Shown here piece after piece: positions 1-64,000 of a stretch of DNA of 64,000 bases. The stretch's first letter is position 1. Each line of letters starts with the position of its first letter. The notes under the pieces were generated by a model that was not told where the DNA came from, made no database searches, and worked only from the letters and a program-made list of their open reading frames with translations. Origin of the DNA: Saccharibacter sp. EH611. GTDB lineage: Bacteria; Pseudomonadota; Alphaproteobacteria; Acetobacterales; Acetobacteraceae. Where the stretch lies: positions 310,001 through 374,000 of the forward strand of contig NZ_WVHP01000021.1 of assembly GCF_009834765.1 (NCBI RefSeq), given 5' to 3'. Both the position numbers and the translations under genes were made by a program.

Positions 1-1
1 G

Positions 2-1561
2 ATTTATCTTCCAATGGGGGATGAAGGCGTGGTTGCGATGCTGGCGTGCGCGCGTATTGGTGCCATTCATGTGGTGGTGTTTGCTGGTTTTTCAGCCATG
101 GCACTGCATGAACGGCTTCAAGATACAGGTGCTGTGGCCGTCATTACGGCCAATGTGCAATGTCGCTCTGGGCGCGAATTACCCCTTAAAGCAGGAGTCG
201 ATGACGCTATCGCTTTAGGTGGTTGCGAGCATGTGGGCACAATCTTGGTATATGAGCGGACAGTAACAGCATGGCCGCGTCAGGAAGGGCGTGATTTTTC
301 CTACGCTGAGCTTGTTTCACAACAGCCGACAGAGTGTGCACCCGTGTCAGTTTCTGCGGAGCATCCTCTTTTCATTCTCTACACGTCAGGCTCTACAGGA
401 AAGCCGAAAGGCGTTGTGCACACGACGGCGGGGTATCTCCTTTGGGCGAAACTGACCATGTTGTGGTCTTATGACATCCAGCCGAGCGATGTTTTTTGGT
501 GCACAGCCGATATTGGGTGGATTACCGGTCATACTTACGTCACGTATGGCCCATTAGCAGCCGGCGCGACACAAGTGATTATGGAAGGCGTGCCACTTTA
601 TCCAGACGCGAGTCGAGTATGGAAGACCATCCAGCGCCATGCTGTTACGACCTTCTACACAGCGCCAACGCTCATTCGTGCGCTTATCAAGGCCGCTGCA
701 CAGGAGGATGTGTATGCCCCAGAATCGTATGATGTGTCCTCACTGAGGATCTTAAGCAGCGTTGGAGAGCCGATTGATGCAACAGCATGGCGCTGGTTTT
801 ACGAACATGTTGGGCACGGGCGCTGCCCTTACATTGATACATTTTTTCAAACAGAAACAGGCGGTCACGTTATTACGCCTATCCCCGGTGTAACGCCGCT
901 TGTTCCGGGTTCTTGCACGTTGCCTCTCCCGGGGATGGACGTAGTAATCGTTGATGAAGCAGGAGAACCTCGCCCATGGGGTCAAGGCGGGCTGTTAGTG
1001 ATCGCGTCGCCATGGCCTGCGATGGCACGCACTCTTTGGCGTGATGATGAACGCTACCGGCAGAGTTACTTTCCCGAGGAATTGGGGGGCACCCTGTATC
1101 TAGCAGGTGATGGTGCGGTGCGAGATGAGGATACGGGCTATTTTCGGATTACAGGTCGGATAGATGATGTGTTGAACGTCTCAGGCCATCGCCTAGGAAC
1201 AACAGAGATCGAGTCTGCCCTGAGTCGTTTAGATCATGTGGTCGCAGAGGTTGCTGTTGTAGGACAGCCTGACCCAAGCACAGGGGAGGCTGTATGTGCT
1301 TTTATTGTGCTCAAGAAAACTAATTATGGAGAAGAGGTGGCCCGCCAAATTGCTCAAGAATTGAGGCAACAGGTTGCACGAGATATTAGCCCAATTGCAA
1401 AGCCGAGGTTTATCCGATTTGGGCCGAATCTCCCTAAAACCCGGAGCGGGAAGGTGATGCGGCGTTTATTGCGTTCCTTTGCACACGGGGAAAAAGAGGA
1501 ACAAGATATCAGCACGTTGGAAGATCCTTCCGTTTTGGATCATTTCTCGGTGATTTATTAA
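2..1561 (+). CDS. acs: Acetyl-CoA synthetase, 5'-truncated by window edge
   Basis: AMP-forming acyl-CoA ligase that activates acetate to acetyl-CoA in the cytoplasm. The frame is open from base 2, so the N-terminus (about 130 residues in a full Acs of about 650) lies outside the window. Visible family motifs are the P-loop [11 protein letters not shown] near bases 380-410, [11 protein letters not shown], the SVGEP segment, QTETGG, the hinge [14 protein letters not shown] and the C-terminal [11 protein letters not shown] around the catalytic, acetylatable lysine. One oddity: the two tryptophans that normally precede QTETGG are two phenylalanines (842-847), the second aligning with the acetate-pocket Trp414 of Salmonella Acs. 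A related short- or medium-chain acyl-CoA synthetase is therefore possible, but overall similarity is Acs. No clear terminator follows. Confidence 0.93.
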
Positions 1562-1757
1562 TGGTGCGCGGAAAAAGATTTCTTAAAGATTTTTTAGAAC
1601 CTTGCTGCTTTGCTGCTCTAAAGACGGTGTCAAACTACTCAAACCTCTTCTGCTACGCTTTTCTTGAAGGGCAGGGTTGCTTCTTTAAAAGCATTTTTTT
1701 GCTCTGAAATCGGAAAGGTGGCTTGCTCAAAACGTCATCCCTTGGCAGGGATAGAGC

Positions 1758-2663
1758 ATGAAGCTGCCGATTGCCTCTTATTGCTGTATATTGCCGCCTA
1801 GCGTTTTGCTGATGGTGAGTGTTGGTCTGATGACCAGTGCAGTGTCTGCGTATGGGCAAGAGGGAGTGTCACACAAATCAACCCATCATACTCATCATCA
1901 CGGGAAGGCCCGTCATCACGCACGTCATGCTCAGCATAGTACGGAAGAGGCAGGGCATCGCCATCATGTTTCTCATCATAAGAAACATGATGCCGCTAAG
2001 GGTGCTGCGGTAGGAGCCGTTGCTGGAGCTGTTAGCTCTGCAGCGATTAAGGAAAAGCCCATTGCGCCCCCTGCTTCGCAGGCAGGTGCTGCGGCGCCCT
2101 CAGAGGCTTCTGCCGATAATAAGGGAAGTGAAACGGGTCTCCCATTGCCGCGCTTTGCTGCTTTGCGGGCAGATCGCGTGTATATGCGGCGTGGGCCGGG
2201 GGAACGGTACCCGATCGATTGGGTGTATCATCGCCGTGAATATCCCGTGAAGATTGAGAGAGAGTTTGGCGTCTGGCGTCTTGTTGAAGACCTAGACGGC
2301 CAGAAGGGTTGGGTGCATCAGGTCACGCTACGAGGTGGTCGATCTTTTGTTATACCCGGCCCGCCGTCCCCAACTGGGGATGGAACGAGCCTTCCGACTG
2401 CACAACATGCAGATCCGCGTATTGTGGCTTATGTGCCAGAACAGGACATGTTGCGTGGTCAGAATCATGATGTCCCATTGATGAGCTCACAAGAGGCGAA
2501 CCAAAAAGTGGTCGCTGTGCTAGAACCCGGCACAGTAGGCACTATCAAAGCCTGCCCAAAGGGGTCATCATGGTGTCATGTCACAGTCAGGGGCTACGAT
2601 GGTTGGCTTGAACGCCAGTCATTGTGGGGGGTGCAACCCGGTGAAATCATTCAGCCTGACTGA
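1758..2663 (+). CDS. Exported His-rich SH3-domain protein
   Basis: Predicted secreted protein of 301 residues with a long signal peptide (hydrophobic to about residue 30, cleavage probably near AVSAYG). Residues 39-77 form a low-complexity tract with 16 histidines plus Lys/Arg. This is followed by an Ala/Pro linker and two bacterial SH3-like repeats, about residues 134-193 (typical VYMRRGPGERYP start and GWVHQ end) and about 222-290. Bacterial SH3 domains usually bind peptidoglycan or cell-wall peptides, so a periplasmic wall-associated role is inferred. The exact function is unknown. The His tract could bind metal or act as a pH-dependent charge patch. It lies 22 bp upstream of pyk and is probably cotranscribed with it. 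The cysteine pair near residues 266 and 273 in the second repeat may form a disulphide. Confidence 0.72.
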   Translation: MKLPIASYCCILPPSVLLMVSVGLMTSAVSAYGQEGVSHKSTHHTHHHGKARHHARHAQHSTEEAGHRHHVSHHKKHDAAKGAAVGAVAGAVSSAAIKEKPIAPPASQAGAAAPSEASADNKGSETGLPLPRFAALRADRVYMRRGPGERYPIDWVYHRREYPVKIEREFGVWRLVEDLDGQKGWVHQVTLRGGRSFVIPGPPSPTGDGTSLPTAQHADPRIVAYVPEQDMLRGQNHDVPLMSSQEANQKVVAVLEPGTVGTIKACPKGSSWCHVTVRGYDGWLERQSLWGVQPGEIIQPD

Positions 2664-2685
2664 ACACAGAAAGTCGAGGAATGTT

Positions 2686-4047
2686 ATGACAGCCAACAAC
2701 CATCATCGCCGCACACGGATTGTTGCGACCCTCGGGCCTGCATCGTCAACACCTGAGCAGATTGTTAATCTTGCTAAAGCAGGTGTGAATGTTTTCCGTC
2801 TGAACTTCTCTCACGGTTCGCACGATGAGCATGCAGCCCGTCATAAAGCGGTCCGCGAAGCGGAAGCAAAAGTGGGGCATCCACTTGCTGTTTTGGCTGA
2901 CTTCCAAGGGCCAAAGCTGCGCGTTGGCGTATTTGAAAATGGCCCAGTGATGCTGAAAAAAGGCCAAAAATTCCGTTTGGATCTAGATAAGGCACCAGGT
3001 AACGACAAGCGCGTTAATCTGCCACATCCAGAAATTATCTCAGCGATTGATGTTGGCCACCGTCTGCTTCTGGACGATGGTAAGATGGCCCTTAAGGTGC
3101 TGAGCAAAGATAAGAACGGCCTGGAAACTGAAGTTCTGGTGGGTGGTAAGCTCTCTGAACGTAAGGGTGTGAACGTTCCTGACGTTGCGCTGCCAATCCC
3201 AGCACTGACTGAAAAAGATCACAAAGACTTCAAGTTTGCTCTGTCTCTTGGTGTTGATATCGTGGCTCTGTCCTTCGTTCAGAAGCCAGAGGACATTCAG
3301 GAAGCTCGCGATATTGCGAAGGGCCAAGCTTGGATTGTCACCAAGCTGGAAAAACCACAAGCTGTGGATCAACTCGAAGAGATCATCCGCCTGTCCGATG
3401 CGCTGATGGTTGCACGTGGTGACCTGGGTGTGGAACTGCCAGCTGAGGAAGTTCCGGTCGTTCAGAAGCGTGCGATCAAGGAAGCTCGTCGTCAGGGCCG
3501 TCCGGTGATCGTGGCAACACAGATGCTGGAAAGCATGATCGACAGCCCATCACCAACCCGCGCTGAAGTATCTGACGTTGCGAACGCCGTGTATGACGGT
3601 GCGGATGCTGTAATGCTTTCTGCTGAGAGTGCTGCTGGTGGCTATGGTCTGGATGCTGTGAGCATTATGGCACGCACGGTTTCCCGTGTTGAGCGTGATG
3701 CTGACTGGCGTGCTCGTATGGACAATATGCGTCCAGTTGCTGAGCGCAGCATTCAGGGCTCTCAGGCAAAATCTGCTGGTGATGTTGCCCGTCATGCGGG
3801 TGCTTCGGCTCTGGCTGTGCAGACAGAAGATGGCCGTAGTGCTGTTCTCGTGTCTCGTGAACGCCCACATCAGCCTATTGTTGCTCTGACAAACGAAACG
3901 ACAGCACGTCGCTTGAGCGTGGTCTGGGGTGTCTTCCCGAAAGCAGCTTCTGACAAGAGCGAGATTGCTTCTTCTCCTGTCGTGAAGAGCGGTGACCATG
4001 TTGTTCTGCTTGACAGCAGCAAAGCGCTGAGCGTTGTGAAGGTCTAA
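2686..4047 (+). CDS. pyk: Pyruvate kinase
   Basis: Converts phosphoenolpyruvate and ADP to pyruvate and ATP, the last glycolytic step, in the cytoplasm. Visible motifs are the N-terminal RTRIVATLGPAS, RLNFSHG with the active-site Arg/Asn/Ser, the substrate segment TKLEKPQA, ARGDLGVELP, and MLESMIDSPSPTRAEVSDVANA followed by GADAVMLSAESA. At 453 residues it is slightly short at the C-terminal allosteric domain, which ends in the usual VVKV-like strand. The ATG at 2686 is chosen over an in-frame upstream start at 2578 because it has a CGAGGA ribosome site 5 bp ahead and the family N-terminus; the upstream start would overlap the preceding gene. Two hairpins follow it. Confidence 0.95.
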   Translation: MTANNHHRRTRIVATLGPASSTPEQIVNLAKAGVNVFRLNFSHGSHDEHAARHKAVREAEAKVGHPLAVLADFQGPKLRVGVFENGPVMLKKGQKFRLDLDKAPGNDKRVNLPHPEIISAIDVGHRLLLDDGKMALKVLSKDKNGLETEVLVGGKLSERKGVNVPDVALPIPALTEKDHKDFKFALSLGVDIVALSFVQKPEDIQEARDIAKGQAWIVTKLEKPQAVDQLEEIIRLSDALMVARGDLGVELPAEEVPVVQKRAIKEARRQGRPVIVATQMLESMIDSPSPTRAEVSDVANAVYDGADAVMLSAESAAGGYGLDAVSIMARTVSRVERDADWRARMDNMRPVAERSIQGSQAKSAGDVARHAGASALAVQTEDGRSAVLVSRERPHQPIVALTNETTARRLSVVWGVFPKAASDKSEIASSPVVKSGDHVVLLDSSKALSVVKV

Positions 4048-4070
4048 TCCATTAGATCATGATGATGCTG

Positions 4071-4100
4071 TCTTTCAGCTTCATATAAGAAGCTGAAAGA
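4071..4100 (+). other. Perfect 12-bp inverted repeat after pyk
   Basis: Arms 4071-4082 (TCTTTCAGCTTC) and 4089-4100 are perfectly complementary around a 6-base loop. There is no U-run, so it is not itself a classical terminator. It lies between the pyk stop and the terminator hairpin and may protect the pyk mRNA 3' end. Confidence 0.6.
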
Positions 4101-4106
4101 GCGTAT

Positions 4107-4146
4107 AAAAAACCCCGAGATAGCCGGTTGGCTCTCGGGGTTTTTT
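4107..4146. terminator. Bidirectional intrinsic terminator between pyk and tyrA
   Basis: CCCCGAGA (4113-4120) pairs with TCTCGGGG (4133-4140). The stem is flanked by A6 on the left and T6 on the right, so it can end transcription from pyk on the plus strand and from the convergent tyrA on the minus strand. Confidence 0.88.
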
Positions 4147-4164
4147 AATGAGCGGAAAGAGACG

Positions 4165-5058
4165 TTACGCTTGGAGATTTTCGAGCAAGCTTAAGCGAAT
4201 GCGCCGCCCACGTTCAATACGTTCAGTGATGGCGTCGCGATCTCCTGTGCGGATTGCTTCAGCCATCTTGGCTGTTTCCCCTTGGAAGCGCTCAAGCGTT
4301 TGGAGGATAATGTCACGATTGGCGAGGAAAATATCACGCCACATCACCGGGTCTGATCCAGCAATTCTGGTAAAATCACGGAAGCCAGAAGCGGCATAAT
4401 CTAAGACATCTGCACGTAAGTCGGTAGAAAGACGGTCTGCTGTATCGCAAATGGTAAAGGCGAGGAGATGGGGCAGGTGGCTGACCATTGCGCAAATCTG
4501 GTCGTGATAATGGGCCTCGACACGTCGTGTTCGTGCGCCACAGAGCTGCCATAGTGTTTCAACACGCTCAATGGCAGAAGAAGAGGCGCTTTCAGGAGGG
4601 ATAAGAAGGCACCAGCGCTCTTCAAAAAGGGTTGAGAAGCCCGCATCAGGGCCTGAATATTCTGTTCCTGCCATAGGATGGACAGGAACATAAGCAATAT
4701 CATTGGGAAGGTGAGGCGCGATTTCTTGGGTGATCGTGCTGCGGACTGACGCAACATCGCTCAAAATACTTCCTGATTTCATATGCGGTAAAGCCTGCTG
4801 CGCAACGGAAGCTACGGCCCCTGTTGGAATGCAGGACACAACAATATCAGCCTCCTGCACACCTTCAGCAAGAGATGTCGTTACCTGATCGGCAATCCCT
4901 AGGCTCTTCACGCGCTCCAGAACGTCAGCAGATTGGTCAATGGCAATCAGCCGTTGGGCAGTGGCTGGGTTTTGTTGGGCGCGGCGGAGGAGGGAAGAGC
5001 CAATTAAGCCTGGGCCGATAACAGCAAGCGTATGAAAAAGCGGGGACGGCGAGGACAT
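4165..5058 (-). CDS. tyrA: Prephenate/arogenate (cyclohexadienyl) dehydrogenase
   Basis: NAD(P)-dependent oxidation step of tyrosine synthesis (prephenate to hydroxyphenylpyruvate or arogenate to tyrosine). The N-terminal Rossmann motif is VIGPGLIGSSL (residues about 13-23); then come SCIPTGA, the substrate-binding segment VPVHPMAGTEYSG with its catalytic histidine, and the C-terminal helical dimer domain with HYHDQICAMVSHLPHLLA. At 297 residues it is a stand-alone enzyme without a chorismate mutase or ACT domain. It starts 12 bp after the stop of the HpnL-like gene on the same strand, so the two are probably one transcript. Whether it prefers prephenate or arogenate cannot be read from the sequence. 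Confidence 0.9.
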   Translation of the reverse strand: MSSPSPLFHTLAVIGPGLIGSSLLRRAQQNPATAQRLIAIDQSADVLERVKSLGIADQVTTSLAEGVQEADIVVSCIPTGAVASVAQQALPHMKSGSILSDVASVRSTITQEIAPHLPNDIAYVPVHPMAGTEYSGPDAGFSTLFEERWCLLIPPESASSSAIERVETLWQLCGARTRRVEAHYHDQICAMVSHLPHLLAFTICDTADRLSTDLRADVLDYAASGFRDFTRIAGSDPVMWRDIFLANRDIILQTLERFQGETAKMAEAIRTGDRDAITERIERGRRIRLSLLENLQA

Positions 5059-5070
5059 GGGAGCGGATAC

Positions 5071-6108
5071 TCAGGAGGAAGATGTGGAGGTTTTTTGAGT
5101 GCGGCGGAGCTGATGAAACTCATAATATTGCCAAAGCAGCAGGGTAGGGATCCCGATTACAATATCACGTCCACGACGGAGTAGAGAGAGGCTAAAGGCA
5201 ATGTCAGACGGGATGCCAAAGATTAGTCCGAGAGCGACATAAGCCCCTTCCTGTACGCCAAGCGCACCGGGGACGAGGAAGCCGGCAGACATAATGCCGC
5301 AGACGACGCCTTCAATTGCTGTGGCATCAAAGAAAGTGAGGGTGACACCCAACAACCGTAGGGAAAGCCACGTCATAAAGGCACTGCCCAGCCAACAAGC
5401 GAGATGAAGGGCAGCTCCACAGGCGATGCGCGAAGGACGGCTCCAAAGACTATCCAAATAGTTCTGGAAGTTTGTTGTATTTCCTGTAAGGGCGTCGCCC
5501 CAATCGGCAGAGGTATGTTTGGCTAAGAAATAGGCGAGCCGTTTAAGGAGGTTACCTCCATGTTGTTGTGTCCATATAAAGCCCGCCATGCCAAGGCTGA
5601 GCAAAACCATTGCGATGGACAGAGGCCAGATAAAACGTCCTGCGTCTTGATGGCCAATGAGGCAGAGAAGAGCGAGGACAATAAAAGCGATTTGTCCTAA
5701 AACTTCCGTCGTAATGTCGATGAGATTAGCAGCGACTCCTTCCGGCCAACCTATGTGAGTGTGGTCTGTGGTACGGCATGGGTGGCCTGCAGTGGTTGCA
5801 CGGATGCCAATAATCATTCCACCAAGTTGTGAGAAGGGCAAGCAAGCCGCAGCAGCGTCACGCACGAAACGAGCTGCGGTGAGACGTGCTAAACTAATAT
5901 CGGCAATACTTCCCTTCCAGGCGACCCCAAGGATGAGGTTAACGACGAATTGAACGGCAATAAGCAGGATAAAACCACCGATCCCAACTTTGCCGAGAGC
6001 AAGAAGAATGGAGTGTAATCCTGTTCTCAATGTGAGAAAGCAGAACAACACGACACCGATGAGAGTGAGAATAAAGGGAAGTGTTTTCTTCAAGATGAGC
6101 CACCGCAT
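5071..6108 (-). CDS. hpnL: HpnL-like integral membrane protein
   Basis: A polytopic protein of 345 residues of the lysylphosphatidylglycerol-synthase transmembrane (UPF0104) superfamily, most like the hopanoid-linked HpnL group. Hydrophobic segments are seen near residues 8-28, 38-60, 130-155, 160-180, 230-255 and 265-300. The conserved patch GFLVPGALGVQEGAY (about residues 275-290) matches the family signature with Pro/Gly and the VQEG motif. It lacks the C-terminal aminoacyl-transferase domain of true MprF. It is divergent from hpnA, which supports a role in hopanoid biology, possibly lipid transport as proposed for relatives; that function is inference. The tyrA gene follows 12 bp downstream. 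Confidence 0.75.
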   Translation of the reverse strand: MRWLILKKTLPFILTLIGVVLFCFLTLRTGLHSILLALGKVGIGGFILLIAVQFVVNLILGVAWKGSIADISLARLTAARFVRDAAAACLPFSQLGGMIIGIRATTAGHPCRTTDHTHIGWPEGVAANLIDITTEVLGQIAFIVLALLCLIGHQDAGRFIWPLSIAMVLLSLGMAGFIWTQQHGGNLLKRLAYFLAKHTSADWGDALTGNTTNFQNYLDSLWSRPSRIACGAALHLACWLGSAFMTWLSLRLLGVTLTFFDATAIEGVVCGIMSAGFLVPGALGVQEGAYVALGLIFGIPSDIAFSLSLLRRGRDIVIGIPTLLLWQYYEFHQLRRTQKTSTSSS

Positions 6109-6252
6109 GCCGTAAAAATACCCCGCTCTTTTAGGCTACTCTGTGTAGGGCGTCCAATAGATTGTCAGACGTCTTATACAGGCTTCCTCTTTCCCAATGA
6201 GAACAGGGTAGGTATATCCGTACGCTATTCTGGAGTAGGAAGGGAAGGCGAC

Positions 6253-7251
6253 ATGACAGAGGATATTACTCTTGTTACAGGAGCGACAGGCTTTGTCGGG
6301 TCAGCTGTGGCGCGTGTCCTGCTTGAGCGAGGGCATCGGCTGCGTGTACTTGTGCGTCCAACCTCAGATCGTAGCAACTTAAAAGATTTGTCCGTTGAGT
6401 ATGTGGAGGGCGATCTTTCGCGTCCAGACGATATGGCAGAAGCTCTGAAAGGGGTGACATACCTCTTTCATGTTGCCGCTGATTATAGGCTTTGGGTACC
6501 GAACCCTGAGAGTATGATGCAGGCGAATGTGGACGGTACGCGCCGTCTTATGCTGGCTGCCCAGCAAGCGGGTGTGAAAAAGATTGTTTATTGCTCATCT
6601 GTTGCAGCCCTAGCCACAGCGCATAACGGGATCCCCGCGACAGAGGCGGATCCGATTACGGAAGCGCAGATTGTTGGTGTTTATAAGAAGTCAAAATATC
6701 GTGCTGAGCAGGAAGTTCTGCGCTTGGTGCGAGAGCAAGGGCTTCCGGCAGTTATTGTGAATCCTTCTACGCCTGTTGGGCCGCGTGATATTAAGCCAAC
6801 CCCGACAGGGCAGATGATCCTTGATTGTGCGACAGGGCGGATGCCTGCCTATGTCGAAACGGGTCTTAATATTGTTCATGTTGATGATGTGGCAGAAGGG
6901 CATGCCTTGGCGCTGGAGAAAGGCGTGATCGGCGAGAAATATATTCTGGGTGGGCAGAATATGATGCTGGGTGAGTTGTTTGCGATTGTAACACGTTGTG
7001 CAGGCGGAAAAGCCCCGACAATTAAGCTGAAGCAGTCTTGGTTGTATCCTGTGGCGCTGGTCTCCGAAATTCTTGCGCGTACGGTCGGCATTGAACCTCG
7101 TGTAACGCGTGAAATGCTCGCCATGTCGAAAAAGTTGATGTACTTCTCCTCAGCAAAAGCTGAGAAAGTCTTGGGCTACCAAGCACGTCCTGCTCAAGAG
7201 GCAGTGGAAGATGCTGTCGCATGGTTTCGGCAGCATAAGCGTATGTCTTAA
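6253..7251 (+). CDS. hpnA: Hopanoid-associated sugar epimerase HpnA
   Basis: An extended short-chain dehydrogenase/reductase of 332 residues. Its N-terminal NAD(P) motif is VTGATGFVGSAVA and its catalytic Tyr/Lys pair is in VYKKSKYRAE with the upstream CSSVAA serine. The closest recognisable family is the hopanoid-cluster NAD-dependent sugar epimerase/dehydratase HpnA. Its substrate is not established. It may act on the sugar moiety or a biosynthetic intermediate of extended hopanoids. The ATG at 6253 has a good purine-rich ribosome site (AGGAAGGGAAGG). It is first in the plus-strand hopanoid run, 144 bp from divergent hpnL, so the promoter must lie in that gap; I could not pick one with confidence. 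Confidence 0.88.
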   Translation: MTEDITLVTGATGFVGSAVARVLLERGHRLRVLVRPTSDRSNLKDLSVEYVEGDLSRPDDMAEALKGVTYLFHVAADYRLWVPNPESMMQANVDGTRRLMLAAQQAGVKKIVYCSSVAALATAHNGIPATEADPITEAQIVGVYKKSKYRAEQEVLRLVREQGLPAVIVNPSTPVGPRDIKPTPTGQMILDCATGRMPAYVETGLNIVHVDDVAEGHALALEKGVIGEKYILGGQNMMLGELFAIVTRCAGGKAPTIKLKQSWLYPVALVSEILARTVGIEPRVTREMLAMSKKLMYFSSAKAEKVLGYQARPAQEAVEDAVAWFRQHKRMS

Positions 7252-7269
7252 GAGTGGGGTAAACGTTCT

Positions 7270-8421
7270 ATGTTATTTATTGGTGCCGTCCTGTCTTTGT
7301 GTGCTTGGGTAGGTCTGATTTTTTTTCACGGACGGTTTTGGGTGGGAGGCCCGTGGCTTAGTGAGGGCTTCGGTCTCTCGAGAGGCGCTCATCTAGCTCC
7401 TGATATTGCGATTATTGTGCCTGCGCGCGATGAAGCGGGTTCAATCGCCTCTAGCTTAACATCACTGCTGGAGCAGGACTATAAAGGACGGTTTCGCGTT
7501 ATCTTGGTGAATGATGAGAGCGAAGATAGCACAGCACATATTGCCCATTCGTTACCCGATCCTCATCAGCGTTTAACCATTGTGCAAGGGAAGCCGCATC
7601 CTTCAGGGTGGAGTGGCAAATTATGGGCCGTTAACCAAGGGGAGGAAGAGGCGTTGCGTACTCTCTCTCCGGATGGTTACGTGCTGCTCACCGATGCCGA
7701 TATTGTGCATGCACCGGATCATCTGTCCTCTTTGGTTGTACGTGCTCAGCGCGATAAGCTGGATATGGTCTCGGAGATGGTGAAGCTTAATTGCGTGACC
7801 TTTTGGGAACGTGCTTTAGTGCCTGCTTTCGTCTATTTCTTTGCGCTCCTTTATCCATTTCGTCAGGTGGCTGACCCACGCTCACCGATTGCTGGTGCGG
7901 CTGGTGGGACGATCTTATTGAAGCGGCCCATGTTGGAAAAGATTGGCGGTATTCGCTCGTTACGTCATGCGCTCATTGATGACTGTACTCTTGGAGCTCA
8001 TGTAAAAAAAGCAGGTGGACGGCTTTATTTGGGGATGAGTGAACAGGCATGGTCTATTCGCACCTATCAGCGTTTAGGTGATATTTGGCACATGATCGCT
8101 CGTAACGCTTATGTGCAGTTGCGTTACTCACCGTGGCGGCTTTTGGGGGCGTTGCTGGGAATGATATTGGTATGGTTACTGCCAGTTGGGCTGTTTTTGT
8201 TTTCACGTGGGAAGAAACGCTGGATCGGTGCTGCTGCTTATACCATGAGCTGTGTTAGTTTTGTGCCAACGTTACGCTGGTTTAACCTCTCTATATGGCG
8301 CGTTCTCCCTTTGCCATTAGTGGCTAGTTTTTATAGCTGTGCGACGATTGGATCGGCAGTCAATCATTATCGCGGCACAGGGGTGAAATGGCGTGGCCGT
8401 TTCTACGGGGATGAAACATGA
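7270..8421 (+). CDS. hpnB: Hopanoid-associated glycosyltransferase HpnB
   Basis: A family-2 (GT-A) membrane glycosyltransferase of 383 residues. An N-terminal membrane helix (about 1-20) precedes the nucleotide-sugar domain with IIVPARDEAGSI, VNDESEDST, the LLTDADI metal site and IDDCTLG. C-terminal membrane segments lie at about residues 295-315 and 320-355. It is the hopene-associated glycosyltransferase of hpn clusters. The donor sugar is unknown; a role in decorating hopanoids is inferred from context. It begins 18 bp after hpnA and its stop overlaps the hpnC start by four bases (ATGA, 8418-8421), suggesting coupled translation. Confidence 0.88.
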   Translation: MLFIGAVLSLCAWVGLIFFHGRFWVGGPWLSEGFGLSRGAHLAPDIAIIVPARDEAGSIASSLTSLLEQDYKGRFRVILVNDESEDSTAHIAHSLPDPHQRLTIVQGKPHPSGWSGKLWAVNQGEEEALRTLSPDGYVLLTDADIVHAPDHLSSLVVRAQRDKLDMVSEMVKLNCVTFWERALVPAFVYFFALLYPFRQVADPRSPIAGAAGGTILLKRPMLEKIGGIRSLRHALIDDCTLGAHVKKAGGRLYLGMSEQAWSIRTYQRLGDIWHMIARNAYVQLRYSPWRLLGALLGMILVWLLPVGLFLFSRGKKRWIGAAAYTMSCVSFVPTLRWFNLSIWRVLPLPLVASFYSCATIGSAVNHYRGTGVKWRGRFYGDET

Positions 8422-9293
8422 AAGGCACCAAACAAACGATGGCGGTTGATGATGTATGGGGCGCTGATGATGTGACCTCGGATAAAAAAATGGGGGATGA
8501 GAATTTCCCCGTCGGGTCGTTCCTGATTGCTCCTACATTGCGTCCTGCTGTGCATGCTTACTACCATTTTGCACGTGTTGCGGATGATATGGTGGACAAT
8601 ATTTCCCTTTCATCTGAGCAGAAGCTCCGTCGCCTAAAGGCTTTACGTGCAGTGTTTCTGGGTGAAGAAAAAGCACCAAAGCGCGCTGATGCACAAACAG
8701 CTGTTAAGCTCCGTCAGGTCTTTTTAGAGCGTCAACTTCCTTTTGACGTGGCGTCTGACTTGATTGAGGCTTTTTGCCTTGATGCGGAGAAAAGCCGTTA
8801 TCAAAGTTGGGATGAATTGCTCTATTATTGTCGTTATTCAGCGAACCCAGTTGGGCGTTTCCTTTTGACGCTTCACGGTGAGGATGAGGCCAGCTTTGGG
8901 CCATCTGATGCGTTGTGCACGGCATTGCAGATTGTGAACCATCTGCAAGATGTGTCTAAAGACCTGAAGACACTAGATCGCTGCTATGTGCCTTTGCCTT
9001 GGCTCGCAGATGAAGGTGTGTCTCTTCACGATTTAACCGCATCTCAGAGTTCGGCAGGGGTGAAGCGTGTTTTTGAGCGGATGCTCGTCCAAGTTGACGG
9101 GCTTAATCATTATGCACGAACATTGCCGTCTTTAATCCGAGATCGTCGTATGCGTTTAGAAGCGGCCGTCGTGGTTGGGTTGTGTCGGCGCTTAACGGAG
9201 CGCCTTCATCGGCAAGACCCGCTAGCAGAGCGTGTCTCTTTGACGAAGTTTGATGGTGTCAGAGCTCTTTCTGCAGCCATGCGGTATGTGTGA
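8418..9293 (+). CDS. hpnC: Hydroxysqualene synthase HpnC
   Basis: A squalene/phytoene synthase-fold enzyme that converts presqualene diphosphate to hydroxysqualene, the second of the three bacterial squalene steps. The hallmark ENFPVGSFLI segment is at about residues 28-37. The first aspartate-rich motif is ARVADDMVD (about 53-61), and the second is NHLQDVSKD (about 174-182). It is 291 residues long. Its start overlaps the hpnB stop (ATGA). The downstream gene encodes the paralogous first-step enzyme HpnD, the usual pairing. Confidence 0.9.
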   Translation: MKGTKQTMAVDDVWGADDVTSDKKMGDENFPVGSFLIAPTLRPAVHAYYHFARVADDMVDNISLSSEQKLRRLKALRAVFLGEEKAPKRADAQTAVKLRQVFLERQLPFDVASDLIEAFCLDAEKSRYQSWDELLYYCRYSANPVGRFLLTLHGEDEASFGPSDALCTALQIVNHLQDVSKDLKTLDRCYVPLPWLADEGVSLHDLTASQSSAGVKRVFERMLVQVDGLNHYARTLPSLIRDRRMRLEAAVVVGLCRRLTERLHRQDPLAERVSLTKFDGVRALSAAMRYV

Positions 9294-9363
9294 TAGAGAC
9301 AATACGCAAGAGGTCACGGCAATAACACTGCGTGGCGCGGTTCTACAAATGAGGGAAAAGAGA

Positions 9364-10245
9364 ATGTCTGACAGCAAGACAACATCCGTAGGGTTGGTGT
9401 GTGCTCCGTCTGACTTGCGTCATGTGGAAGACATCGTCACACGTTCGGGAACGTCTTTTGCGCGGGGTATGAAGATTTTGCCGCCGGCGCGTCGGCAGGG
9501 CATGTTCGCCGTTTACGCATTTTGTCGGTTGGTTGATGATATTGCCGATGGCGACACTGACCATGCCGACCCCATGCAGGCCCTTGATGCATGGCGTCGC
9601 CGTATTGCCGCTTTGTATGAAGGCAAGACCTCTGATGCGCTAGATCGCGTGTTGCTAACGACGATCGAACGGTATCATTTACGTCAGGAAGATTTTACTG
9701 CTGTTATTGATGGCATGGCGATGGATTGTGGTAAGCCGATTGTCGCGCCTGATGAAAAGACATTGGATCATTATTGTGATTGTGTTGCTTCAGCGGTTGG
9801 GCGTCTTTCAAGCCGGATTTTCGGGATGGGTGAACCAGAGGGTGACCGGCTTGCTTATCATCTAGGGCGAGCCCTACAGATCACGAATATTTTGCGTGAT
9901 ATTGGGGAGGATGCACAGCGTGGCCGGCTTTATTTGCCAGCTGAGCTTCTCCAGCGTTTTTCTGTACCGAAAGAGCCTTCAAAGGCGCTTTATGCACCAG
10001 GGCTTGATGGTTTGTGTCGTATCATGGCCATGCGGGCTTCAGACCATTTCCGAGCAGCGGAACGCATTATGAACCGAGGGGCAAAAGAGGCTGTGCGTCC
10101 GGCACGCATTATGGCGGCCTCGTATAAAGTGACCTTAGCAGCCCTGAAAAAGCGCGGTTGGCACCATCCAAATGCTCCCTTGCATGTATGTTCCATGCGA
10201 AAAAAGCTGGGTATGCTGCTCGCTTGTTTTGGGGTGTCTGTATGA
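9364..10245 (+). CDS. hpnD: Presqualene diphosphate synthase HpnD
   Basis: Condenses two farnesyl diphosphates to presqualene diphosphate. Motifs seen are FARGMKILPPARRQGMFAVY, the aspartate-rich LVDDIADGD, the second acidic motif NILRDIGED and the family block GRLYLP. The ATG at 9364 gives 293 residues and has GAGGGAAAAG upstream. An in-frame start at 9250 lies inside hpnC and is unlikely. The stop overlaps the hpnE start by four bases (ATGA, 10242-10245), so hpnD and hpnE are probably translationally coupled. It is a paralogue of hpnC by ancient duplication, with little residual identity outside the two acidic motifs. Confidence 0.92.
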   Translation: MSDSKTTSVGLVCAPSDLRHVEDIVTRSGTSFARGMKILPPARRQGMFAVYAFCRLVDDIADGDTDHADPMQALDAWRRRIAALYEGKTSDALDRVLLTTIERYHLRQEDFTAVIDGMAMDCGKPIVAPDEKTLDHYCDCVASAVGRLSSRIFGMGEPEGDRLAYHLGRALQITNILRDIGEDAQRGRLYLPAELLQRFSVPKEPSKALYAPGLDGLCRIMAMRASDHFRAAERIMNRGAKEAVRPARIMAASYKVTLAALKKRGWHHPNAPLHVCSMRKKLGMLLACFGVSV

Positions 10246-11540
10246 GCCGCGTCCATATTATTGGAGGGGGGCTTGCGGGTTTGTCGGCAGCGGTAGAGCT
10301 TGCACCTCAGGCTCAGGTTGAGCTGTATGAGGCCGGGCCTGCATGCGGCGGCCGGGCGCGTTCTTTTCACGATAAAGCGCTTGATACGGTGATTGATAAT
10401 GGCAATCACCTCATGCTGTCGGCTAATCCTTGTACATTCCGTTATCTTGACCTGTTGGGAGCGCGTCATACTCTCCAAGGGCCTGGGGAGCCTATTTTCC
10501 CATGGTTTGATTTGAATGAAAAACGCGGTTGGACTGTACGGCTCTCTCCTGGCAAAATCCCTTTTTGGTTGTTGAGTAAGCGCCGACGGGTGCCGGGGAT
10601 GACGTTGAAAGAAACGACAGCTCTGGTGCGCCTGATGCGTGCTGATGACGATACAGTTGTCTCTGATTGCCTTGCAGAGGGGGCACTTGCGCGGCGTTTG
10701 CTCGAGCCTTTTGCGGTCTCGGTTATGAATACGCCGAGCAATGAGAGTAGTGCTGCCTTGCTTGGCAATGTTGTACGTCGCACGCTCGCTCAAGGTGGAC
10801 AAGCCTGTTGTCCTTGGATGGCCGCTCATGGGCTTTCTGAGAGTTTCGTGACACCTGCACTGGCCTATCTTGAGCAGTACCATGCGTCTGTTCATACAGG
10901 CACACGCGTGGCGGCGCTTCGTTATGAGCGTGGGCGCGTTGTCGCGCTTGAGACCTCGTCAGGGGAGGTTGCGTTGGGGGCAGAAGAGTCGGTGATTATG
11001 GCTGTGCCTGCACCGGTTGCCACGTCCTTACTGCCAGGGCTTGATGGGCCTGACCAGTTCGAGAGCATTGCCAATGCGCATTTCCGTCTGCCTTTTCACT
11101 TAAAACCTCGTGGTGTTGTGGCGCAGGCACGCTTTGTCGGTCTTATTGGCGGTATTGCGGAGTGGGGATTTGTGCATGACGATGTTCTGTCTGTTACCGT
11201 TAGTGCAGCAAATCGTTATGCAGATCGTTCACAAACAGAGATGCTCGAGACCATTTGGAGCGAGCTTTTGCAGGCACTAAATCCCATTTTGGAAGAGCCA
11301 TTGCCGCAAGTAATGCCAACAGCGCGTCTCATTCGTGAAAAGCGTGCGACTTTTGCTGCAACACCTGAGCAAAATCGCCGTCGTCCGGGAGCTGCTACCC
11401 CTTATATCAACCTTGCTCTTGCAGGGGATTGGACTGATACTGGCTTACCCGCCACGATTGAAGGAGCTCTTCAATCGGGGCTTGATGCTGTTGCTTTATT
11501 GGGTTTCCGTTCAGAAAGAACCAGAGTAGAAGCGGCATAA
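10242..11540 (+). CDS. hpnE: Hydroxysqualene dehydroxylase HpnE
   Basis: An FAD-dependent amine-oxidase/phytoene-desaturase-like enzyme that reduces hydroxysqualene to squalene, the third squalene step. The N-terminal dinucleotide-binding motif is VHIIGGGLAGLSAAVELA (residues 4-21). The C-terminal FAD motif lies around LALAGDWTDTGLPATIEGA. The ATG at 10242 gives 432 residues and overlaps the hpnD stop. An upstream in-frame start at 10158 would run 84 bases into hpnD and is not favoured. It is followed after 84 bp by the cyclase gene. Confidence 0.9.
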   Translation: MSRVHIIGGGLAGLSAAVELAPQAQVELYEAGPACGGRARSFHDKALDTVIDNGNHLMLSANPCTFRYLDLLGARHTLQGPGEPIFPWFDLNEKRGWTVRLSPGKIPFWLLSKRRRVPGMTLKETTALVRLMRADDDTVVSDCLAEGALARRLLEPFAVSVMNTPSNESSAALLGNVVRRTLAQGGQACCPWMAAHGLSESFVTPALAYLEQYHASVHTGTRVAALRYERGRVVALETSSGEVALGAEESVIMAVPAPVATSLLPGLDGPDQFESIANAHFRLPFHLKPRGVVAQARFVGLIGGIAEWGFVHDDVLSVTVSAANRYADRSQTEMLETIWSELLQALNPILEEPLPQVMPTARLIREKRATFAATPEQNRRRPGAATPYINLALAGDWTDTGLPATIEGALQSGLDAVALLGFRSERTRVEAA

Positions 11541-11624
11541 TATTGCCAAAATCTTCGTGTTTGAGAACGCGCCGATCTAAACATGTCCGTGTTGATGCGT
11601 GACTAAGGGATTAAGGAGAGTTCA

Positions 11625-13580
11625 GTGAGTGAGACGTCGTTCCGTCAAAAATTAGGGGCCACTGCGATTGAGCGGGCGATTGAGGGATCTCATGCTGCTC
11701 TGGGTCGCCGTCAGAATGATGATGGGCATTGGGTTTTTGAGTTGGAAGCCGATGCGACAATTCCTGCTGAATATGTGCTGCTAGAGCATTTCCTTGATCG
11801 CATTGATGCGGATAGACAACAAAAGATCGGCGTATATTTGCGTCGTATTCAAGGTGATCATGGGGGTTGGCCGCTCTATCAAGATGGCGGCTTTGATATT
11901 TCAGCGACCGTGAAAGCTTACTTTGCGCTGAAAGCGATTGGGGACGATCCTGAGGCGTTGCATATGCGCCGGGCGCGTGCGGCGATCTTGCAGCATGGTG
12001 GGGCAGAGCGGAGTAACGTTTTCACTCGCATTCAGCTTGCTCTTTTTGGTGAAGTGCCGTGGGATGCGGTGCCTGTTATGCCGGTTGAGTTGATGCTGCT
12101 TCCACGTAAAGCATTCTTCTCTGTTTGGAATATGTCTTACTGGTCACGCACGGTCATTGCACCGCTGTTGGTGTTGAGTGCGCGTAAGCCCAAGGCCATT
12201 AATCCAAAGAATGTACATGTGCAGGAGCTTTTCAAAACCCCACCAGCTCACGTGAAAGACTGGATTCGTGGGCCATACCGCTCCATTTGGGGGCGTGCGT
12301 TTAAGGGGCTTGATACGTTGCTCCGCCCGATTGTGCCGCACTTGCCTAAAGCAACGCATGAAAAGGCCATTAAAACAGCGATCTCTTTTATTGAAGAACG
12401 CCTCAGTGCTGGTGGGCTTGGGGCTATTTATCCCGCTATGGCCAATGTCGTGATGATGTATCGCACATTGGGTGTGCCCGATGATGATCCGCGGGTAGTT
12501 CAAGCATGGCAAGCGCTGCAAGATTTGATGGTGGAAAAAGACGGGGAGATCTATTGCCAACCCTGCGTGTCCCCAGTGTGGGATACAGGCCTTTCAGGTC
12601 TAGCGATGATGGAGGCGGCCTCAGGGCCCAAAGGCACAAAAACGCCTGAAACGATGAAAGGGCTTCGTAAAGCAGCAGCATGGTTGCGTGAGAGGCAGAT
12701 TTTGGATGTTAAAGGTGATTGGGCGATTAATGCGCCATCTTTGCGTCCTGGTGGTTGGGCTTTCCAATATGAAAACGATTATTATCCCGATGTGGATGAT
12801 ACGGCTGTGGTCGGGATGCTCCTTCAGCGCATTGATCCGGAAGAAAATCACGAGGCCATTGAGCGTGCGCGTGAGTGGATTATTGGAATGCAGAGCAGCA
12901 ATGGTGGCTGGGGGGCGTTCGATATTGATAATGATCTTGAAGCCCTCAACCATATTCCATTTTCCGATCACGGAGCGCTGCTAGACCCGCCAACGGCCGA
13001 TGTGTCTGCACGGTGTGTGTCTTTCCTAGCCCAGCTTGGCCATCCTGAAGATCGTCCTGTGATTGAGAAGGGGTTGGCGTATCTGCGCGCAGAGCAGGAG
13101 ACAAATGGAAGCTGGTTTGGACGTTGGGGAACCAACTATATTTACGGCACATGGTCTGTTTTGTGTGCGCTGAATATCGCCGGCGTGCCGCATGATGATG
13201 CGATGGTGAAGCGTGCGGTACGTTGGCTAGAAAGTGTGCAGAATCCTGATGGCGGCTGGGGTGAAGATTGCGCCAGCTATGAAGGGGCTGAGCCGGGGCG
13301 GTATAAGGAAAGCCTGCCAACGCAAACAGCTTGGGCGACGTTAGCACTTATGGCGGTCGGGCGACGTGACACAGAGGCTGTAGAGAAAGGCATGGCCTAT
13401 CTTGCTCAAGCTCAGGATGAGCACGGTGAGTGGCATGAAGAGCCTTATAATGCCGTTGGTTTCCCGAAAGTCTTTTACCTGCGTTACCATGGCTATAAGC
13501 AGTTCTTCCCGCTGACAGCTTTGTCACGATATCGCAATTTGGGCACGAGCAATTCAGGTCGTGTGGAATACGGGTTCTAA
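11625..13580 (+). CDS. shc: Squalene-hopene cyclase
   Basis: Cyclises squalene to hopene/hopanol at the membrane surface and is the committing enzyme of hopanoid synthesis. At 651 residues it is of normal family length. The catalytic DVDDTAVV (DxDDTA) acid motif is near residue 388, and several QW repeats (for example QSSNGGWG and QNPDGGWG) lie along the alpha-barrel. It starts with GTG at 11625 behind a strong AAGGAGAG site. Its TAA overlaps the hpnG ATG (TAATG, 13578-13582), implying translational coupling. Also called hpnF. Confidence 0.96.
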   Translation: MSETSFRQKLGATAIERAIEGSHAALGRRQNDDGHWVFELEADATIPAEYVLLEHFLDRIDADRQQKIGVYLRRIQGDHGGWPLYQDGGFDISATVKAYFALKAIGDDPEALHMRRARAAILQHGGAERSNVFTRIQLALFGEVPWDAVPVMPVELMLLPRKAFFSVWNMSYWSRTVIAPLLVLSARKPKAINPKNVHVQELFKTPPAHVKDWIRGPYRSIWGRAFKGLDTLLRPIVPHLPKATHEKAIKTAISFIEERLSAGGLGAIYPAMANVVMMYRTLGVPDDDPRVVQAWQALQDLMVEKDGEIYCQPCVSPVWDTGLSGLAMMEAASGPKGTKTPETMKGLRKAAAWLRERQILDVKGDWAINAPSLRPGGWAFQYENDYYPDVDDTAVVGMLLQRIDPEENHEAIERAREWIIGMQSSNGGWGAFDIDNDLEALNHIPFSDHGALLDPPTADVSARCVSFLAQLGHPEDRPVIEKGLAYLRAEQETNGSWFGRWGTNYIYGTWSVLCALNIAGVPHDDAMVKRAVRWLESVQNPDGGWGEDCASYEGAEPGRYKESLPTQTAWATLALMAVGRRDTEAVEKGMAYLAQAQDEHGEWHEEPYNAVGFPKVFYLRYHGYKQFFPLTALSRYRNLGTSNSGRVEYGF

Positions 13581-14230
13581 TGCTTGGGGTTCTGACAGGG
13601 CTTCAGCAAGAAGCTGCCCTTATCCGCCGCGTTTTCCCTCATAGCCCTGTTGAGCTGAGCTATGCGTCGGAACAAGGGGCTGTTGAAGCAATGGGGCGAC
13701 TTCAAGAAGCTGGAGTCACAAAAGTCTTATCGTTTGGTTGCGCGGGAGGTCTGTCGCCTTCAGTGGAACCGGGGACGATTATTGTTGCCGATCGTGTGCA
13801 TGTTGGTAGCCGGGATTACAGAACAGACGCGTCGTTGAGTGCGCTATGTGGGCGTGATGGTGATGTAGCCTTGTCGGGCGGTGTGCTTCATAGCCGTGAG
13901 ATGGTCGCTCAAGCAGAGCAGAAACGTCGTTTGTATCAAGAGACGCACTGTTTAGCTGTTGATATGGAAAGTGGCGTTGTAGCCTGTTCTGGCTTGCCGT
14001 TCGCTGTGTTGCGCGTCGTCTGTGATGACGCTGCACGTGACTTACCACCAGCAGCAGGGGAGGCAATGGACAAAGGCCGCGTCAAATGCGCTGCGCTTAT
14101 ACGGTCTATTGTGCGCCATCCTAAGCAAATCTCCGCACTCATGAGTTTGGGGAGGGATGCATCGCGGGCGCGTCAGGCGATGGCATGCTTTTTGCACGAG
14201 CATCAAGAGAGCTTGAAGACAGCAGAATAA
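13580..14230 (+). CDS. hpnG: Adenosylhopane nucleosidase/phosphorylase HpnG
   Basis: A purine-nucleoside-phosphorylase/MTA-nucleosidase-fold enzyme of 216 residues that removes adenine from adenosylhopane in extended C35 hopanoid synthesis. Visible features are the N-terminal GVLTGLQQEA, the phosphate/ribose-site FGCAGGL, AVDMESGVVA (about residues 128-137) and the general acid region VCDDAARDLP. Its start overlaps the shc stop. The enzyme expected before it, radical SAM HpnH, which makes adenosylhopane, is not encoded next to it here; rpsB follows instead. Start TAATG is the only sensible one. Confidence 0.88.
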   Translation: MLGVLTGLQQEAALIRRVFPHSPVELSYASEQGAVEAMGRLQEAGVTKVLSFGCAGGLSPSVEPGTIIVADRVHVGSRDYRTDASLSALCGRDGDVALSGGVLHSREMVAQAEQKRRLYQETHCLAVDMESGVVACSGLPFAVLRVVCDDAARDLPPAAGEAMDKGRVKCAALIRSIVRHPKQISALMSLGRDASRARQAMACFLHEHQESLKTAE

Positions 14231-14305
14231 GCTTGTTTTTATGCTGATTTTTTCGTAAGCATGACCCAGTTTCCCTTCCGATCCGTTGGAGGGGAGTATT
14301 TCGCA

Positions 14306-14358
14306 CGCACGGCCCGGATATCCTGGTGTCCTTTTGTAAAAGAGGGCGTTGCCGTGCG
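14306..14358 (+). promoter_or_regulatory. Structured 5' leader of rpsB
   Basis: An 8-bp perfect stem (CGCACGGC 14306-14313 with 14351-14358) encloses two smaller hairpins, one around 14314-14326 and one formed by CTTT/AAAG at 14331-14342, giving a three-way-junction shape. The rpsB ribosome site (TAAAGG, about 14377-14382) lies 20 bases downstream. Leaders of this kind on ribosomal protein operons often bind the encoded protein; binding of S2 here is inference. Confidence 0.45.
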
Positions 14359-14390
14359 GAGGACAAACCAGAGAATAAAGGTTGCTTATT

Positions 14391-15176
14391 ATGGCAATGC
14401 CTCAGTTCACAATGCGTCAGCTGCTCGAAGCTGGTGTGCATTTCGGTCACCACACACGCCGCTGGAACCCAGCAATGGCGCCTTACCTTTTCGGTGTGCG
14501 TAACCAAGTCCACATTATCGACCTTCAGCAGACCGTTCCTTTGCTGGATCGTGCGCTGAACCAGGTGCGTAGCACCGTTGCTTCTGGCGGTCGCGTGTTG
14601 TTCGTGGGCACAAAGCGTGCTGCTGCAGAGCATGTGGCAGAAGCAGCTCAGCGTTGCGGTCAGTACTACGTCAACCATCGTTGGCTCGGCGGTATGCTGA
14701 CAAACTGGAAGACCATCACAGGCTCCATCAAGCGTCTGCGTGGCATTGATGAGATGCTCGCTGGTGATACGACCGGTCTGACAAAGAAAGAAATTCTGGA
14801 CATCACCCGTGACCGTGAGAAGCTGGAACGCTCCCTCGGTGGGATCAAGGACATGGGCGGACTGCCAGACCTTCTTTTTGTGATCGACACAAACAAAGAG
14901 AAGCTGGCTGTTGAAGAAGCTAATAAGCTAGGCATTCCTGTGATTGCTGTGCTCGACAGCAACTCAGATCCAAAGGGCGTGACGTTCCCAATCCCAGGGA
15001 ATGATGACGCGATCCGTGCGATCACAACCTATTGCGATCTGGTTTCTTCTGCTGTTCTGGATGGTATTTCCGCTGAACTCGCAGCATCTGGGCAGGATCT
15101 GGGTGCTTCCGAGGAAGTTCCAGTTGAAAGCCTCCCAGCTGAGGGTGATGCTGAGAAAGCTAAAGCAGAGGCGTAA
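14391..15176 (+). CDS. rpsB: 30S ribosomal protein S2
   Basis: A small-subunit ribosomal protein of 261 residues. It shows the family start [15 protein letters not shown], then [30 protein letters not shown] and the late [11 protein letters not shown]. The C-terminal tail is acidic and Ala-rich, common in alphaproteobacterial S2. ATG 14391 is chosen over an in-frame TTG nine bases earlier because it has a properly spaced AAAGG site and matches the family. It is linked to tsf through a 107-bp spacer with two hairpins. Confidence 0.97.
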
Positions 15177-15190
15177 AAGCCTTTCGGGCG

Positions 15191-15269
15191 TCTGACATGA
15201 CGATGTCAGAAGGTCTGTACTATTATTGACCATGCGGTTGGGCGAAAGGCTCAACCGCATGGATTTTTT
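15191..15269 (+). terminator. Two hairpins between rpsB and tsf, second with U-run
   Basis: Hairpin one pairs TCTGACAT (15191-15198) with 15203-15210 around GACG. Hairpin two pairs CCATGCGGTTG (15230-15240) with 15252-15262 and is followed by T6 (15264-15269), an intrinsic-terminator shape that ends right at the tsf ribosome site (AAGGGG). It probably acts as a partial terminator/attenuator lowering tsf relative to rpsB, or it may sequester the tsf site. Confidence 0.7.
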
Positions 15270-15283
15270 AAGGGGTGACAGAG

Positions 15284-16195
15284 ATGGCAGAGATCACTGC
15301 AGCACTCGTGCGTGAAATGCGCGAAGCAACCGGCGCTGGCATGATGGATTGTAAAAAAGCGCTGACCGAAACCAATGGCGACAAAGAAGCCGCGATTGAT
15401 TGGTTGCGTAAGAAGGGCCTGTCACAGGCTGCTAAGAAGTCCAGCCGCGTTGCCGCAGAAGGCTTGGTCGCTGTTGCAACAGCACCCAACAAAGCTGCTG
15501 TTGTTGAGGTGAATGCTGAGACAGACTTCGTGGCCCGTAACGAAGCTTTCCAGGCAGCTGTGCAGCAGATTGCTGAAGCCGCTCTGGAAGTTGGTGAAGA
15601 TCTCGATGCGCTGAAGGCAGCAAAACTGCCATCAGGTCGCACGGTTGCTGATGAGTTGACCCACTTGGTTGCAACCATCGGTGAAAACATGACGCTGCGT
15701 CGTGCACGCGTGCTGACGGTTCCATCCGGTGTGGTGGCAACCTACGTTCATGGTGCCCTGCGCCCAGGCGTTGGTCGTATCGGTGTGTTGGCTGCTATTG
15801 AAGCCCCTTCTGAAACAGATGCGCTGGTGACATTGGGTCGTCAGGTTGGCATGCATGTTGCAGCAACCCGTCCGACTTCACTCGATGTTGATGGCGTGGA
15901 TGCTGACGCTCTTGAGCGTGAGCGTTCTGTGCTGGTTGAGCAGGCTCGTGCTTCTGGCAAGCCTGAGAATATCATCGAGAAGATGGTCGATGGCCGCATT
16001 CGTAAGTTCTATGAAGAAGTGGTTCTTCTGGAGCAAGTCTGGGTTCATGACGGTGAAAGCCGCGTGAAGAAGGTTATCGAAAAAGCTGGTGCAAAGCTGG
16101 TGGATTTCGTGCGCTTCCATCTCGGTGAAGGTATCGAGAAGCAAGAAAGCAATTTTGCTGAGGAAGTGGCTCAGGCTTCTGGCCAAAAGAAATAA
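15284..16195 (+). CDS. tsf: Elongation factor Ts
   Basis: The guanine-nucleotide exchange factor for EF-Tu. The N-terminal signature [19 protein letters not shown] and the TDF segment [11 protein letters not shown], which inserts at the EF-Tu nucleotide site, are clear. The dimerisation core and the C-terminal [12 protein letters not shown] follow. The ATG at 15284 gives 303 residues and sits 8 bases after AAGGGG. An in-frame GTG at 15275 is less likely. A terminator follows within 60 bp, closing the rpsB-tsf unit. Confidence 0.97.
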
Positions 16196-16220
16196 GATCT
16201 TTGATTTTATGATCTTTATG

Positions 16221-16254
16221 AAAAGGGCTCTCGCGTTCTGCGAGGGCCTTTTTT
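16221..16254 (+). terminator. Intrinsic terminator of tsf
   Basis: AAAAGGGCTCTCGC (16221-16234) pairs with the GCGAGGGCC segment and T6 (16240-16254) with one or two wobble pairs. The U-run makes it a standard rho-independent terminator. Confidence 0.85.
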
Positions 16255-16290
16255 ATTGTGACTGTTGCAAAAGAAAGGAAGGGGCTTTCT

Positions 16291-17064
16291 ATGGTGGAGT
16301 GGGAAAATGCAGCAATCGTGTTGCGCACTGTACCTTATGGAGAGACCAGTCTTCTTGTTCATCTCCTCACTCAAGAGCATGGTGTATGGCGTGGCCTTGT
16401 GCGTGGGGGGATGTCACGCCGTCAGAGTGCGATATGGCAGGTTGGGACGATTCTTGCGGCACGATGGAAAGCGCGTCTTCCTGAAAACTTAGGTACGTTT
16501 ACAGGGGAGGCGGTGCGGTCTTGCGCTGCTTCTTTGATGGAAGCCCCGCTAGGGCTTGCATTGCTGAGTAGTGCATGTGCCCTGTGCAGTGAGGCATTGG
16601 CGGAGAAAGAAGCGCATCCTGCTTTGTTTTCTGAACTTGTGCGTTTGTTAAGCGAGGTGAGCGTGTCACCTGAAGCGCCGCCTATTGCCTCTTATATACG
16701 GTGGGAAGCTTTTTTATTGCAGGCCCTAGGTTATGGTCTTGATTTAACACGCTGTGCGGTGACGGGAGAACGAGAGAAGCTCATTTATGTCTCCCCACGG
16801 ACGGGGCGTGCGGTGAGTGAAAATGGCGCAGGGGAGTGGCGTGATCGTCTGCTACCGTTACCGCCTTTTTTACGCGATGACAGCGAGGGAGACCCCGTGC
16901 AGTGGTGTGAAGGGGTACGTCTGACAGGCTATTTCCTAGAACGTGCTGCTTTTGCATCTCATCACAAGCCGCTGCCATCTGCACGGGAACGGTTTGTTAC
17001 CTTGTTAGAAAGGCATGAAGAGGTTACGGGAAGAGCTGGACAGACGTTACCAGAACATGGCTAA
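16291..17064 (+). CDS. recO: DNA repair protein RecO
   Basis: A mediator that helps load RecA onto SSB-coated gapped DNA with RecR. The N-terminal OB-fold shows the typical VLRTVPYGETSLLVHLLTQE and GLVRGG; the rest is the helical domain with weak conservation. Like many alphaproteobacterial RecO proteins the zinc-finger cysteines are reduced: one pair-like cysteine is seen near TRCAVTG. ATG 16291 is chosen because AAGGAAGGGG precedes it; an in-frame GTG at 16258 lies within the tsf terminator. The protein has 257 residues. It is followed 37 bp later by parC. Confidence 0.85.
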   Translation: MVEWENAAIVLRTVPYGETSLLVHLLTQEHGVWRGLVRGGMSRRQSAIWQVGTILAARWKARLPENLGTFTGEAVRSCAASLMEAPLGLALLSSACALCSEALAEKEAHPALFSELVRLLSEVSVSPEAPPIASYIRWEAFLLQALGYGLDLTRCAVTGEREKLIYVSPRTGRAVSENGAGEWRDRLLPLPPFLRDDSEGDPVQWCEGVRLTGYFLERAAFASHHKPLPSARERFVTLLERHEEVTGRAGQTLPEHG

Positions 17065-17101
17065 TTAGGCATGTTTCCACCGACAGTAAGCAGGAGATCC
17101 T

Positions 17102-19309
17102 ATGGCGGGCGATTTGGCCGGGCATGTGGAAGATACGAGACTAGCAGAAGCGCTCAGTGAGCGGTACATCGCTTATGCTATGTCGACCATTACATCGCGC
17201 TCTTTGCCCGATGTGCGTGATGGCTTGAAGCCTGTCCATCGACGCTTGCTCTACGCGATGCAGCAGTTGCGCTTAGACCCAACGTCTGGGTTTAAGAAAT
17301 GTGCACGCGTTGTCGGTGACGTGATCGGTAAATTCCATCCCCATGGTGATGCTTCTGTTTATGATGCGCTCGTGCGTCTAGCGCAGGGGTTTGCTGTGCG
17401 TTATCCGCTGGTGGAAGGACAGGGCAATTTCGGCTCAGTCGATGGCGATGGCGCAGCGGCTATGCGGTACACTGAAAGCCGTTTGACCGAGACAGCCCGC
17501 ATTATGCTAGATGGGCTGAAAGATAATGCGGTTGATTTTCGCCCAACCTATGACAATGAAGATCAAGAGCCGCTCGTTTTGCCGGGTCTGTTCCCTAATC
17601 TTCTTGCCAATGGCGCTGCGGGTATTGCTGTGGGGATGGCAACCAATATTCCCCCCCATAATGCCGCAGAGATTTACCGCGCCGCGCGTTTATTGATCGA
17701 AAAACCAGAGAGCGATACGGCTGCGTTGGTAGAATTAATGCCCGGGCCAGATTTCCCCACCGGTGGGATCTTGGTTGAGGATCGTGCAGCTGTCTTAAAA
17801 GCGTATGAGACAGGGCGTGGGAGCTTCCGCACGAGGGCACGGTGGGCGATTGAAAAAGGCCGTGCTGGAACGTGGAGCATTATTGTTACGGAAATTCCGT
17901 ATCAGGTGCAGAAAAGTAAGCTCATTGAGCAGATTGCCACAGCGATGGAGCAGCGTAAATTACCGTTGCTTGCCGATGTGCGTGATGAAAGCACCACCGA
18001 TATTCGGCTTGTTTTGGAGCCTAAGAGCCGTAATACAGACCCTGACGTGTTGATGGAAACGCTCTTCCGGAATACGCCGTTGGAAAATCGCTTTAGCCTA
18101 AACATGAATGTGTTAAGCCAAGGGCGTGTCCCGGGGGTACTCTCGCTTAAAAGCGTTTTGCAGGCTTGGCTTGAGCATGTGCATGAGGTGCTGATCCGTC
18201 GTTCACAGCATCGTTTGGATGCGGTGTTGAAGCGGTTGGAGATTTTAGACGGCTTTCTCAAGGTTTATCTGAACCTTGATGAAGTGATCCGCATTGTGCG
18301 CGATCATGATGAGCCGAAAATAGGTCTGATGAAAGCTTTTGACCTAAGCGAGTTGCAAGCTGAGTATGTGCTCAATATGCGCTTGCGTTCCTTGCGCCGG
18401 TTGGAAGAGATGGAAATTCGGCGCGAGCGTGATGGGCTTGGTAAAGAGCAAGCATCGCTGGAGCGCCTTCTTGGCTCGGAAAAGAGGCGTTGGAAGCGTA
18501 TCAGTGATGATCTGACACGTATGGAAGCGACATTTAGTGAGGGGCCTTATAGTGCGCGACGCACGACGATTGCGGATGCACCAGTGGCGGTCGATACGTC
18601 AGCAGCTCTGGAGGTAGAGCGTGAGCCGCTGACAGTGCTGCTGTCTCGTAAAGGATGGATCAGGGCCATGAAGGGGCATGGGCTTGATCCGGCGGGGCTG
18701 CGCTTTAAAGAAGGCGATGGGGCAGACTTCATTGTAGAGTGCCAAAGCACGGATCGTTTATGCCTTATGGCCAGCGGGGGACGAGCTTTTACGTTGAAAG
18801 TGGCCGATTTGCCGCGTGGACGTGGATTTGGCCAACCTGTACGCACTCTTGCTGACCTTACGCAGGAGGATAATCCAGTCGCATTGTTTGCAGCTGGAGA
18901 TGAAACTGGGCGGTGTTTTTTGGTAAATTCAGCCGGGCGCGGGATGATCGTCCCTGTAAAGAGCTTGCTGGCCGAAAAACGTACGGGACGGCAAGTCTTT
19001 AACCTTAAAGACGGAGAGCAGGTCAGCTTCTGCATACCAGCGCTTGGGACGCATGTTCTATGCCTCACCGCCCATAAACGTGCGTTGGTTTTCCCGCTGG
19101 ATCAGGTCAGTGAGGTTAATCGTGGGAGCGGTGTTGTGCTCCAAAAACTGAGCGGAAGTACGCTCAAACAGGTACGTCTCTTTACCTTAGAGGAGGGGCT
19201 TGTTTGGCGTGAGGGACAGCGTAAGCGCTCACCAACAGACCTTGAGCCGTTAATGGCCCGTCGCGGAACAACGGGGCGTGTTGCTCCACAATGGATGCTG
19301 CGTAAGTAA
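17102..19309 (+). CDS. parC: DNA topoisomerase IV subunit A
   Basis: The breakage-reunion subunit that decatenates daughter chromosomes with ParE. It is 735 residues long. The start region ALSERYIAYAMSTITSRSLPDVRDGLKPVHRR is typical, the catalytic tyrosine lies in AAMRYTESRL (near residue 122), and the C-terminal half carries GyrA-like beta-pinwheel repeats but no complete GyrA box, which supports ParC over GyrA. The quinolone-determining region reads HPHGDASVYDALV, so the usual serine after GD is alanine and the acidic residue four on is Asp. The start follows AGGAG closely. Confidence 0.93.
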   Translation: MAGDLAGHVEDTRLAEALSERYIAYAMSTITSRSLPDVRDGLKPVHRRLLYAMQQLRLDPTSGFKKCARVVGDVIGKFHPHGDASVYDALVRLAQGFAVRYPLVEGQGNFGSVDGDGAAAMRYTESRLTETARIMLDGLKDNAVDFRPTYDNEDQEPLVLPGLFPNLLANGAAGIAVGMATNIPPHNAAEIYRAARLLIEKPESDTAALVELMPGPDFPTGGILVEDRAAVLKAYETGRGSFRTRARWAIEKGRAGTWSIIVTEIPYQVQKSKLIEQIATAMEQRKLPLLADVRDESTTDIRLVLEPKSRNTDPDVLMETLFRNTPLENRFSLNMNVLSQGRVPGVLSLKSVLQAWLEHVHEVLIRRSQHRLDAVLKRLEILDGFLKVYLNLDEVIRIVRDHDEPKIGLMKAFDLSELQAEYVLNMRLRSLRRLEEMEIRRERDGLGKEQASLERLLGSEKRRWKRISDDLTRMEATFSEGPYSARRTTIADAPVAVDTSAALEVEREPLTVLLSRKGWIRAMKGHGLDPAGLRFKEGDGADFIVECQSTDRLCLMASGGRAFTLKVADLPRGRGFGQPVRTLADLTQEDNPVALFAAGDETGRCFLVNSAGRGMIVPVKSLLAEKRTGRQVFNLKDGEQVSFCIPALGTHVLCLTAHKRALVFPLDQVSEVNRGSGVVLQKLSGSTLKQVRLFTLEEGLVWREGQRKRSPTDLEPLMARRGTTGRVAPQWMLRK

Positions 19310-19349
19310 GGCGGTTGACCGGTATTATTGAGACAATAAGGGGAGCTAC

Positions 19350-20768
19350 ATGCACCATTTATTCTCGTGGGCCTTTCTTCTTGGGGCCGTGCATGTTGCG
19401 CTCTCGATTACGGTTACGCTGCATGTTCTCCTGACCAAACGTGATACGGCTGCGGCAACGGGATGGATCGGTATCTGTTGGTTCATGCCCTATATGGGTA
19501 CGCTGCTTTATTGGCTATTGGGCATTAACCGTGTTCACCGGCGCGCACGGCAGCTCATGGATGATGAGACGCAGGAGTTCTCGGGGAGACTCATGCAGTT
19601 CCACCATGAAGGGCAGGTGAACTTTAAGCCGCTCGTCCGTATGCTGGATCGTCTAACAGAGCAACCTTTACTGCGCGGGAATAAGGTGAGCTGTCTTCAT
19701 GATGGAGACGAAGTTTATCCCTTGATGTTGCAGGCGATTCATCACGCGAAGCACTCCGTGCTGCTCTGCTCGTATATCTTTCGGGATGATGCGATAGGCG
19801 AACGCTTCGCGGCGGCTTTAATAGAGGCCCATCGTCGTGGGGTTGAAGTCCGTGTTTTGGTTGATGGTGTCGGGAGTGGGTATCTCGTCAGTAAGATCTA
19901 TAATCGCCTCCGTCGCAATGATGTGCCTTGCGCGCGGTTTATGCATTCATTTTGGCCATGGCGCACGCCATTTATCAATTTACGCAATCACCGCAAGATT
20001 TTAGTGGTTGATGGACAAATTGGCTTTATGGGAGGGCTTAATATTGGGGAGGAAAATCTCCTCAAACAAAAGCCAGGCCATCGTATTCCTGTCTCCGATA
20101 CACATTTCCGTCTTTCAGGCCCTGTCGTCTCTCAACTGACAGAGACGTTTGCGCGGGATTGGTCGTTCACGACGGATGAAGACCTTAAGGGCCGTTGTTA
20201 TTTCCCTGAGCCGGTTGTTGAGGGAGATGTTCCGATCCGTGTGGTGACATCAGGCCCTGATAATGATGATGAAAAGATCGAATATACGATCCTACAAGCG
20301 ATTATTCTCGCGCGACATCATGTATGTTTCATGACGCCTTATTTTGTTCCCGACAGCCGTTTTACAATGGAACTTGGCTTAGCAGCTCTACGCGGTGTGC
20401 GGGTGGATATCGTTGTACCGCGTCGTAGTAACCATCCCCCGATTGATCATGCACGTGACGCAGGGTTGCAACGCCTCGTTGAAGTTGGATGTCATGTATG
20501 GATGGGTGAGCCGCCCTTTAACCACTCCAAGCTGATGACGGTAGATGGGCAATGGAGCTTCGTTGGGAGTGCGAATCTCGATCGACGTTCTCTACGCTTG
20601 AACTTTGAGATCAATGTTGAGGTGCATGACCCTCAAACAGCCCAGTATCTTGAAGCGTTCATGGAGCAACACCACCATCATCGCGTTACATTGGATGAAA
20701 TTGTCGCATGGCCTTTATGGAAGCGCTTGCGCGATGCGGCGTTGCGGCTCTTTTTGCCTTATCTCTAA
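19350..20768 (+). CDS. cls: Cardiolipin synthase (phospholipase D family)
   Basis: Condenses two phosphatidylglycerols, or a related donor pair, to cardiolipin in the inner membrane. Two N-terminal membrane helices (about residues 5-25 and 37-58) precede two HKD motifs: NHRKILVVDGQIGFMGG and NHSKLMTVDGQWSFVGSANL, each followed by the conserved G/N region. At 472 residues it matches ClsA-type enzymes. The start is an ATG behind AAGGGGAG. Its stop codon overlaps, tail to tail, that of the next minus-strand gene by four bases (CTAA, 20765-20768). Confidence 0.93.
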   Translation: MHHLFSWAFLLGAVHVALSITVTLHVLLTKRDTAAATGWIGICWFMPYMGTLLYWLLGINRVHRRARQLMDDETQEFSGRLMQFHHEGQVNFKPLVRMLDRLTEQPLLRGNKVSCLHDGDEVYPLMLQAIHHAKHSVLLCSYIFRDDAIGERFAAALIEAHRRGVEVRVLVDGVGSGYLVSKIYNRLRRNDVPCARFMHSFWPWRTPFINLRNHRKILVVDGQIGFMGGLNIGEENLLKQKPGHRIPVSDTHFRLSGPVVSQLTETFARDWSFTTDEDLKGRCYFPEPVVEGDVPIRVVTSGPDNDDEKIEYTILQAIILARHHVCFMTPYFVPDSRFTMELGLAALRGVRVDIVVPRRSNHPPIDHARDAGLQRLVEVGCHVWMGEPPFNHSKLMTVDGQWSFVGSANLDRRSLRLNFEINVEVHDPQTAQYLEAFMEQHHHHRVTLDEIVAWPLWKRLRDAALRLFLPYL

Positions 20769-21409
20769 AGAATGGGAATGGGCGAGAGATGAACAGAAAT
20801 AGGGTGGTGATCAGAGCCGAAGCGGGGATAGGCACGCGTTTTTAATGGTGTAAAGCCGCGCACTAGGCAGCGATCTAGTCGGAACGGGACATAATTGAGC
20901 ATATGATGAGTGGTTTCGCGCGGGCCGACATCATGAAAGGTCGGTAAAAGCGCCGGCCCAACAATGTTAAAGTCCCCCATAATGACGGCGCGGTGGTGTT
21001 GATGGTCACCAATAAGGCGGAGTTGCCGGCGGTTGAGAAGCTGCCCGTGGGAAAGATGAACATTTGCTATAGAGAAGGGGCCAAAACGGCCTTCAAATGT
21101 CATAAGCTGTGCTGAGCGTTGGATAATCAAACCCGGAGGAAGCGGATAGAGTTGTGGTGCCGTTGAGAAAGGCAGGCGACTCCAACATGCCGTACCGTGG
21201 ACTCGTCCGGGGAGAGCCACTCGAGAATAATAACCCCCGACGAGGTCAGGCAGTCGATCCATCAATACGCGGGCTTCTTGCATCAATAAAATATCAGGCT
21301 GTGTCATGCGTAGAAGAAGGCGAATATCTTCCAGTGTAGCGCCATCTTCATGAAAAAGATTCCAGCTCACAAGACGTAATGACGGTGATAAATCAGGAAG
21401 AGCGTTCAT
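20765..21409 (-). CDS. Endonuclease/exonuclease/phosphatase (EEP) family protein
   Basis: A 214-residue metal-dependent phosphodiesterase-fold protein. Seen motifs are RLVSWNL near the N-terminus, DILLMQEA with the metal-binding Glu, NVHLSHG, MGDFNIVG (catalytic Asp and Asn) and the terminal GSDHHPI with the catalytic His. These define the EEP superfamily, which includes nucleases, sphingomyelinases and phosphoinositide phosphatases; substrate cannot be assigned. The neighbouring cardiolipin synthase makes a phospholipid-related role conceivable. The ATG at 21409 is chosen because the fold begins directly after it; the frame stays open 165 bases further upstream, into metC. Confidence 0.8.
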   Translation of the reverse strand: MNALPDLSPSLRLVSWNLFHEDGATLEDIRLLLRMTQPDILLMQEARVLMDRLPDLVGGYYSRVALPGRVHGTACWSRLPFSTAPQLYPLPPGLIIQRSAQLMTFEGRFGPFSIANVHLSHGQLLNRRQLRLIGDHQHHRAVIMGDFNIVGPALLPTFHDVGPRETTHHMLNYVPFRLDRCLVRGFTPLKTRAYPRFGSDHHPISVHLSPIPIL

Positions 21410-21536
21410 AGAGTGATTAATGGCCTGTTGCGGGAATAAGAACGATAGCTTATCGGAAAATATGGGCCGTTTCTCAAAGAAGCGCAAAGAAAAAGTCCAC
21501 TTATACTGATGACCAGCACGAAAGGGTTCTTTGTTT

Positions 21537-22778
21537 ATGGCGCAAGAAGAAGGCCGCACCGGTGCGCAACACAACGCCCTCTCGCATACTATTGGGGCTG
21601 GTTGGCGTGAATTGGCGACATTTTTAACCCATACAGCACGGCCAGAGCCGACAGCTGAGGGGCGGTTTGTTAATTATGGGGTGGAACGCGGTTCGACCGT
21701 TTTATTTCCAACTATTGCCGACCTCAATAATGACGGAGACAAAGCGCATAACCATCAGCTTGTTTATGGTGCGATGGGAAACCCCATTCAGCATGAGCTT
21801 GAAAAGCTGCTCGCTGAGCTTGAAGGGGGCACGCATACACAGGTTGTGGGGTCAGGGCTTGCGGCGTGCACGGTGCCTCTGCTTGCGTTTTTAAACGCTG
21901 GGGATCATTTACTCCTTCCAGATTCGGTATATGGGCCGACGCGGCGCTTTGCCCGGCGCTTTTTAACACGTTTTGGGATTGAGACGACGTTCTATCCGCC
22001 CATGGCTGATGAACAAACGTTACAAAGGCTGGTAACGTCCAAGACAGCGATTATTTTTGCGGAAAGCCCCGGCAGCCATACGTTTGAGGTTCAGGATATT
22101 CCGATGATTGCGCGGGTTGCCCACGCGCATGGGGCTCGTCTTTTGTTGGATAATACGTGGGGGATTGGGGCCTTTAAGCCATTTGAGCATGGTGTGGATG
22201 TGTCTATTCAGGCGCTGACGAAATATCCGTCTGGTCATTCCGACGTCATTATCGGAGCCGTGACGGTGGCGAAGGAGGACGACTGGCTGCCATTGCGCAA
22301 TGCTGCGATTGAAATGGGCGAATGTGCGAGTAGTGATGATTGCTGGCTCACCTTACGGGGTTTACGCACGATGGCGCTGCGGTTGGAGCGGCAAGCAGTC
22401 TCTGCTTTAGAGGTGGCGCATTGGTTTAAAAACCGGCCTGAAGTGGTGCGTGTGCGCCATCCTGCTTTCCCTGAATGTCCCGGTCATGAATTTTGGAAGC
22501 GTGACTTCACGGGGGCGAGCGGATTGTTCGGTGTTGAGTTGCGCTCTGACATCACCGTGGAGGCGATGCAGCGGATGATGGATGGTCTGACCTTGTTTGG
22601 TATTGGTGCGAGCTGGGGCGGCTATGAAAGCTTGATCCTCCCAACAACGGGCGGGGTGACGCGCAATGGCACGGGCGGCCTGCCACAGGGCGCGGCCTTC
22701 CGTATTCATATTGGGTTGGAAAATGTTGCTGACTTAACGCGTGATCTTGAGCAGGCATTCCATCACCTCACAACGTAA
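21537..22778 (+). CDS. metC: Cystathionine beta-lyase
   Basis: A PLP enzyme that cleaves cystathionine to homocysteine, pyruvate and ammonia in methionine synthesis. It belongs to the Cys/Met-metabolism family: VYGAMGNPIQHELEKLLAEL, DSVYGPTRRF, LLDNTWGIG (PLP-binding Asp) and the Schiff-base lysine in ALTKYPSGHSD are seen. The WGIG and YESL/ILP residues near the substrate site favour cystathionine beta-lyase over gamma-synthase. ATG 21537 is used with an AAAGGG site; the in-frame TTG six bases earlier is disfavoured. The protein has 413 residues. Convergent with the MgtC-like gene, 7 bp apart. Confidence 0.88.
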   Translation: MAQEEGRTGAQHNALSHTIGAGWRELATFLTHTARPEPTAEGRFVNYGVERGSTVLFPTIADLNNDGDKAHNHQLVYGAMGNPIQHELEKLLAELEGGTHTQVVGSGLAACTVPLLAFLNAGDHLLLPDSVYGPTRRFARRFLTRFGIETTFYPPMADEQTLQRLVTSKTAIIFAESPGSHTFEVQDIPMIARVAHAHGARLLLDNTWGIGAFKPFEHGVDVSIQALTKYPSGHSDVIIGAVTVAKEDDWLPLRNAAIEMGECASSDDCWLTLRGLRTMALRLERQAVSALEVAHWFKNRPEVVRVRHPAFPECPGHEFWKRDFTGASGLFGVELRSDITVEAMQRMMDGLTLFGIGASWGGYESLILPTTGGVTRNGTGGLPQGAAFRIHIGLENVADLTRDLEQAFHHLTT

Positions 22779-22785
22779 CAGAGCG

Positions 22786-23262
22786 TCATTCGCTTTCGTC
22801 TTGTGCATTGGCCGAGGCAGCAGGAGCATGTTTGTTGACCCAACGCACGACGTAACGGAGCAATGTGTTCGCTAACAAGATAAAGACGGTCAGCAGGGCG
22901 GCTTCGGCAATCATGTCGGAGCCGGCGCAGGCGCCAATGGCGGCAGAGCACCAGAGCGTTGCCGCCGTATTAAGCCCGCTGATTGTGCCGCCATCTTTCA
23001 TAATAACACCAGCGCCTAAAAAGCCGACGCCTGAAACAACGTAAGAAATCACCCGTATGGCCGAGTTAGCATCCCCCAGATGCTGGGCAAGATCAACAAA
23101 AGCAGAGGCTCCAAGGGCAACGAGAGCATGGGTGCGAAGGCCAGCCGTGCGTTGGCGTAGTTGGCGCTCGACGCCAATAAGTGCACCAAAGGTGAACGCT
23201 GAGAAGTAACTTCCAAACGTATCAAGAAAAGATTGCGGGTCGAATGTATGGGTAAAATGCAT
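22786..23262 (-). CDS. MgtC/SapB-family membrane protein
   Basis: A small inner-membrane protein of 158 residues with about four hydrophobic segments. The family signature FGALIGVERQLRQRTAGLRTH is at residues about 24-44, and VSGVGFLGAGVIMKDG with GLNTAATLWCSAAIG follows. MgtC relatives are linked to growth at low magnesium, acid tolerance and regulation of the F-type ATPase in several bacteria; here only family membership can be read. It lacks the extra C-terminal ACT-like domain of long MgtC proteins. It is the last gene of a minus-strand run hisN-serA-comM-mgtC. Confidence 0.85.
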   Translation of the reverse strand: MHFTHTFDPQSFLDTFGSYFSAFTFGALIGVERQLRQRTAGLRTHALVALGASAFVDLAQHLGDANSAIRVISYVVSGVGFLGAGVIMKDGGTISGLNTAATLWCSAAIGACAGSDMIAEAALLTVFILLANTLLRYVVRWVNKHAPAASANAQDESE

Positions 23263-23294
23263 AGGCAGAGCATCCCCAGCGTCGTTGCTGTGTT

Positions 23295-24797
23295 TTAGAG
23301 CCGGTAGCTAAGAGCCTCGGCTGCGTGATGACGTTGCACCGTCTCGCTGCCTTCTAAATCAGCAATAGTGCGTGACACACGGAGAAGACGAATCATTCCA
23401 CGGTTGGATAACCGTAAACGGGTTGCCGCTTGTTCCGTCAATGACAAAGCGTCTTCATCAATAGAAAAATCTTCCGGTGCGGCCTGAGCGTTACAGCACT
23501 CTTGACGCTTGAGCTGACGGGCGCGTGCTTGTGTTACGCGTGCACGCACAACCTCACTTGGTTCTCCCTTGGGGGAACGATTCAGTTCAATCGGTGAGAG
23601 AGGGGTGATCTCAACACGGAGGTCGATACGGTCAAGCATAGGGCCGGAGATACGGGCGGTATAATCATCCGCGCAGCGTGGTGCTTTACGGCAGGCGCGC
23701 TCTGAATCACCTAGATAGCCGCATTTGCACGGGTTCATTGCCGCAATAAACTGGAACCGTGCTGGATATTGTGTGTGATGGGCAGCCCGTGAAATCGTAA
23801 TCTGCCCCGTTTCTAATGGTTGGCGAAGTGATTCGAGACATGAGCGTGAAAATTCGGGGAGTTCGTCTAGGAAGAGAACCCCATGATGGGCAAGGCTGAT
23901 TTCTCCGGGACGGGCTTTCTGCCCACCACCCACTAAGGCGGGAAGGCTCGCACTATGGTGCGGTGCGCGATAAGGCGGTCGAGAGATGAGCCGCCCATTA
24001 TGGAGGAAGCCGCTAATGCTATGAATTTGGCTGGCTTCAAGCATTTCCCGATGTGTAAGGTCAGGAAGAATGCTGGGCAATCGGCTCGCGAGCATGGACT
24101 TCCCCGCACCCGGTGGCCCGCTCATGAGAAGAGAGTGCCCGCCAGCGGCGACGATCTCAAGGACACGCCGTCCGGTTTCCATCCCTTTAATATCAATGAG
24201 GTCAGGCCCGTAATCGGGCTCATGCACGACAGGGTCAGCAATAGGGGTAAGGACTTGCTCGCCTCGGCAATGAGCGATCAGAGCGCTGAGGGAGGGTGGC
24301 GTGATGATATCAATATCAGGGTGCCCCCATCGAGCTTCCGCCCCCTGTGTGGGCGGGCAGATGAGGCCCAGTTCCATGGAGGCTGCCGTAATGGCGGCGC
24401 AAAGAGCGCCATGTGTGGCATTGATCTTCCCATCAAGAGAGACTTCACCAATGGCAGCATAGTGAGCAACGCTATCAATAGAGAGCACCCCCATCGCGAC
24501 GAGGAGGCCGATCGCAATAGGAAGGTCAAAATGTGCGCCTTCCTTGGGAAGGTCAGCAGGGGTTAGATTAACCAAGATCCGCTTTGGCGGAAGGGCAAGG
24601 CCCATAGAGGAAAGAGCGGCACGCACACGTTCGCGGGCCTCTCCAACCGCTTTATCGGCCATGCCGACGACTAAAAAGGAGGGTAACCCGCTAGCGACAT
24701 GAACCTCTACGGTCACCGGAACCGCATCAATCCCGACAAAAGCAAAGCTTTGAATACGAGCAAGTTGAGGGGCGGTGGGCGGCGGCGATGCGGTCAT
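23295..24797 (-). CDS. comM: YifB/ComM-type Mg-chelatase-like AAA+ ATPase
   Basis: A 500-residue AAA+ protein with an N-terminal Lon-protease-like fold segment (FVGIDAVPVTVEVHVASG), Walker A SGPPGAGKSMLASRLP, Walker B GVLFLDELPEF, and a C-terminal Mg-chelatase domain with the cysteine cluster MNPCKCGYLGDSERAC. Homologues (ComM, RadA-like branch migration helicase in naturally transformable bacteria) help integrate DNA; in non-competent species the role is unclear. It starts 31 bp after serA on the same strand. Confidence 0.9.
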   Translation of the reverse strand: MTASPPPTAPQLARIQSFAFVGIDAVPVTVEVHVASGLPSFLVVGMADKAVGEARERVRAALSSMGLALPPKRILVNLTPADLPKEGAHFDLPIAIGLLVAMGVLSIDSVAHYAAIGEVSLDGKINATHGALCAAITAASMELGLICPPTQGAEARWGHPDIDIITPPSLSALIAHCRGEQVLTPIADPVVHEPDYGPDLIDIKGMETGRRVLEIVAAGGHSLLMSGPPGAGKSMLASRLPSILPDLTHREMLEASQIHSISGFLHNGRLISRPPYRAPHHSASLPALVGGGQKARPGEISLAHHGVLFLDELPEFSRSCLESLRQPLETGQITISRAAHHTQYPARFQFIAAMNPCKCGYLGDSERACRKAPRCADDYTARISGPMLDRIDLRVEITPLSPIELNRSPKGEPSEVVRARVTQARARQLKRQECCNAQAAPEDFSIDEDALSLTEQAATRLRLSNRGMIRLLRVSRTIADLEGSETVQRHHAAEALSYRL

Positions 24798-24828
24798 GTG
24801 TCTGCGGGTCTCCTTATGTCGTGAATGT

Positions 24829-26106
24829 TCAGCCCTGTTGGGAGACGGGGTTGATCAAGCGGGCACGCAGAGTACCCTCTAAGGAACGCAGCTTGGTGAG
24901 GAGTTCGCTTTCAAGTGCGCTCACATCCCTGCCTTCATGGGGCTCAGCCTCGGCGACGACATAGCCGAGCTCACCATCCGTTTGTAGGAATTGAGCGGTG
25001 AGGTTGCAGTCAGCTTCCGCGAAAATATCGTTGATCTGCCGCAAGAGGCCCGGACGGTTTTCATGCACATGCATAAAACGCATCCCGCCGGGACGTTCGG
25101 CAAGCTGAACTTGTGGGAAGTTGACAGCACCAATCGTGGAGCCAATGTCGGAATATTCCACAAATTTTGTCGCAACTTCGACACCGATACGTTCTTGAGC
25201 CTCCATGGTGGAGCCCCCGATATGTGGGGTCAGCAGAACATTTTCGAGGCCTTGAAGAGGTGTGGAGAAGCGTTCTTGTGCGCTTTTTGGCTCAACCGGG
25301 AAGACGTCAACAGCGGCTCCCATAAGGTGACCATCTTTCAAAGCGCCCGCCAGAGCATCAAGATCCACCACGGTGCCACGAGCGTTGTTGAGGAAGATAG
25401 AGTTCGGCTTCATAGCGCGAATTTCAGCTTCCCCGATCATGTTCTTCGTGTCTGGTGTTTCTGGTACATGCAACGTCACGATGTCTGATTTCGACAAAAG
25501 CTCTTCAAGGCTTCCGACAGCAATGGCGTTGCCGTGTGGAAGGCGCGGCGCGATGTCATAGTACAGCACGGTGAGCCCGAAGGATTCAGCCAGCACAGAA
25601 AGCTGAGAGCCGATGGAGCCATAGCCAACGATACCAATCGTCTTTCCACGTACTTCCCAAGCGTTAATGGCTGATTTTTCCCAGCCGCCTTGATGGCAGG
25701 CATCAGAACGCGACGGAATGCGGCGAAGCAGCATCACAATCTCGCCCATGACGAGTTCAGCGACTGAACGTGTGTTGCTAAAGGGCGCATTAAAGACGGG
25801 GATCCCCGCCATACGGGCAGCGTCCAGATCGACTTGATTGGTGCCGATACAAAAGCAGCCAATCGTCATCAAACGATTAGCCGAATTGATAATGTCGGCT
25901 GTGAGGCGCGTGCGGCTACGAATGCCCACCATATGCACGCCTTGCAGAGCTTCTTTAAGGGCGTCCCCCTCAAGAGCCCCTTTGAGGCGTGTGACCTGAG
26001 CATAACCGTGGCGCTCAAGATAATTCACAGCGCTGTCATGGATGCCTTCGAGCAGCAGAATGCGGATTTTGTTTTTAGGGAGAGAAAGCCGGTGGGAAGA
26101 GCTCAT
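24829..26106 (-). CDS. serA: D-3-phosphoglycerate dehydrogenase
   Basis: The first enzyme of serine synthesis: 3-phosphoglycerate plus NAD gives phosphohydroxypyruvate. It is 425 residues long, of the E. coli type with a C-terminal ACT domain. Motifs seen are IGCFCIGTNQVDL, the NAD site GIVGYGSIGSQLSVLAE, the Arg and Glu of the active site in NNARGTVVDLDAL and VFPVEP, and the His in LTPHIGGST. The ACT domain begins at about residue 350 (MRFMHVHENRPGLL), so serine feedback is plausible. Between hisN and this gene is an 84-bp spacer. Confidence 0.95.
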   Translation of the reverse strand: MSSSHRLSLPKNKIRILLLEGIHDSAVNYLERHGYAQVTRLKGALEGDALKEALQGVHMVGIRSRTRLTADIINSANRLMTIGCFCIGTNQVDLDAARMAGIPVFNAPFSNTRSVAELVMGEIVMLLRRIPSRSDACHQGGWEKSAINAWEVRGKTIGIVGYGSIGSQLSVLAESFGLTVLYYDIAPRLPHGNAIAVGSLEELLSKSDIVTLHVPETPDTKNMIGEAEIRAMKPNSIFLNNARGTVVDLDALAGALKDGHLMGAAVDVFPVEPKSAQERFSTPLQGLENVLLTPHIGGSTMEAQERIGVEVATKFVEYSDIGSTIGAVNFPQVQLAERPGGMRFMHVHENRPGLLRQINDIFAEADCNLTAQFLQTDGELGYVVAEAEPHEGRDVSALESELLTKLRSLEGTLRARLINPVSQQG

Positions 26107-26190
26107 AGCGCGTATCCTTATCAGGGCCCGAAAGCCCGTCTAGGTCTGAAGAGAGGGTTTCTTTGTAAAGCTGTAACGAATTTAGAAGGT

Positions 26191-26982
26191 TCAGGAAAGG
26201 GTTTGAACGACTTTAGAAAGAAGAGCAGGATTGCTACAGGCAAGGACGGAGCCGTCTCCGTCAAGGCAAAGTGGGTTTCCATGCCAGTCCGTGATGCTTC
26301 CACCTGCTCCCTGAACGACGGGAACAAGGGCGGCCCAATCCCACGGTTTCATCGTATCTTCTGTGATGAGGTCAATGCTGCCCAGTGTGAGTAGGCCGAA
26401 AGCATAGGCGTCTCCCCCCCAAGAAGTGCGGCGTGTAGCCTGTTGGAGACGCTCGAAAGCTGGGCGCATGGTAGGGCGTATGATCTCGGGAGCTGTGCAT
26501 GACAGCTCCGCTTCCGAGAGGGAGAGGCAGGCGCGTGGATTAATTTTTCCGGGGAGGCGTGCGCTATGGTAGCGCGTTTCCTGCCCTTTTACCCCGATCC
26601 AGCGTTCTTCTGTCGCGGGCTGGTCAATCACACCGAGAACAGGTTTCCCCCGATAGAGCAAGGCGATGAGTGTGCAGAATGTCGGACGCCCTGTTACAAA
26701 AGCACGCGTGCCATCAATCGGGTCGAGCACCCAGAGCCATTCATCATTAAGGGTGCCATTTTGCCCGCCTTCTTCACCTAAAATGCTGTGCTGTGGGAAA
26801 TGCTCGTTCAAAAGAGCTCGCATTTTTTCTTCTGCCTGTTGATCCGCTAAGGTGACAGGGCTGTCATCCCCCTTAGAATCGACATTAAGGGGGGAACGGA
26901 AATAGGGCATAATGGTCTGGCGGGCGAGATCGGCACAGCGTTCAGCGATGGTGAGGTAATGAGCGAGGGAAGATTGGGTCAT
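26191..26982 (-). CDS. hisN: Histidinol-phosphatase, inositol-monophosphatase type
   Basis: A Mg-dependent phosphatase of 263 residues. The metal-binding motifs are GEEGG (near residue 70), WVLDPIDGTRAFVTGRP (about residues 83-99) and the C-terminal KPWDWAALVPVVQGAGG. The RAFVTGRP variant is characteristic of the HisN histidinol-phosphatase subgroup rather than true inositol monophosphatases. It would perform the penultimate phosphatase step of histidine synthesis. It heads the minus-strand run with serA and is divergent from kdsB. Confidence 0.85.
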   Translation of the reverse strand: MTQSSLAHYLTIAERCADLARQTIMPYFRSPLNVDSKGDDSPVTLADQQAEEKMRALLNEHFPQHSILGEEGGQNGTLNDEWLWVLDPIDGTRAFVTGRPTFCTLIALLYRGKPVLGVIDQPATEERWIGVKGQETRYHSARLPGKINPRACLSLSEAELSCTAPEIIRPTMRPAFERLQQATRRTSWGGDAYAFGLLTLGSIDLITEDTMKPWDWAALVPVVQGAGGSITDWHGNPLCLDGDGSVLACSNPALLSKVVQTLS

Positions 26983-27053
26983 GGCGTGGGAATCTCATCC
27001 TTTTTACAAGCGCTGAATTGACGTTCTGTTAGAGGAACGGCATCAAGAAAGCT

Positions 27054-27788
27054 ATGCGTCCTATTATTGTTATCCCCTCCAGACTTGCCTCCACGCGCCT
27101 TCCGCGCAAGGCCCTTGCTGATATTGCTGGGCGTCCTATGATCGTTAGAGTGGTCGAGCAGGCCTTGAAAGCCCGTCTCGGCCCTGTTGTGGTGGCCGCA
27201 GGTGACACAGAGATTGCCGAGGCCGTAGCCCCCATGGAGGGCGTGCGCGTTGTGCTGACAGACCCTGACCTCCCCAGTGGCTCAGACAGGGTGCAGGCAG
27301 CGTTAGAGCAGGTAGATCCGCAGGGTGACTATAACGTGGTGATCAACCTCCAAGGGGATTTGCCTCTCATTCGGAGGGGGGATTTAAGCGCTGTTTTACG
27401 CCCTCTTGCTGATAGCCGTGTCTATGATTTAGCGACATTGGTCACGTTGATTGATACCGAGCGTGAGCGTTCTGTCGAATCGGTGGTGAAAGCAGTTTGC
27501 GCTTTTGGAGACGAGCAGAAGAGTGCGCGGGCGCTCTATTTTTCACGCCATGCTGTGCCGTGGGGAGAAGGCCCTTTATGGCATCACGTAGGGATTTATG
27601 CGTGGCGGAGAGAAGCATTAGCGCGTTTTGTCTCCCTCCCTCCCTCTCTGTTAGAACAGCGTGAGAGACTGGAACAGTTGCGTGCACTGGAAGCAGGGAT
27701 GGCGATTGGCTGTAGCCGAATCGCTCATGCTCCGCTTGGAGTAGATACGTTAGAAGACCTCGAACAAGTAAGGGCAATAGTAGCATGA
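27054..27788 (+). CDS. kdsB: CMP-KDO synthetase (3-deoxy-manno-octulosonate cytidylyltransferase)
   Basis: Activates KDO with CTP for lipopolysaccharide core synthesis. It is 244 residues long. The start IIVIPSRLASTRLPRKAL contains the family CTP-binding signature, followed by DLPSGSDRVQAAL and NLQGDLPLI. kdsA, which makes the KDO-8-phosphate precursor, is at 57.1-58.0 kb in this window. The stop overlaps the pheA start by four bases (ATGA, 27785-27788). Confidence 0.94.
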   Translation: MRPIIVIPSRLASTRLPRKALADIAGRPMIVRVVEQALKARLGPVVVAAGDTEIAEAVAPMEGVRVVLTDPDLPSGSDRVQAALEQVDPQGDYNVVINLQGDLPLIRRGDLSAVLRPLADSRVYDLATLVTLIDTERERSVESVVKAVCAFGDEQKSARALYFSRHAVPWGEGPLWHHVGIYAWRREALARFVSLPPSLLEQRERLEQLRALEAGMAIGCSRIAHAPLGVDTLEDLEQVRAIVA

Positions 27789-28624
27789 GTGTGATCGCGT
27801 TTCAGGGAAGGCCGGGGGCGTATTCAGACCTTGCATGCCGTATCGTGCGCCCCGGCTGGGAGACCTATCCATGCCGCAGCTTTGCGGATGCGATTGATGC
27901 TGTCCAGAAAGGGAAGGCTGACGAGGCGTTATTGCCGTGTGAGAATTCGCTTGCGGGGCGGGTTGCGGAAATTCATGCGCTTTTGCCCCAGTCAGGGTTA
28001 AAAATCATTGGCGAACATTTCCAGCGGATTGAGCATTGCTTGCTTGGTGTTAAAGGAGCGACCCTTGAGACGATCAAGCGGGTTCATACACACCCGGTAG
28101 CGATGGCTCAGGTGCGTTCGTTGTTGGCGACGCATCATTTTGATGCGGTGACGGAGTTTGACACGGCCGGCGCGGCGGAAATGGTGGCGCGCTGGGGACG
28201 GCCTGAAGAGGCTGCGGTTGCGTCATCCTTGGCTGGTGAGCTGAACGGCCTTGAGGTGTTGGCGCGTAATGTGGAAGATGCAGCCCATAATACGACCCGC
28301 TTTTATCGGGTCACACGCCAAGAAACTCCAGATGATGAGGTGCCCTCAGAAGCGGCAATGACAACCTTGTTGGTGAAGGTAACCAATAAACCTGGAGCAC
28401 TTTATGGTGTTTTAGGGTGTTTTGCGCGCTATGGGGTCAACATGACACGCATTGAGAGCTATATGTTAGAGGGTTCTTTTGCAGCGTCGCAGTTTTTGGT
28501 GGATGTCGAAGGGCATCCTCAGGCGCAAGCGCTTAAAAATGCATTGGGAGCTCTCGTTGCCGAGCATTATGAGAGCCGGATACTCGGTGTCTATCGACGC
28601 AGTGAGTTTCGTGAGGCCATGTAA
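27785..28624 (+). CDS. pheA: Prephenate dehydratase
   Basis: Converts prephenate to phenylpyruvate in phenylalanine synthesis. It has 279 residues. The N-terminal IAFQGRPGAYSD and the catalytic region around PCENSLAGRVAEIH are clear, and the C-terminal ACT domain (TTLLVKVTNKPGALYGVLGCF, about residues 195-215) contains the ESYMLEGSF-type phenylalanine-binding region, so feedback inhibition is likely. It lacks a chorismate mutase domain. Translation is probably coupled to kdsB. Confidence 0.94.
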   Translation: MSVIAFQGRPGAYSDLACRIVRPGWETYPCRSFADAIDAVQKGKADEALLPCENSLAGRVAEIHALLPQSGLKIIGEHFQRIEHCLLGVKGATLETIKRVHTHPVAMAQVRSLLATHHFDAVTEFDTAGAAEMVARWGRPEEAAVASSLAGELNGLEVLARNVEDAAHNTTRFYRVTRQETPDDEVPSEAAMTTLLVKVTNKPGALYGVLGCFARYGVNMTRIESYMLEGSFAASQFLVDVEGHPQAQALKNALGALVAEHYESRILGVYRRSEFREAM

Positions 28625-28729
28625 ACGATAAAATGCTCTCTCTTTCGTGGGAGGAGCATCTATAATAGGTAGAGCGGTTTCAGTCTTAATGAGACCAGAA
28701 AGAACAGAGAGATTGGGCGGAGAGAAGAG

Positions 28730-29629
28730 ATGGCGGACATCATCAATAACGAGTATCGTGGTTCACTAACGGCTCTCGTAACACCGATGAAAACGGATGG
28801 CAGCTTGGATGAGCACGCTGCGACGAGTTTGATTGAACGCCAGATTTTGGCGGGAACAACGGGTCTGATTCCTTCAGGGACGACAGGTGAAAGCCCGACG
28901 TTAACCCATAAAGAACATCTTGATGTGGTTGAGCACTGCGTCAAAGTGGCCAAAGGCCGTGCCAAAGTGATGGCAGGTGCTGGTTCTAATAGTACGCGTG
29001 AAGCTGTAGAGATGGCGCGTCATGCAGAATCCGTTGGGGCTGATTCTATTCTCGTTGTCGTGCCATACTATAATAAGCCGACACAAGAGGGGTTGTATCG
29101 CCATTTCATGACGGTTGCGGATGCGACCTCTCTTCCATTGTGGCTTTATTGCATCCCGGGCCGCTCTGTTGTGGACTTGACCCCAGAGACCGTGGGGCGG
29201 CTTGCAAAGCACCCGAATATTGTGGGCACAAAAGACGCGACAGCGAACCTTGACCGTCCGATCGAAGTGCGTCGTTTGGCGGGAGCTGAATTCAACCAGC
29301 TTTCGGGTGAAGACGGCACCGTGCTTTCCTTCCTCGGGGCTGGTGGGCATGGCTGCATTAGTGTGACCTCCAATGTGGTGCCAGAGCTCTGCACGCAGAT
29401 GCATCGTTTGTGGCAGGAAGGGAAGGTGCAGGAGGCTATTGCCCTGCAAGATCGCCTTGCACCATTGCATGATGCGCTGTTTGCAGAGAGTAGCCCCGCA
29501 CCGGTGAAATACGCGCTGTCTCGTTTAGGACACTGCCAGCCAACGTTGCGCTTACCGTTGGTGGAACCACGTGAAGAAACGAAACAACAGGTGGACGCAG
29601 CGCTCAGATCGCTGGGTCTTTTAGACTAA
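28730..29629 (+). CDS. dapA: 4-hydroxy-tetrahydrodipicolinate synthase
   Basis: Condenses pyruvate with aspartate semialdehyde, the first step of lysine/diaminopimelate synthesis. The aldolase-type barrel of 299 residues shows GTTGESPTL, VVPYYNKPTQEGLYRHF, PGRSVVDL and the Schiff-base lysine in IVGTKDATANL. The loop before PGR reads LYC rather than the commoner LYN. Start ATG follows GGCGGAGAG. smpB starts 9 bp downstream, so they are likely one transcript. Confidence 0.95.
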   Translation: MADIINNEYRGSLTALVTPMKTDGSLDEHAATSLIERQILAGTTGLIPSGTTGESPTLTHKEHLDVVEHCVKVAKGRAKVMAGAGSNSTREAVEMARHAESVGADSILVVVPYYNKPTQEGLYRHFMTVADATSLPLWLYCIPGRSVVDLTPETVGRLAKHPNIVGTKDATANLDRPIEVRRLAGAEFNQLSGEDGTVLSFLGAGGHGCISVTSNVVPELCTQMHRLWQEGKVQEAIALQDRLAPLHDALFAESSPAPVKYALSRLGHCQPTLRLPLVEPREETKQQVDAALRSLGLLD

Positions 29630-29638
29630 GAAAGCATT

Positions 29639-30136
29639 ATGGCAGCCAAGAAAAAAAACAAAACCGGTTTGATCTCGCATGGGATCGCCGCCCAAAATCG
29701 GAAAGGTCGCTTTAACTACACGATTAAGGAAACAGTTGAAGCAGGCCTCGTCCTGAAGGGAGCGGAGGTGAAGAGCCTTCGCTTGGGGCGTGCCGCCCTG
29801 ACAGAAGCGTATGCGATTGAGCGCGATGGTGAGCTGTGGCTGATTAATTCTTATATTCCGGAATATCAGGGGGGCGTACTGTCGCGTTTTGATACGCGTG
29901 CACCTCGTAAGCTTCTGCTCCATCGTAAGCAGGTGAGGCATTTTATCGGGGCGATTACCCGTTCAGGGGCGACATTGGTGCCGCTCGATATTCACTTTAA
30001 CGCACGTGGTGTGGCGAAAGTGACGATCGGTTTGGGGCTCGGGCGTAAGAAAGAAGATAAGCGCCGGGCTATTGCTGATAGGGACTGGCAGCGCGATAAG
30101 GCGCGGCTACTACGCAATAAGGGTGGAGATTACTAA
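29639..30136 (+). CDS. smpB: SsrA-binding protein SmpB
   Basis: Binds tmRNA and brings it to stalled ribosomes for trans-translation. It has 165 residues. Family hallmarks are the NRKGRFNYTIKETVEAGLVLKG block, EVKSLRLGRA, the central LLLHRKQ and the basic C-terminal tail KKEDKRRAIADRDW. No tmRNA (ssrA) gene is visible next to it. The gene is followed by a strong bidirectional terminator at 30263. Confidence 0.95.
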   Translation: MAAKKKNKTGLISHGIAAQNRKGRFNYTIKETVEAGLVLKGAEVKSLRLGRAALTEAYAIERDGELWLINSYIPEYQGGVLSRFDTRAPRKLLLHRKQVRHFIGAITRSGATLVPLDIHFNARGVAKVTIGLGLGRKKEDKRRAIADRDWQRDKARLLRNKGGDY

Positions 30137-30262
30137 GCGCTTGCTGCTGCAGCGCTAAATAGGGAGGAGAGGCTTTTCTCCTTCCTCTCTAACCTTACTA
30201 GAGGCTTAGCGGAAGCTCAGTCGTTTCCGGCGCCTTTAGAGATAGTTTTTCGTGATTTTGAT

Positions 30263-30305
30263 AAAAAAAGGGCCCCACCGTCTTTATGACGAGGGGCCCT
30301 TTTTT
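30263..30305. terminator. Bidirectional terminator between smpB and the cold-shock gene
   Basis: A7GGGCCCC (30263-30276) pairs with GGGGCCCT6 (30293-30305). The loop contains an extra CGTC/GACG stem. U-runs exist on both strands, serving both converging genes. Confidence 0.92.
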
Positions 30306-30310
30306 AGGTC

Positions 30311-31009
30311 TCAGTCAGAGGTAAGCTGAACAGCTTCCGGCCCTTTACGGCCCTGAATGACCTTCATATTGGTGGCTTGGCCATCCATCAGTGTTTCAAG
30401 GCCAGAGCGGCCGAGCGCTGATGCGTGAACAAAGATGTCCTTGCCGCCATCGTCTGGTGTAATGAAGCCAAAGCCTTTGGTTGCATTATACCATTTCACA
30501 GTTCCACGTACATCTTCAGCAGAAGACATGTCAGGTGCTGGTGAAAAACGTGGCTGTTGCGGACGTGGAGGGCGTTGCGGAGCAAAACCTTCAGGTTCAG
30601 CCGTGCTTGCGTCAAGCGAGACGATCTCTGCAACCTGACGTCCTTTAGGGCCCTGACCAATGCGAACAACCAATGTTGTGCCTGGGGCTGGGTCTGCGTG
30701 GCCAGCGTCGTTTAACGTGTTTGCGTGAAGGAAGACATCACCGCTACCATCGCTCAAGCCAACAAAGCCGAAGCCACGTTCTGTGTTGAACCATTTAACA
30801 GTGGCGCTGATTTCAGGGCCTGTCGCGGCGACTTGTGGGCCACCACGGCCACCACCAGAGCGGCGTGGTCCGCCGCCAAATCCGCCGCCACCACGAGGGG
30901 CGCCGAAGCCACTATTATCATCGAAGTAGGAAGGTTGACTGCCAAAGTCGCGGTCAAATCCGCCGCGGCGTGAGGAGAATGAGCTGCGGTCGGTTCTATT
31001 ATTTCTCAA
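30311..31009 (-). CDS. Two-domain cold-shock protein with RGG-like N-terminus
   Basis: A nucleic-acid-binding protein of about 232 residues. It has two cold-shock domains: the first around residues 66-131 (KWFNTERGFGFV, DVFLH) and the second around 168-230 (KWYNATKGFGFI, DIFVH). The first about 60 residues are a disordered Gly/Arg/Ser/Phe-rich segment with SSRRGGFDRD and a GGGGFGGGPRR run, resembling RGG boxes. No ATG fits: the start is taken as TTG at 31009 because the frame then begins at the low-complexity segment and a GGACGAG stretch lies 5 bases before; another TTG at 31108 is possible. Probably an RNA chaperone or transcription antiterminator; exact role unknown. Upstream is an AT-rich leader. 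Confidence 0.8.
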   Translation of the reverse strand: MRNNRTDRSSFSSRRGGFDRDFGSQPSYFDDNSGFGAPRGGGGFGGGPRRSGGGRGGPQVAATGPEISATVKWFNTERGFGFVGLSDGSGDVFLHANTLNDAGHADPAPGTTLVVRIGQGPKGRQVAEIVSLDASTAEPEGFAPQRPPRPQQPRFSPAPDMSSAEDVRGTVKWYNATKGFGFITPDDGGKDIFVHASALGRSGLETLMDGQATNMKVIQGRKGPEAVQLTSD

Positions 31010-31109
31010 CGGTCTCGTCCCGGAATACTGGGTCAAATAGAAGGGCGCGGCGCTATGCCACGACCTCCGGGTCTGTAATGGCCCTTGCCATGATGGCGAA
31101 GGGCTCAAG

Positions 31110-31258
31110 GAAGACGCTACACGACTTCATTTAAAACTTCTAGAAGAAAATAAAAAAAATACATATTCTCGAATTGATTATATTCGAGAATTTACACGAC
31201 GGTATATTGTGAATTTATTATTATAGAATAATATGTAAGTAAAAGATTGATAAATTCT
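31110..31258 (-). promoter_or_regulatory. AT-rich gap with hairpin between recG and the cold-shock gene
   Basis: On the minus strand, ATTCTCGAAT/ATTCGAGAAT (plus 31165-31174 with 31182-31191) forms a 10-bp stem with a 7-base loop, followed five bases on by T8. It may be a weak recG terminator. A perfect TATAAT lies at complement 31220-31225 but has no convincing -35 partner. The segment is much richer in A+T than its surroundings and is likely promoter plus 5' leader of the cold-shock gene. Confidence 0.4.
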
Positions 31259-33358
31259 TTATCCAGAAACAAGAAGCCTCTCTGGTTGGGCACGGTCAAA
31301 AAGATAAAGAAGTGTTTGTAAGGCTTCCCCGCGATCCCCGCTGAGATCTGGATTGCGCTCTAATTCGCTTTGACTGTCTTTTGCCATCATATTGGCATAA
31401 AGCGAGAGCCGTATATCACTTGATAACCGAAAGCCTGGTAAGCCTGACTGGCGATGACCTGCTAAATCACCGCCACCGCGAATACGAAAATCTTCATCGG
31501 CAATAAGAAAACCATCCTCTGTATCGCGCAGGAGACTTAGCCTCCTCTGACCATTCGGTGTAGTGTCTGCACTATGGAGGAGCAGGCAGAAGGAGCGGGC
31601 GCTTCCACGTCCCACACGACCACGAAGCTGGTGAAGTTGGGCAAGCCCAAAGCGTTCGGCTTGTTCGATCACCATGATTGTGGCGTTGGGAATATCCACC
31701 CCGACTTCAATAACGGTTGTGGCGACGAGCAAGCGGGTTTGCCCATCTTTGAAGCGATCTAGTGCGTCGTGACGTACAGCATGGTCTTGTCGTCCGTGGG
31801 CGATACCAACAATAGGCCCGAAATGTTGGGTAAGACTCGCCCAGCGTTCTTCGGCAGCAGCGGCACTTTGGGTCTCGCTATTTTCAATGAGAGGACAGAC
31901 CCAAAAGATCTGCTGTCCACGATCCAGAGCGCGTTGGATGCCTGCTAGAATATCGTCCATTTTTGCCATGTCATGAACGGTGGTATGGATGGGCTGACGA
32001 CCCGCCGGTTTGCTATCAAGGCGGCTCACGCCCATTTCTCCCCATTCCATCAGCTGAACCGTGCGTGGAATAGGTGTAGCGGTCATAACCAGTAGGTCTG
32101 TGGCTGTGCCTTTTGCGCTAAGCTTCATGCGTTGTTCCACACCAAAACGGTGCTGCTCATCAATGACAGCAAGGCCAAGATTGGCAAAACTAACGCCATC
32201 TTGAAAAAGAGCATGAGTGCCGATGATGATTTTTGCAGAGCCCTCTGCAATGTGGGTGAGCACGGCACGCCGGGCCTTGCCTTTAACGCTTCCGCTGAGG
32301 AACACACAGGGAACGCCCATGAGGCGGGAAAGGGTGTCTCTATGTTGTTGAGCGAGAATCTCTGTCGGGGCCATGAGGGCGGCTTGTGTTCCGGCTTCAA
32401 CGGCATGAAGCATGGCCATCATGGCGACAAACGTTTTTCCTGAACCCACATCACCTTGCAAAAGGCGCACCATAGGGGCGTCTTTTTCCATATCAGCGGC
32501 GATTTCTGCCATGGCGCGTTTTTGCGCGTCGGTTGGAGGAAAGCCGAAGCGTTCACGGAGCTGGGCGCGTAGTGTGCCATCGCCTTTAAGGGCGCGCCCT
32601 GGGCGGTGTTGAGCCTGACGACGGGCGAGCCCTAAGCAGAGCTGGTCAGCCAGAACCTCGTCGGCCGCAAGGCGAGCGCGGGCTCGCTCAAGGAGCGGGG
32701 CGGGGTCGGTATCATGTGGAAGAGAGGTTGGTTGTTGCACCCATGTTAGAGCCTCGCGGAAGCTGGGCCAAGACTGTTTGGTCATGAGCTGGGGGTTTTG
32801 CCATTCGGGAAGGTCTGGAATGCGGGCGAGGGCAACGTTCATGGCGCGTCGCACGGTGGAGGGGAAAAGCCCAGCGGTGAGGGGCCAAACGGGTTCTAGC
32901 CAAGGGAAGCTCTCGCGTCTTTCCCAGAGATGGATATGGTCTGGGCGTGAAAGCGAAATGCGCTCACGGTAAAAGCTGACTTTCCCAGAAACGAGAAGCT
33001 CCGTGCCGGGAGGGGGGAGGAAAAGATTGTTCTTCTGAAAAAAGACGATCTCAAGCGGCCCAGTGTCGTCCTCTGTAATGAGGGTGGTGGGCTGTGAGGG
33101 ACGCTGAGGGCGCCGCACGCTAACAACCCTTACGCGACTGGTGAGAATGTCACCATGGGCGAGCTTATGCCCTTGAGAGACGGTCAGGAGCTCGCGGCGG
33201 TCAATGAGTTTTTCAGGCAGGGTGAAGAGCAGGTCAATAACCCGTTTTCCCTCGCTAATCTTGCTTAATAAGGTGCTATGACGCGGCCCGATAGATGGGA
33301 GAGTGGTGAGAGGAGCCAGGAGCGGTTCCAAAAGAGCAGGAGGCGGCAAGATAGGCAT
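31259..33358 (-). CDS. recG: ATP-dependent DNA helicase RecG
   Basis: A branch-migration helicase that regresses stalled forks and resolves Holliday-like structures. It is 699 residues from the ATG at 33358. The N-terminal wedge/OB domain contains LPSIGPRH; Walker A is LLQGDVGSGKTFVA; the DExH-type box is VIDEQHRFGV; the SAT motif is MTATPIPRT; and the C-terminal TRG region is QLRGRVGRG. An in-frame GTG at 33424 would add 22 residues and is not supported by the family. It is divergent from mfd across about 100 bp. Confidence 0.94.
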   Translation of the reverse strand: MPILPPPALLEPLLAPLTTLPSIGPRHSTLLSKISEGKRVIDLLFTLPEKLIDRRELLTVSQGHKLAHGDILTSRVRVVSVRRPQRPSQPTTLITEDDTGPLEIVFFQKNNLFLPPPGTELLVSGKVSFYRERISLSRPDHIHLWERRESFPWLEPVWPLTAGLFPSTVRRAMNVALARIPDLPEWQNPQLMTKQSWPSFREALTWVQQPTSLPHDTDPAPLLERARARLAADEVLADQLCLGLARRQAQHRPGRALKGDGTLRAQLRERFGFPPTDAQKRAMAEIAADMEKDAPMVRLLQGDVGSGKTFVAMMAMLHAVEAGTQAALMAPTEILAQQHRDTLSRLMGVPCVFLSGSVKGKARRAVLTHIAEGSAKIIIGTHALFQDGVSFANLGLAVIDEQHRFGVEQRMKLSAKGTATDLLVMTATPIPRTVQLMEWGEMGVSRLDSKPAGRQPIHTTVHDMAKMDDILAGIQRALDRGQQIFWVCPLIENSETQSAAAAEERWASLTQHFGPIVGIAHGRQDHAVRHDALDRFKDGQTRLLVATTVIEVGVDIPNATIMVIEQAERFGLAQLHQLRGRVGRGSARSFCLLLHSADTTPNGQRRLSLLRDTEDGFLIADEDFRIRGGGDLAGHRQSGLPGFRLSSDIRLSLYANMMAKDSQSELERNPDLSGDRGEALQTLLYLFDRAQPERLLVSG

Positions 33359-33461
33359 GGATCGCTGTAAGAAGCCTCTGGGCTGACAGAGAGGGGAAGG
33401 GGAGCTATAGGATAACACGTGCACACCTTAAAACGGAACTCCTGCAAAGAAGAGGCCCTTG

Positions 33462-36400
33462 ATGTCTGTCGATACGTCCCTGATTGCGTCTTTTGGTCCG
33501 ACTGTATGGGGCGTACCCGATGGATCCGTGGCGTTATTGCTACGCCGTCGTTTGAGTGAGCATAACGGGCCGCTGCTTCATGTTGCGCGTGATGATGCGT
33601 CCATGGCGGCATTGGCCGATATGCTGGCATGGCTCGTGCCAGAAGTTGAGGTGTTACGTTTCCCTGCGTGGGACTGTCTGCCGTATGACCGTATTTCCCC
33701 CAATCCGGCGATTGTTGCGGAACGCTCCGCGACGTTAAGCCAGTTGCTGGAAGCTGCTCCTAAAGCTGGGCGGATTGTCTTGAGCACTGTGCATGCGTTG
33801 GTGCAGCGTGTTCCTCCACGTGCGGTATTTGCGGGGCAGTCCGTTACCGTCAAAGCGGGTGAGACGCTGGATGCAGCCATGCTGGCAGAACTGCTCGTGG
33901 GGAATGGCTATACGCGCGTTGATACGGTGATGGAGCGCGGTGAGTTTGCGACGCGCGGGGGGATTTTCGATGTTTTCCCCGCTGATGCAGGTGAACCTGT
34001 GCGGTTGGATCTGTTTGGCGATGAGGTCGACCATATTCGTGCCTTTGATGTGGCCTCCCAGCGGTCGACGCGTGAGTTGACAACCTTTAGCCTCTCCCCT
34101 GTTTCTGAATATGCGTTGGATAAAGCCAGTGTCAGCCGTTTTCAGACGGGCTGGCGAGAGGTGTTTGGTGTAAGTGCGCAGCAAGACGTGCTGTATCGGC
34201 AGATTTCGGAAGGGATTCATGCCGCGGGGGCAGAGCATTACGTGCCGCTTTTCCATGATGGTGACGGCCAGCATATGGAAACGTTGCTGGATTATGTGCC
34301 CAACGTGGCGCTGAGCTTTGAACGCGATACGCCTGAAATTCTCAGCACACGTTTAGAGATGATTGCTGACCATTACCAAGCACGCTGTTCAGCCACACAG
34401 GACGGTGAAATGCCGTACCGTCCGCTGCCGCCTCATCGGCTTTACCTCACCCAACATGGGTGGGGGGCGATGCTGAAAGGCCATCCATCGGTCATGCTGT
34501 CGCCTTTTGCGCAGCCAGAGGGGAGTGATGGGATTGATGCGGGCTATCGCCCTGGCCCTGTTTTCTCAAGCCTAGGTGGAGCAGCGCGTGAAGGTGTGTT
34601 TGAGAATTTTGGTCGTCAGGTGGCTGATTGGGCGAAGGAAGGACGCCGCACTTATGTGACAGCCTGGAGCCGTGGCTCACAAGAACGTATCGCGCATCTG
34701 TTGAAAGAACATGGTGTAGAAGCGGGCGTTTATCAGGACTGGAAGAGTGCTGCGGGAATGCCCAAAACTCAGGCTGGGCTCGTTGTTCTGGGGCTTGAGC
34801 GTGGCTTTGTCAGCGATCGTTACGCGTTTGTGTCTGAGCAAGACTTACTGGGAGAACGTCTCTCACGGCCCCCGCGTAAAAAGCGAAAGACGGGCGATTT
34901 TATCACCCAGATTGGTGAGATTTCTGAAGGTGATTTGGTTGTCCATGAAGAATACGGCATTGGGCGTTATGTCGGACTGGAAACCGTTCGAGAAGGGCGA
35001 GTGGCCCATGATTATCTCTCGGTTTTGTATGATGGTGAGCAGCGCTTGCTTCTGCCGGTTGAAAATATCGACCTGCTGAGTCGTTTTGGCTCTGAGCAAG
35101 ACGGGGTGCAATTAGACCGTTTAGGCGGTACGTCTTGGCAAGCGCGTAAAGCCAAGATGAAGACGCGCTTGCGTGAAATGGCTGGCGAGTTGATCCGCAC
35201 GGCAGCGGCACGCGCTATGAAGCAAGCACCGTTAATGGTGCCAGAAGAGGGCGTGTGGGACGAATTTTGCGCGCGCTTTCCATATGTGGAGACGGACGAC
35301 CAAGCACGCGCGATTGCCGATGTGCTGGAAGATATGAACAGCGGCCGCCCAATGGATCGCCTCGTCTGTGGTGATGTTGGTTTTGGGAAAACTGAAGTAG
35401 CCATGCGAGCGGCTTTTGTTGCGGCCATGTCGGGAATGCAGGTAGCGCTTATTGTGCCAACGACGTTACTTGCCCGCCAGCATTATATTGGCTTTACCAA
35501 GCGTTTTGAGGGGCTGCCGGTCAAGATTGCCCAGTTATCTCGCATGGTGACGGCTAAAGAAGCTGCAAAAGTGCGGGAAGGGATTGCAGAAGGCTCTATT
35601 GATATTGTGATCGGCACGCATGCCTTGCTGGCTAAGACGGTCTCTTTTAATCGACTGGGAATGCTGATTATTGATGAAGAGCAGCATTTCGGTGTGTCTC
35701 ATAAAGAGAAGCTTAAAGCGTTACGAGAGGACGTGCATGTTCTGACGTTATCGGCTACGCCATTGCCCCGGACGTTGCAGCTCTCTCTGACGGGTGTGCG
35801 GGAAATGAGCCTGATTGCCACCCCGCCGACGGATCGTTTGGCTGTGCGTACGTTTATTACGCCTTTTGACCGTGTGATGATCCGTGAAGCTATTCAGCGA
35901 GAGCGCTTCCGTGGCGGTCAGATCTTCTGTGTGGTGCCACGCCTGACCGATATTCGCCATATGGCCGATCGTTTGAAGGAAATTGTCCCTGACGTGCGCG
36001 TGACGGAGGCGCATGGCCGGTTGACACCCGCTGAGCTTGAAAATGTTATGGCAGAGTTCTCTGAGGGGAAATATGACATCCTTCTGTCCACTAATATTGT
36101 AGAAAGTGGGCTGGATATGCCCGCGGTGAATACGATCATTATCCATCGAGCCGATATGTTTGGGCTCGGGCAGCTTTATCAGCTTCGTGGGCGTGTAGGA
36201 CGTGCCAAACAGCGTGGTTATGCGTATCTCACTTGGCCGCAAACGCGCACACTTTCAGCAACGTCGGTCAAACGTTTGGAAATTATGCAGACGCTAGATT
36301 CCCTTGGAGCAGGGTTCACCTTAGCCTCTCACGATCTGGATATGCGCGGCGCTGGGAACCTTTTAGGAGATGAGCAGTCCGGCCATATTCGTGAAGTAGG

Positions 36401-36980
36401 GATCGAGCTTTATCAGCAGATGTTGCAAGAGGCTGTCACAGATCTAAGACAGATGCGTGGTAAGGGTGAGCTTGAGGATGAAAGCTGGACACCATCCATT
36501 ATTCTTGGATTGCCGGTCTTACTGCCAGAAGAATACGTTAAGGATTTGTCTGTACGTCTAGGGCTCTACCGTCGGATTGCATCCCTTAAAGATGAGACAG
36601 ATGTTGAAGCCATGCGTGTTGAGTTGGTGGATCGCTTTGGCTCTCTCCCGCAAGAGGTGCAAAACCTCCTTGATGTGGTCATGATCAAAAAGCTTTCGCG
36701 TGAAGCAGGCGTGGAACGCGTAGAAGCAGGGCCAAAAGGGATGGTGCTGCAATTCCGTGGCAATAAATTTGCCAATGCTGAAGGGCTTATCCGCTGGGCA
36801 ACAAAGAATCAGCGCGCTGGGGTGAAGATTCGCCCAGACCAAAAATTGGCGATTGTGCGGGAAATGACCAATGCGGTGCGGATCAGTATGGCCCGTAAGG
36901 TGCTGACGTCTTTGTGCAAGCTTCTCAAAAAAGGTGAGAAAAAAGCGGCACCTAAAGCGACCGAAAAAGAAGTGTCATAA
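33462..36980 (+). CDS. mfd: Transcription-repair coupling factor Mfd
   Basis: Dislodges RNA polymerase stalled at DNA lesions and recruits UvrA. The protein has 1172 residues, the normal size. In order: a UvrB-homology module (about residues 1-330), the CarD-like RNA-polymerase-interaction domain (GDLVVHEEYGIGRYVGLE, around 490-550), the RecG-like translocase with VCGDVGFGKTEVAMRA, IDEEQHFGV and QLRGRVGRAKQ, and the C-terminal D7 domain. ATG 33462 is preferred to the in-frame TTG one codon earlier. A 12-bp stem terminator begins at its stop codon. Confidence 0.95.
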   Translation: MSVDTSLIASFGPTVWGVPDGSVALLLRRRLSEHNGPLLHVARDDASMAALADMLAWLVPEVEVLRFPAWDCLPYDRISPNPAIVAERSATLSQLLEAAPKAGRIVLSTVHALVQRVPPRAVFAGQSVTVKAGETLDAAMLAELLVGNGYTRVDTVMERGEFATRGGIFDVFPADAGEPVRLDLFGDEVDHIRAFDVASQRSTRELTTFSLSPVSEYALDKASVSRFQTGWREVFGVSAQQDVLYRQISEGIHAAGAEHYVPLFHDGDGQHMETLLDYVPNVALSFERDTPEILSTRLEMIADHYQARCSATQDGEMPYRPLPPHRLYLTQHGWGAMLKGHPSVMLSPFAQPEGSDGIDAGYRPGPVFSSLGGAAREGVFENFGRQVADWAKEGRRTYVTAWSRGSQERIAHLLKEHGVEAGVYQDWKSAAGMPKTQAGLVVLGLERGFVSDRYAFVSEQDLLGERLSRPPRKKRKTGDFITQIGEISEGDLVVHEEYGIGRYVGLETVREGRVAHDYLSVLYDGEQRLLLPVENIDLLSRFGSEQDGVQLDRLGGTSWQARKAKMKTRLREMAGELIRTAAARAMKQAPLMVPEEGVWDEFCARFPYVETDDQARAIADVLEDMNSGRPMDRLVCGDVGFGKTEVAMRAAFVAAMSGMQVALIVPTTLLARQHYIGFTKRFEGLPVKIAQLSRMVTAKEAAKVREGIAEGSIDIVIGTHALLAKTVSFNRLGMLIIDEEQHFGVSHKEKLKALREDVHVLTLSATPLPRTLQLSLTGVREMSLIATPPTDRLAVRTFITPFDRVMIREAIQRERFRGGQIFCVVPRLTDIRHMADRLKEIVPDVRVTEAHGRLTPAELENVMAEFSEGKYDILLSTNIVESGLDMPAVNTIIIHRADMFGLGQLYQLRGRVGRAKQRGYAYLTWPQTRTLSATSVKRLEIMQTLDSLGAGFTLASHDLDMRGAGNLLGDEQSGHIREVGIELYQQMLQEAVTDLRQMRGKGELEDESWTPSIILGLPVLLPEEYVKDLSVRLGLYRRIASLKDETDVEAMRVELVDRFGSLPQEVQNLLDVVMIKKLSREAGVERVEAGPKGMVLQFRGNKFANAEGLIRWATKNQRAGVKIRPDQKLAIVREMTNAVRISMARKVLTSLCKLLKKGEKKAAPKATEKEVS

Positions 36981-37013
36981 AGATGTGGGGGAGGGAATAT
37001 CCCCACATCTTTT
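36979..37013. terminator. Intrinsic terminator between mfd and hmp
   Basis: AAAGATGTGGGG (36979-36990) and CCCCACATCTTT (37001-37012) form a perfect 12-bp stem with a 10-base loop. Short U-runs on both sides suggest it serves mfd and convergent hmp. Confidence 0.8.
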
Positions 37014-37029
37014 ATTGAAGGAGCCTGTG

Positions 37030-38241
37030 TCAGGCTGCTGTAGCGAGGAACGGGTCAGAGGCAGAACCGAAGATGTCGTAATGAATACGCTCTTGCGGAA
37101 TGCCAGCGGCGCGCAGGGCTTTGATGGTCTCGGTCATGAAGGTAGAGGGGCCGCATAGATAAATATCGCTCTCAGGGATGAGATGACGAATGAGCCAGTC
37201 AGAAGAGAGGTGCCCCTTGTGGATTTCCACAGGGCTTTCTTCCCGAGTTGGCGCCTCATGGCTGTAAAAAACATCGGCTTTCAAGCTGCCTTTGCGGGCG
37301 AGTGAACGAATGACATCACCAAAAACGTCACTCTGTGGGCTATGTGTGCCATGCACGTAGTGAACCTTACGAGAGGAAGTCTGTGCGGTGAGGGATTCTA
37401 CGATGGAGATCATTGGCGTGAGACCAATGCCAAGGCTCACTAAAGTGACAGGGCGGTCAGTGTCATGGTGCAGGGTGAATTCTCCGGCCGGGGCTGAAAC
37501 ATCCAAGACATCACCAACACGAACCGTATCATGCAGCCAGTTAGAGACCACACCGTGATTCTGGCGCTTTACTGTGATGCGGTAATACGCATTCGATGGA
37601 GCTGAGGAAATGCTGTAATTGCGGCGTTCTGCACCCGCGCCTGGCACATTAAAGCGGAAGCTGAGATATTGCCCCGGCTTATGGGTCATCACAGGCTGAT
37701 TGTCTGTTGGACGGAGGATAAAAGAGGTCACGTCAGGACTTTCTTCGTGACGTTCAGCCACTTGGAAGGCACGCCAACCGACCCAACCGCCTTCTTGCTC
37801 AGCATCTTCTTGATAAAGGGTTTGTTCACGTTCAATGAGCACATCAGCAAGGAACCAATAGGCTTCTTTCCATGCTTCCATAATCTCGGGCGTGGCGGCA
37901 TCCCCCAAAACATGAGCGATGGCTCCAAGGAGCGCTTCCCCAACAAAAGGATAATGTTCAGGAAGGATGTTCAGCCCAACATGCTTTTCAGCAATGCGTT
38001 CAATCATTGTTTGGAGCGGGGCGGGGTTTTGGATATGCCGCGCATAAGCGAGAACCGCAAAAGCCAACGCTTTAGGCTGCTCACCATCTTTTTGGTGAGA
38101 CATATTAAACAGGTCAGCAATGGCTTTGTCGGCAAGGAGGCGCTTGTACATTTCCCGCGTAATGTCGAGGCCATGCGCTTCTAATGCAGGAATGCAGGCG
38201 GTGACGATTGACCGTGTTTGCTCGGAAAGAGGGGTTGGCAT
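37030..38241 (-). CDS. hmp: Flavohaemoglobin (nitric oxide dioxygenase)
   Basis: Oxidises nitric oxide to nitrate using O2 and NAD(P)H, protecting the cell from nitrosative stress. The 403 residues comprise a globin domain (about 1-140, with NMSHQKDGEQPKALA and the proximal His in IAEKHVGLNI), an FAD domain with RNYSISS (about 210) and an NAD domain with GIGLTPMISI and YLCGPSTFM. Domain order and length match Hmp. It is divergent from nsrR and has an NsrR-type operator 15-37 bp ahead of its start codon, so NO induction through NsrR is likely. Confidence 0.95.
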   Translation of the reverse strand: MPTPLSEQTRSIVTACIPALEAHGLDITREMYKRLLADKAIADLFNMSHQKDGEQPKALAFAVLAYARHIQNPAPLQTMIERIAEKHVGLNILPEHYPFVGEALLGAIAHVLGDAATPEIMEAWKEAYWFLADVLIEREQTLYQEDAEQEGGWVGWRAFQVAERHEESPDVTSFILRPTDNQPVMTHKPGQYLSFRFNVPGAGAERRNYSISSAPSNAYYRITVKRQNHGVVSNWLHDTVRVGDVLDVSAPAGEFTLHHDTDRPVTLVSLGIGLTPMISIVESLTAQTSSRKVHYVHGTHSPQSDVFGDVIRSLARKGSLKADVFYSHEAPTREESPVEIHKGHLSSDWLIRHLIPESDIYLCGPSTFMTETIKALRAAGIPQERIHYDIFGSASDPFLATAA

Positions 38242-38255
38242 GATGAGAATCCAAA

Positions 38256-38278
38256 AAGATGTATTTTCTATATATCTT
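38256..38278. promoter_or_regulatory. NsrR operator upstream of hmp
   Basis: A 23-bp 11-1-11 site. The left half AAGATGTATTT is a perfect match to the NsrR half-site AAGATGYATTT; the right half CTATATATCTT matches its inverse at 8 of 11 positions. It lies just upstream of hmp and faces the divergent nsrR gene. Confidence 0.8.
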
Positions 38279-38397
38279 TTATAGGTGGAGAGAAGATTCT
38301 GTCAAACACACGTGATTGACCGCACTCAACGAGCAGGGTAGCGAGTAGAGTCACTTGTTAGGAGTCAACGGCTCCCCCGACACTAGGAGCGAGACAC

Positions 38398-38871
38398 GTG
38401 CGGCTGACGCTTTATACCGATTATGCCTTCAGAACGCTGATTTACCTTGAGACGCAAAAAGATCGGCTTGTGTCCATCAGTGAGGTTGCACGTATTTATG
38501 GAGCGTCTGAAAATCACCTAGTTAAGGTGGTACATCGCCTTGGGAAGGCAGGGTTTATCCATACAATGCGGGGACGCAAAGGAGGGTTACGTCTAGGGCG
38601 TGCGGCCCAAGACATACGGCTGGGCGATGTGGTGCGTTGCACGGAAGATGACTTAGCACTCGTTGGGTGTATGCAAGCAAACGAATCGCAGTCTGGTTGT
38701 ATTTTGGTAGGTGGGTGCCGCCTGAAACAAACGCTGATTAAAGCACGGCATGCTTTTATGGATGTGCTTGATGACGTAACGCTAGCCGATGTCACCGCCA
38801 AACACGAGCGCCGCGTTTTAATGCAGAGCGTGCAGGCGATGATCGACGATACAGAGGCCCTTGATGATTAG
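38398..38871 (+). CDS. nsrR: Rrf2-family nitric-oxide-sensing repressor NsrR
   Basis: A winged-helix regulator of 157 residues. The N-terminal MRLTLYTDYAFRTLIYL and the helix-turn-helix segment ISEVARIYGASENHLVKVVHRL are typical of NsrR, as is RGRKGGLRL. Three cysteines in the C-terminal half (GCM, SGC, GGC; spaced nine and five residues) would hold an iron-sulphur cluster destroyed by NO. The start is GTG at 38398 behind TAGGAGCGAG. It is divergent from hmp with a good operator in between. Its stop overlaps the stop of rlmE tail to tail by four bases (TTAG). Confidence 0.85.
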   Translation: MRLTLYTDYAFRTLIYLETQKDRLVSISEVARIYGASENHLVKVVHRLGKAGFIHTMRGRKGGLRLGRAAQDIRLGDVVRCTEDDLALVGCMQANESQSGCILVGGCRLKQTLIKARHAFMDVLDDVTLADVTAKHERRVLMQSVQAMIDDTEALDD

Positions 38872-39656
38872 GGGTTCTCATCAGTAGGAAGACCGCGGAA
38901 CCCTTGGGCAACAACGTAAAGCTCGCTCGATTCTTTACGGGAGGCGGGGGGCTTCACGTGGCGAACGGTGTCAAAGCATCGCTTCATAAGGTCGAGCATA
39001 TGCTTTTCAGACCCGCCTTGGAAAACCTTTGCAATAAAAGCGCCATCTTTCGCGAGGATTTGGAGCGCAAAATCCAGCGCATTTTCTGCTAGGCCCATAA
39101 TGCGAATATGATCGGTTGCAGCATGGCCCGTTGTGTTTGGTGCCATGTCAGACATCACAAGATCAGCCGGGCCGCCCAGCATCGTTTTTAGGCGCTCAGG
39201 CATGGCGTCATCCATGAAGTCGCCTTCTATGATCTCCGCTCCTTCGACGGGATCGACCGGTAGTAAATCGACACCGACGACAGCGCTGGCTTGACGCTTG
39301 ACAGCAATCTGGCTCCATCCGCCAGGGGCTGCGCCAAGGTCTACCACGCGAGAGCCTGGGCGTATTACTTGGAAACGGTCATCAATCTCAATGAGCTTAA
39401 AAGCCGCGCGAGACCGCCAGCCTTGATGGCGAGCAGCAGCAACGTAAGGATCGTTTAATTGCCGGTTAAGCCAGCGTTGTTGTGCAGGGGTGCGGCCGCG
39501 TGACTTTTTCAGCTTTACATGCTGGCTACGTCGCGTTTTGGACGTGGCTGCGTCATCACGTGGGTCGCGCGTTCCAGGGGTGCGCGACTGACGGAGAGGC
39601 TTGCCGGGAACACGTGGAGGCGTGGATGAAGAGGGGGGCTTACGAGATGAACTCAT
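38868..39656 (-). CDS. rlmE: 23S rRNA 2'-O-ribose methyltransferase RlmE (FtsJ)
   Basis: Methylates U2552 of 23S rRNA during late 50S assembly. The SAM motif is VVDLGAAPGGWSQ, and the K-D-K-E catalytic tetrad is visible in RAAFKL, MSDMAPN, AKVFQG and SSELYVVA. It has 262 residues, including a basic, Ser/Pro/Arg-rich N-terminal extension of about 50 residues not found in the E. coli enzyme. Its start overlaps the ppx stop by four bases (ATGA), so the two are coupled. Confidence 0.94.
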   Translation of the reverse strand: MSSSRKPPSSSTPPRVPGKPLRQSRTPGTRDPRDDAATSKTRRSQHVKLKKSRGRTPAQQRWLNRQLNDPYVAAARHQGWRSRAAFKLIEIDDRFQVIRPGSRVVDLGAAPGGWSQIAVKRQASAVVGVDLLPVDPVEGAEIIEGDFMDDAMPERLKTMLGGPADLVMSDMAPNTTGHAATDHIRIMGLAENALDFALQILAKDGAFIAKVFQGGSEKHMLDLMKRCFDTVRHVKPPASRKESSELYVVAQGFRGLPTDENP

Positions 39657-40801
39657 AGCGGAACAGCTAAAGCTCCTACGGGCTGATGTGAAGAGGCGCG
39701 ATGGGAGCGCTGCGCAGGGCGTGCGCGCCCAATAGAACGACGATGTTCACGGGCCATACGCACGATCATGCCATCACGCAAGCCACGATCAGCGATCATG
39801 ACACGCTCAACAGGCCATAAAGACTGTATAGCATCAAAAATGGCACAGCCTGATAGAATTAATGTTGCACGATGTCGGCCAATGCACGGATGGCGTCCCA
39901 TATCGCTATGACTCATTTTTTTTAACTGATGGAGAGCATGCATCAGCGTCTGACGACCAAGGCATAGTCCGTCTATGGAGGAGCGGCGATAGCGGTCGAG
40001 CTCAAGGGCGATACTGGCGAGGGTGGTTACAATACCCGATGTGCCGACCATACGGACATTTTGGCGCTCAATATCTTTCCGAATGCAATGAACCTTCTCA
40101 AAGGTTTTAAGTTTTTGATAGGCATAGTCAAACATTGCGTCATAGGCGCGTTGTTTGGGTAAATGACTAAAATGTTCAAACAAAGACATAATGCCCAGCT
40201 TTAAGCTGGTTGTCCCAGTAAGGTGATGGCGGTCAGCTTGATGGTCAAGACGGATCCAAGATAACTCCGTTGAGCCTCCACCAATATCAAACAGAAGCGT
40301 ACGGCTAGGCAGGAAACGTGCGGCACTCGCGAGTGCTGTTGGTGATGTTGGGTGTGTCAGTTGTGGTGAGAGCCCAAGAAGAGAGGAGCAGCTTTCAACA
40401 GCCAGTTCAGCTTCTTCTCGGCTTGTAATGATGCGTATATCTAACCCAGTTTCACGTTTGGTGCGTTGTATGAAGTCCTGAGCGTTCGTCGCGTAGCGAC
40501 AGGCTTCCGTCGTGACGACTTGCAAACCAGAGAGTGAATGGCGGCTGAGACGATGCGCGTAATGCTTTAAGGCATTAAGCGTGCGTGTAATAGCGCTTTC
40601 AGCAAGACGCCCTGTATGTTTCAAGTCTTCGCCGAGCAAAACGGGGCGGCTACAGCGTTCGATAATGTGGATGCCACGTGATGAATAGCGCGCAACAAGC
40701 AATCGACAACTTGTCGTGCCAAGGTCAATGGCGGCATAGATTGGTGTGCAGCTCTTATCGGATTGAAGCGTTAAAGCTGATGAGGGTGTTAATGTATACA
40801 T
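39653..40801 (-). CDS. ppx: Ppx/GppA-family phosphatase
   Basis: Exopolyphosphatase or guanosine pentaphosphatase; the sequence does not decide which. The ASKHA-fold ATPase motifs AAIDLGTTSCRLLVA and LLFDIGGGSTELSW are clear, with VGTSGIVTTLASI between. It is 382 residues from the ATG at 40801, chosen for its AAAGG site six bases ahead; an ATG six codons earlier (40819) has no ribosome site. The C-terminal HD-like domain of long GppA proteins is absent. It is coupled to rlmE downstream, a standard alphaproteobacterial pair. Confidence 0.88.
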   Translation of the reverse strand: MYTLTPSSALTLQSDKSCTPIYAAIDLGTTSCRLLVARYSSRGIHIIERCSRPVLLGEDLKHTGRLAESAITRTLNALKHYAHRLSRHSLSGLQVVTTEACRYATNAQDFIQRTKRETGLDIRIITSREEAELAVESCSSLLGLSPQLTHPTSPTALASAARFLPSRTLLFDIGGGSTELSWIRLDHQADRHHLTGTTSLKLGIMSLFEHFSHLPKQRAYDAMFDYAYQKLKTFEKVHCIRKDIERQNVRMVGTSGIVTTLASIALELDRYRRSSIDGLCLGRQTLMHALHQLKKMSHSDMGRHPCIGRHRATLILSGCAIFDAIQSLWPVERVMIADRGLRDGMIVRMAREHRRSIGRARPAQRSHRASSHQPVGALAVPL

Positions 40802-40899
40802 AAGCGACCTTTCGCCCATCGGGTGCCGAAAGAGTGCAGGGTTGTGTGATAAAGCGCAATGAGAAAGATCAAAACTCAGGATAAAATATAAAAAACATC

Positions 40900-40928
40900 T
40901 TGCACTTTTTTGTAGAGATCGTTAGAAA
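40900..40928 (+). promoter_or_regulatory. Probable promoter of the tRNA-Gln pair
   Basis: TTGCAC (40900-40905), a 17-base spacer and TAGAAA (40923-40928) end 20 bases before the first tRNA, the distance expected for a tRNA promoter. The -10 box matches TATAAT at four of six positions. Confidence 0.5.
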
Positions 40929-40947
40929 CCCCAACGAACGCGCCGCT

Positions 40948-41021
40948 TGGGAGATAGTTTAGCGGTAGAACTACCGGCTCTGACCCGGTCAGCCCTGGTT
41001 CGAATCCAGGTCTCCCAGCCA
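40948..41021 (+). tRNA. tRNA-Gln(CTG)
   Basis: A complete cloverleaf of 74 bases with encoded CCA. The acceptor stem TGGGAGA pairs with TCTCCCA; the T1-A72 pair and G73 discriminator fit glutamine tRNAs. The anticodon loop CTCTGAC gives CTG at 40980-40982, reading CAG. The T-loop is TTCGAAT. Confidence 0.95.
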
Positions 41022-41075
41022 ATCTACTCAGCGTGTTTAGAGAAGATAGCTCTCCGTTTATAGAGCTTTCCTTCT

Positions 41076-42783
<1,708 letters not shown>

Positions 42784-42832
42784 TTAAGTTTTTCTCTTTT
42801 CTCGCAACGGGAAACGGGCTAGGCGGGGGGAT

Positions 42833-44140
42833 ATGACCCCCGCTGCTCGTCTTTCTGGCGCGATTGATCTGCTCTGTGCGATCCAAAACGCGCCCCATCG
42901 TCCCGCTGATGCGGTTGCTAATAGTTTCTTTCGTGAACGTCGCTACATAGGCGGCGGTGATCGGCGCGCCATTTCAAACATTACATGGGATGTGCTGCGT
43001 TCTTGGCGACGTCTTCATTGGCATTTGCGGACTGACCTTAAAGAACGTCATAGTGATATTTCACCGCGCCTTTTATGTGCGTCGATGCTGTTCTTTGCGG
43101 GTCAAACGCTTGACCAGATTCACGCGCTTTTTAGTGGAGAACGCTATAGTCCGTCACCATTGAGCCAACGAGAAGGCGCAATGTTGGAGCTTCTGGAAGG
43201 GCAGTCTCTCAGCACAGAGAAGCAACCTCTTGCGATCCGGCTAGAAATCCCTGATTGGATTATGCCTCATCTTGAGGCTGATTTTGGGGATCGACTTGAA
43301 GAGGAGATGGCGGCTTTATTGGGGCAGCCAACCTTGGATCTGCGGGTCAATCTCTTAAAAGCGACCCGTGTTGAGGCGATCAGAGCTCTCCGTCGTGAAG
43401 GATTTGAACCGGCCGAAACAGCGTTGTCTCCATGGGGGCTTAGGCTGGAAGGTCGCCAGCCTATTACGGCATCCGAGGCGTTCCGCAATGGTCTGGTGGA
43501 AATCCAAGATGAAGGTAGTCAGCTTATCGCGGCGGCAGTTGATGCGCGCCCAGGGCAGCGTCTGTTGGATTATTGTGCGGGAGCAGCGGGTAAAACGCTT
43601 GCTCTGGCAATGACGATGGAAAATCGTGGGCAAGTGACGGCCTGCGATGTCTCGCGCTCTCGCTTAGAGGGTGCTGTTAAGCGCTTGCGGCGTGCGGGTG
43701 TGCATAATGTGACGCGCCATCTTTTGGTCGCTGGGGATAAATGGGCCAAACGTCGTGAAGGACGCTTTGATACAGTGCTCGTTGATGCGCCCTGCTCAGG
43801 GACGGGAACATGGCGTCGTAATCCTGATGCTCGCCTTCGGCTTAGCCAACAGGATATTGACGAGCTTCTTCCCAAGCAGGCGCATATTATGGATATTGCT
43901 GCGCGGCTTGTTCGTCCAGGTGGACGCTTTGTCTATGCGACATGTTCGTTACTGAGTGCGGAAAATCGTCAGCAGGTTGAGAAGTTTTTAGAGCGTCATT
44001 CTGATTATGTTTTGATTGCTCCTGAAGAGCGCTCTGAGTTGCTTCCCCAAAAGCTACGTCATGAATCCTGTGTTTCGTTGACCCCACATAGTGACGGGAC
44101 GGATGGGTTCTTTATTGCTGTGCTACAGAGAAAAGCCTGA
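42833..44140 (+). CDS. rsmB: 16S rRNA m5C967 methyltransferase RsmB
   Basis: A RsmB/NOP-family cytosine-5 methyltransferase of 435 residues. The N-terminal NusB-like domain spans about residues 1-140. The catalytic domain has LDYCAGAAGKTLALA (SAM site), the DAPCSGTGTWRRNPD motif with one catalytic cysteine, and YATCSLLSAEN with the other. Both cysteines are present, so it should be active. guaB lies 49 bp upstream on the same strand; in many alphaproteobacteria guaA follows, but here an antiporter gene does. Confidence 0.9.
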   Translation: MTPAARLSGAIDLLCAIQNAPHRPADAVANSFFRERRYIGGGDRRAISNITWDVLRSWRRLHWHLRTDLKERHSDISPRLLCASMLFFAGQTLDQIHALFSGERYSPSPLSQREGAMLELLEGQSLSTEKQPLAIRLEIPDWIMPHLEADFGDRLEEEMAALLGQPTLDLRVNLLKATRVEAIRALRREGFEPAETALSPWGLRLEGRQPITASEAFRNGLVEIQDEGSQLIAAAVDARPGQRLLDYCAGAAGKTLALAMTMENRGQVTACDVSRSRLEGAVKRLRRAGVHNVTRHLLVAGDKWAKRREGRFDTVLVDAPCSGTGTWRRNPDARLRLSQQDIDELLPKQAHIMDIAARLVRPGGRFVYATCSLLSAENRQQVEKFLERHSDYVLIAPEERSELLPQKLRHESCVSLTPHSDGTDGFFIAVLQRKA

Positions 44141-44156
44141 CAATACTGCCTCTAAG

Positions 44157-44195
44157 AAAAGGAACACCGAATATGTCAGTGTTCCTTTCTTTTTG
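44157..44195 (+). terminator. Intrinsic terminator of rsmB
   Basis: AAAGGAACAC (44158-44167) pairs with GTGTTCCTTT (44179-44188) around an 11-base loop, followed by CTTTTT. Confidence 0.75.
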
Positions 44196-44387
44196 GGAGA
44201 GTGTATGTAAAATGATTAGCCAGACCAAATTTGTTCGCTTTTCTGCCGCTTTTAAGTTTTAAAGTTCACGCTTAACGTTAGCTAGGCACATTGCTGCTCT
44301 GTCGATACTATAAAAGCAGTATCGTCACCAGCGAGGTGTACGGAAAGAGGGATGTGGTTTTGGTCATAAGGAGAGTGAGGCGCTTCT

Positions 44388-46244
44388 ATGCAGCAATATG
44401 ACATTCTTTTTGGGGTCGCATCGACTTTTGGTGCGGGGATGTTGGCTCAATGGATTGCATGGCGTCTTAAACTTCCGGCCATCGTTTTGCTGTTTGCACT
44501 AGGCCTTCTTTTAGGCCCGGTTCTGGGTTGGCTTCATCCTTCTGAAACATTGGGTTGGATATTTCGCCCACTTGTTTCCATGTTGGTGGCTTTAATCGTT
44601 TTTGAAGGTGGGATGGCGCTTGATATTCGCCAGTTGCGTGAAGCTGGCGAGGGTGTAGCGCGGCTGACGATGCTGGCTTTGCCGATCAATTGGGTGCTTG
44701 GGGCTCTTGCCGCGCATTATGTTGCCCATTTTGAGTGGGGGACATCGTTTCTGTTCGGGGCGATTATCGTTGTGACAGGCCCAACAGTGGTATTGCCCCT
44801 TTTGCGCAGTGCAAAATTAAGGCCGCGTGTTGCCGCTTTTTTGCGGTGGGAAGCGATTGTTAACGATCCGCTGGGTGCTATCTTAGCGGCTGTAGTGATG
44901 CAGGTGATGATCCTGCATGTTAATCTTCACACGACATTATTCTTTACAAAAACGCTTCCTAATCTGCTCATTGCAGGCGCTGCATCAACGGCTGCGGGAA
45001 TTTTACCAGCCTATTTGATCCGCTACCTCTTTACGCGTGACCTTATGCCGGAATTGCTGAAAGCGCCGGTTCTTCTCACATTGGCTCTAGTCGTTTTTGA
45101 GTTGTGTAATTTGGAGATGGAGGGGGCCGGTCTTATAGCTGTCACCGTCTTTGGGATGGCACTGACGAACCTTCATATTCCCGGATTGAACGATCTACGA
45201 CGGACAAAAGAATCACTCGTCGTTCTCATGGTGTCTGTGCTGTTTATTTTGCTAACGGCAGACCTTCATCGTGCTGTTTTAGCCCGTTTGACGATCCCGA
45301 TCGTCTTACTCACTTTGGTTGTCATGTTTGTCGTGCGCCCGCTAGGTATCTTTCTGTCCACGCTCGGCACGACAATGTCCTGGCAAGAGCGTTTATTTGT
45401 CGGATGGATTGCGCCGCGTGGGATTGTGGCGGCTGCTGTTGCTGGTGCCGCGGGAATTCGGTTGAGTGCTGCGGGCTATACGTCAGCAGATATGGTGATG
45501 CCTGCTGTTTTCGCCGTTATTGCAGTAACGATGCTCTGTCATGGCTTCTCTTTAGGGCCGCTAGCAAAGAAGCTTAAGCTCACACTCTCTGATGAATCAG
45601 CGATGGCGATTTTAGGGGCAAGCTCTTGGTCTACCGATTTAGCGGTTTGCTTACATCGCGCCAAGGTTCCAGTCGTGTTGATCGATCAACGGGCACGGGA
45701 CTTAATGGCTGGAGCCCGCGAGGGTGTGCCGGTGATGAAGGCTGAACTTCTTTCGGAGCATGGGAAGGAGCTGTTAGAGGAGCGGCCAGCGGATTACTTT
45801 ATCGCTACAACAGGTGACGGCATTTATAATGGGATGGTCTGTGGCCATCTTGCGCCTGATATGGGGCGGCAACGTGTTTTCCAGGTAAGCCCTGGTGTCG
45901 CGCGGCTTGACCTTTACCGTGGGTTGTCACGTGATGCGCGCGGTAAAGTGTTGGGTGAACCGTCTTGGAATTATTCGTTTTTTGATACGCTCTTTAGCCG
46001 GGGGTGGCGTTTTGTGAGCCGACGCGTTGAGAGTGAGGATGACGCCGTTTTTGGCAAAGATAATAACCGGCTCGATCTTCTTATTGTCAGGAAAGGGCAG
46101 GGTATTTTCATTCGTTCTGTTGAAGACGCGACGCGGGTTGCGCCCATGGTTGGTGATCTCATTGTGGGAATGAAGCCCGCTGCTCCACAAAGTGAAGAGA
46201 AAGAACCGACAGTGGAGATCCCAGCTGAGGCATTTTCAGGATAA
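44388..46244 (+). CDS. CPA1-family cation/proton antiporter with cytosolic domain
   Basis: A membrane protein of 618 residues. About 12 hydrophobic helices occupy residues 1-400, including EGGMALD and the VTGPTVVLPLL and WEAIVNDPLGA segments, which carry the ion-binding Asn-Asp pair of electroneutral CPA1 (NhaP-type) antiporters. The remaining about 200 residues form a soluble domain with a degenerate nucleotide-binding look (LGASSWSTDLAVCLHRA and the following VVLIDQRARDLMAGAREG), as in TrkA-N-type gating domains. Na+/H+ or K+/H+ exchange is likely; the ion cannot be decided. The 50-bp gap to the response-regulator gene suggests cotranscription. A 7-bp hairpin at 44303-44324 lies upstream. 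Confidence 0.85.
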   Translation: MQQYDILFGVASTFGAGMLAQWIAWRLKLPAIVLLFALGLLLGPVLGWLHPSETLGWIFRPLVSMLVALIVFEGGMALDIRQLREAGEGVARLTMLALPINWVLGALAAHYVAHFEWGTSFLFGAIIVVTGPTVVLPLLRSAKLRPRVAAFLRWEAIVNDPLGAILAAVVMQVMILHVNLHTTLFFTKTLPNLLIAGAASTAAGILPAYLIRYLFTRDLMPELLKAPVLLTLALVVFELCNLEMEGAGLIAVTVFGMALTNLHIPGLNDLRRTKESLVVLMVSVLFILLTADLHRAVLARLTIPIVLLTLVVMFVVRPLGIFLSTLGTTMSWQERLFVGWIAPRGIVAAAVAGAAGIRLSAAGYTSADMVMPAVFAVIAVTMLCHGFSLGPLAKKLKLTLSDESAMAILGASSWSTDLAVCLHRAKVPVVLIDQRARDLMAGAREGVPVMKAELLSEHGKELLEERPADYFIATTGDGIYNGMVCGHLAPDMGRQRVFQVSPGVARLDLYRGLSRDARGKVLGEPSWNYSFFDTLFSRGWRFVSRRVESEDDAVFGKDNNRLDLLIVRKGQGIFIRSVEDATRVAPMVGDLIVGMKPAAPQSEEKEPTVEIPAEAFSG

Positions 46245-46294
46245 GAGCACGTTAATATGGTAATGCATACTGTGATATATGAGGGTACAAGCGT

Positions 46295-47014
46295 ATGACG
46301 GGGCACCACTTCGTTTTAGTTGTGGATAATGATGCAGAAGTGCGGCGTGAGCTGGCTGAGCATATTCATCGTGAACCGTCGTTAGACGTCATTGAGGCTA
46401 CTGCATTAAGTGAAGCACGGCAGAAGGTAACGGCTGACGATATGCGCGTTGATGCGCTCCTTCTTGATGAAGCGCTTCCAGATGGTGACAGTGTTGAATT
46501 TTGTATGGAATTGCGGCAGCAAAAGATCAAAATACCGATTTTGATGATGACGACCTCTCGAGAGGAAGCGGTTATTGTCGCGGGGTTGGATGCGGGGGCG
46601 AATGACTATGTCACCAAGCCGCTTCGTGTTCGTGAACTTATGGCACGCCTTCGGGCCCAATTACGTACGTTTGAGAATAGTGAAGATGTCATGCTCGATG
46701 TCGGGCCTTATATTTTCAGACCTGCTCATAAGCAATTAGTAGACCCAAGCCGAGGACGGCGGATTCATTTGACAGAAAAAGAAACGTCTATTTTGAAGTA
46801 TCTTTACCGTGTAGGGCACAAGTCTGTGAGCCGTGAAGTGCTTCTTAATGAGGTCTGGGGGTACAATGCTGGCGTGACGACCCATACGCTGGAGACACAT
46901 ATTTATCGTCTTCGACAAAAGATTGAGCCGAACGCACAACGTAATGCTCTTGTTGTGACAGAAGGGGGCGGGTATCGCCTCAATGCGTATGCTCCGGCTT
47001 CGGAGCATTGCTAA
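46295..47014 (+). CDS. OmpR-family response regulator, no adjacent kinase
   Basis: A two-domain regulator of 239 residues. The receiver (about 1-125) has VVDNDAE for metal binding, the phospho-acceptor Asp in ALLLDEALPDGD, MMTTSREEA and the conserved lysine in VTKPLRVREL. The winged-helix domain (about 140-235) has LTEKETSILKYL, SREVLLNEVWGYNAGVTTHTLETHIYRLRQKIE and GGGYRL. All catalytic residues are in place, so it should be phosphorylated. No histidine kinase is encoded nearby; the gene follows the antiporter by 50 bp and converges on galE. The target is unknown. Confidence 0.88.
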   Translation: MTGHHFVLVVDNDAEVRRELAEHIHREPSLDVIEATALSEARQKVTADDMRVDALLLDEALPDGDSVEFCMELRQQKIKIPILMMTTSREEAVIVAGLDAGANDYVTKPLRVRELMARLRAQLRTFENSEDVMLDVGPYIFRPAHKQLVDPSRGRRIHLTEKETSILKYLYRVGHKSVSREVLLNEVWGYNAGVTTHTLETHIYRLRQKIEPNAQRNALVVTEGGGYRLNAYAPASEHC

Positions 47015-47054
47015 GAGGCGATACAGACATAATGTCAGCATTGCCACGTTATGT

Positions 47055-48041
47055 TTAGTCGCTGTAACCATGAGGATGGGCAGAGCGCCATTTAAAGACT
47101 GTCTCAATAATTGCGTCTAAGTCTGTAAATTGCGGTGTCCATCCTGTGTCGCGTCGTAGTATCGAAGCATCAGCAACGAGCATCGCGGGGTCTCCAGCGC
47201 GTCTTGGTGCGGCTTCCCAAGGTACGGTGTGGCCTGTAACGCGCTCTACGCTGCGGATAACGTCTAGGTTGGAATAGCCATGTCCTGTGCCAACATTGTA
47301 ACGGACACTGCGATCATCAATCTGGTCAAGTAGGCGGATATGGGCATCAGCAAGGTCTGTTACATGGATGTAGTCGCGGATACATGACCCGTCCGCTGTT
47401 GGATAGTCTGTTCCAAAAAGTTGCAATGCTGGTCGCCGCCCAAGAGCCGCGTCAATAGTGAGAGGGATGAGGTGTGTCTCTGGGCGATGATCTTCTCCTG
47501 CACGTCCCTGAGGATCGGAGCCGGCAGCGTTGAAATAGCGTAGGCAGCCACTGCGAAGTTGGTGGATTTGATCTGCCCAATACAGCGTACGCTCAATCAT
47601 GAGTTTGCTTTCTCCGTAGGGAGAACCGGGTTGGATTAAAGCATCATCAGGGATTGGTGTAGTGCGTTCGGGGCCCCCAAACAAAGCAGCAGTGGACGAA
47701 AAAACAATTTTACGAACATTATGTTCAATACATGCTTGGATGAGGTTTAGTGCGGTTTGCGTGTTGTAACGAATATAATGCAAGGGATTGCGCATACTAT
47801 CCCCCACGAGGGAGAGAGCAGCAAAGTGGAATACGCCATCCCAAGGGCCATCTGCAACACACTCCTGTGTTGCAGAGAGATCCATAAGGTCAACCTGACG
47901 GAGTGTCACACCACCAGGTATAGCCTGATGATGGCCTGTGCTGAGATTGTCCAGAACGACCACTTCATGTCCGCGGTCATGTAATGCAAGAACAAGATGG
48001 CTCCCCACAAAGCCAGCCCCGCCGGTCACTAAATAACGCAT
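47055..48041 (-). CDS. galE: UDP-glucose 4-epimerase
   Basis: Interconverts UDP-glucose and UDP-galactose for polysaccharide or galactose use. It has 328 residues with the NAD motif LVTGGAGFVGSHLVLAL at the start, VVLDNLSTG, the catalytic Ser in FSSTAALFG, the YGESK Tyr/Lys pair and the C-terminal substrate region IRDYIHVTDLADAH. Length and motifs fit GalE, but UDP-GlcNAc epimerases look alike. The galE stop faces the regulator gene. Confidence 0.9.
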   Translation of the reverse strand: MRYLVTGGAGFVGSHLVLALHDRGHEVVVLDNLSTGHHQAIPGGVTLRQVDLMDLSATQECVADGPWDGVFHFAALSLVGDSMRNPLHYIRYNTQTALNLIQACIEHNVRKIVFSSTAALFGGPERTTPIPDDALIQPGSPYGESKLMIERTLYWADQIHQLRSGCLRYFNAAGSDPQGRAGEDHRPETHLIPLTIDAALGRRPALQLFGTDYPTADGSCIRDYIHVTDLADAHIRLLDQIDDRSVRYNVGTGHGYSNLDVIRSVERVTGHTVPWEAAPRRAGDPAMLVADASILRRDTGWTPQFTDLDAIIETVFKWRSAHPHGYSD

Positions 48042-48061
48042 TCTACTTCTCCAATGGAACC

Positions 48062-48856
48062 TTAAAATGAAATATCGATCATGACAGGCACGTGATCAGA
48101 TGGACGCTCCCAGTCGCGCGCTTCTTTTAGGACTGTGATGTTTTGGAGGGAAGGAAGGATGTCTGCTGTGAGCCAAATATGGTCAAGGCGGCGGCCACGA
48201 TTGGATTTTTTCCAGTCACGGTTGCGGTAAGACCACCATGTATAGAGTTTTTCGGGTTCAGGAATGAGGTGGCGCATAGCGTCTTGAAAGCCGGCGTGGC
48301 ACCAGTCCTGCAAGCGGGAGGTTTCGGCTGGTGTGTGGCTGACGATCTTTAAGAGTTGTTTATGGCTCCACACATCATGTTCATATGGAGCAATGTTGAG
48401 ATCACCAACTAAAATGCTGCGTGTTGGAGGGTTTTTGCGAAACCATTGGGTCGCTTCATCAACAAATGACAGCTTGTGGGCAAATTTATCATTCTTGTCT
48501 GGATCAGGGATGTCGCCGCCTGCAGGCACGTAGAAATTATGTATCTGAACAGGCCCGCTCTCAGTCTCTACAAAAGCGGCAATATGGCGGCAATCATCGC
48601 GTTCGCACCAGCGCGGTGTATCTTCGCGGAGGCGGAGCGGAAGGCGTGAAAGAATAGCCACGCCATTATAGCTTTTCATGCCTTTATAGAATTGATGGGT
48701 AAAGCCAAGTTCTGCGAGGGCTTCCTTAGGGAAAAGCGGATCAGGAACTTTTGTCTCTTGCACGCACATCACATCGGGAGAATATTTTTCTGCAAGACGC
48801 TGAAGGAGAGGTAAACGCAAGCGGAGAGAATTCATGTTCCAAGTGATGAGGCGCAT
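48062..48856 (-). CDS. xthA: Exodeoxyribonuclease III
   Basis: An AP endonuclease/3'-5' exonuclease for base-excision repair, EEP superfamily, about 264 residues. Motifs seen are RLITWNMNSLRLRLP, VQETKVPD with the metal Glu, NFYVPAGGDIPD, VGDLNIAP, the RLDHIW segment and the catalytic His in PSDHVPVMIDI. The ATG at 48856 places the family start first and has GAAGGA upstream; in-frame starts up to 48940 would add 28 residues of unlike sequence. It starts 20 bp upstream of galE on the same strand and is divergent from the dipeptidase gene. Confidence 0.92.
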   Translation of the reverse strand: MRLITWNMNSLRLRLPLLQRLAEKYSPDVMCVQETKVPDPLFPKEALAELGFTHQFYKGMKSYNGVAILSRLPLRLREDTPRWCERDDCRHIAAFVETESGPVQIHNFYVPAGGDIPDPDKNDKFAHKLSFVDEATQWFRKNPPTRSILVGDLNIAPYEHDVWSHKQLLKIVSHTPAETSRLQDWCHAGFQDAMRHLIPEPEKLYTWWSYRNRDWKKSNRGRRLDHIWLTADILPSLQNITVLKEARDWERPSDHVPVMIDISF

Positions 48857-48952
48857 GCAATATCGATCCTTCAGTGGGCTTTTGGGTGGAGGGGTCTTGT
48901 GACTATGCTCTGACATCGCGATGTAAAGGATATCAAGCATTCAGGGAAGATC

Positions 48953-49984
48953 ATGACACAGAAGCCTCTTATCACATTTGATACGCATATTGATATTTCG
49001 TGGCCTGAGCGGACAGCAGCAGGGTTGCCTGCATGGGTGGGGGAGACGCAAGAGGATTTGTGGAAGCGAGAGACATCGCGTCGCTTTACAGTGCCAAAAG
49101 CGCAGCAGGGGGAGCTAACAGCCGCTTGTTTGGCCGCCTATATTCCGCAATTTTTACTGACGCCGGAAGGGTATGAGGCGGCGTGGAAGCGTGTTCAGGC
49201 AATGCTAGAGACCATTCACACAAGTGTTGCGTGTGCTCCAGAAAAGAATCAGGCACGTCTGTGCGTAACGGAACGTGACATCCGTGAAGCCGTTGAGAGG
49301 GGGACGGTGGCGATTGTCCCTGTGGTCGAGAATGGTTACGCGATTGGAGAAGATCCATCACGTATTGCTTGGCTCGCCCAGCAATATGGGGTGCGCTATA
49401 TGACGCTCACCCATAATGGCCATAATCAGCTTGCTGATGCGGCTGTGGCGCGGGGAGAGGCCGAGAAAAAATATGGAGGCCTTTCTACGCTGGGGCGTGA
49501 GGTGATCGCGGAGATGAACCGTCACGCGATGGTGGTTGATGTATCCCATACATCCAAGCAGAGCATGATGCAGGCAACGGAGCTGTCGAGCGCTCCTGTG
49601 TTAGCGAGCCATTCGTGTGTGCGCGCTTTATGCGATCATCCGCGCAATTTGGACGATGAGCAGCTGGATCGTTTGCGTGATACGGGTGGGTTACTTCAAG
49701 TCACGGCGATGGGAGCGTTCCTAAAACGAGGCGGAGGTGGAACGCTGGAGACGCTAATTGACCATATTACCTATGCGGTGCAGCGCATAGGGGTGGAGCA
49801 TGTTGGGTTTTCGTCAGACTTTGATGGTGGAGGCGGCATAGAGGGCTGGGAAGATGCCTCTCAAACAGCTTCTGTTATTGAGCGCCTTAAACAGGCTGGT
49901 TTCGATGAGAGTGAACGGCGTGCCTTATGTGGTGAGAATATGATGCGCCTTTTAAAACAGGCTGAAAATGCTGCATTGCAATAG
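48953..49984 (+). CDS. Membrane-dipeptidase-family (M19) zinc dipeptidase
   Basis: A 343-residue renal-dipeptidase-like metalloenzyme. The zinc ligands are visible as DTHID near the start, VENGYAIG, VVDVSHTS and LASHSCVRALCDHPRNL, and the substrate Asp in FSSDFDGGGG. No signal peptide is present, so it is probably cytoplasmic. Bacterial relatives cleave dipeptides, some D-amino-acid containing, but the substrate is unknown. The start ATG is behind AGGGAAGATC. Nothing in the neighbours suggests a pathway. Confidence 0.87.
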   Translation: MTQKPLITFDTHIDISWPERTAAGLPAWVGETQEDLWKRETSRRFTVPKAQQGELTAACLAAYIPQFLLTPEGYEAAWKRVQAMLETIHTSVACAPEKNQARLCVTERDIREAVERGTVAIVPVVENGYAIGEDPSRIAWLAQQYGVRYMTLTHNGHNQLADAAVARGEAEKKYGGLSTLGREVIAEMNRHAMVVDVSHTSKQSMMQATELSSAPVLASHSCVRALCDHPRNLDDEQLDRLRDTGGLLQVTAMGAFLKRGGGGTLETLIDHITYAVQRIGVEHVGFSSDFDGGGGIEGWEDASQTASVIERLKQAGFDESERRALCGENMMRLLKQAENAALQ

Positions 49985-50286
49985 GGTGTCAAGGGGAAAC
50001 ATAAGGAAATTTATGCAATAATGATCAAAATTGTCCACTATTTTTTCACCATGAGGGATTGACATAAGTCTTCCTCTTAAAACTCATCTGTGATTTCTTG
50101 AGGAAACTCAAAAGCAAAAGGAAACTTTATTTTTCAGCACGTTATGATGATTGATTAAAAAATAGGCAATTTGAAGGCAGAGAAGAGAACTCCTGCTGTG
50201 CGGGCGTTTGCTCTCGTTGTATTCACAGGGTTATCCACAGGAATAGTGGATGAGTGCACAGAGTGCCGTGTCGAGGGAATGAAACG
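49985..50286 (+). other. AT-rich gap before uvrC with two DnaA-box-like sites
   Basis: No gene is seen in these 302 bases. The middle is AT-rich. Near the uvrC start are a consensus DnaA box TTATCCACA (50231-50239) and a one-mismatch neighbour GTATTCACA (50219-50227), both in the same orientation, 12 bases apart. I see no terminator. It may be the uvrC promoter region. Confidence 0.4.
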
Positions 50287-52200
50287 ATGGAAAGTCATAG
50301 TGATGGAGAGGGAGCGGATACCGTTAAAGGTGTAGCGGTCATCAAGAAGACTCTTAAACTGATTCCTGACCGTCCCGGTGTCTATCGCATGCTAGGGGCT
50401 AAAGGAGAGGTTCTGTACGTCGGAAAAGCTCTGAACCTTAAAAAGCGCGTTGTGTCTTATACGCACGTTGCTCGTTTACCCGAACGTTTGCGCCTCATGG
50501 TGTCATTGACAGCGGATATGGAAATCGTTGTGACGCAGACAGAGGCTGAAGCTCTGCTGCTGGAGGCTAATTATATTCGGCGGATGCAACCGCGGTTTAA
50601 TATTCTGCTTCGTGACGATAAAAGCTACCCATGGCTGCTTCTAACCGGCAATCATAATTTCCCACGACTAACGCGTCAGCGTGGGAGGCCGCAAAAAAAT
50701 GCTGTTTATTGGGGGCCGTTTGCGTCGTCCAAGGCCGTTGAGCAAACGATGCAGGTGCTTCAACGTGCTTTTTTACTCAGGACATGTAGTGATTCTGACT
50801 TTGCGTCGCGTACACGCCCTTGCTTGCAATACCAAATAAAGCGCTGTTCAGCTCCATGTGTGGATCGTATTTCACGTGGTGACTATGCGAATCTTGTTGC
50901 CCAAGCCCGAGCTTTTCTAGCAGGAGGAGGCCGTGAGCTACAGCAGCAGCTCACCCAAGAAATGGAAGAGGCAGCAGAGGCGATGGCCTTTGAGCGTGCA
51001 GCACTGATTCGGGATCGTATTCGCGGTTTCGCAAATCTTCGTTCCTCGAATGTAATCAATCCTACCACTATTGACGAAGCAGATGTGATTGCGTTGTGGC
51101 AAGAGGCAGGACGCACGGGAATACAGGTTTTCTTCATCCGCGGCGGGCGTAATAATGGGAATCGCGCCTTTTATCCGCAGCACGATCAGGATGAAACAGC
51201 CGAATCGGTGTTGAGTGCGTTTCTGATCCAGTTTTATGACGATAAGCCACCGCCAGCGCAGATAATTACTCATGTTTCTTTGTCAGAGAAGAAACTGCTT
51301 GAAGAGGCATTATCGCTTCAAAAAGGGCGGAAAGTTCAGATTTTGCAGCCACAACGCGGGGATAAGAAGGCGGTATTGGATCATGCGCTTCTGAACGCGA
51401 AGGAAGCTCTTGAGCGTAAGCTTGCGGAAAGCGCGGGGCAGAAGAAGCTTCTAGAAGGTGTTGCTGAGCTGTTTGACCTTCCTAAACCACCATCACGGAT
51501 TGAGGTGTACGATAACTCTCACATCATGGGGCAGTGCCCTTATGGTGTTATGATTGTTGGTGGGCCAGAGGGGTTCGTGAAACGAGCATACCGTAAATAC
51601 GCTATTCGGGGGCCCGTCACACCGGGGGATGATTTTGGGATGATGCGAGAGGTTATGACGCGGCGCTTCTCCCCCGCACGGCAAAAAGAGGGCTTGGAAG
51701 GAGAGCGTGACCAATGGCCTGATTTGCTGTTGATTGACGGAGGGAAGGGGCAGGTCAGCGCTGTTCGTGCAATTCTTGAGGAGCTGGGCGTCACGGATGT
51801 ACCGATTGTTGGTATTGCCAAAGGGGAGGATCGTAACGCAGGGCGAGAATGGTTTTTAGTGCAAGGAAAAGAACCATTCCAGCTGCCCCCGCAGGATCCT
51901 GTGCTCTATTATCTTCAACGGTTGCGTGACGAATCCCACCGCTTCGCGATTACAACACATCGGGCAGGGCGATCTAAAAAATTGGTGAAGTCAGGGCTCG
52001 ATGACGTGCCGGGCATTGGGTCTGTGCGGAAAAAAGCGCTCATGACGCGTTTTGGCTCGTTAAGGAATATTAAGTTGGCTTCGATAGAGGAATTAGGGCA
52101 TGTGCCTGGAATTAATCACGAAATGGCGCAGGTCATTTATGGATATTTTCATCCAGAATGGGTAAGACAGCAGAGTGCCCTGAAGGAGCTGCATGATTAA
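50287..52200 (+). CDS. uvrC: Excinuclease ABC subunit C
   Basis: Makes the two incisions of nucleotide-excision repair with UvrA/UvrB. It has 637 residues from ATG 50287. In order: the N-terminal GIY-YIG nuclease domain ([18 protein letters not shown]), a UVR coiled-coil segment ([24 protein letters not shown], around 200-230), the RNase-H-like domain with [22 protein letters not shown] and GIAKGEDRN, and the C-terminal helix-hairpin-helix pair ([26 protein letters not shown]). ATG 50287 is preferred to the in-frame start at 50254 because it has GAGGGAAT upstream. pgsA follows 72 bp later. Confidence 0.94.
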
Positions 52201-52272
52201 AACATTGCCGGTTGTAAGAGAGCTCCTTTGACGAGATGATGACCATTATTTTTTCCTCTTGGATGTAAGCAG

Positions 52273-52842
52273 ATGCTGACAGATCTTCCCAATCTTTTGA
52301 CGCTTCTGCGGATTGCCGCCATCCCTGTTTTGGTAGGACTCGTAGCTACTCAGAACCAAACCGCCTGCATAGTGGCTTTTGGTGTCTATATCGCTGCTTG
52401 TATTACAGACTACTTTGATGGTGCCTTGGCCCGTTCACGCAAGCAAACGTCAGATCTAGGGCGTATGATGGACCCTATCGCTGATAAGCTTCTGGTCGGA
52501 GCAATGTTGTTGGTGCTTGCGGGGACTCAACAGTTACAGCTTTGCGCACTTTATGCGGCGATTATCATTATGCTGCGTGAAATTGCTATCAGCGGCTTAA
52601 GAGAGTTTATGGCATCACGCCGTGAAACAGTGCCTTCAACGCGCTTGGCGAAGTGGAAGACCGCTATTCAAATGTTTGCCATTGGTTTCCTCGTGTTGGG
52701 TGATAGAGGTGGAGAGGTGCTTCATCTTTCGTGGTTGCCTCTGACAATGATAGGGAGTGTCCTGTTGTGGGTCTCTGTCGTGCCTACTCTCGTTAGTGGG
52801 TGGGGTTATCTTCGTGCTGGCTTCTCTCGTATGGGAGTATGA
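52273..52842 (+). CDS. pgsA: CDP-diacylglycerol-glycerol-3-phosphate phosphatidyltransferase
   Basis: Makes phosphatidylglycerol phosphate, the precursor of phosphatidylglycerol and cardiolipin, at the inner membrane. The 189 residues hold about four hydrophobic segments and the CDP-alcohol motif (DG..AR........G...D...D) in DYFDGALARSRK followed by DLGRMMDPIADK. The order uvrC-pgsA is common in alphaproteobacteria. The gene supplies the substrate used by the cardiolipin synthase at 19350. Confidence 0.93.
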   Translation: MLTDLPNLLTLLRIAAIPVLVGLVATQNQTACIVAFGVYIAACITDYFDGALARSRKQTSDLGRMMDPIADKLLVGAMLLVLAGTQQLQLCALYAAIIIMLREIAISGLREFMASRRETVPSTRLAKWKTAIQMFAIGFLVLGDRGGEVLHLSWLPLTMIGSVLLWVSVVPTLVSGWGYLRAGFSRMGV

Positions 52843-53038
52843 GGGGCTGCAGAGAGGACAGTCCTTTGTTTTTTCTGTTATAAATATGTCGCAGCGAATG
52901 AGTGATGTGCAAAGAGCCTCTATCCTTGATGGAAGAGTTGCGCAAAAGTCATTCTTGGAGCGTGTCGAGCCGTTTGTATGGGCTGTGTTATGGTAACATA
53001 CGCTTTATGGCTTTAATTTAAGGCAAGAGAGAGGTTGA

Positions 53039-53749
53039 ATGAAAAAGGTCGCCGTTCTGATGCTGTGTCTTGCGGCGAGCGGATGTGCGGGCCTCAAGAA
53101 ACATTCAGAAGATACTTTCTGGCCTTTTGGTGATCCAAACGCTCCTAAGAGTGAGAGTGAAAACTTTCGTCGTGTTCGTGGTGAGTATGTAGCAGAACAG
53201 CCTCTTGTGACTCAGCAAGGGGATGTATGGCCGGGGCAGCCTGATGCTGTACCAACCGTTAAGGATATGAATAATCCTAACAGTCGCTTTAGTCGCTCTT
53301 TTCAGCGTTCAATCAAAGGGCTTAATAGCGATCTTGACCAGCAACAGCTGGCTAATGGTGAAACATTGGCTCTTGGTGAAAATGTCGCGACCGAAAAAGG
53401 GGTACAACGTCGGAGCAGCGCTTCAGAGCCTGGGAGTTTGCCTTCTCATGTTCCTGATCGCGCCAAAAACTATTTAGAGGGGCCTAACCGTAAGAGTGTC
53501 GCTATTCCAAATGGCGATGGAACGACCACGCTAGTGGGGCCTGATGGCACTGTGCGTGTTGTTCGGGGGGATCCTACAGTGGCGATGCAGCAGCCTGCTC
53601 AGCGTGCTTCTACACCATCTAAAAAGCATGATGATAAACCGCATCATAAGAAGCACCATAAACATGGCGATACTTCGTCAAAGAAGAAGCATGAGCATCA
53701 CAAAAATCCTGCTCATAAGAAGCATCATCACAGGCTTTTTGGCGCATAA
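53039..53749 (+). CDS. Probable lipoprotein with His/Lys-rich tail
   Basis: A 236-residue protein with no family I recognise. The first residues are basic then hydrophobic and lead to a lipobox-like ASGC (cysteine 16), so a lipid-anchored envelope protein is likely. The middle is hydrophilic (Asp/Asn/Pro/Gln-rich) and probably disordered. From about residue 195 to the end it is a Lys/His run with 13 histidines in about 42 residues. A comparable His tract sits in the unrelated exported protein at 1758. Ribosome site GAGAGAGG supports the ATG. Role unknown; metal or anionic-surface binding is only a guess. Confidence 0.65.
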   Translation: MKKVAVLMLCLAASGCAGLKKHSEDTFWPFGDPNAPKSESENFRRVRGEYVAEQPLVTQQGDVWPGQPDAVPTVKDMNNPNSRFSRSFQRSIKGLNSDLDQQQLANGETLALGENVATEKGVQRRSSASEPGSLPSHVPDRAKNYLEGPNRKSVAIPNGDGTTTLVGPDGTVRVVRGDPTVAMQQPAQRASTPSKKHDDKPHHKKHHKHGDTSSKKKHEHHKNPAHKKHHHRLFGA

Positions 53750-53805
53750 TATTGAGGGAACGCATTTTTTTTAGTGATTGAAACCTCTTCAAGGAAGAGA
53801 AAGAC

Positions 53806-53896
53806 TTGACCTGAAGGGCACAACACATCATTGTTCCCACCCAAAGGTGGGGTATGCTGCTTGGACAAAAAAGCGGTGTCCCTTAACACGGCAGCA
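53806..53896 (+). promoter_or_regulatory. Probable promoter-leader of rpmG
   Basis: TTGACC (53806-53811) is a good -35 box with only a weak -10 (CATTGT, 53829-53834). Downstream a CCCACC/GGTGGG hairpin (53836-53851) is followed by a TGCTGC/GCAGCA stem (53855-53860 with 53891-53896) that closes just before the GAGGGG ribosome site. Leader-based control is possible but unproven. Confidence 0.3.
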
Positions 53897-53910
53897 GTCC
53901 GAGGGGTATT

Positions 53911-54078
53911 ATGGCCAAGACAAACGTTATCAAAATTCGTCTCGTTTCTTCCGCAGATACGGGGTATTTCTATGTCACGAAGAAGAACGCACGCTCTGCG
54001 ACAGGGAAGATGGAAGTGCGTAAGTACGATCCAGTAGCCCGCAAGCACGTTCTCTTCCGTGAAGCAAAGATCAAGTAA
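53911..54078 (+). CDS. rpmG: 50S ribosomal protein L33
   Basis: A 55-residue large-subunit protein. The translation [18 protein letters not shown] begins like known L33 proteins and ends with the family tail [10 protein letters not shown]. It has no zinc-binding cysteines, so it is the C-minus (zinc-independent) form. ATG 53911 has GAGGGG seven bases ahead. A terminator follows at 54104. The gene converges on ftsB. Confidence 0.95.
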
Positions 54079-54103
54079 CCCACTTTGTTGATGTGGTTAC
54101 AAG

Positions 54104-54130
54104 AAAAGCGGCCTTAGGGCCGCTTTTTTT
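54104..54130. terminator. Intrinsic terminator of rpmG
   Basis: AAAAGCGGCC (54104-54113) pairs with GGCCGCTTTT (54118-54127) around TTAG, ending in a T7 run. It may also serve the convergent ftsB through the A-run. Confidence 0.9.
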
Positions 54131-54173
54131 ATGTGCTCTCACTAAAGTGCTGCGCTTTGGGAGCGATAGGATA

Positions 54174-54503
54174 TTAATAAAGATGTTCATGGTCGCCGTA
54201 AGGGACCACAATATCGCCTTCACGCGTGTTGTTGAGCATCGTGCGACTACGTTCATCAAGCATGTCAGGGTCGAGCGCTTGTTCACCCAAAGCTGTGACA
54301 CGGCGATGCCAGATATCTTGTTCCTGATGAGCGTCGTGCAAAGCCTGCTGAGCTTGAGACAACAATATACTGCGCTGTTGGTAGGCTTCTATGCCATGCG
54401 CTCCATGAAGAGCATTCCAGATGAAATAAGCGGTGAGCGCAAGGAAAATGCAAGGAGGTAGCGTAGCTCGAAGCCCGCGTTGCATTAGGCTGGTAGCACT
54501 CAT
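54174..54503 (-). CDS. ftsB: Septum formation initiator FtsB (DivIC family)
   Basis: A small bitopic membrane protein of 109 residues linking FtsL and FtsQ in the divisome. One membrane helix (about residues 17-35, LPPCIFLALTAYFIWNAL) is followed by a periplasmic coiled-coil segment rich in Gln/Ala (RSILLSQAQQALHDAHQEQ). The start at 54503 has GGGAGGA seven bases upstream; a start 11 codons earlier is less likely. The eno-ftsB order supports the call. Sequence conservation in this family is low. Confidence 0.78.
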   Translation of the reverse strand: MSATSLMQRGLRATLPPCIFLALTAYFIWNALHGAHGIEAYQQRSILLSQAQQALHDAHQEQDIWHRRVTALGEQALDPDMLDERSRTMLNNTREGDIVVPYGDHEHLY

Positions 54504-54576
54504 TCTTCCGTCCTCCCGTAGAGCCCCTCTGGACATATAGAAATGGCAGAGAAATACCCTATCGGAATTTTTGACA

Positions 54577-54617
54577 AAGAAAAAGCCTCCGCCCCTAGGA
54601 AAAGGGACGAAGGCTTT
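54577..54617 (-). terminator. Terminator of eno
   Basis: On the minus strand AAAGCCT (plus 54611-54617) pairs with AGGCTTT (54582-54588), with an inner CGTCCCT/AGGGGCG stem of one wobble pair, followed by a TTTTC tail. It lies between eno and ftsB, so ftsB is read through or has its own promoter. Confidence 0.65.
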
Positions 54618-54651
54618 CGCTAAGAGAACAGATAGAAACTATCTACGTCAC

Positions 54652-55968
<1,317 letters not shown>

Positions 55969-56040
55969 CTATGATTAGGCCCGGGTTACCCCGCTAACAC
56001 TATATTTCAGTCTCAAAATCGGAGCCCGAGGTCAATTGAT

Positions 56041-56523
56041 ATGAAGCCTTTTCCTGTTGTAGCTGCCATGTTTCTTTTGCTGGGCGGTATTTTTTGCTTT
56101 TTAATGGGAGGGTGGCTATTCCTAGCTGGTGTCCTTGTCCCATTGCCTCATCTCAGTGTGGTGATGCTGCTTTATGGCGGTTGTCTTCTTGCGTTTCAGG
56201 GGGCTATTCATTGGGGGTTAACGGTTGAGAAACCAGAGATTATTCTCCCTCAGGGGAGTGGCGCTTCTGAAAGACGACGTGTCTTTCTGGGACTCGCTTT
56301 TTTCCTTTGGGGGTGGGTTGCGCTGTGCGTAGGTCTGCTATGCACCATACAAAGTGGTTACGCGATGATCATCATCGGGTTTATCGGTGGGTTTTCTCTC
56401 GAACGAGTCGCAGCACGTCGTGGTGAACTGCCTCAGGGTTTCTTGCTGATTAAGGGTGTTCTTACCACTTTGATGGTTCTGGGCTTTCTAGCAGCTCTTA
56501 TGTCGCCACAGGGGCATTTCTAA
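56041..56523 (+). CDS. Small membrane protein, possibly DUF3429 family
   Basis: A 160-residue protein with about five hydrophobic segments (near residues 5-28, 35-58, 80-100, 104-122 and 135-155), almost no soluble domain and a basic break RRR at about 78-80. The pattern resembles the DUF3429/TMEM69-like proteins, but I recognise no diagnostic motif and the family call is tentative. The function is unknown. It is divergent from eno across 111 bp and ends with a 12-bp stem hairpin, so it is a self-contained transcription unit. Confidence 0.7.
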   Translation: MKPFPVVAAMFLLLGGIFCFLMGGWLFLAGVLVPLPHLSVVMLLYGGCLLAFQGAIHWGLTVEKPEIILPQGSGASERRRVFLGLAFFLWGWVALCVGLLCTIQSGYAMIIIGFIGGFSLERVAARRGELPQGFLLIKGVLTTLMVLGFLAALMSPQGHF

Positions 56524-56535
56524 CGATCAGTGCAC

Positions 56536-56582
56536 AGTCGTATCTCTGAGTGGGTAGAGCTTTAAAAGAGATACGACTTTTC
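56536..56582 (+). terminator. Hairpin downstream of the small membrane protein
   Basis: AGTCGTATCTCT (56536-56547) and AGAGATACGACT (56567-56578) pair perfectly over 12 bases around a 19-base loop, followed by a short U-run (TTTCT). Intrinsic terminator or 3'-stabilising stem. Confidence 0.65.
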
Positions 56583-56583
56583 T

Positions 56584-57134
56584 AAATCTTGAATCACAAG
56601 GCGATTATAAATTTTTGCAGCCGAAAAATGATAGCCGTCTTTGAAGCGATATCATCTTCGACGTCCTTGGTGTGATATATGAAGGGTTGGTATGAAAGTT
56701 TTTCTGGAACAAGTATCGCGAAAAGATTCTTAAACTCATCAATCGTTCTGTTTGCTGGCTCTCTAATGTGATGGTAGTTGCCATTTTCGCGTTTTTGTAA
56801 ACAAAAATACTCACGGTATTCTTTGGATAAGAATATGCCTACTTCTGTAGTAAAAAGATTCTCGTCAGACATGAAACAGTATGGATAAAAGAACGGAAAT
56901 TTATTTTTTAGGTGACTGGTCTGTTCTATGAGTGTGTGTAACTTATATAGAGTACGCTCAGCACATATACTGCGGGCTTAATCTATTTATATCTTCAGAG
57001 AGGGTTTCTTGATTGAGCTGATTTATGAGAAGTTCATTATCAAGAGATCAAGCATAACAGGAATACGTGAAATCTTTGAAAAGTCGCTTAGATATGTTTA
57101 AGTGTTTTGACATGCTCTTTTGTTTCTATCTTTT
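56584..57134. other. AT-rich intergenic stretch between the small membrane protein and kdsA
   Basis: About 550 bases with clearly higher A+T than all neighbouring genes. The only reading frame of note is the 92-codon minus-strand one at 56594-56872. The remaining bases (56873-57134) hold no gene, tRNA, transposase or clear repeat that I can see. It may be a promoter-rich or acquired segment. Confidence 0.6.
56594..56872 (-). CDS. Hypothetical orphan protein in AT-rich stretch
   Basis: A 92-residue frame with ATG at 56870-56872. The product is mixed, soluble-looking (MSDENLFTTEVGIFLSKEYR at the start) with balanced composition and no transmembrane segment or motif I know. Codon use is AT-rich, unlike its neighbours. 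No convincing ribosome site is seen. It could be a genuine acquired gene, a remnant or chance, so I give moderate to low confidence. Confidence 0.4.
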   Translation of the reverse strand: MSDENLFTTEVGIFLSKEYREYFCLQKRENGNYHHIREPANRTIDEFKNLFAILVPEKLSYQPFIYHTKDVEDDIASKTAIIFRLQKFIIAL

Positions 57135-59614
<2,480 letters not shown>

Positions 59615-59720
59615 TCATACACTGAAGACCCCCTCAGAGGGAAGCAGCAACTGCATCAATTCTACAATGTTTTCACATAAAGTAGAGGAAGGCATGGTGC
59701 AGCGAGGGCAAGGCGAGGCT

Positions 59721-60062
59721 TTATGGCTTATGTTGAGCCGGTGTCGAAGGGGTATTTGCCTTATGAGAAGCCGCTGTATCCTGCGTAGCAGCAGGAGGTT
59801 GGGAGAGGATATCATGTCCCGTAGCGCCCGTTGATGCACCACGGTTAAGGACATCCAGCGTAAGGCACAGAATCATAAACAGAGCGGCTAAAACGCCAGT
59901 CCCGCGGGTGAGCAGAGTAGCTGTGCCCCGTCCTGTCATAAAAGCGCCGACCCCTTGGCCGCTCCCTATCCCTAATCCACCCCCTTCACTGCGCTGGATC
60001 AGGATAATGCCGATCAAGGCAAGAGCAACTAAGACAGTGACGACAAGCAAAAAAGTGGTCAT
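59721..60062 (-). CDS. secG: Protein-export membrane protein SecG
   Basis: A small subunit of the Sec translocase with two membrane helices. It has 113 residues from ATG 60062. TTFLLVVTVLVALALIGIILIQR is helix one, the Gly-rich cytosolic loop SEGGGLGIGSGQGVGAFMTGRGTA is characteristic, and LTRGTGVLAALFMILCLTL is helix two. The C-terminal tail is Ala/Thr/Pro/Gln-rich. The in-frame TTG two codons earlier (60068) is less likely. It starts 22 bp after tpiA on the minus strand. Confidence 0.9.
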   Translation of the reverse strand: MTTFLLVVTVLVALALIGIILIQRSEGGGLGIGSGQGVGAFMTGRGTATLLTRGTGVLAALFMILCLTLDVLNRGASTGATGHDILSQPPAATQDTAASHKANTPSTPAQHKP

Positions 60063-60083
60063 GAACAAAAGGGTCCAATAAGT

Positions 60084-60875
60084 TTATGAGGGCGAAGAGG
60101 AGGGAACCTCCGTTGCGGCCCGGATAATATCGAGGAAGCTCTGAGCTTCCAAACTGGCACTTCCAACGAGAACCCCATCTACCCCGTCAATAGAAAGAAG
60201 AGAAGGGGTTTGGACAGAAGTAACCGACCCGCCATACAGAACCGGCACGCGAATGTCATCTGTCATTAAGCGCATGGGCAACAAAGCGCGGATCAAAGAA
60301 AGCTTTCTTTGAAGCTCTTCATGGGACGGCGTAATGCCGCTTCCAATGGCCCATACAGGCTCATATGCGACGATTCCTCTGAACCCGCGCGTGAGAGAAC
60401 CTTCAATTTGGCCGGCTAAAACACTTGCCGCGCGGCCTTCATTACGTTCTGCGAGATGCTCACCGATACAAACGATTGGGATGAGCCCTGCAGCCGTGGC
60501 AGCCTTAACTTTTTGACGGATAACGGCATCTGTTTCGCCATGATTTTGGCGGCGCTCTGAGTGACCTAAAATAACGTAACGGGCCCCAAGCTCTGTCAGC
60601 ATTTTCGCAGATATATCGCCAGTAAAGGGCCCGGAAGGAGCCGGATAACAATCTTGCGCGCCAAGAGAGATACGCTCTGTTGGCAAATCATGCTTGCGAA
60701 GAATGTGATTAACGCCTGAAAGCTGCGTATAAGGCGGGCAGATAACAGTCCGTATATGGGAGGGAGGAGGGGTGTCCTCCAAGGCTTTTGTGACGTCCCC
60801 AGCGAGTGTCAGGCCGCGCTCGTGTTGGGCCTGCATTTTCCAGTTCCCAATCACAAATTTGGGTGCTGTGCTCAT
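60084..60875 (-). CDS. tpiA: Triosephosphate isomerase
   Basis: Interconverts dihydroxyacetone phosphate and glyceraldehyde 3-phosphate. The 263 residues contain FVIGNWKM with the catalytic lysine, ILGHSERR with the catalytic histidine, AYEPVWAIGSG with the catalytic glutamate and YGGSV at the phosphate site. The start is behind GGGGGAAAG. The order tpiA-secG-pyrG-kdsA is standard in alphaproteobacteria. Confidence 0.96.
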   Translation of the reverse strand: MSTAPKFVIGNWKMQAQHERGLTLAGDVTKALEDTPPPSHIRTVICPPYTQLSGVNHILRKHDLPTERISLGAQDCYPAPSGPFTGDISAKMLTELGARYVILGHSERRQNHGETDAVIRQKVKAATAAGLIPIVCIGEHLAERNEGRAASVLAGQIEGSLTRGFRGIVAYEPVWAIGSGITPSHEELQRKLSLIRALLPMRLMTDDIRVPVLYGGSVTSVQTPSLLSIDGVDGVLVGSASLEAQSFLDIIRAATEVPSSSPS

Positions 60876-61026
60876 AGTGCTTTCCCCCCATCGACATCTC
60901 CCCCTCCACCTAGAAAGGGAGGGTGGTGCTGGTCAATTTGTCTCAGCATCATTATGCTGCCAAACACTCTAGCGGGGTTTGCCCGTTAATACCATCCTGC
61001 CTCCGGATTAAGTGATATTCGATTCT

Positions 61027-62964
61027 ATGATTACTGCTCTGCGTCATTTTGTTGTTGACACTTGGATAGGTCGGGTCATTGCCCTCGCTATCTTTGTTGC
61101 GTTTATTGGCCTTAGTGGCAGTTTTATGGGGCTTTCTGGTGGCCTAGGAGGAATGTCACCTGGCGATATAACGCAAATTGGCCACTATAAAATTACACCA
61201 CGTGACTTTGCTCGTAGTATTCAGCAGCGTTTGGGGTATTTGCAACAAAGTGGTGTGCCTCTTAGTGCATTGCGTTCGCCAGCAGCCCAGCAGGAAGTCA
61301 GTTTTGAATCCTTGCGTGACCTTCTTACGCTCAAAGGAGCACAGCTTGCCGGGGAACGGAACGGGGTGACCCCGAGTGATGAACTGATCCGCCAAACGGT
61401 TTTTTCCATGCCGGAATTTCGTGATGCTCAGGGGCATTTTAGTGCGGACAAAATGAACCAGCTGCTTCAGAGTAATGGATTGCAGCATCAGGATTTGATT
61501 GAGCAGGTTCGGCAGTCAAAAACAGCTCAAGCAACGATGTTTGGGCTGGCCCAACATGTCACCGTGCCTAAAGCGGAACTCGATCAAATGGTTCGTTTTT
61601 ATACTGAGGCTCGCAAAGTTGATCTGATACAGCTTCCCTTTTCTGCAGGGAAAGTTCCCTCCCAACCAAGTGACGCACAGTTGAAACGCTTTTATGACAA
61701 TCATCCATGGTTGTTTAAGGAACCAGAATACCGTCATGCACGTATTGTCGTGCTTTTGCCGAGTAAGGTAGAGGTCACGGATGATGTTGTGCGCGCGATT
61801 TATAAGCAGCGTACGCGCGATTATAATCAGCCAGAAACGCGCAGCGTAGAGGTGCTGGGCTTCGATAATGAGGCTACGGCGCAAAAGGCAGCGCATAGCT
61901 GGCAGGAGGGAGCAACATGGGAGAGTATTCAAAAGGCTTTCCCACAGGCTATTCCGGCGACGCTTCCTAATGCTCGTCCAGAGGATTTGCCTGATGAAGC
62001 GTTGGCGAAAGCGGCTTTTTCAGCGCATTCGGGTCAAGTTATGGCGCCGGTTAAAACGGCTATGGGGTGGAGTGTTGTGCATGTCACGAGCATTACGGCA
62101 CCTCATCAGGTCAGTTATGAGCAGGCAGCGCCGGAGATTCGTGCAGAGGTTCAGAAGGCTGAGCCTTCTGTTGTGCCGTCTCAGCATATGCAGGCGTTTC
62201 AGGAAGCTGTTGCTGGCTCAACAGAGCTTGATAAAATCCCAGCAGATATTGGCGCCGTTCCTGTCGAAGGCACGCTTGATGCGCAGGGGATGACGGCTGA
62301 AGGCTCTCCAGCTCCTCTCCCGGGGGACGAAGCAACGCGCAAGGCGATTGTGCAGCAGGTTTTCTCACAGGCGAAGGGGGACTATCCGCATGTTGTGTCT
62401 CTTCCTAACGGGGGTGGCTTTGCTGTTGTGGTGGAAAATGTTCAGCCCGGACAGCAAAAAGCGTTTGATACGGTGCGTGCGGATGTAACGACCGCATGGC
62501 AAGAAGAGCAGCAAAAGCGCGCGCAGGAAGCGCGTGCGACTGCTTTATATCAGAGCGCGAAGAAAGACGGGCTACAGCACGCCTTGTCTGGTCAGCCTGA
62601 AGAAGCAAATCTGCGTAAAGATGAGCGTTTTTCGCGCCTACAAAAGCGGAGCGACATGCCTGAGCTCATTAACCGGGCGGCTCTAAACCAAAATGTTGGC
62701 CAGACGGCGATGCTCCAAGAGGGGAGTAGTTTTTGGTTGGTACAGGTGACGGGAAGTGCGGCTCCTGCCACGGGTGAGCAGGAGGCTGTGCGTCAGCGTG
62801 TTGAACAACAGCTCCTCCAAGGGTTGCAAGGTGATCTTATCGAAAGCCTAGGCAGTAGCTACCAGCGCGAAACGTCCCATCGCGCTTTGAATACAGAGCT
62901 TTTCCATCAAGTCAGTGAGCAAATTTTTGGCCGCCTTGTTGGCGGTGCAGGGCAAGGTCAGTAA
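61027..62964 (+). CDS. PpiD-like periplasmic peptidyl-prolyl isomerase
   Basis: A membrane-anchored foldase of 645 residues. A single N-terminal membrane helix (about residues 15-40) places the bulk in the periplasm. A SurA-N-like chaperone region follows (ITPRDFARSIQQR, around 60-75, and the RNGVTPSDELIRQTVF block). The middle and C-terminal parts resemble the parvulin-type repeats of PpiD but lack a clearly complete catalytic parvulin pocket, so chaperone function may dominate. ATG 61027 is used; a GTG at 61012 is also possible, neither with a strong ribosome site. The stop overlaps the trpE ATG (TAATG). Confidence 0.85.
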   Translation: MITALRHFVVDTWIGRVIALAIFVAFIGLSGSFMGLSGGLGGMSPGDITQIGHYKITPRDFARSIQQRLGYLQQSGVPLSALRSPAAQQEVSFESLRDLLTLKGAQLAGERNGVTPSDELIRQTVFSMPEFRDAQGHFSADKMNQLLQSNGLQHQDLIEQVRQSKTAQATMFGLAQHVTVPKAELDQMVRFYTEARKVDLIQLPFSAGKVPSQPSDAQLKRFYDNHPWLFKEPEYRHARIVVLLPSKVEVTDDVVRAIYKQRTRDYNQPETRSVEVLGFDNEATAQKAAHSWQEGATWESIQKAFPQAIPATLPNARPEDLPDEALAKAAFSAHSGQVMAPVKTAMGWSVVHVTSITAPHQVSYEQAAPEIRAEVQKAEPSVVPSQHMQAFQEAVAGSTELDKIPADIGAVPVEGTLDAQGMTAEGSPAPLPGDEATRKAIVQQVFSQAKGDYPHVVSLPNGGGFAVVVENVQPGQQKAFDTVRADVTTAWQEEQQKRAQEARATALYQSAKKDGLQHALSGQPEEANLRKDERFSRLQKRSDMPELINRAALNQNVGQTAMLQEGSSFWLVQVTGSAAPATGEQEAVRQRVEQQLLQGLQGDLIESLGSSYQRETSHRALNTELFHQVSEQIFGRLVGGAGQGQ

Positions 62965-64000
62965 TGAGCAATATTCTTTATAGTGTTGAGGCAGCAGACC
63001 TGCTGACGCCGTTATCCGCGTTTCTGCGATTGGCAGAATTGCCTGATGATCCTTATCGTCTATTTTTTGAAAGCGTTGAGGGGGGCGAGGCGCGCGGTCG
63101 TTATTCTATCATCGCGTTGATGCCTGATACGGTCTGGGTCTGTCAGGATGGCCAAGCAAAGCGCGATGGCGTTGTGCAGGAAGAAGGGCCGCTTCCCTCG
63201 CTCAATAAGCTGATTACGGAAAGTCGTATGGAGCTTCCTGAAGAGCTTCCCCCTATGATTGGTGGGGTCTTTGGGGTGTTGGGCTACGATATGGTGCGTC
63301 AGATGGAGGTCTTGCCTCATGCACCAGAAAATGACCTAGACCTTCCAGAGGGCGTGATGATTCGCCCACGTCTTTTTGCTGTTTTTGATACGGTGCGCGA
63401 CGAACTCATTTTGGCAGCTCCCGTGCGTCATAAGGATGGTCGTGAAGCGGCTGCTGGGCTGTTGGAGAAAGCGCGTGAGGCCTTACGGCAGCCTCTTTCT
63501 TATGAGGCAGAGGCTTTGCCCGAGGGCACAGAGCTTGATGAACCGCAGTCCAATGTAACACCCGACCAGTTTCGGTCGAATGTGTTGCGGGCGAAAGACT
63601 ATATTGCCGCTGGGGATGCGTTCCAGGTTGTGCCAAGCCAGCGTTTCCAAACGGCTTTCCCGCTCTCCCCTCTGGCTTTGTATCGCAGCTTGCGTCGCAT
63701 TAACCCAGCGCCTTTCTTATTTCTGATGGAGCTGGGGGCTTTTACGCTCGTCGGGTCGTCACCGGAAATTTTGGTGCGTTTGCGGCGGGGGCAGGTAACA
63801 GTACGTCCTCTGGCCGGCACGAGGCCGCGCGGCAAGGATCGTGCGCAGGATCAAGCATTAGAAAAAGAATTGCTTTCTGACACAAAAGAGCTTGCTGAGC
63901 ATTTAATGCTGATTGATCTAGGACGGAATGATGTGGGGCGTGTCTCACAGCCTGGCTCTGTTGCGGTGCCTGACCAATTTGTGATTGAGCGCTATAGCCA
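62964..64000 (+). CDS. trpE: Anthranilate synthase component I, 3'-truncated by window edge
   Basis: Makes anthranilate from chorismate with TrpG glutaminase, the first tryptophan step. About 345 codons lie in the window; the rest of the catalytic domain is cut off. Visible are the N-terminal regulatory region with FFESVEG and YSIIALMPD, then the catalytic start: KDYIAAGDAFQVVPSQRF, NPAPFLF, LVGSSPEILVR, PLAGTRPRGKD and LMLIDLGRNDVGRV. The ATG overlaps the preceding TAA, so translation is coupled to the foldase gene, an arrangement also reported in other alphaproteobacteria. The frame stays open to the window end. Confidence 0.94.
   Translation, partial: MSNILYSVEAADLLTPLSAFLRLAELPDDPYRLFFESVEGGEARGRYSIIALMPDTVWVCQDGQAKRDGVVQEEGPLPSLNKLITESRMELPEELPPMIGGVFGVLGYDMVRQMEVLPHAPENDLDLPEGVMIRPRLFAVFDTVRDELILAAPVRHKDGREAAAGLLEKAREALRQPLSYEAEALPEGTELDEPQSNVTPDQFRSNVLRAKDYIAAGDAFQVVPSQRFQTAFPLSPLALYRSLRRINPAPFLFLMELGAFTLVGSSPEILVRLRRGQVTVRPLAGTRPRGKDRAQDQALEKELLSDTKELAEHLMLIDLGRNDVGRVSQPGSVAVPDQFVIERYS

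Follow-up and report, generated by a model that had tools for sequence, protein, structure and literature searches.

The hmp-nsrR locus

In the stretch of the Saccharibacter sp. EH611 genome analysed here (the window, 64 kb), a gene for a flavohemoprotein and a gene for an Rrf2-family regulator stand back to back, and the question raised by this arrangement is whether the space between them carries the operator of a nitric oxide (NO) switch and which of the two genes that operator would control. The initial annotation described the locus as a divergent hmp-nsrR pair, and our analysis agrees: hmp lies on the minus strand and an nsrR-type Rrf2 gene on the plus strand, separated by a gap of 156 bp (38242-38397). 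The features of the locus are:

37030-38241, minus strand: hmp, flavohemoprotein (NO dioxygenase) of 403 amino acids, identified by the NCBIfam model NF009805 and three domains
38256-38278, no strand assigned: probable NsrR-type operator dyad, AAGATGTATTT-T-CTATATATCTT, 23 bp, from a pattern match and conservation in relatives
38278-38283, minus strand: putative -10 of hmp, TATAAA, touching the operator, read from the sequence, 16 bp from the -35
38300-38305, minus strand: putative -35 of hmp, TTGACA, the complement of which, TGTCAA, is kept in relatives
38306-38397, plus strand: region before nsrR, in which no second operator and no unusual RNA fold were found
38398-38871, plus strand: nsrR, Rrf2-family repressor of 157 amino acids with D8, C91, C101 and C107, from Pfam Rrf2, the NsrR model, a PDB match and alignments
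38668-38700: NsrR residues 91-101, the inter-cysteine loop of 9 residues

The hmp product scores 490.1 bits against NF009805, above the curated cut-off of 432, and globin, FAD-binding and NAD-binding domains are all found in it. The nsrR gene starts with GTG. Its product passes the cut-off of the Rrf2 domain PF02082 (121.7 bits, cut-off 30), and its best solved relative is the NsrR of Streptomyces coelicolor (PDB 5n07, E = 1.4e-17). Alignments place the three cysteines that had been ascribed to this protein at C91, C101 and C107, with Asp8 in addition. The host had been taken for an acetic acid bacterium, correctly, because the nearest named genome found is that of Saccharibacter floricola, the NsrR of which is 98% identical.

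The probable operator, best match in the genome

The 23-mer AAGATGTATTTTCTATATATCTT occupies 38256-38278, 15-37 bp before the hmp start codon, and differs from AAGATGYATNNNNNATRCATCTT at one of 18 specified positions. The two halves and their placement are as first described: the left half, AAGATGTATTT, is perfect, and the right half, CTATATATCTT, shares 8 of its 11 positions with AAATRCATCTT. One position differs from the published core, gATGyAT-(N5)-ATrCATc. With the core at up to one mismatch, the site is the only match in the window (shuffle mean 0.05), and the same holds for AAGATGYATNNNNNATRCATCTT at up to three. The AT-rich composition of the stretch and a right half that agrees at just 8 of 11 positions would fit a chance palindrome that happens to lie near the hmp start; we consider this extremely improbable, given a shuffle expectation of 0.10 matches per window at up to three mismatches and the conservation and symmetric change of the dyad in relatives, described below.

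A genome scan for more sites had been proposed, and it returned no second match to AAGATGYATNNNNNATRCATCTT at up to two mismatches in the whole 2.28 Mb. Four other matches were found with three mismatches each, against three for the reversed control pattern, and all four fall inside open reading frames of at least 110 amino acids. Further NsrR targets at this stringency were rejected on these grounds; weaker NsrR sites may exist elsewhere in the genome.

Conservation of the dyad in relatives

Thirty-six loci with an NsrR homologue were fetched as the best-scoring search matches, rather than as a random sample; 27 have a divergent hmp alongside and nine do not. Twenty-three of the 27 hmp-nsrR loci are distinct, as L009, L018 and L020 duplicate the genomes of L002, L010 and L011, and L033, identical to L032 in the hmp-nsrR stretch, was not counted. 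A related dyad stands before hmp at all 27 divergent loci, with at most two mismatches at 19, and each has p ≤ 0.013 when compared with 300 mononucleotide shuffles of its own intergenic region. The weakest dyads have five (L027) or four mismatches (L029, L034 and L037). The distance from dyad to hmp is 59 bp in L034 and 9-28 bp in the others.

The manner in which the dyad varies is informative as well. In the S. floricola site, AAGATATATTTTATATGCATCTT, the imperfect half is the opposite one to that of the window site. In Bombella intestini and B. favorum the dyad reads AACATG...CATGTT, position 3 and its partner having changed together. Because both halves have changed symmetrically, as the site of a symmetric dimer would, the dyad is better read as a functional operator than as a chance palindrome. 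Conservation and symmetric change among relatives back the earlier reading, and we conclude that 38256-38278 is very probably the NsrR operator for hmp.

The putative hmp promoter and the proposed switch

The promoter alignment comprises 22 of the 27 hmp-nsrR loci. Of these, 21 keep TGTCAA, the complement of the putative -35, and the locus of the window is one of them; the exception is L039, which has TGTAAA there. Because the dyad abuts the putative hmp -35/-10, steric repression is the likely mechanism. That the operator blocks the hmp start region is likely, and we infer it from position because a general promoter scan of the region, the rule of which demands T as the last -10 base, found no promoter.

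By analogy with its family, the Saccharibacter protein would work as follows. An NsrR dimer with a [4Fe-4S] cluster, ligated by Cys91, Cys101 and Cys107 and by Asp8 of the other subunit, would occupy the 23-bp dyad over the hmp start site, obstructing RNA polymerase at the -10 beside it. Destruction of the cluster by NO would free the dimer from the DNA, and hmp would be made, its product converting NO to nitrate. The cluster, its reaction with NO, DNA binding and repression are all carried over to the Saccharibacter NsrR from what is established for the family.

NsrR or RirA

RirA of Rhizobiales carries three cysteines, has Asn8, and its gene lies in a context other than hmp. It belongs to the Rrf2 family, like the Saccharibacter protein, and is described as an iron regulator (PMC8822346). 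If the Rrf2 protein were of the RirA type, hmp would, through this site, follow iron or oxygen status instead of NO. Model scores are of little help, being nearly equal: 134.6 bits for the NsrR model NF008240 (curated cut-off 182) and 133.0 bits for the RirA model NF008886 (curated cut-off 193), each below its cut-off. NF008240 may be narrow, since nine of 14 control genomes match it and only one passes the cut-off. The cysteine motif also leaves room for the RirA reading. In Saccharibacter it is C-X9-C-X5-C, where E. coli NsrR has the shorter X4-X5. The alignment gives X5-X5 for S. coelicolor NsrR. The first loop, nine residues here, is 9 to 15 residues long across the 36 loci.

The residues point the other way. 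In S. coelicolor NsrR, Asp8 is the fourth cluster ligand beside three cysteines (PMC5411485, PMC9338935; structures 5n07, 5n08 and 7b0c), the same set as in the Saccharibacter protein. Asp8 is kept in the alignment at 36 of 36 loci, and D8, C91, C101 and C107 are invariant in a 12-row alignment that includes E. coli NsrR. Asn8 was encountered once, in L120, which forms a long branch of its own in a 29-row tree; the deep forks of that tree are unresolved, and E. coli NsrR falls among the alpha-proteobacterial rows. Among 58 genomes of the class, no RirA above the cut-off was found, so the tree does not separate NsrR from RirA. The lack of any other genome site at up to two mismatches also argues against an iron regulator, although the open reading frames with three-mismatch matches could still include an iron target. 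A search of plasmids matched 287 records, none covering 80% of the query, and most of the best 40 of these are named just "Rrf2 family", which gave no help in telling NsrR from RirA. We judge a RirA-type regulator very improbable; the assignment to NsrR is supported mostly by residues, gene context and the operator, and also by 45% identity to E. coli NsrR.

Comparison with known NsrR systems

NsrR-hmp regulons have been described in gamma- and beta-proteobacteria, Bacillus and Streptomyces, with the motif gATGyAT-N5-ATrCATc; hmp is the most conserved NsrR target, and the Rrf2 repressor gene clusters with it (Rodionov 2005, PMC1274295). Saccharibacter has an operator of this type before hmp and shares with those regulons the motif, the target and the clustered Rrf2 gene, but it differs in lineage. 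The sole alpha-proteobacterium named in that paper is R. capsulatus E1F1. NsrR is not new to the alpha-proteobacteria, since a later account places it in Paracoccus and Magnetospirillum (PMC12774639). In S. coelicolor, 23-bp operators are reported at the hmpA genes (PMC9338935), and the Saccharibacter dyad is likewise 23 bp long and placed at hmp. None of the open-access titles and opening parts of abstracts surveyed deals with NsrR operators from acetic acid bacteria. The Saccharibacter system is a further case of the well-known NsrR-hmp switch and its mechanism is not new; what is gained is comparative evidence, base by base, that extends this defence against NO to the acetic acid bacteria, and the lineage details add modestly to it.

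Autoregulation of nsrR

S. coelicolor differs from the window in having, as reported in PMC9338935, an operator at nsrR itself as well; none is seen before nsrR in Saccharibacter. Since the operator sits between two divergent genes, a single shared site might control nsrR too and make the pair autoregulated, and the relatives give this some encouragement: a second dyad lies close before nsrR at seven of the nine loci with intergenic regions of 77-80 bp, which makes it plausible that NsrR controls its own gene there. In the window, however, 119 bp separate the end of the operator from the nsrR start codon, the best candidate for a second dyad has nine mismatches, and we consider control of nsrR from the shared site unlikely. 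The initial annotation had called the locus a complete, self-contained NO-sensing module; the operator and the NsrR stand, but the search before nsrR found no autoregulatory site, and in that respect the word complete claims too much.

The seven loci with a second dyad are L029, L031, L032, L033, L037, L039 and L040, L032 and L033 being the same there. The second dyad is mostly AAGATGTCAA...ATATCTT; beginning 27-29 bp upstream of nsrR, it overlaps the hmp -35. These dyads have two to five mismatches (p ≤ 0.003 each). At the same place in the remaining two, L026 and L027, there are seven to eight mismatches (p of 0.2 or more). No clear second dyad was seen at the loci with gaps of 83-93 bp (L014, L024 and L030), and none stands out in the Saccharibacter and Bombella gaps of 155-222 bp, where the best, in L017, has five mismatches (p = 0.03). 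The simplest interpretation is that in the Saccharibacter/Bombella clade autoregulation from the intergenic region was lost or moved.

Operator-like dyads were also seen before Rrf2 genes in other settings. L035 has an Rrf2 homologue without an adjacent hmp, and a dyad, AATATGCAGATCGTATATATCTT, with three mismatches ends about 5 bp before that gene, at 1501; its position hints at an autoregulated paralogue. In L025 the Rrf2 gene at 875 has a dyad with two mismatches 68-46 bp upstream, and no hmp was found within the 874 bp upstream of that gene.

A structured RNA leader before nsrR was considered and rejected. Rfam gave two matches, which fall short of the gathering score and lie outside the hmp-nsrR gap, and the fold of 38340-38430 is weaker than the shuffle mean (z = +1.14). 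Six Bombella loci (L010, L011, L015, L016, L019 and L021) have a long, well conserved stretch upstream of nsrR. The alignment of these six leaders gave no good evidence of RNA structure in that stretch, covariation being scant, with changes on both sides at one of 27 pairs. A search for a further NO gene, NnrS, gave no match in three genomes, nor in any of the 14 control genomes, so the blank result carries no information.

Loss of hmp and orphan nsrR genes

Fourteen Saccharibacter/Bombella genomes were checked, three from one genus and eleven taken as Bombella. Ten carry hmp, and a site with at most two mismatches lies just before it in all ten; the four without hmp (G002, G333, G272 and G295) have no site at this threshold. 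S. floricola has one further match with two mismatches, inside a reading frame.

The repressor does not always leave with its target. No close nsrR was found in G272 and G295 (best E 1.1e-6). In G002 (Saccharibacter sp. 17.LH.SD) and G333 (Bombella sp. ESL0385), hmp is gone and nsrR is intact, following immediately on the gene that stands before hmp in the window, which by eye is mfd-like. The two places where hmp drops out between these neighbours are:

L012 (Bombella sp. ESL0385), 2983-3000
L013 (Saccharibacter sp. 17.LH.SD), 2781-3000

The clade thus offers natural experiments, the apparent loss of a second operator and the loss of hmp with the repressor kept, that bear on what maintains a local repressor in a genome. 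The most extended reading is that NsrR of Saccharibacter and Bombella is a one-operator switch with a long inter-cysteine loop that has lost its autoregulatory site, and that lineages without hmp have kept the orphan for a new target; on the sequence evidence we hold this to be doubtful. G002 has six three-mismatch matches against one for the control pattern, five of them inside reading frames and the sixth (L067) between two.

Decay of the Bombella orphan was considered and is unsupported. Pairwise dN/dS for L012 is 0.036-0.072 against seven Bombella relatives and 0.084 against S. floricola, with dS of 1.3-3, near saturation, and three further pairs not computable. These values are like those of hmp-bearing comparison pairs (0.025-0.071; five computable of nine chosen), though the averaging takes in the period when hmp was still present. 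The Saccharibacter orphan, L003, gave two computable pairs, with dN/dS of 0.090 and 0.101, both at dS above 2.5. Residue 39 of L003 is Ser, in contrast to the Asn of the other Acetobacteraceae rows in the 36-locus alignment; Ser is also found there in L118 and L126, rows from other families.
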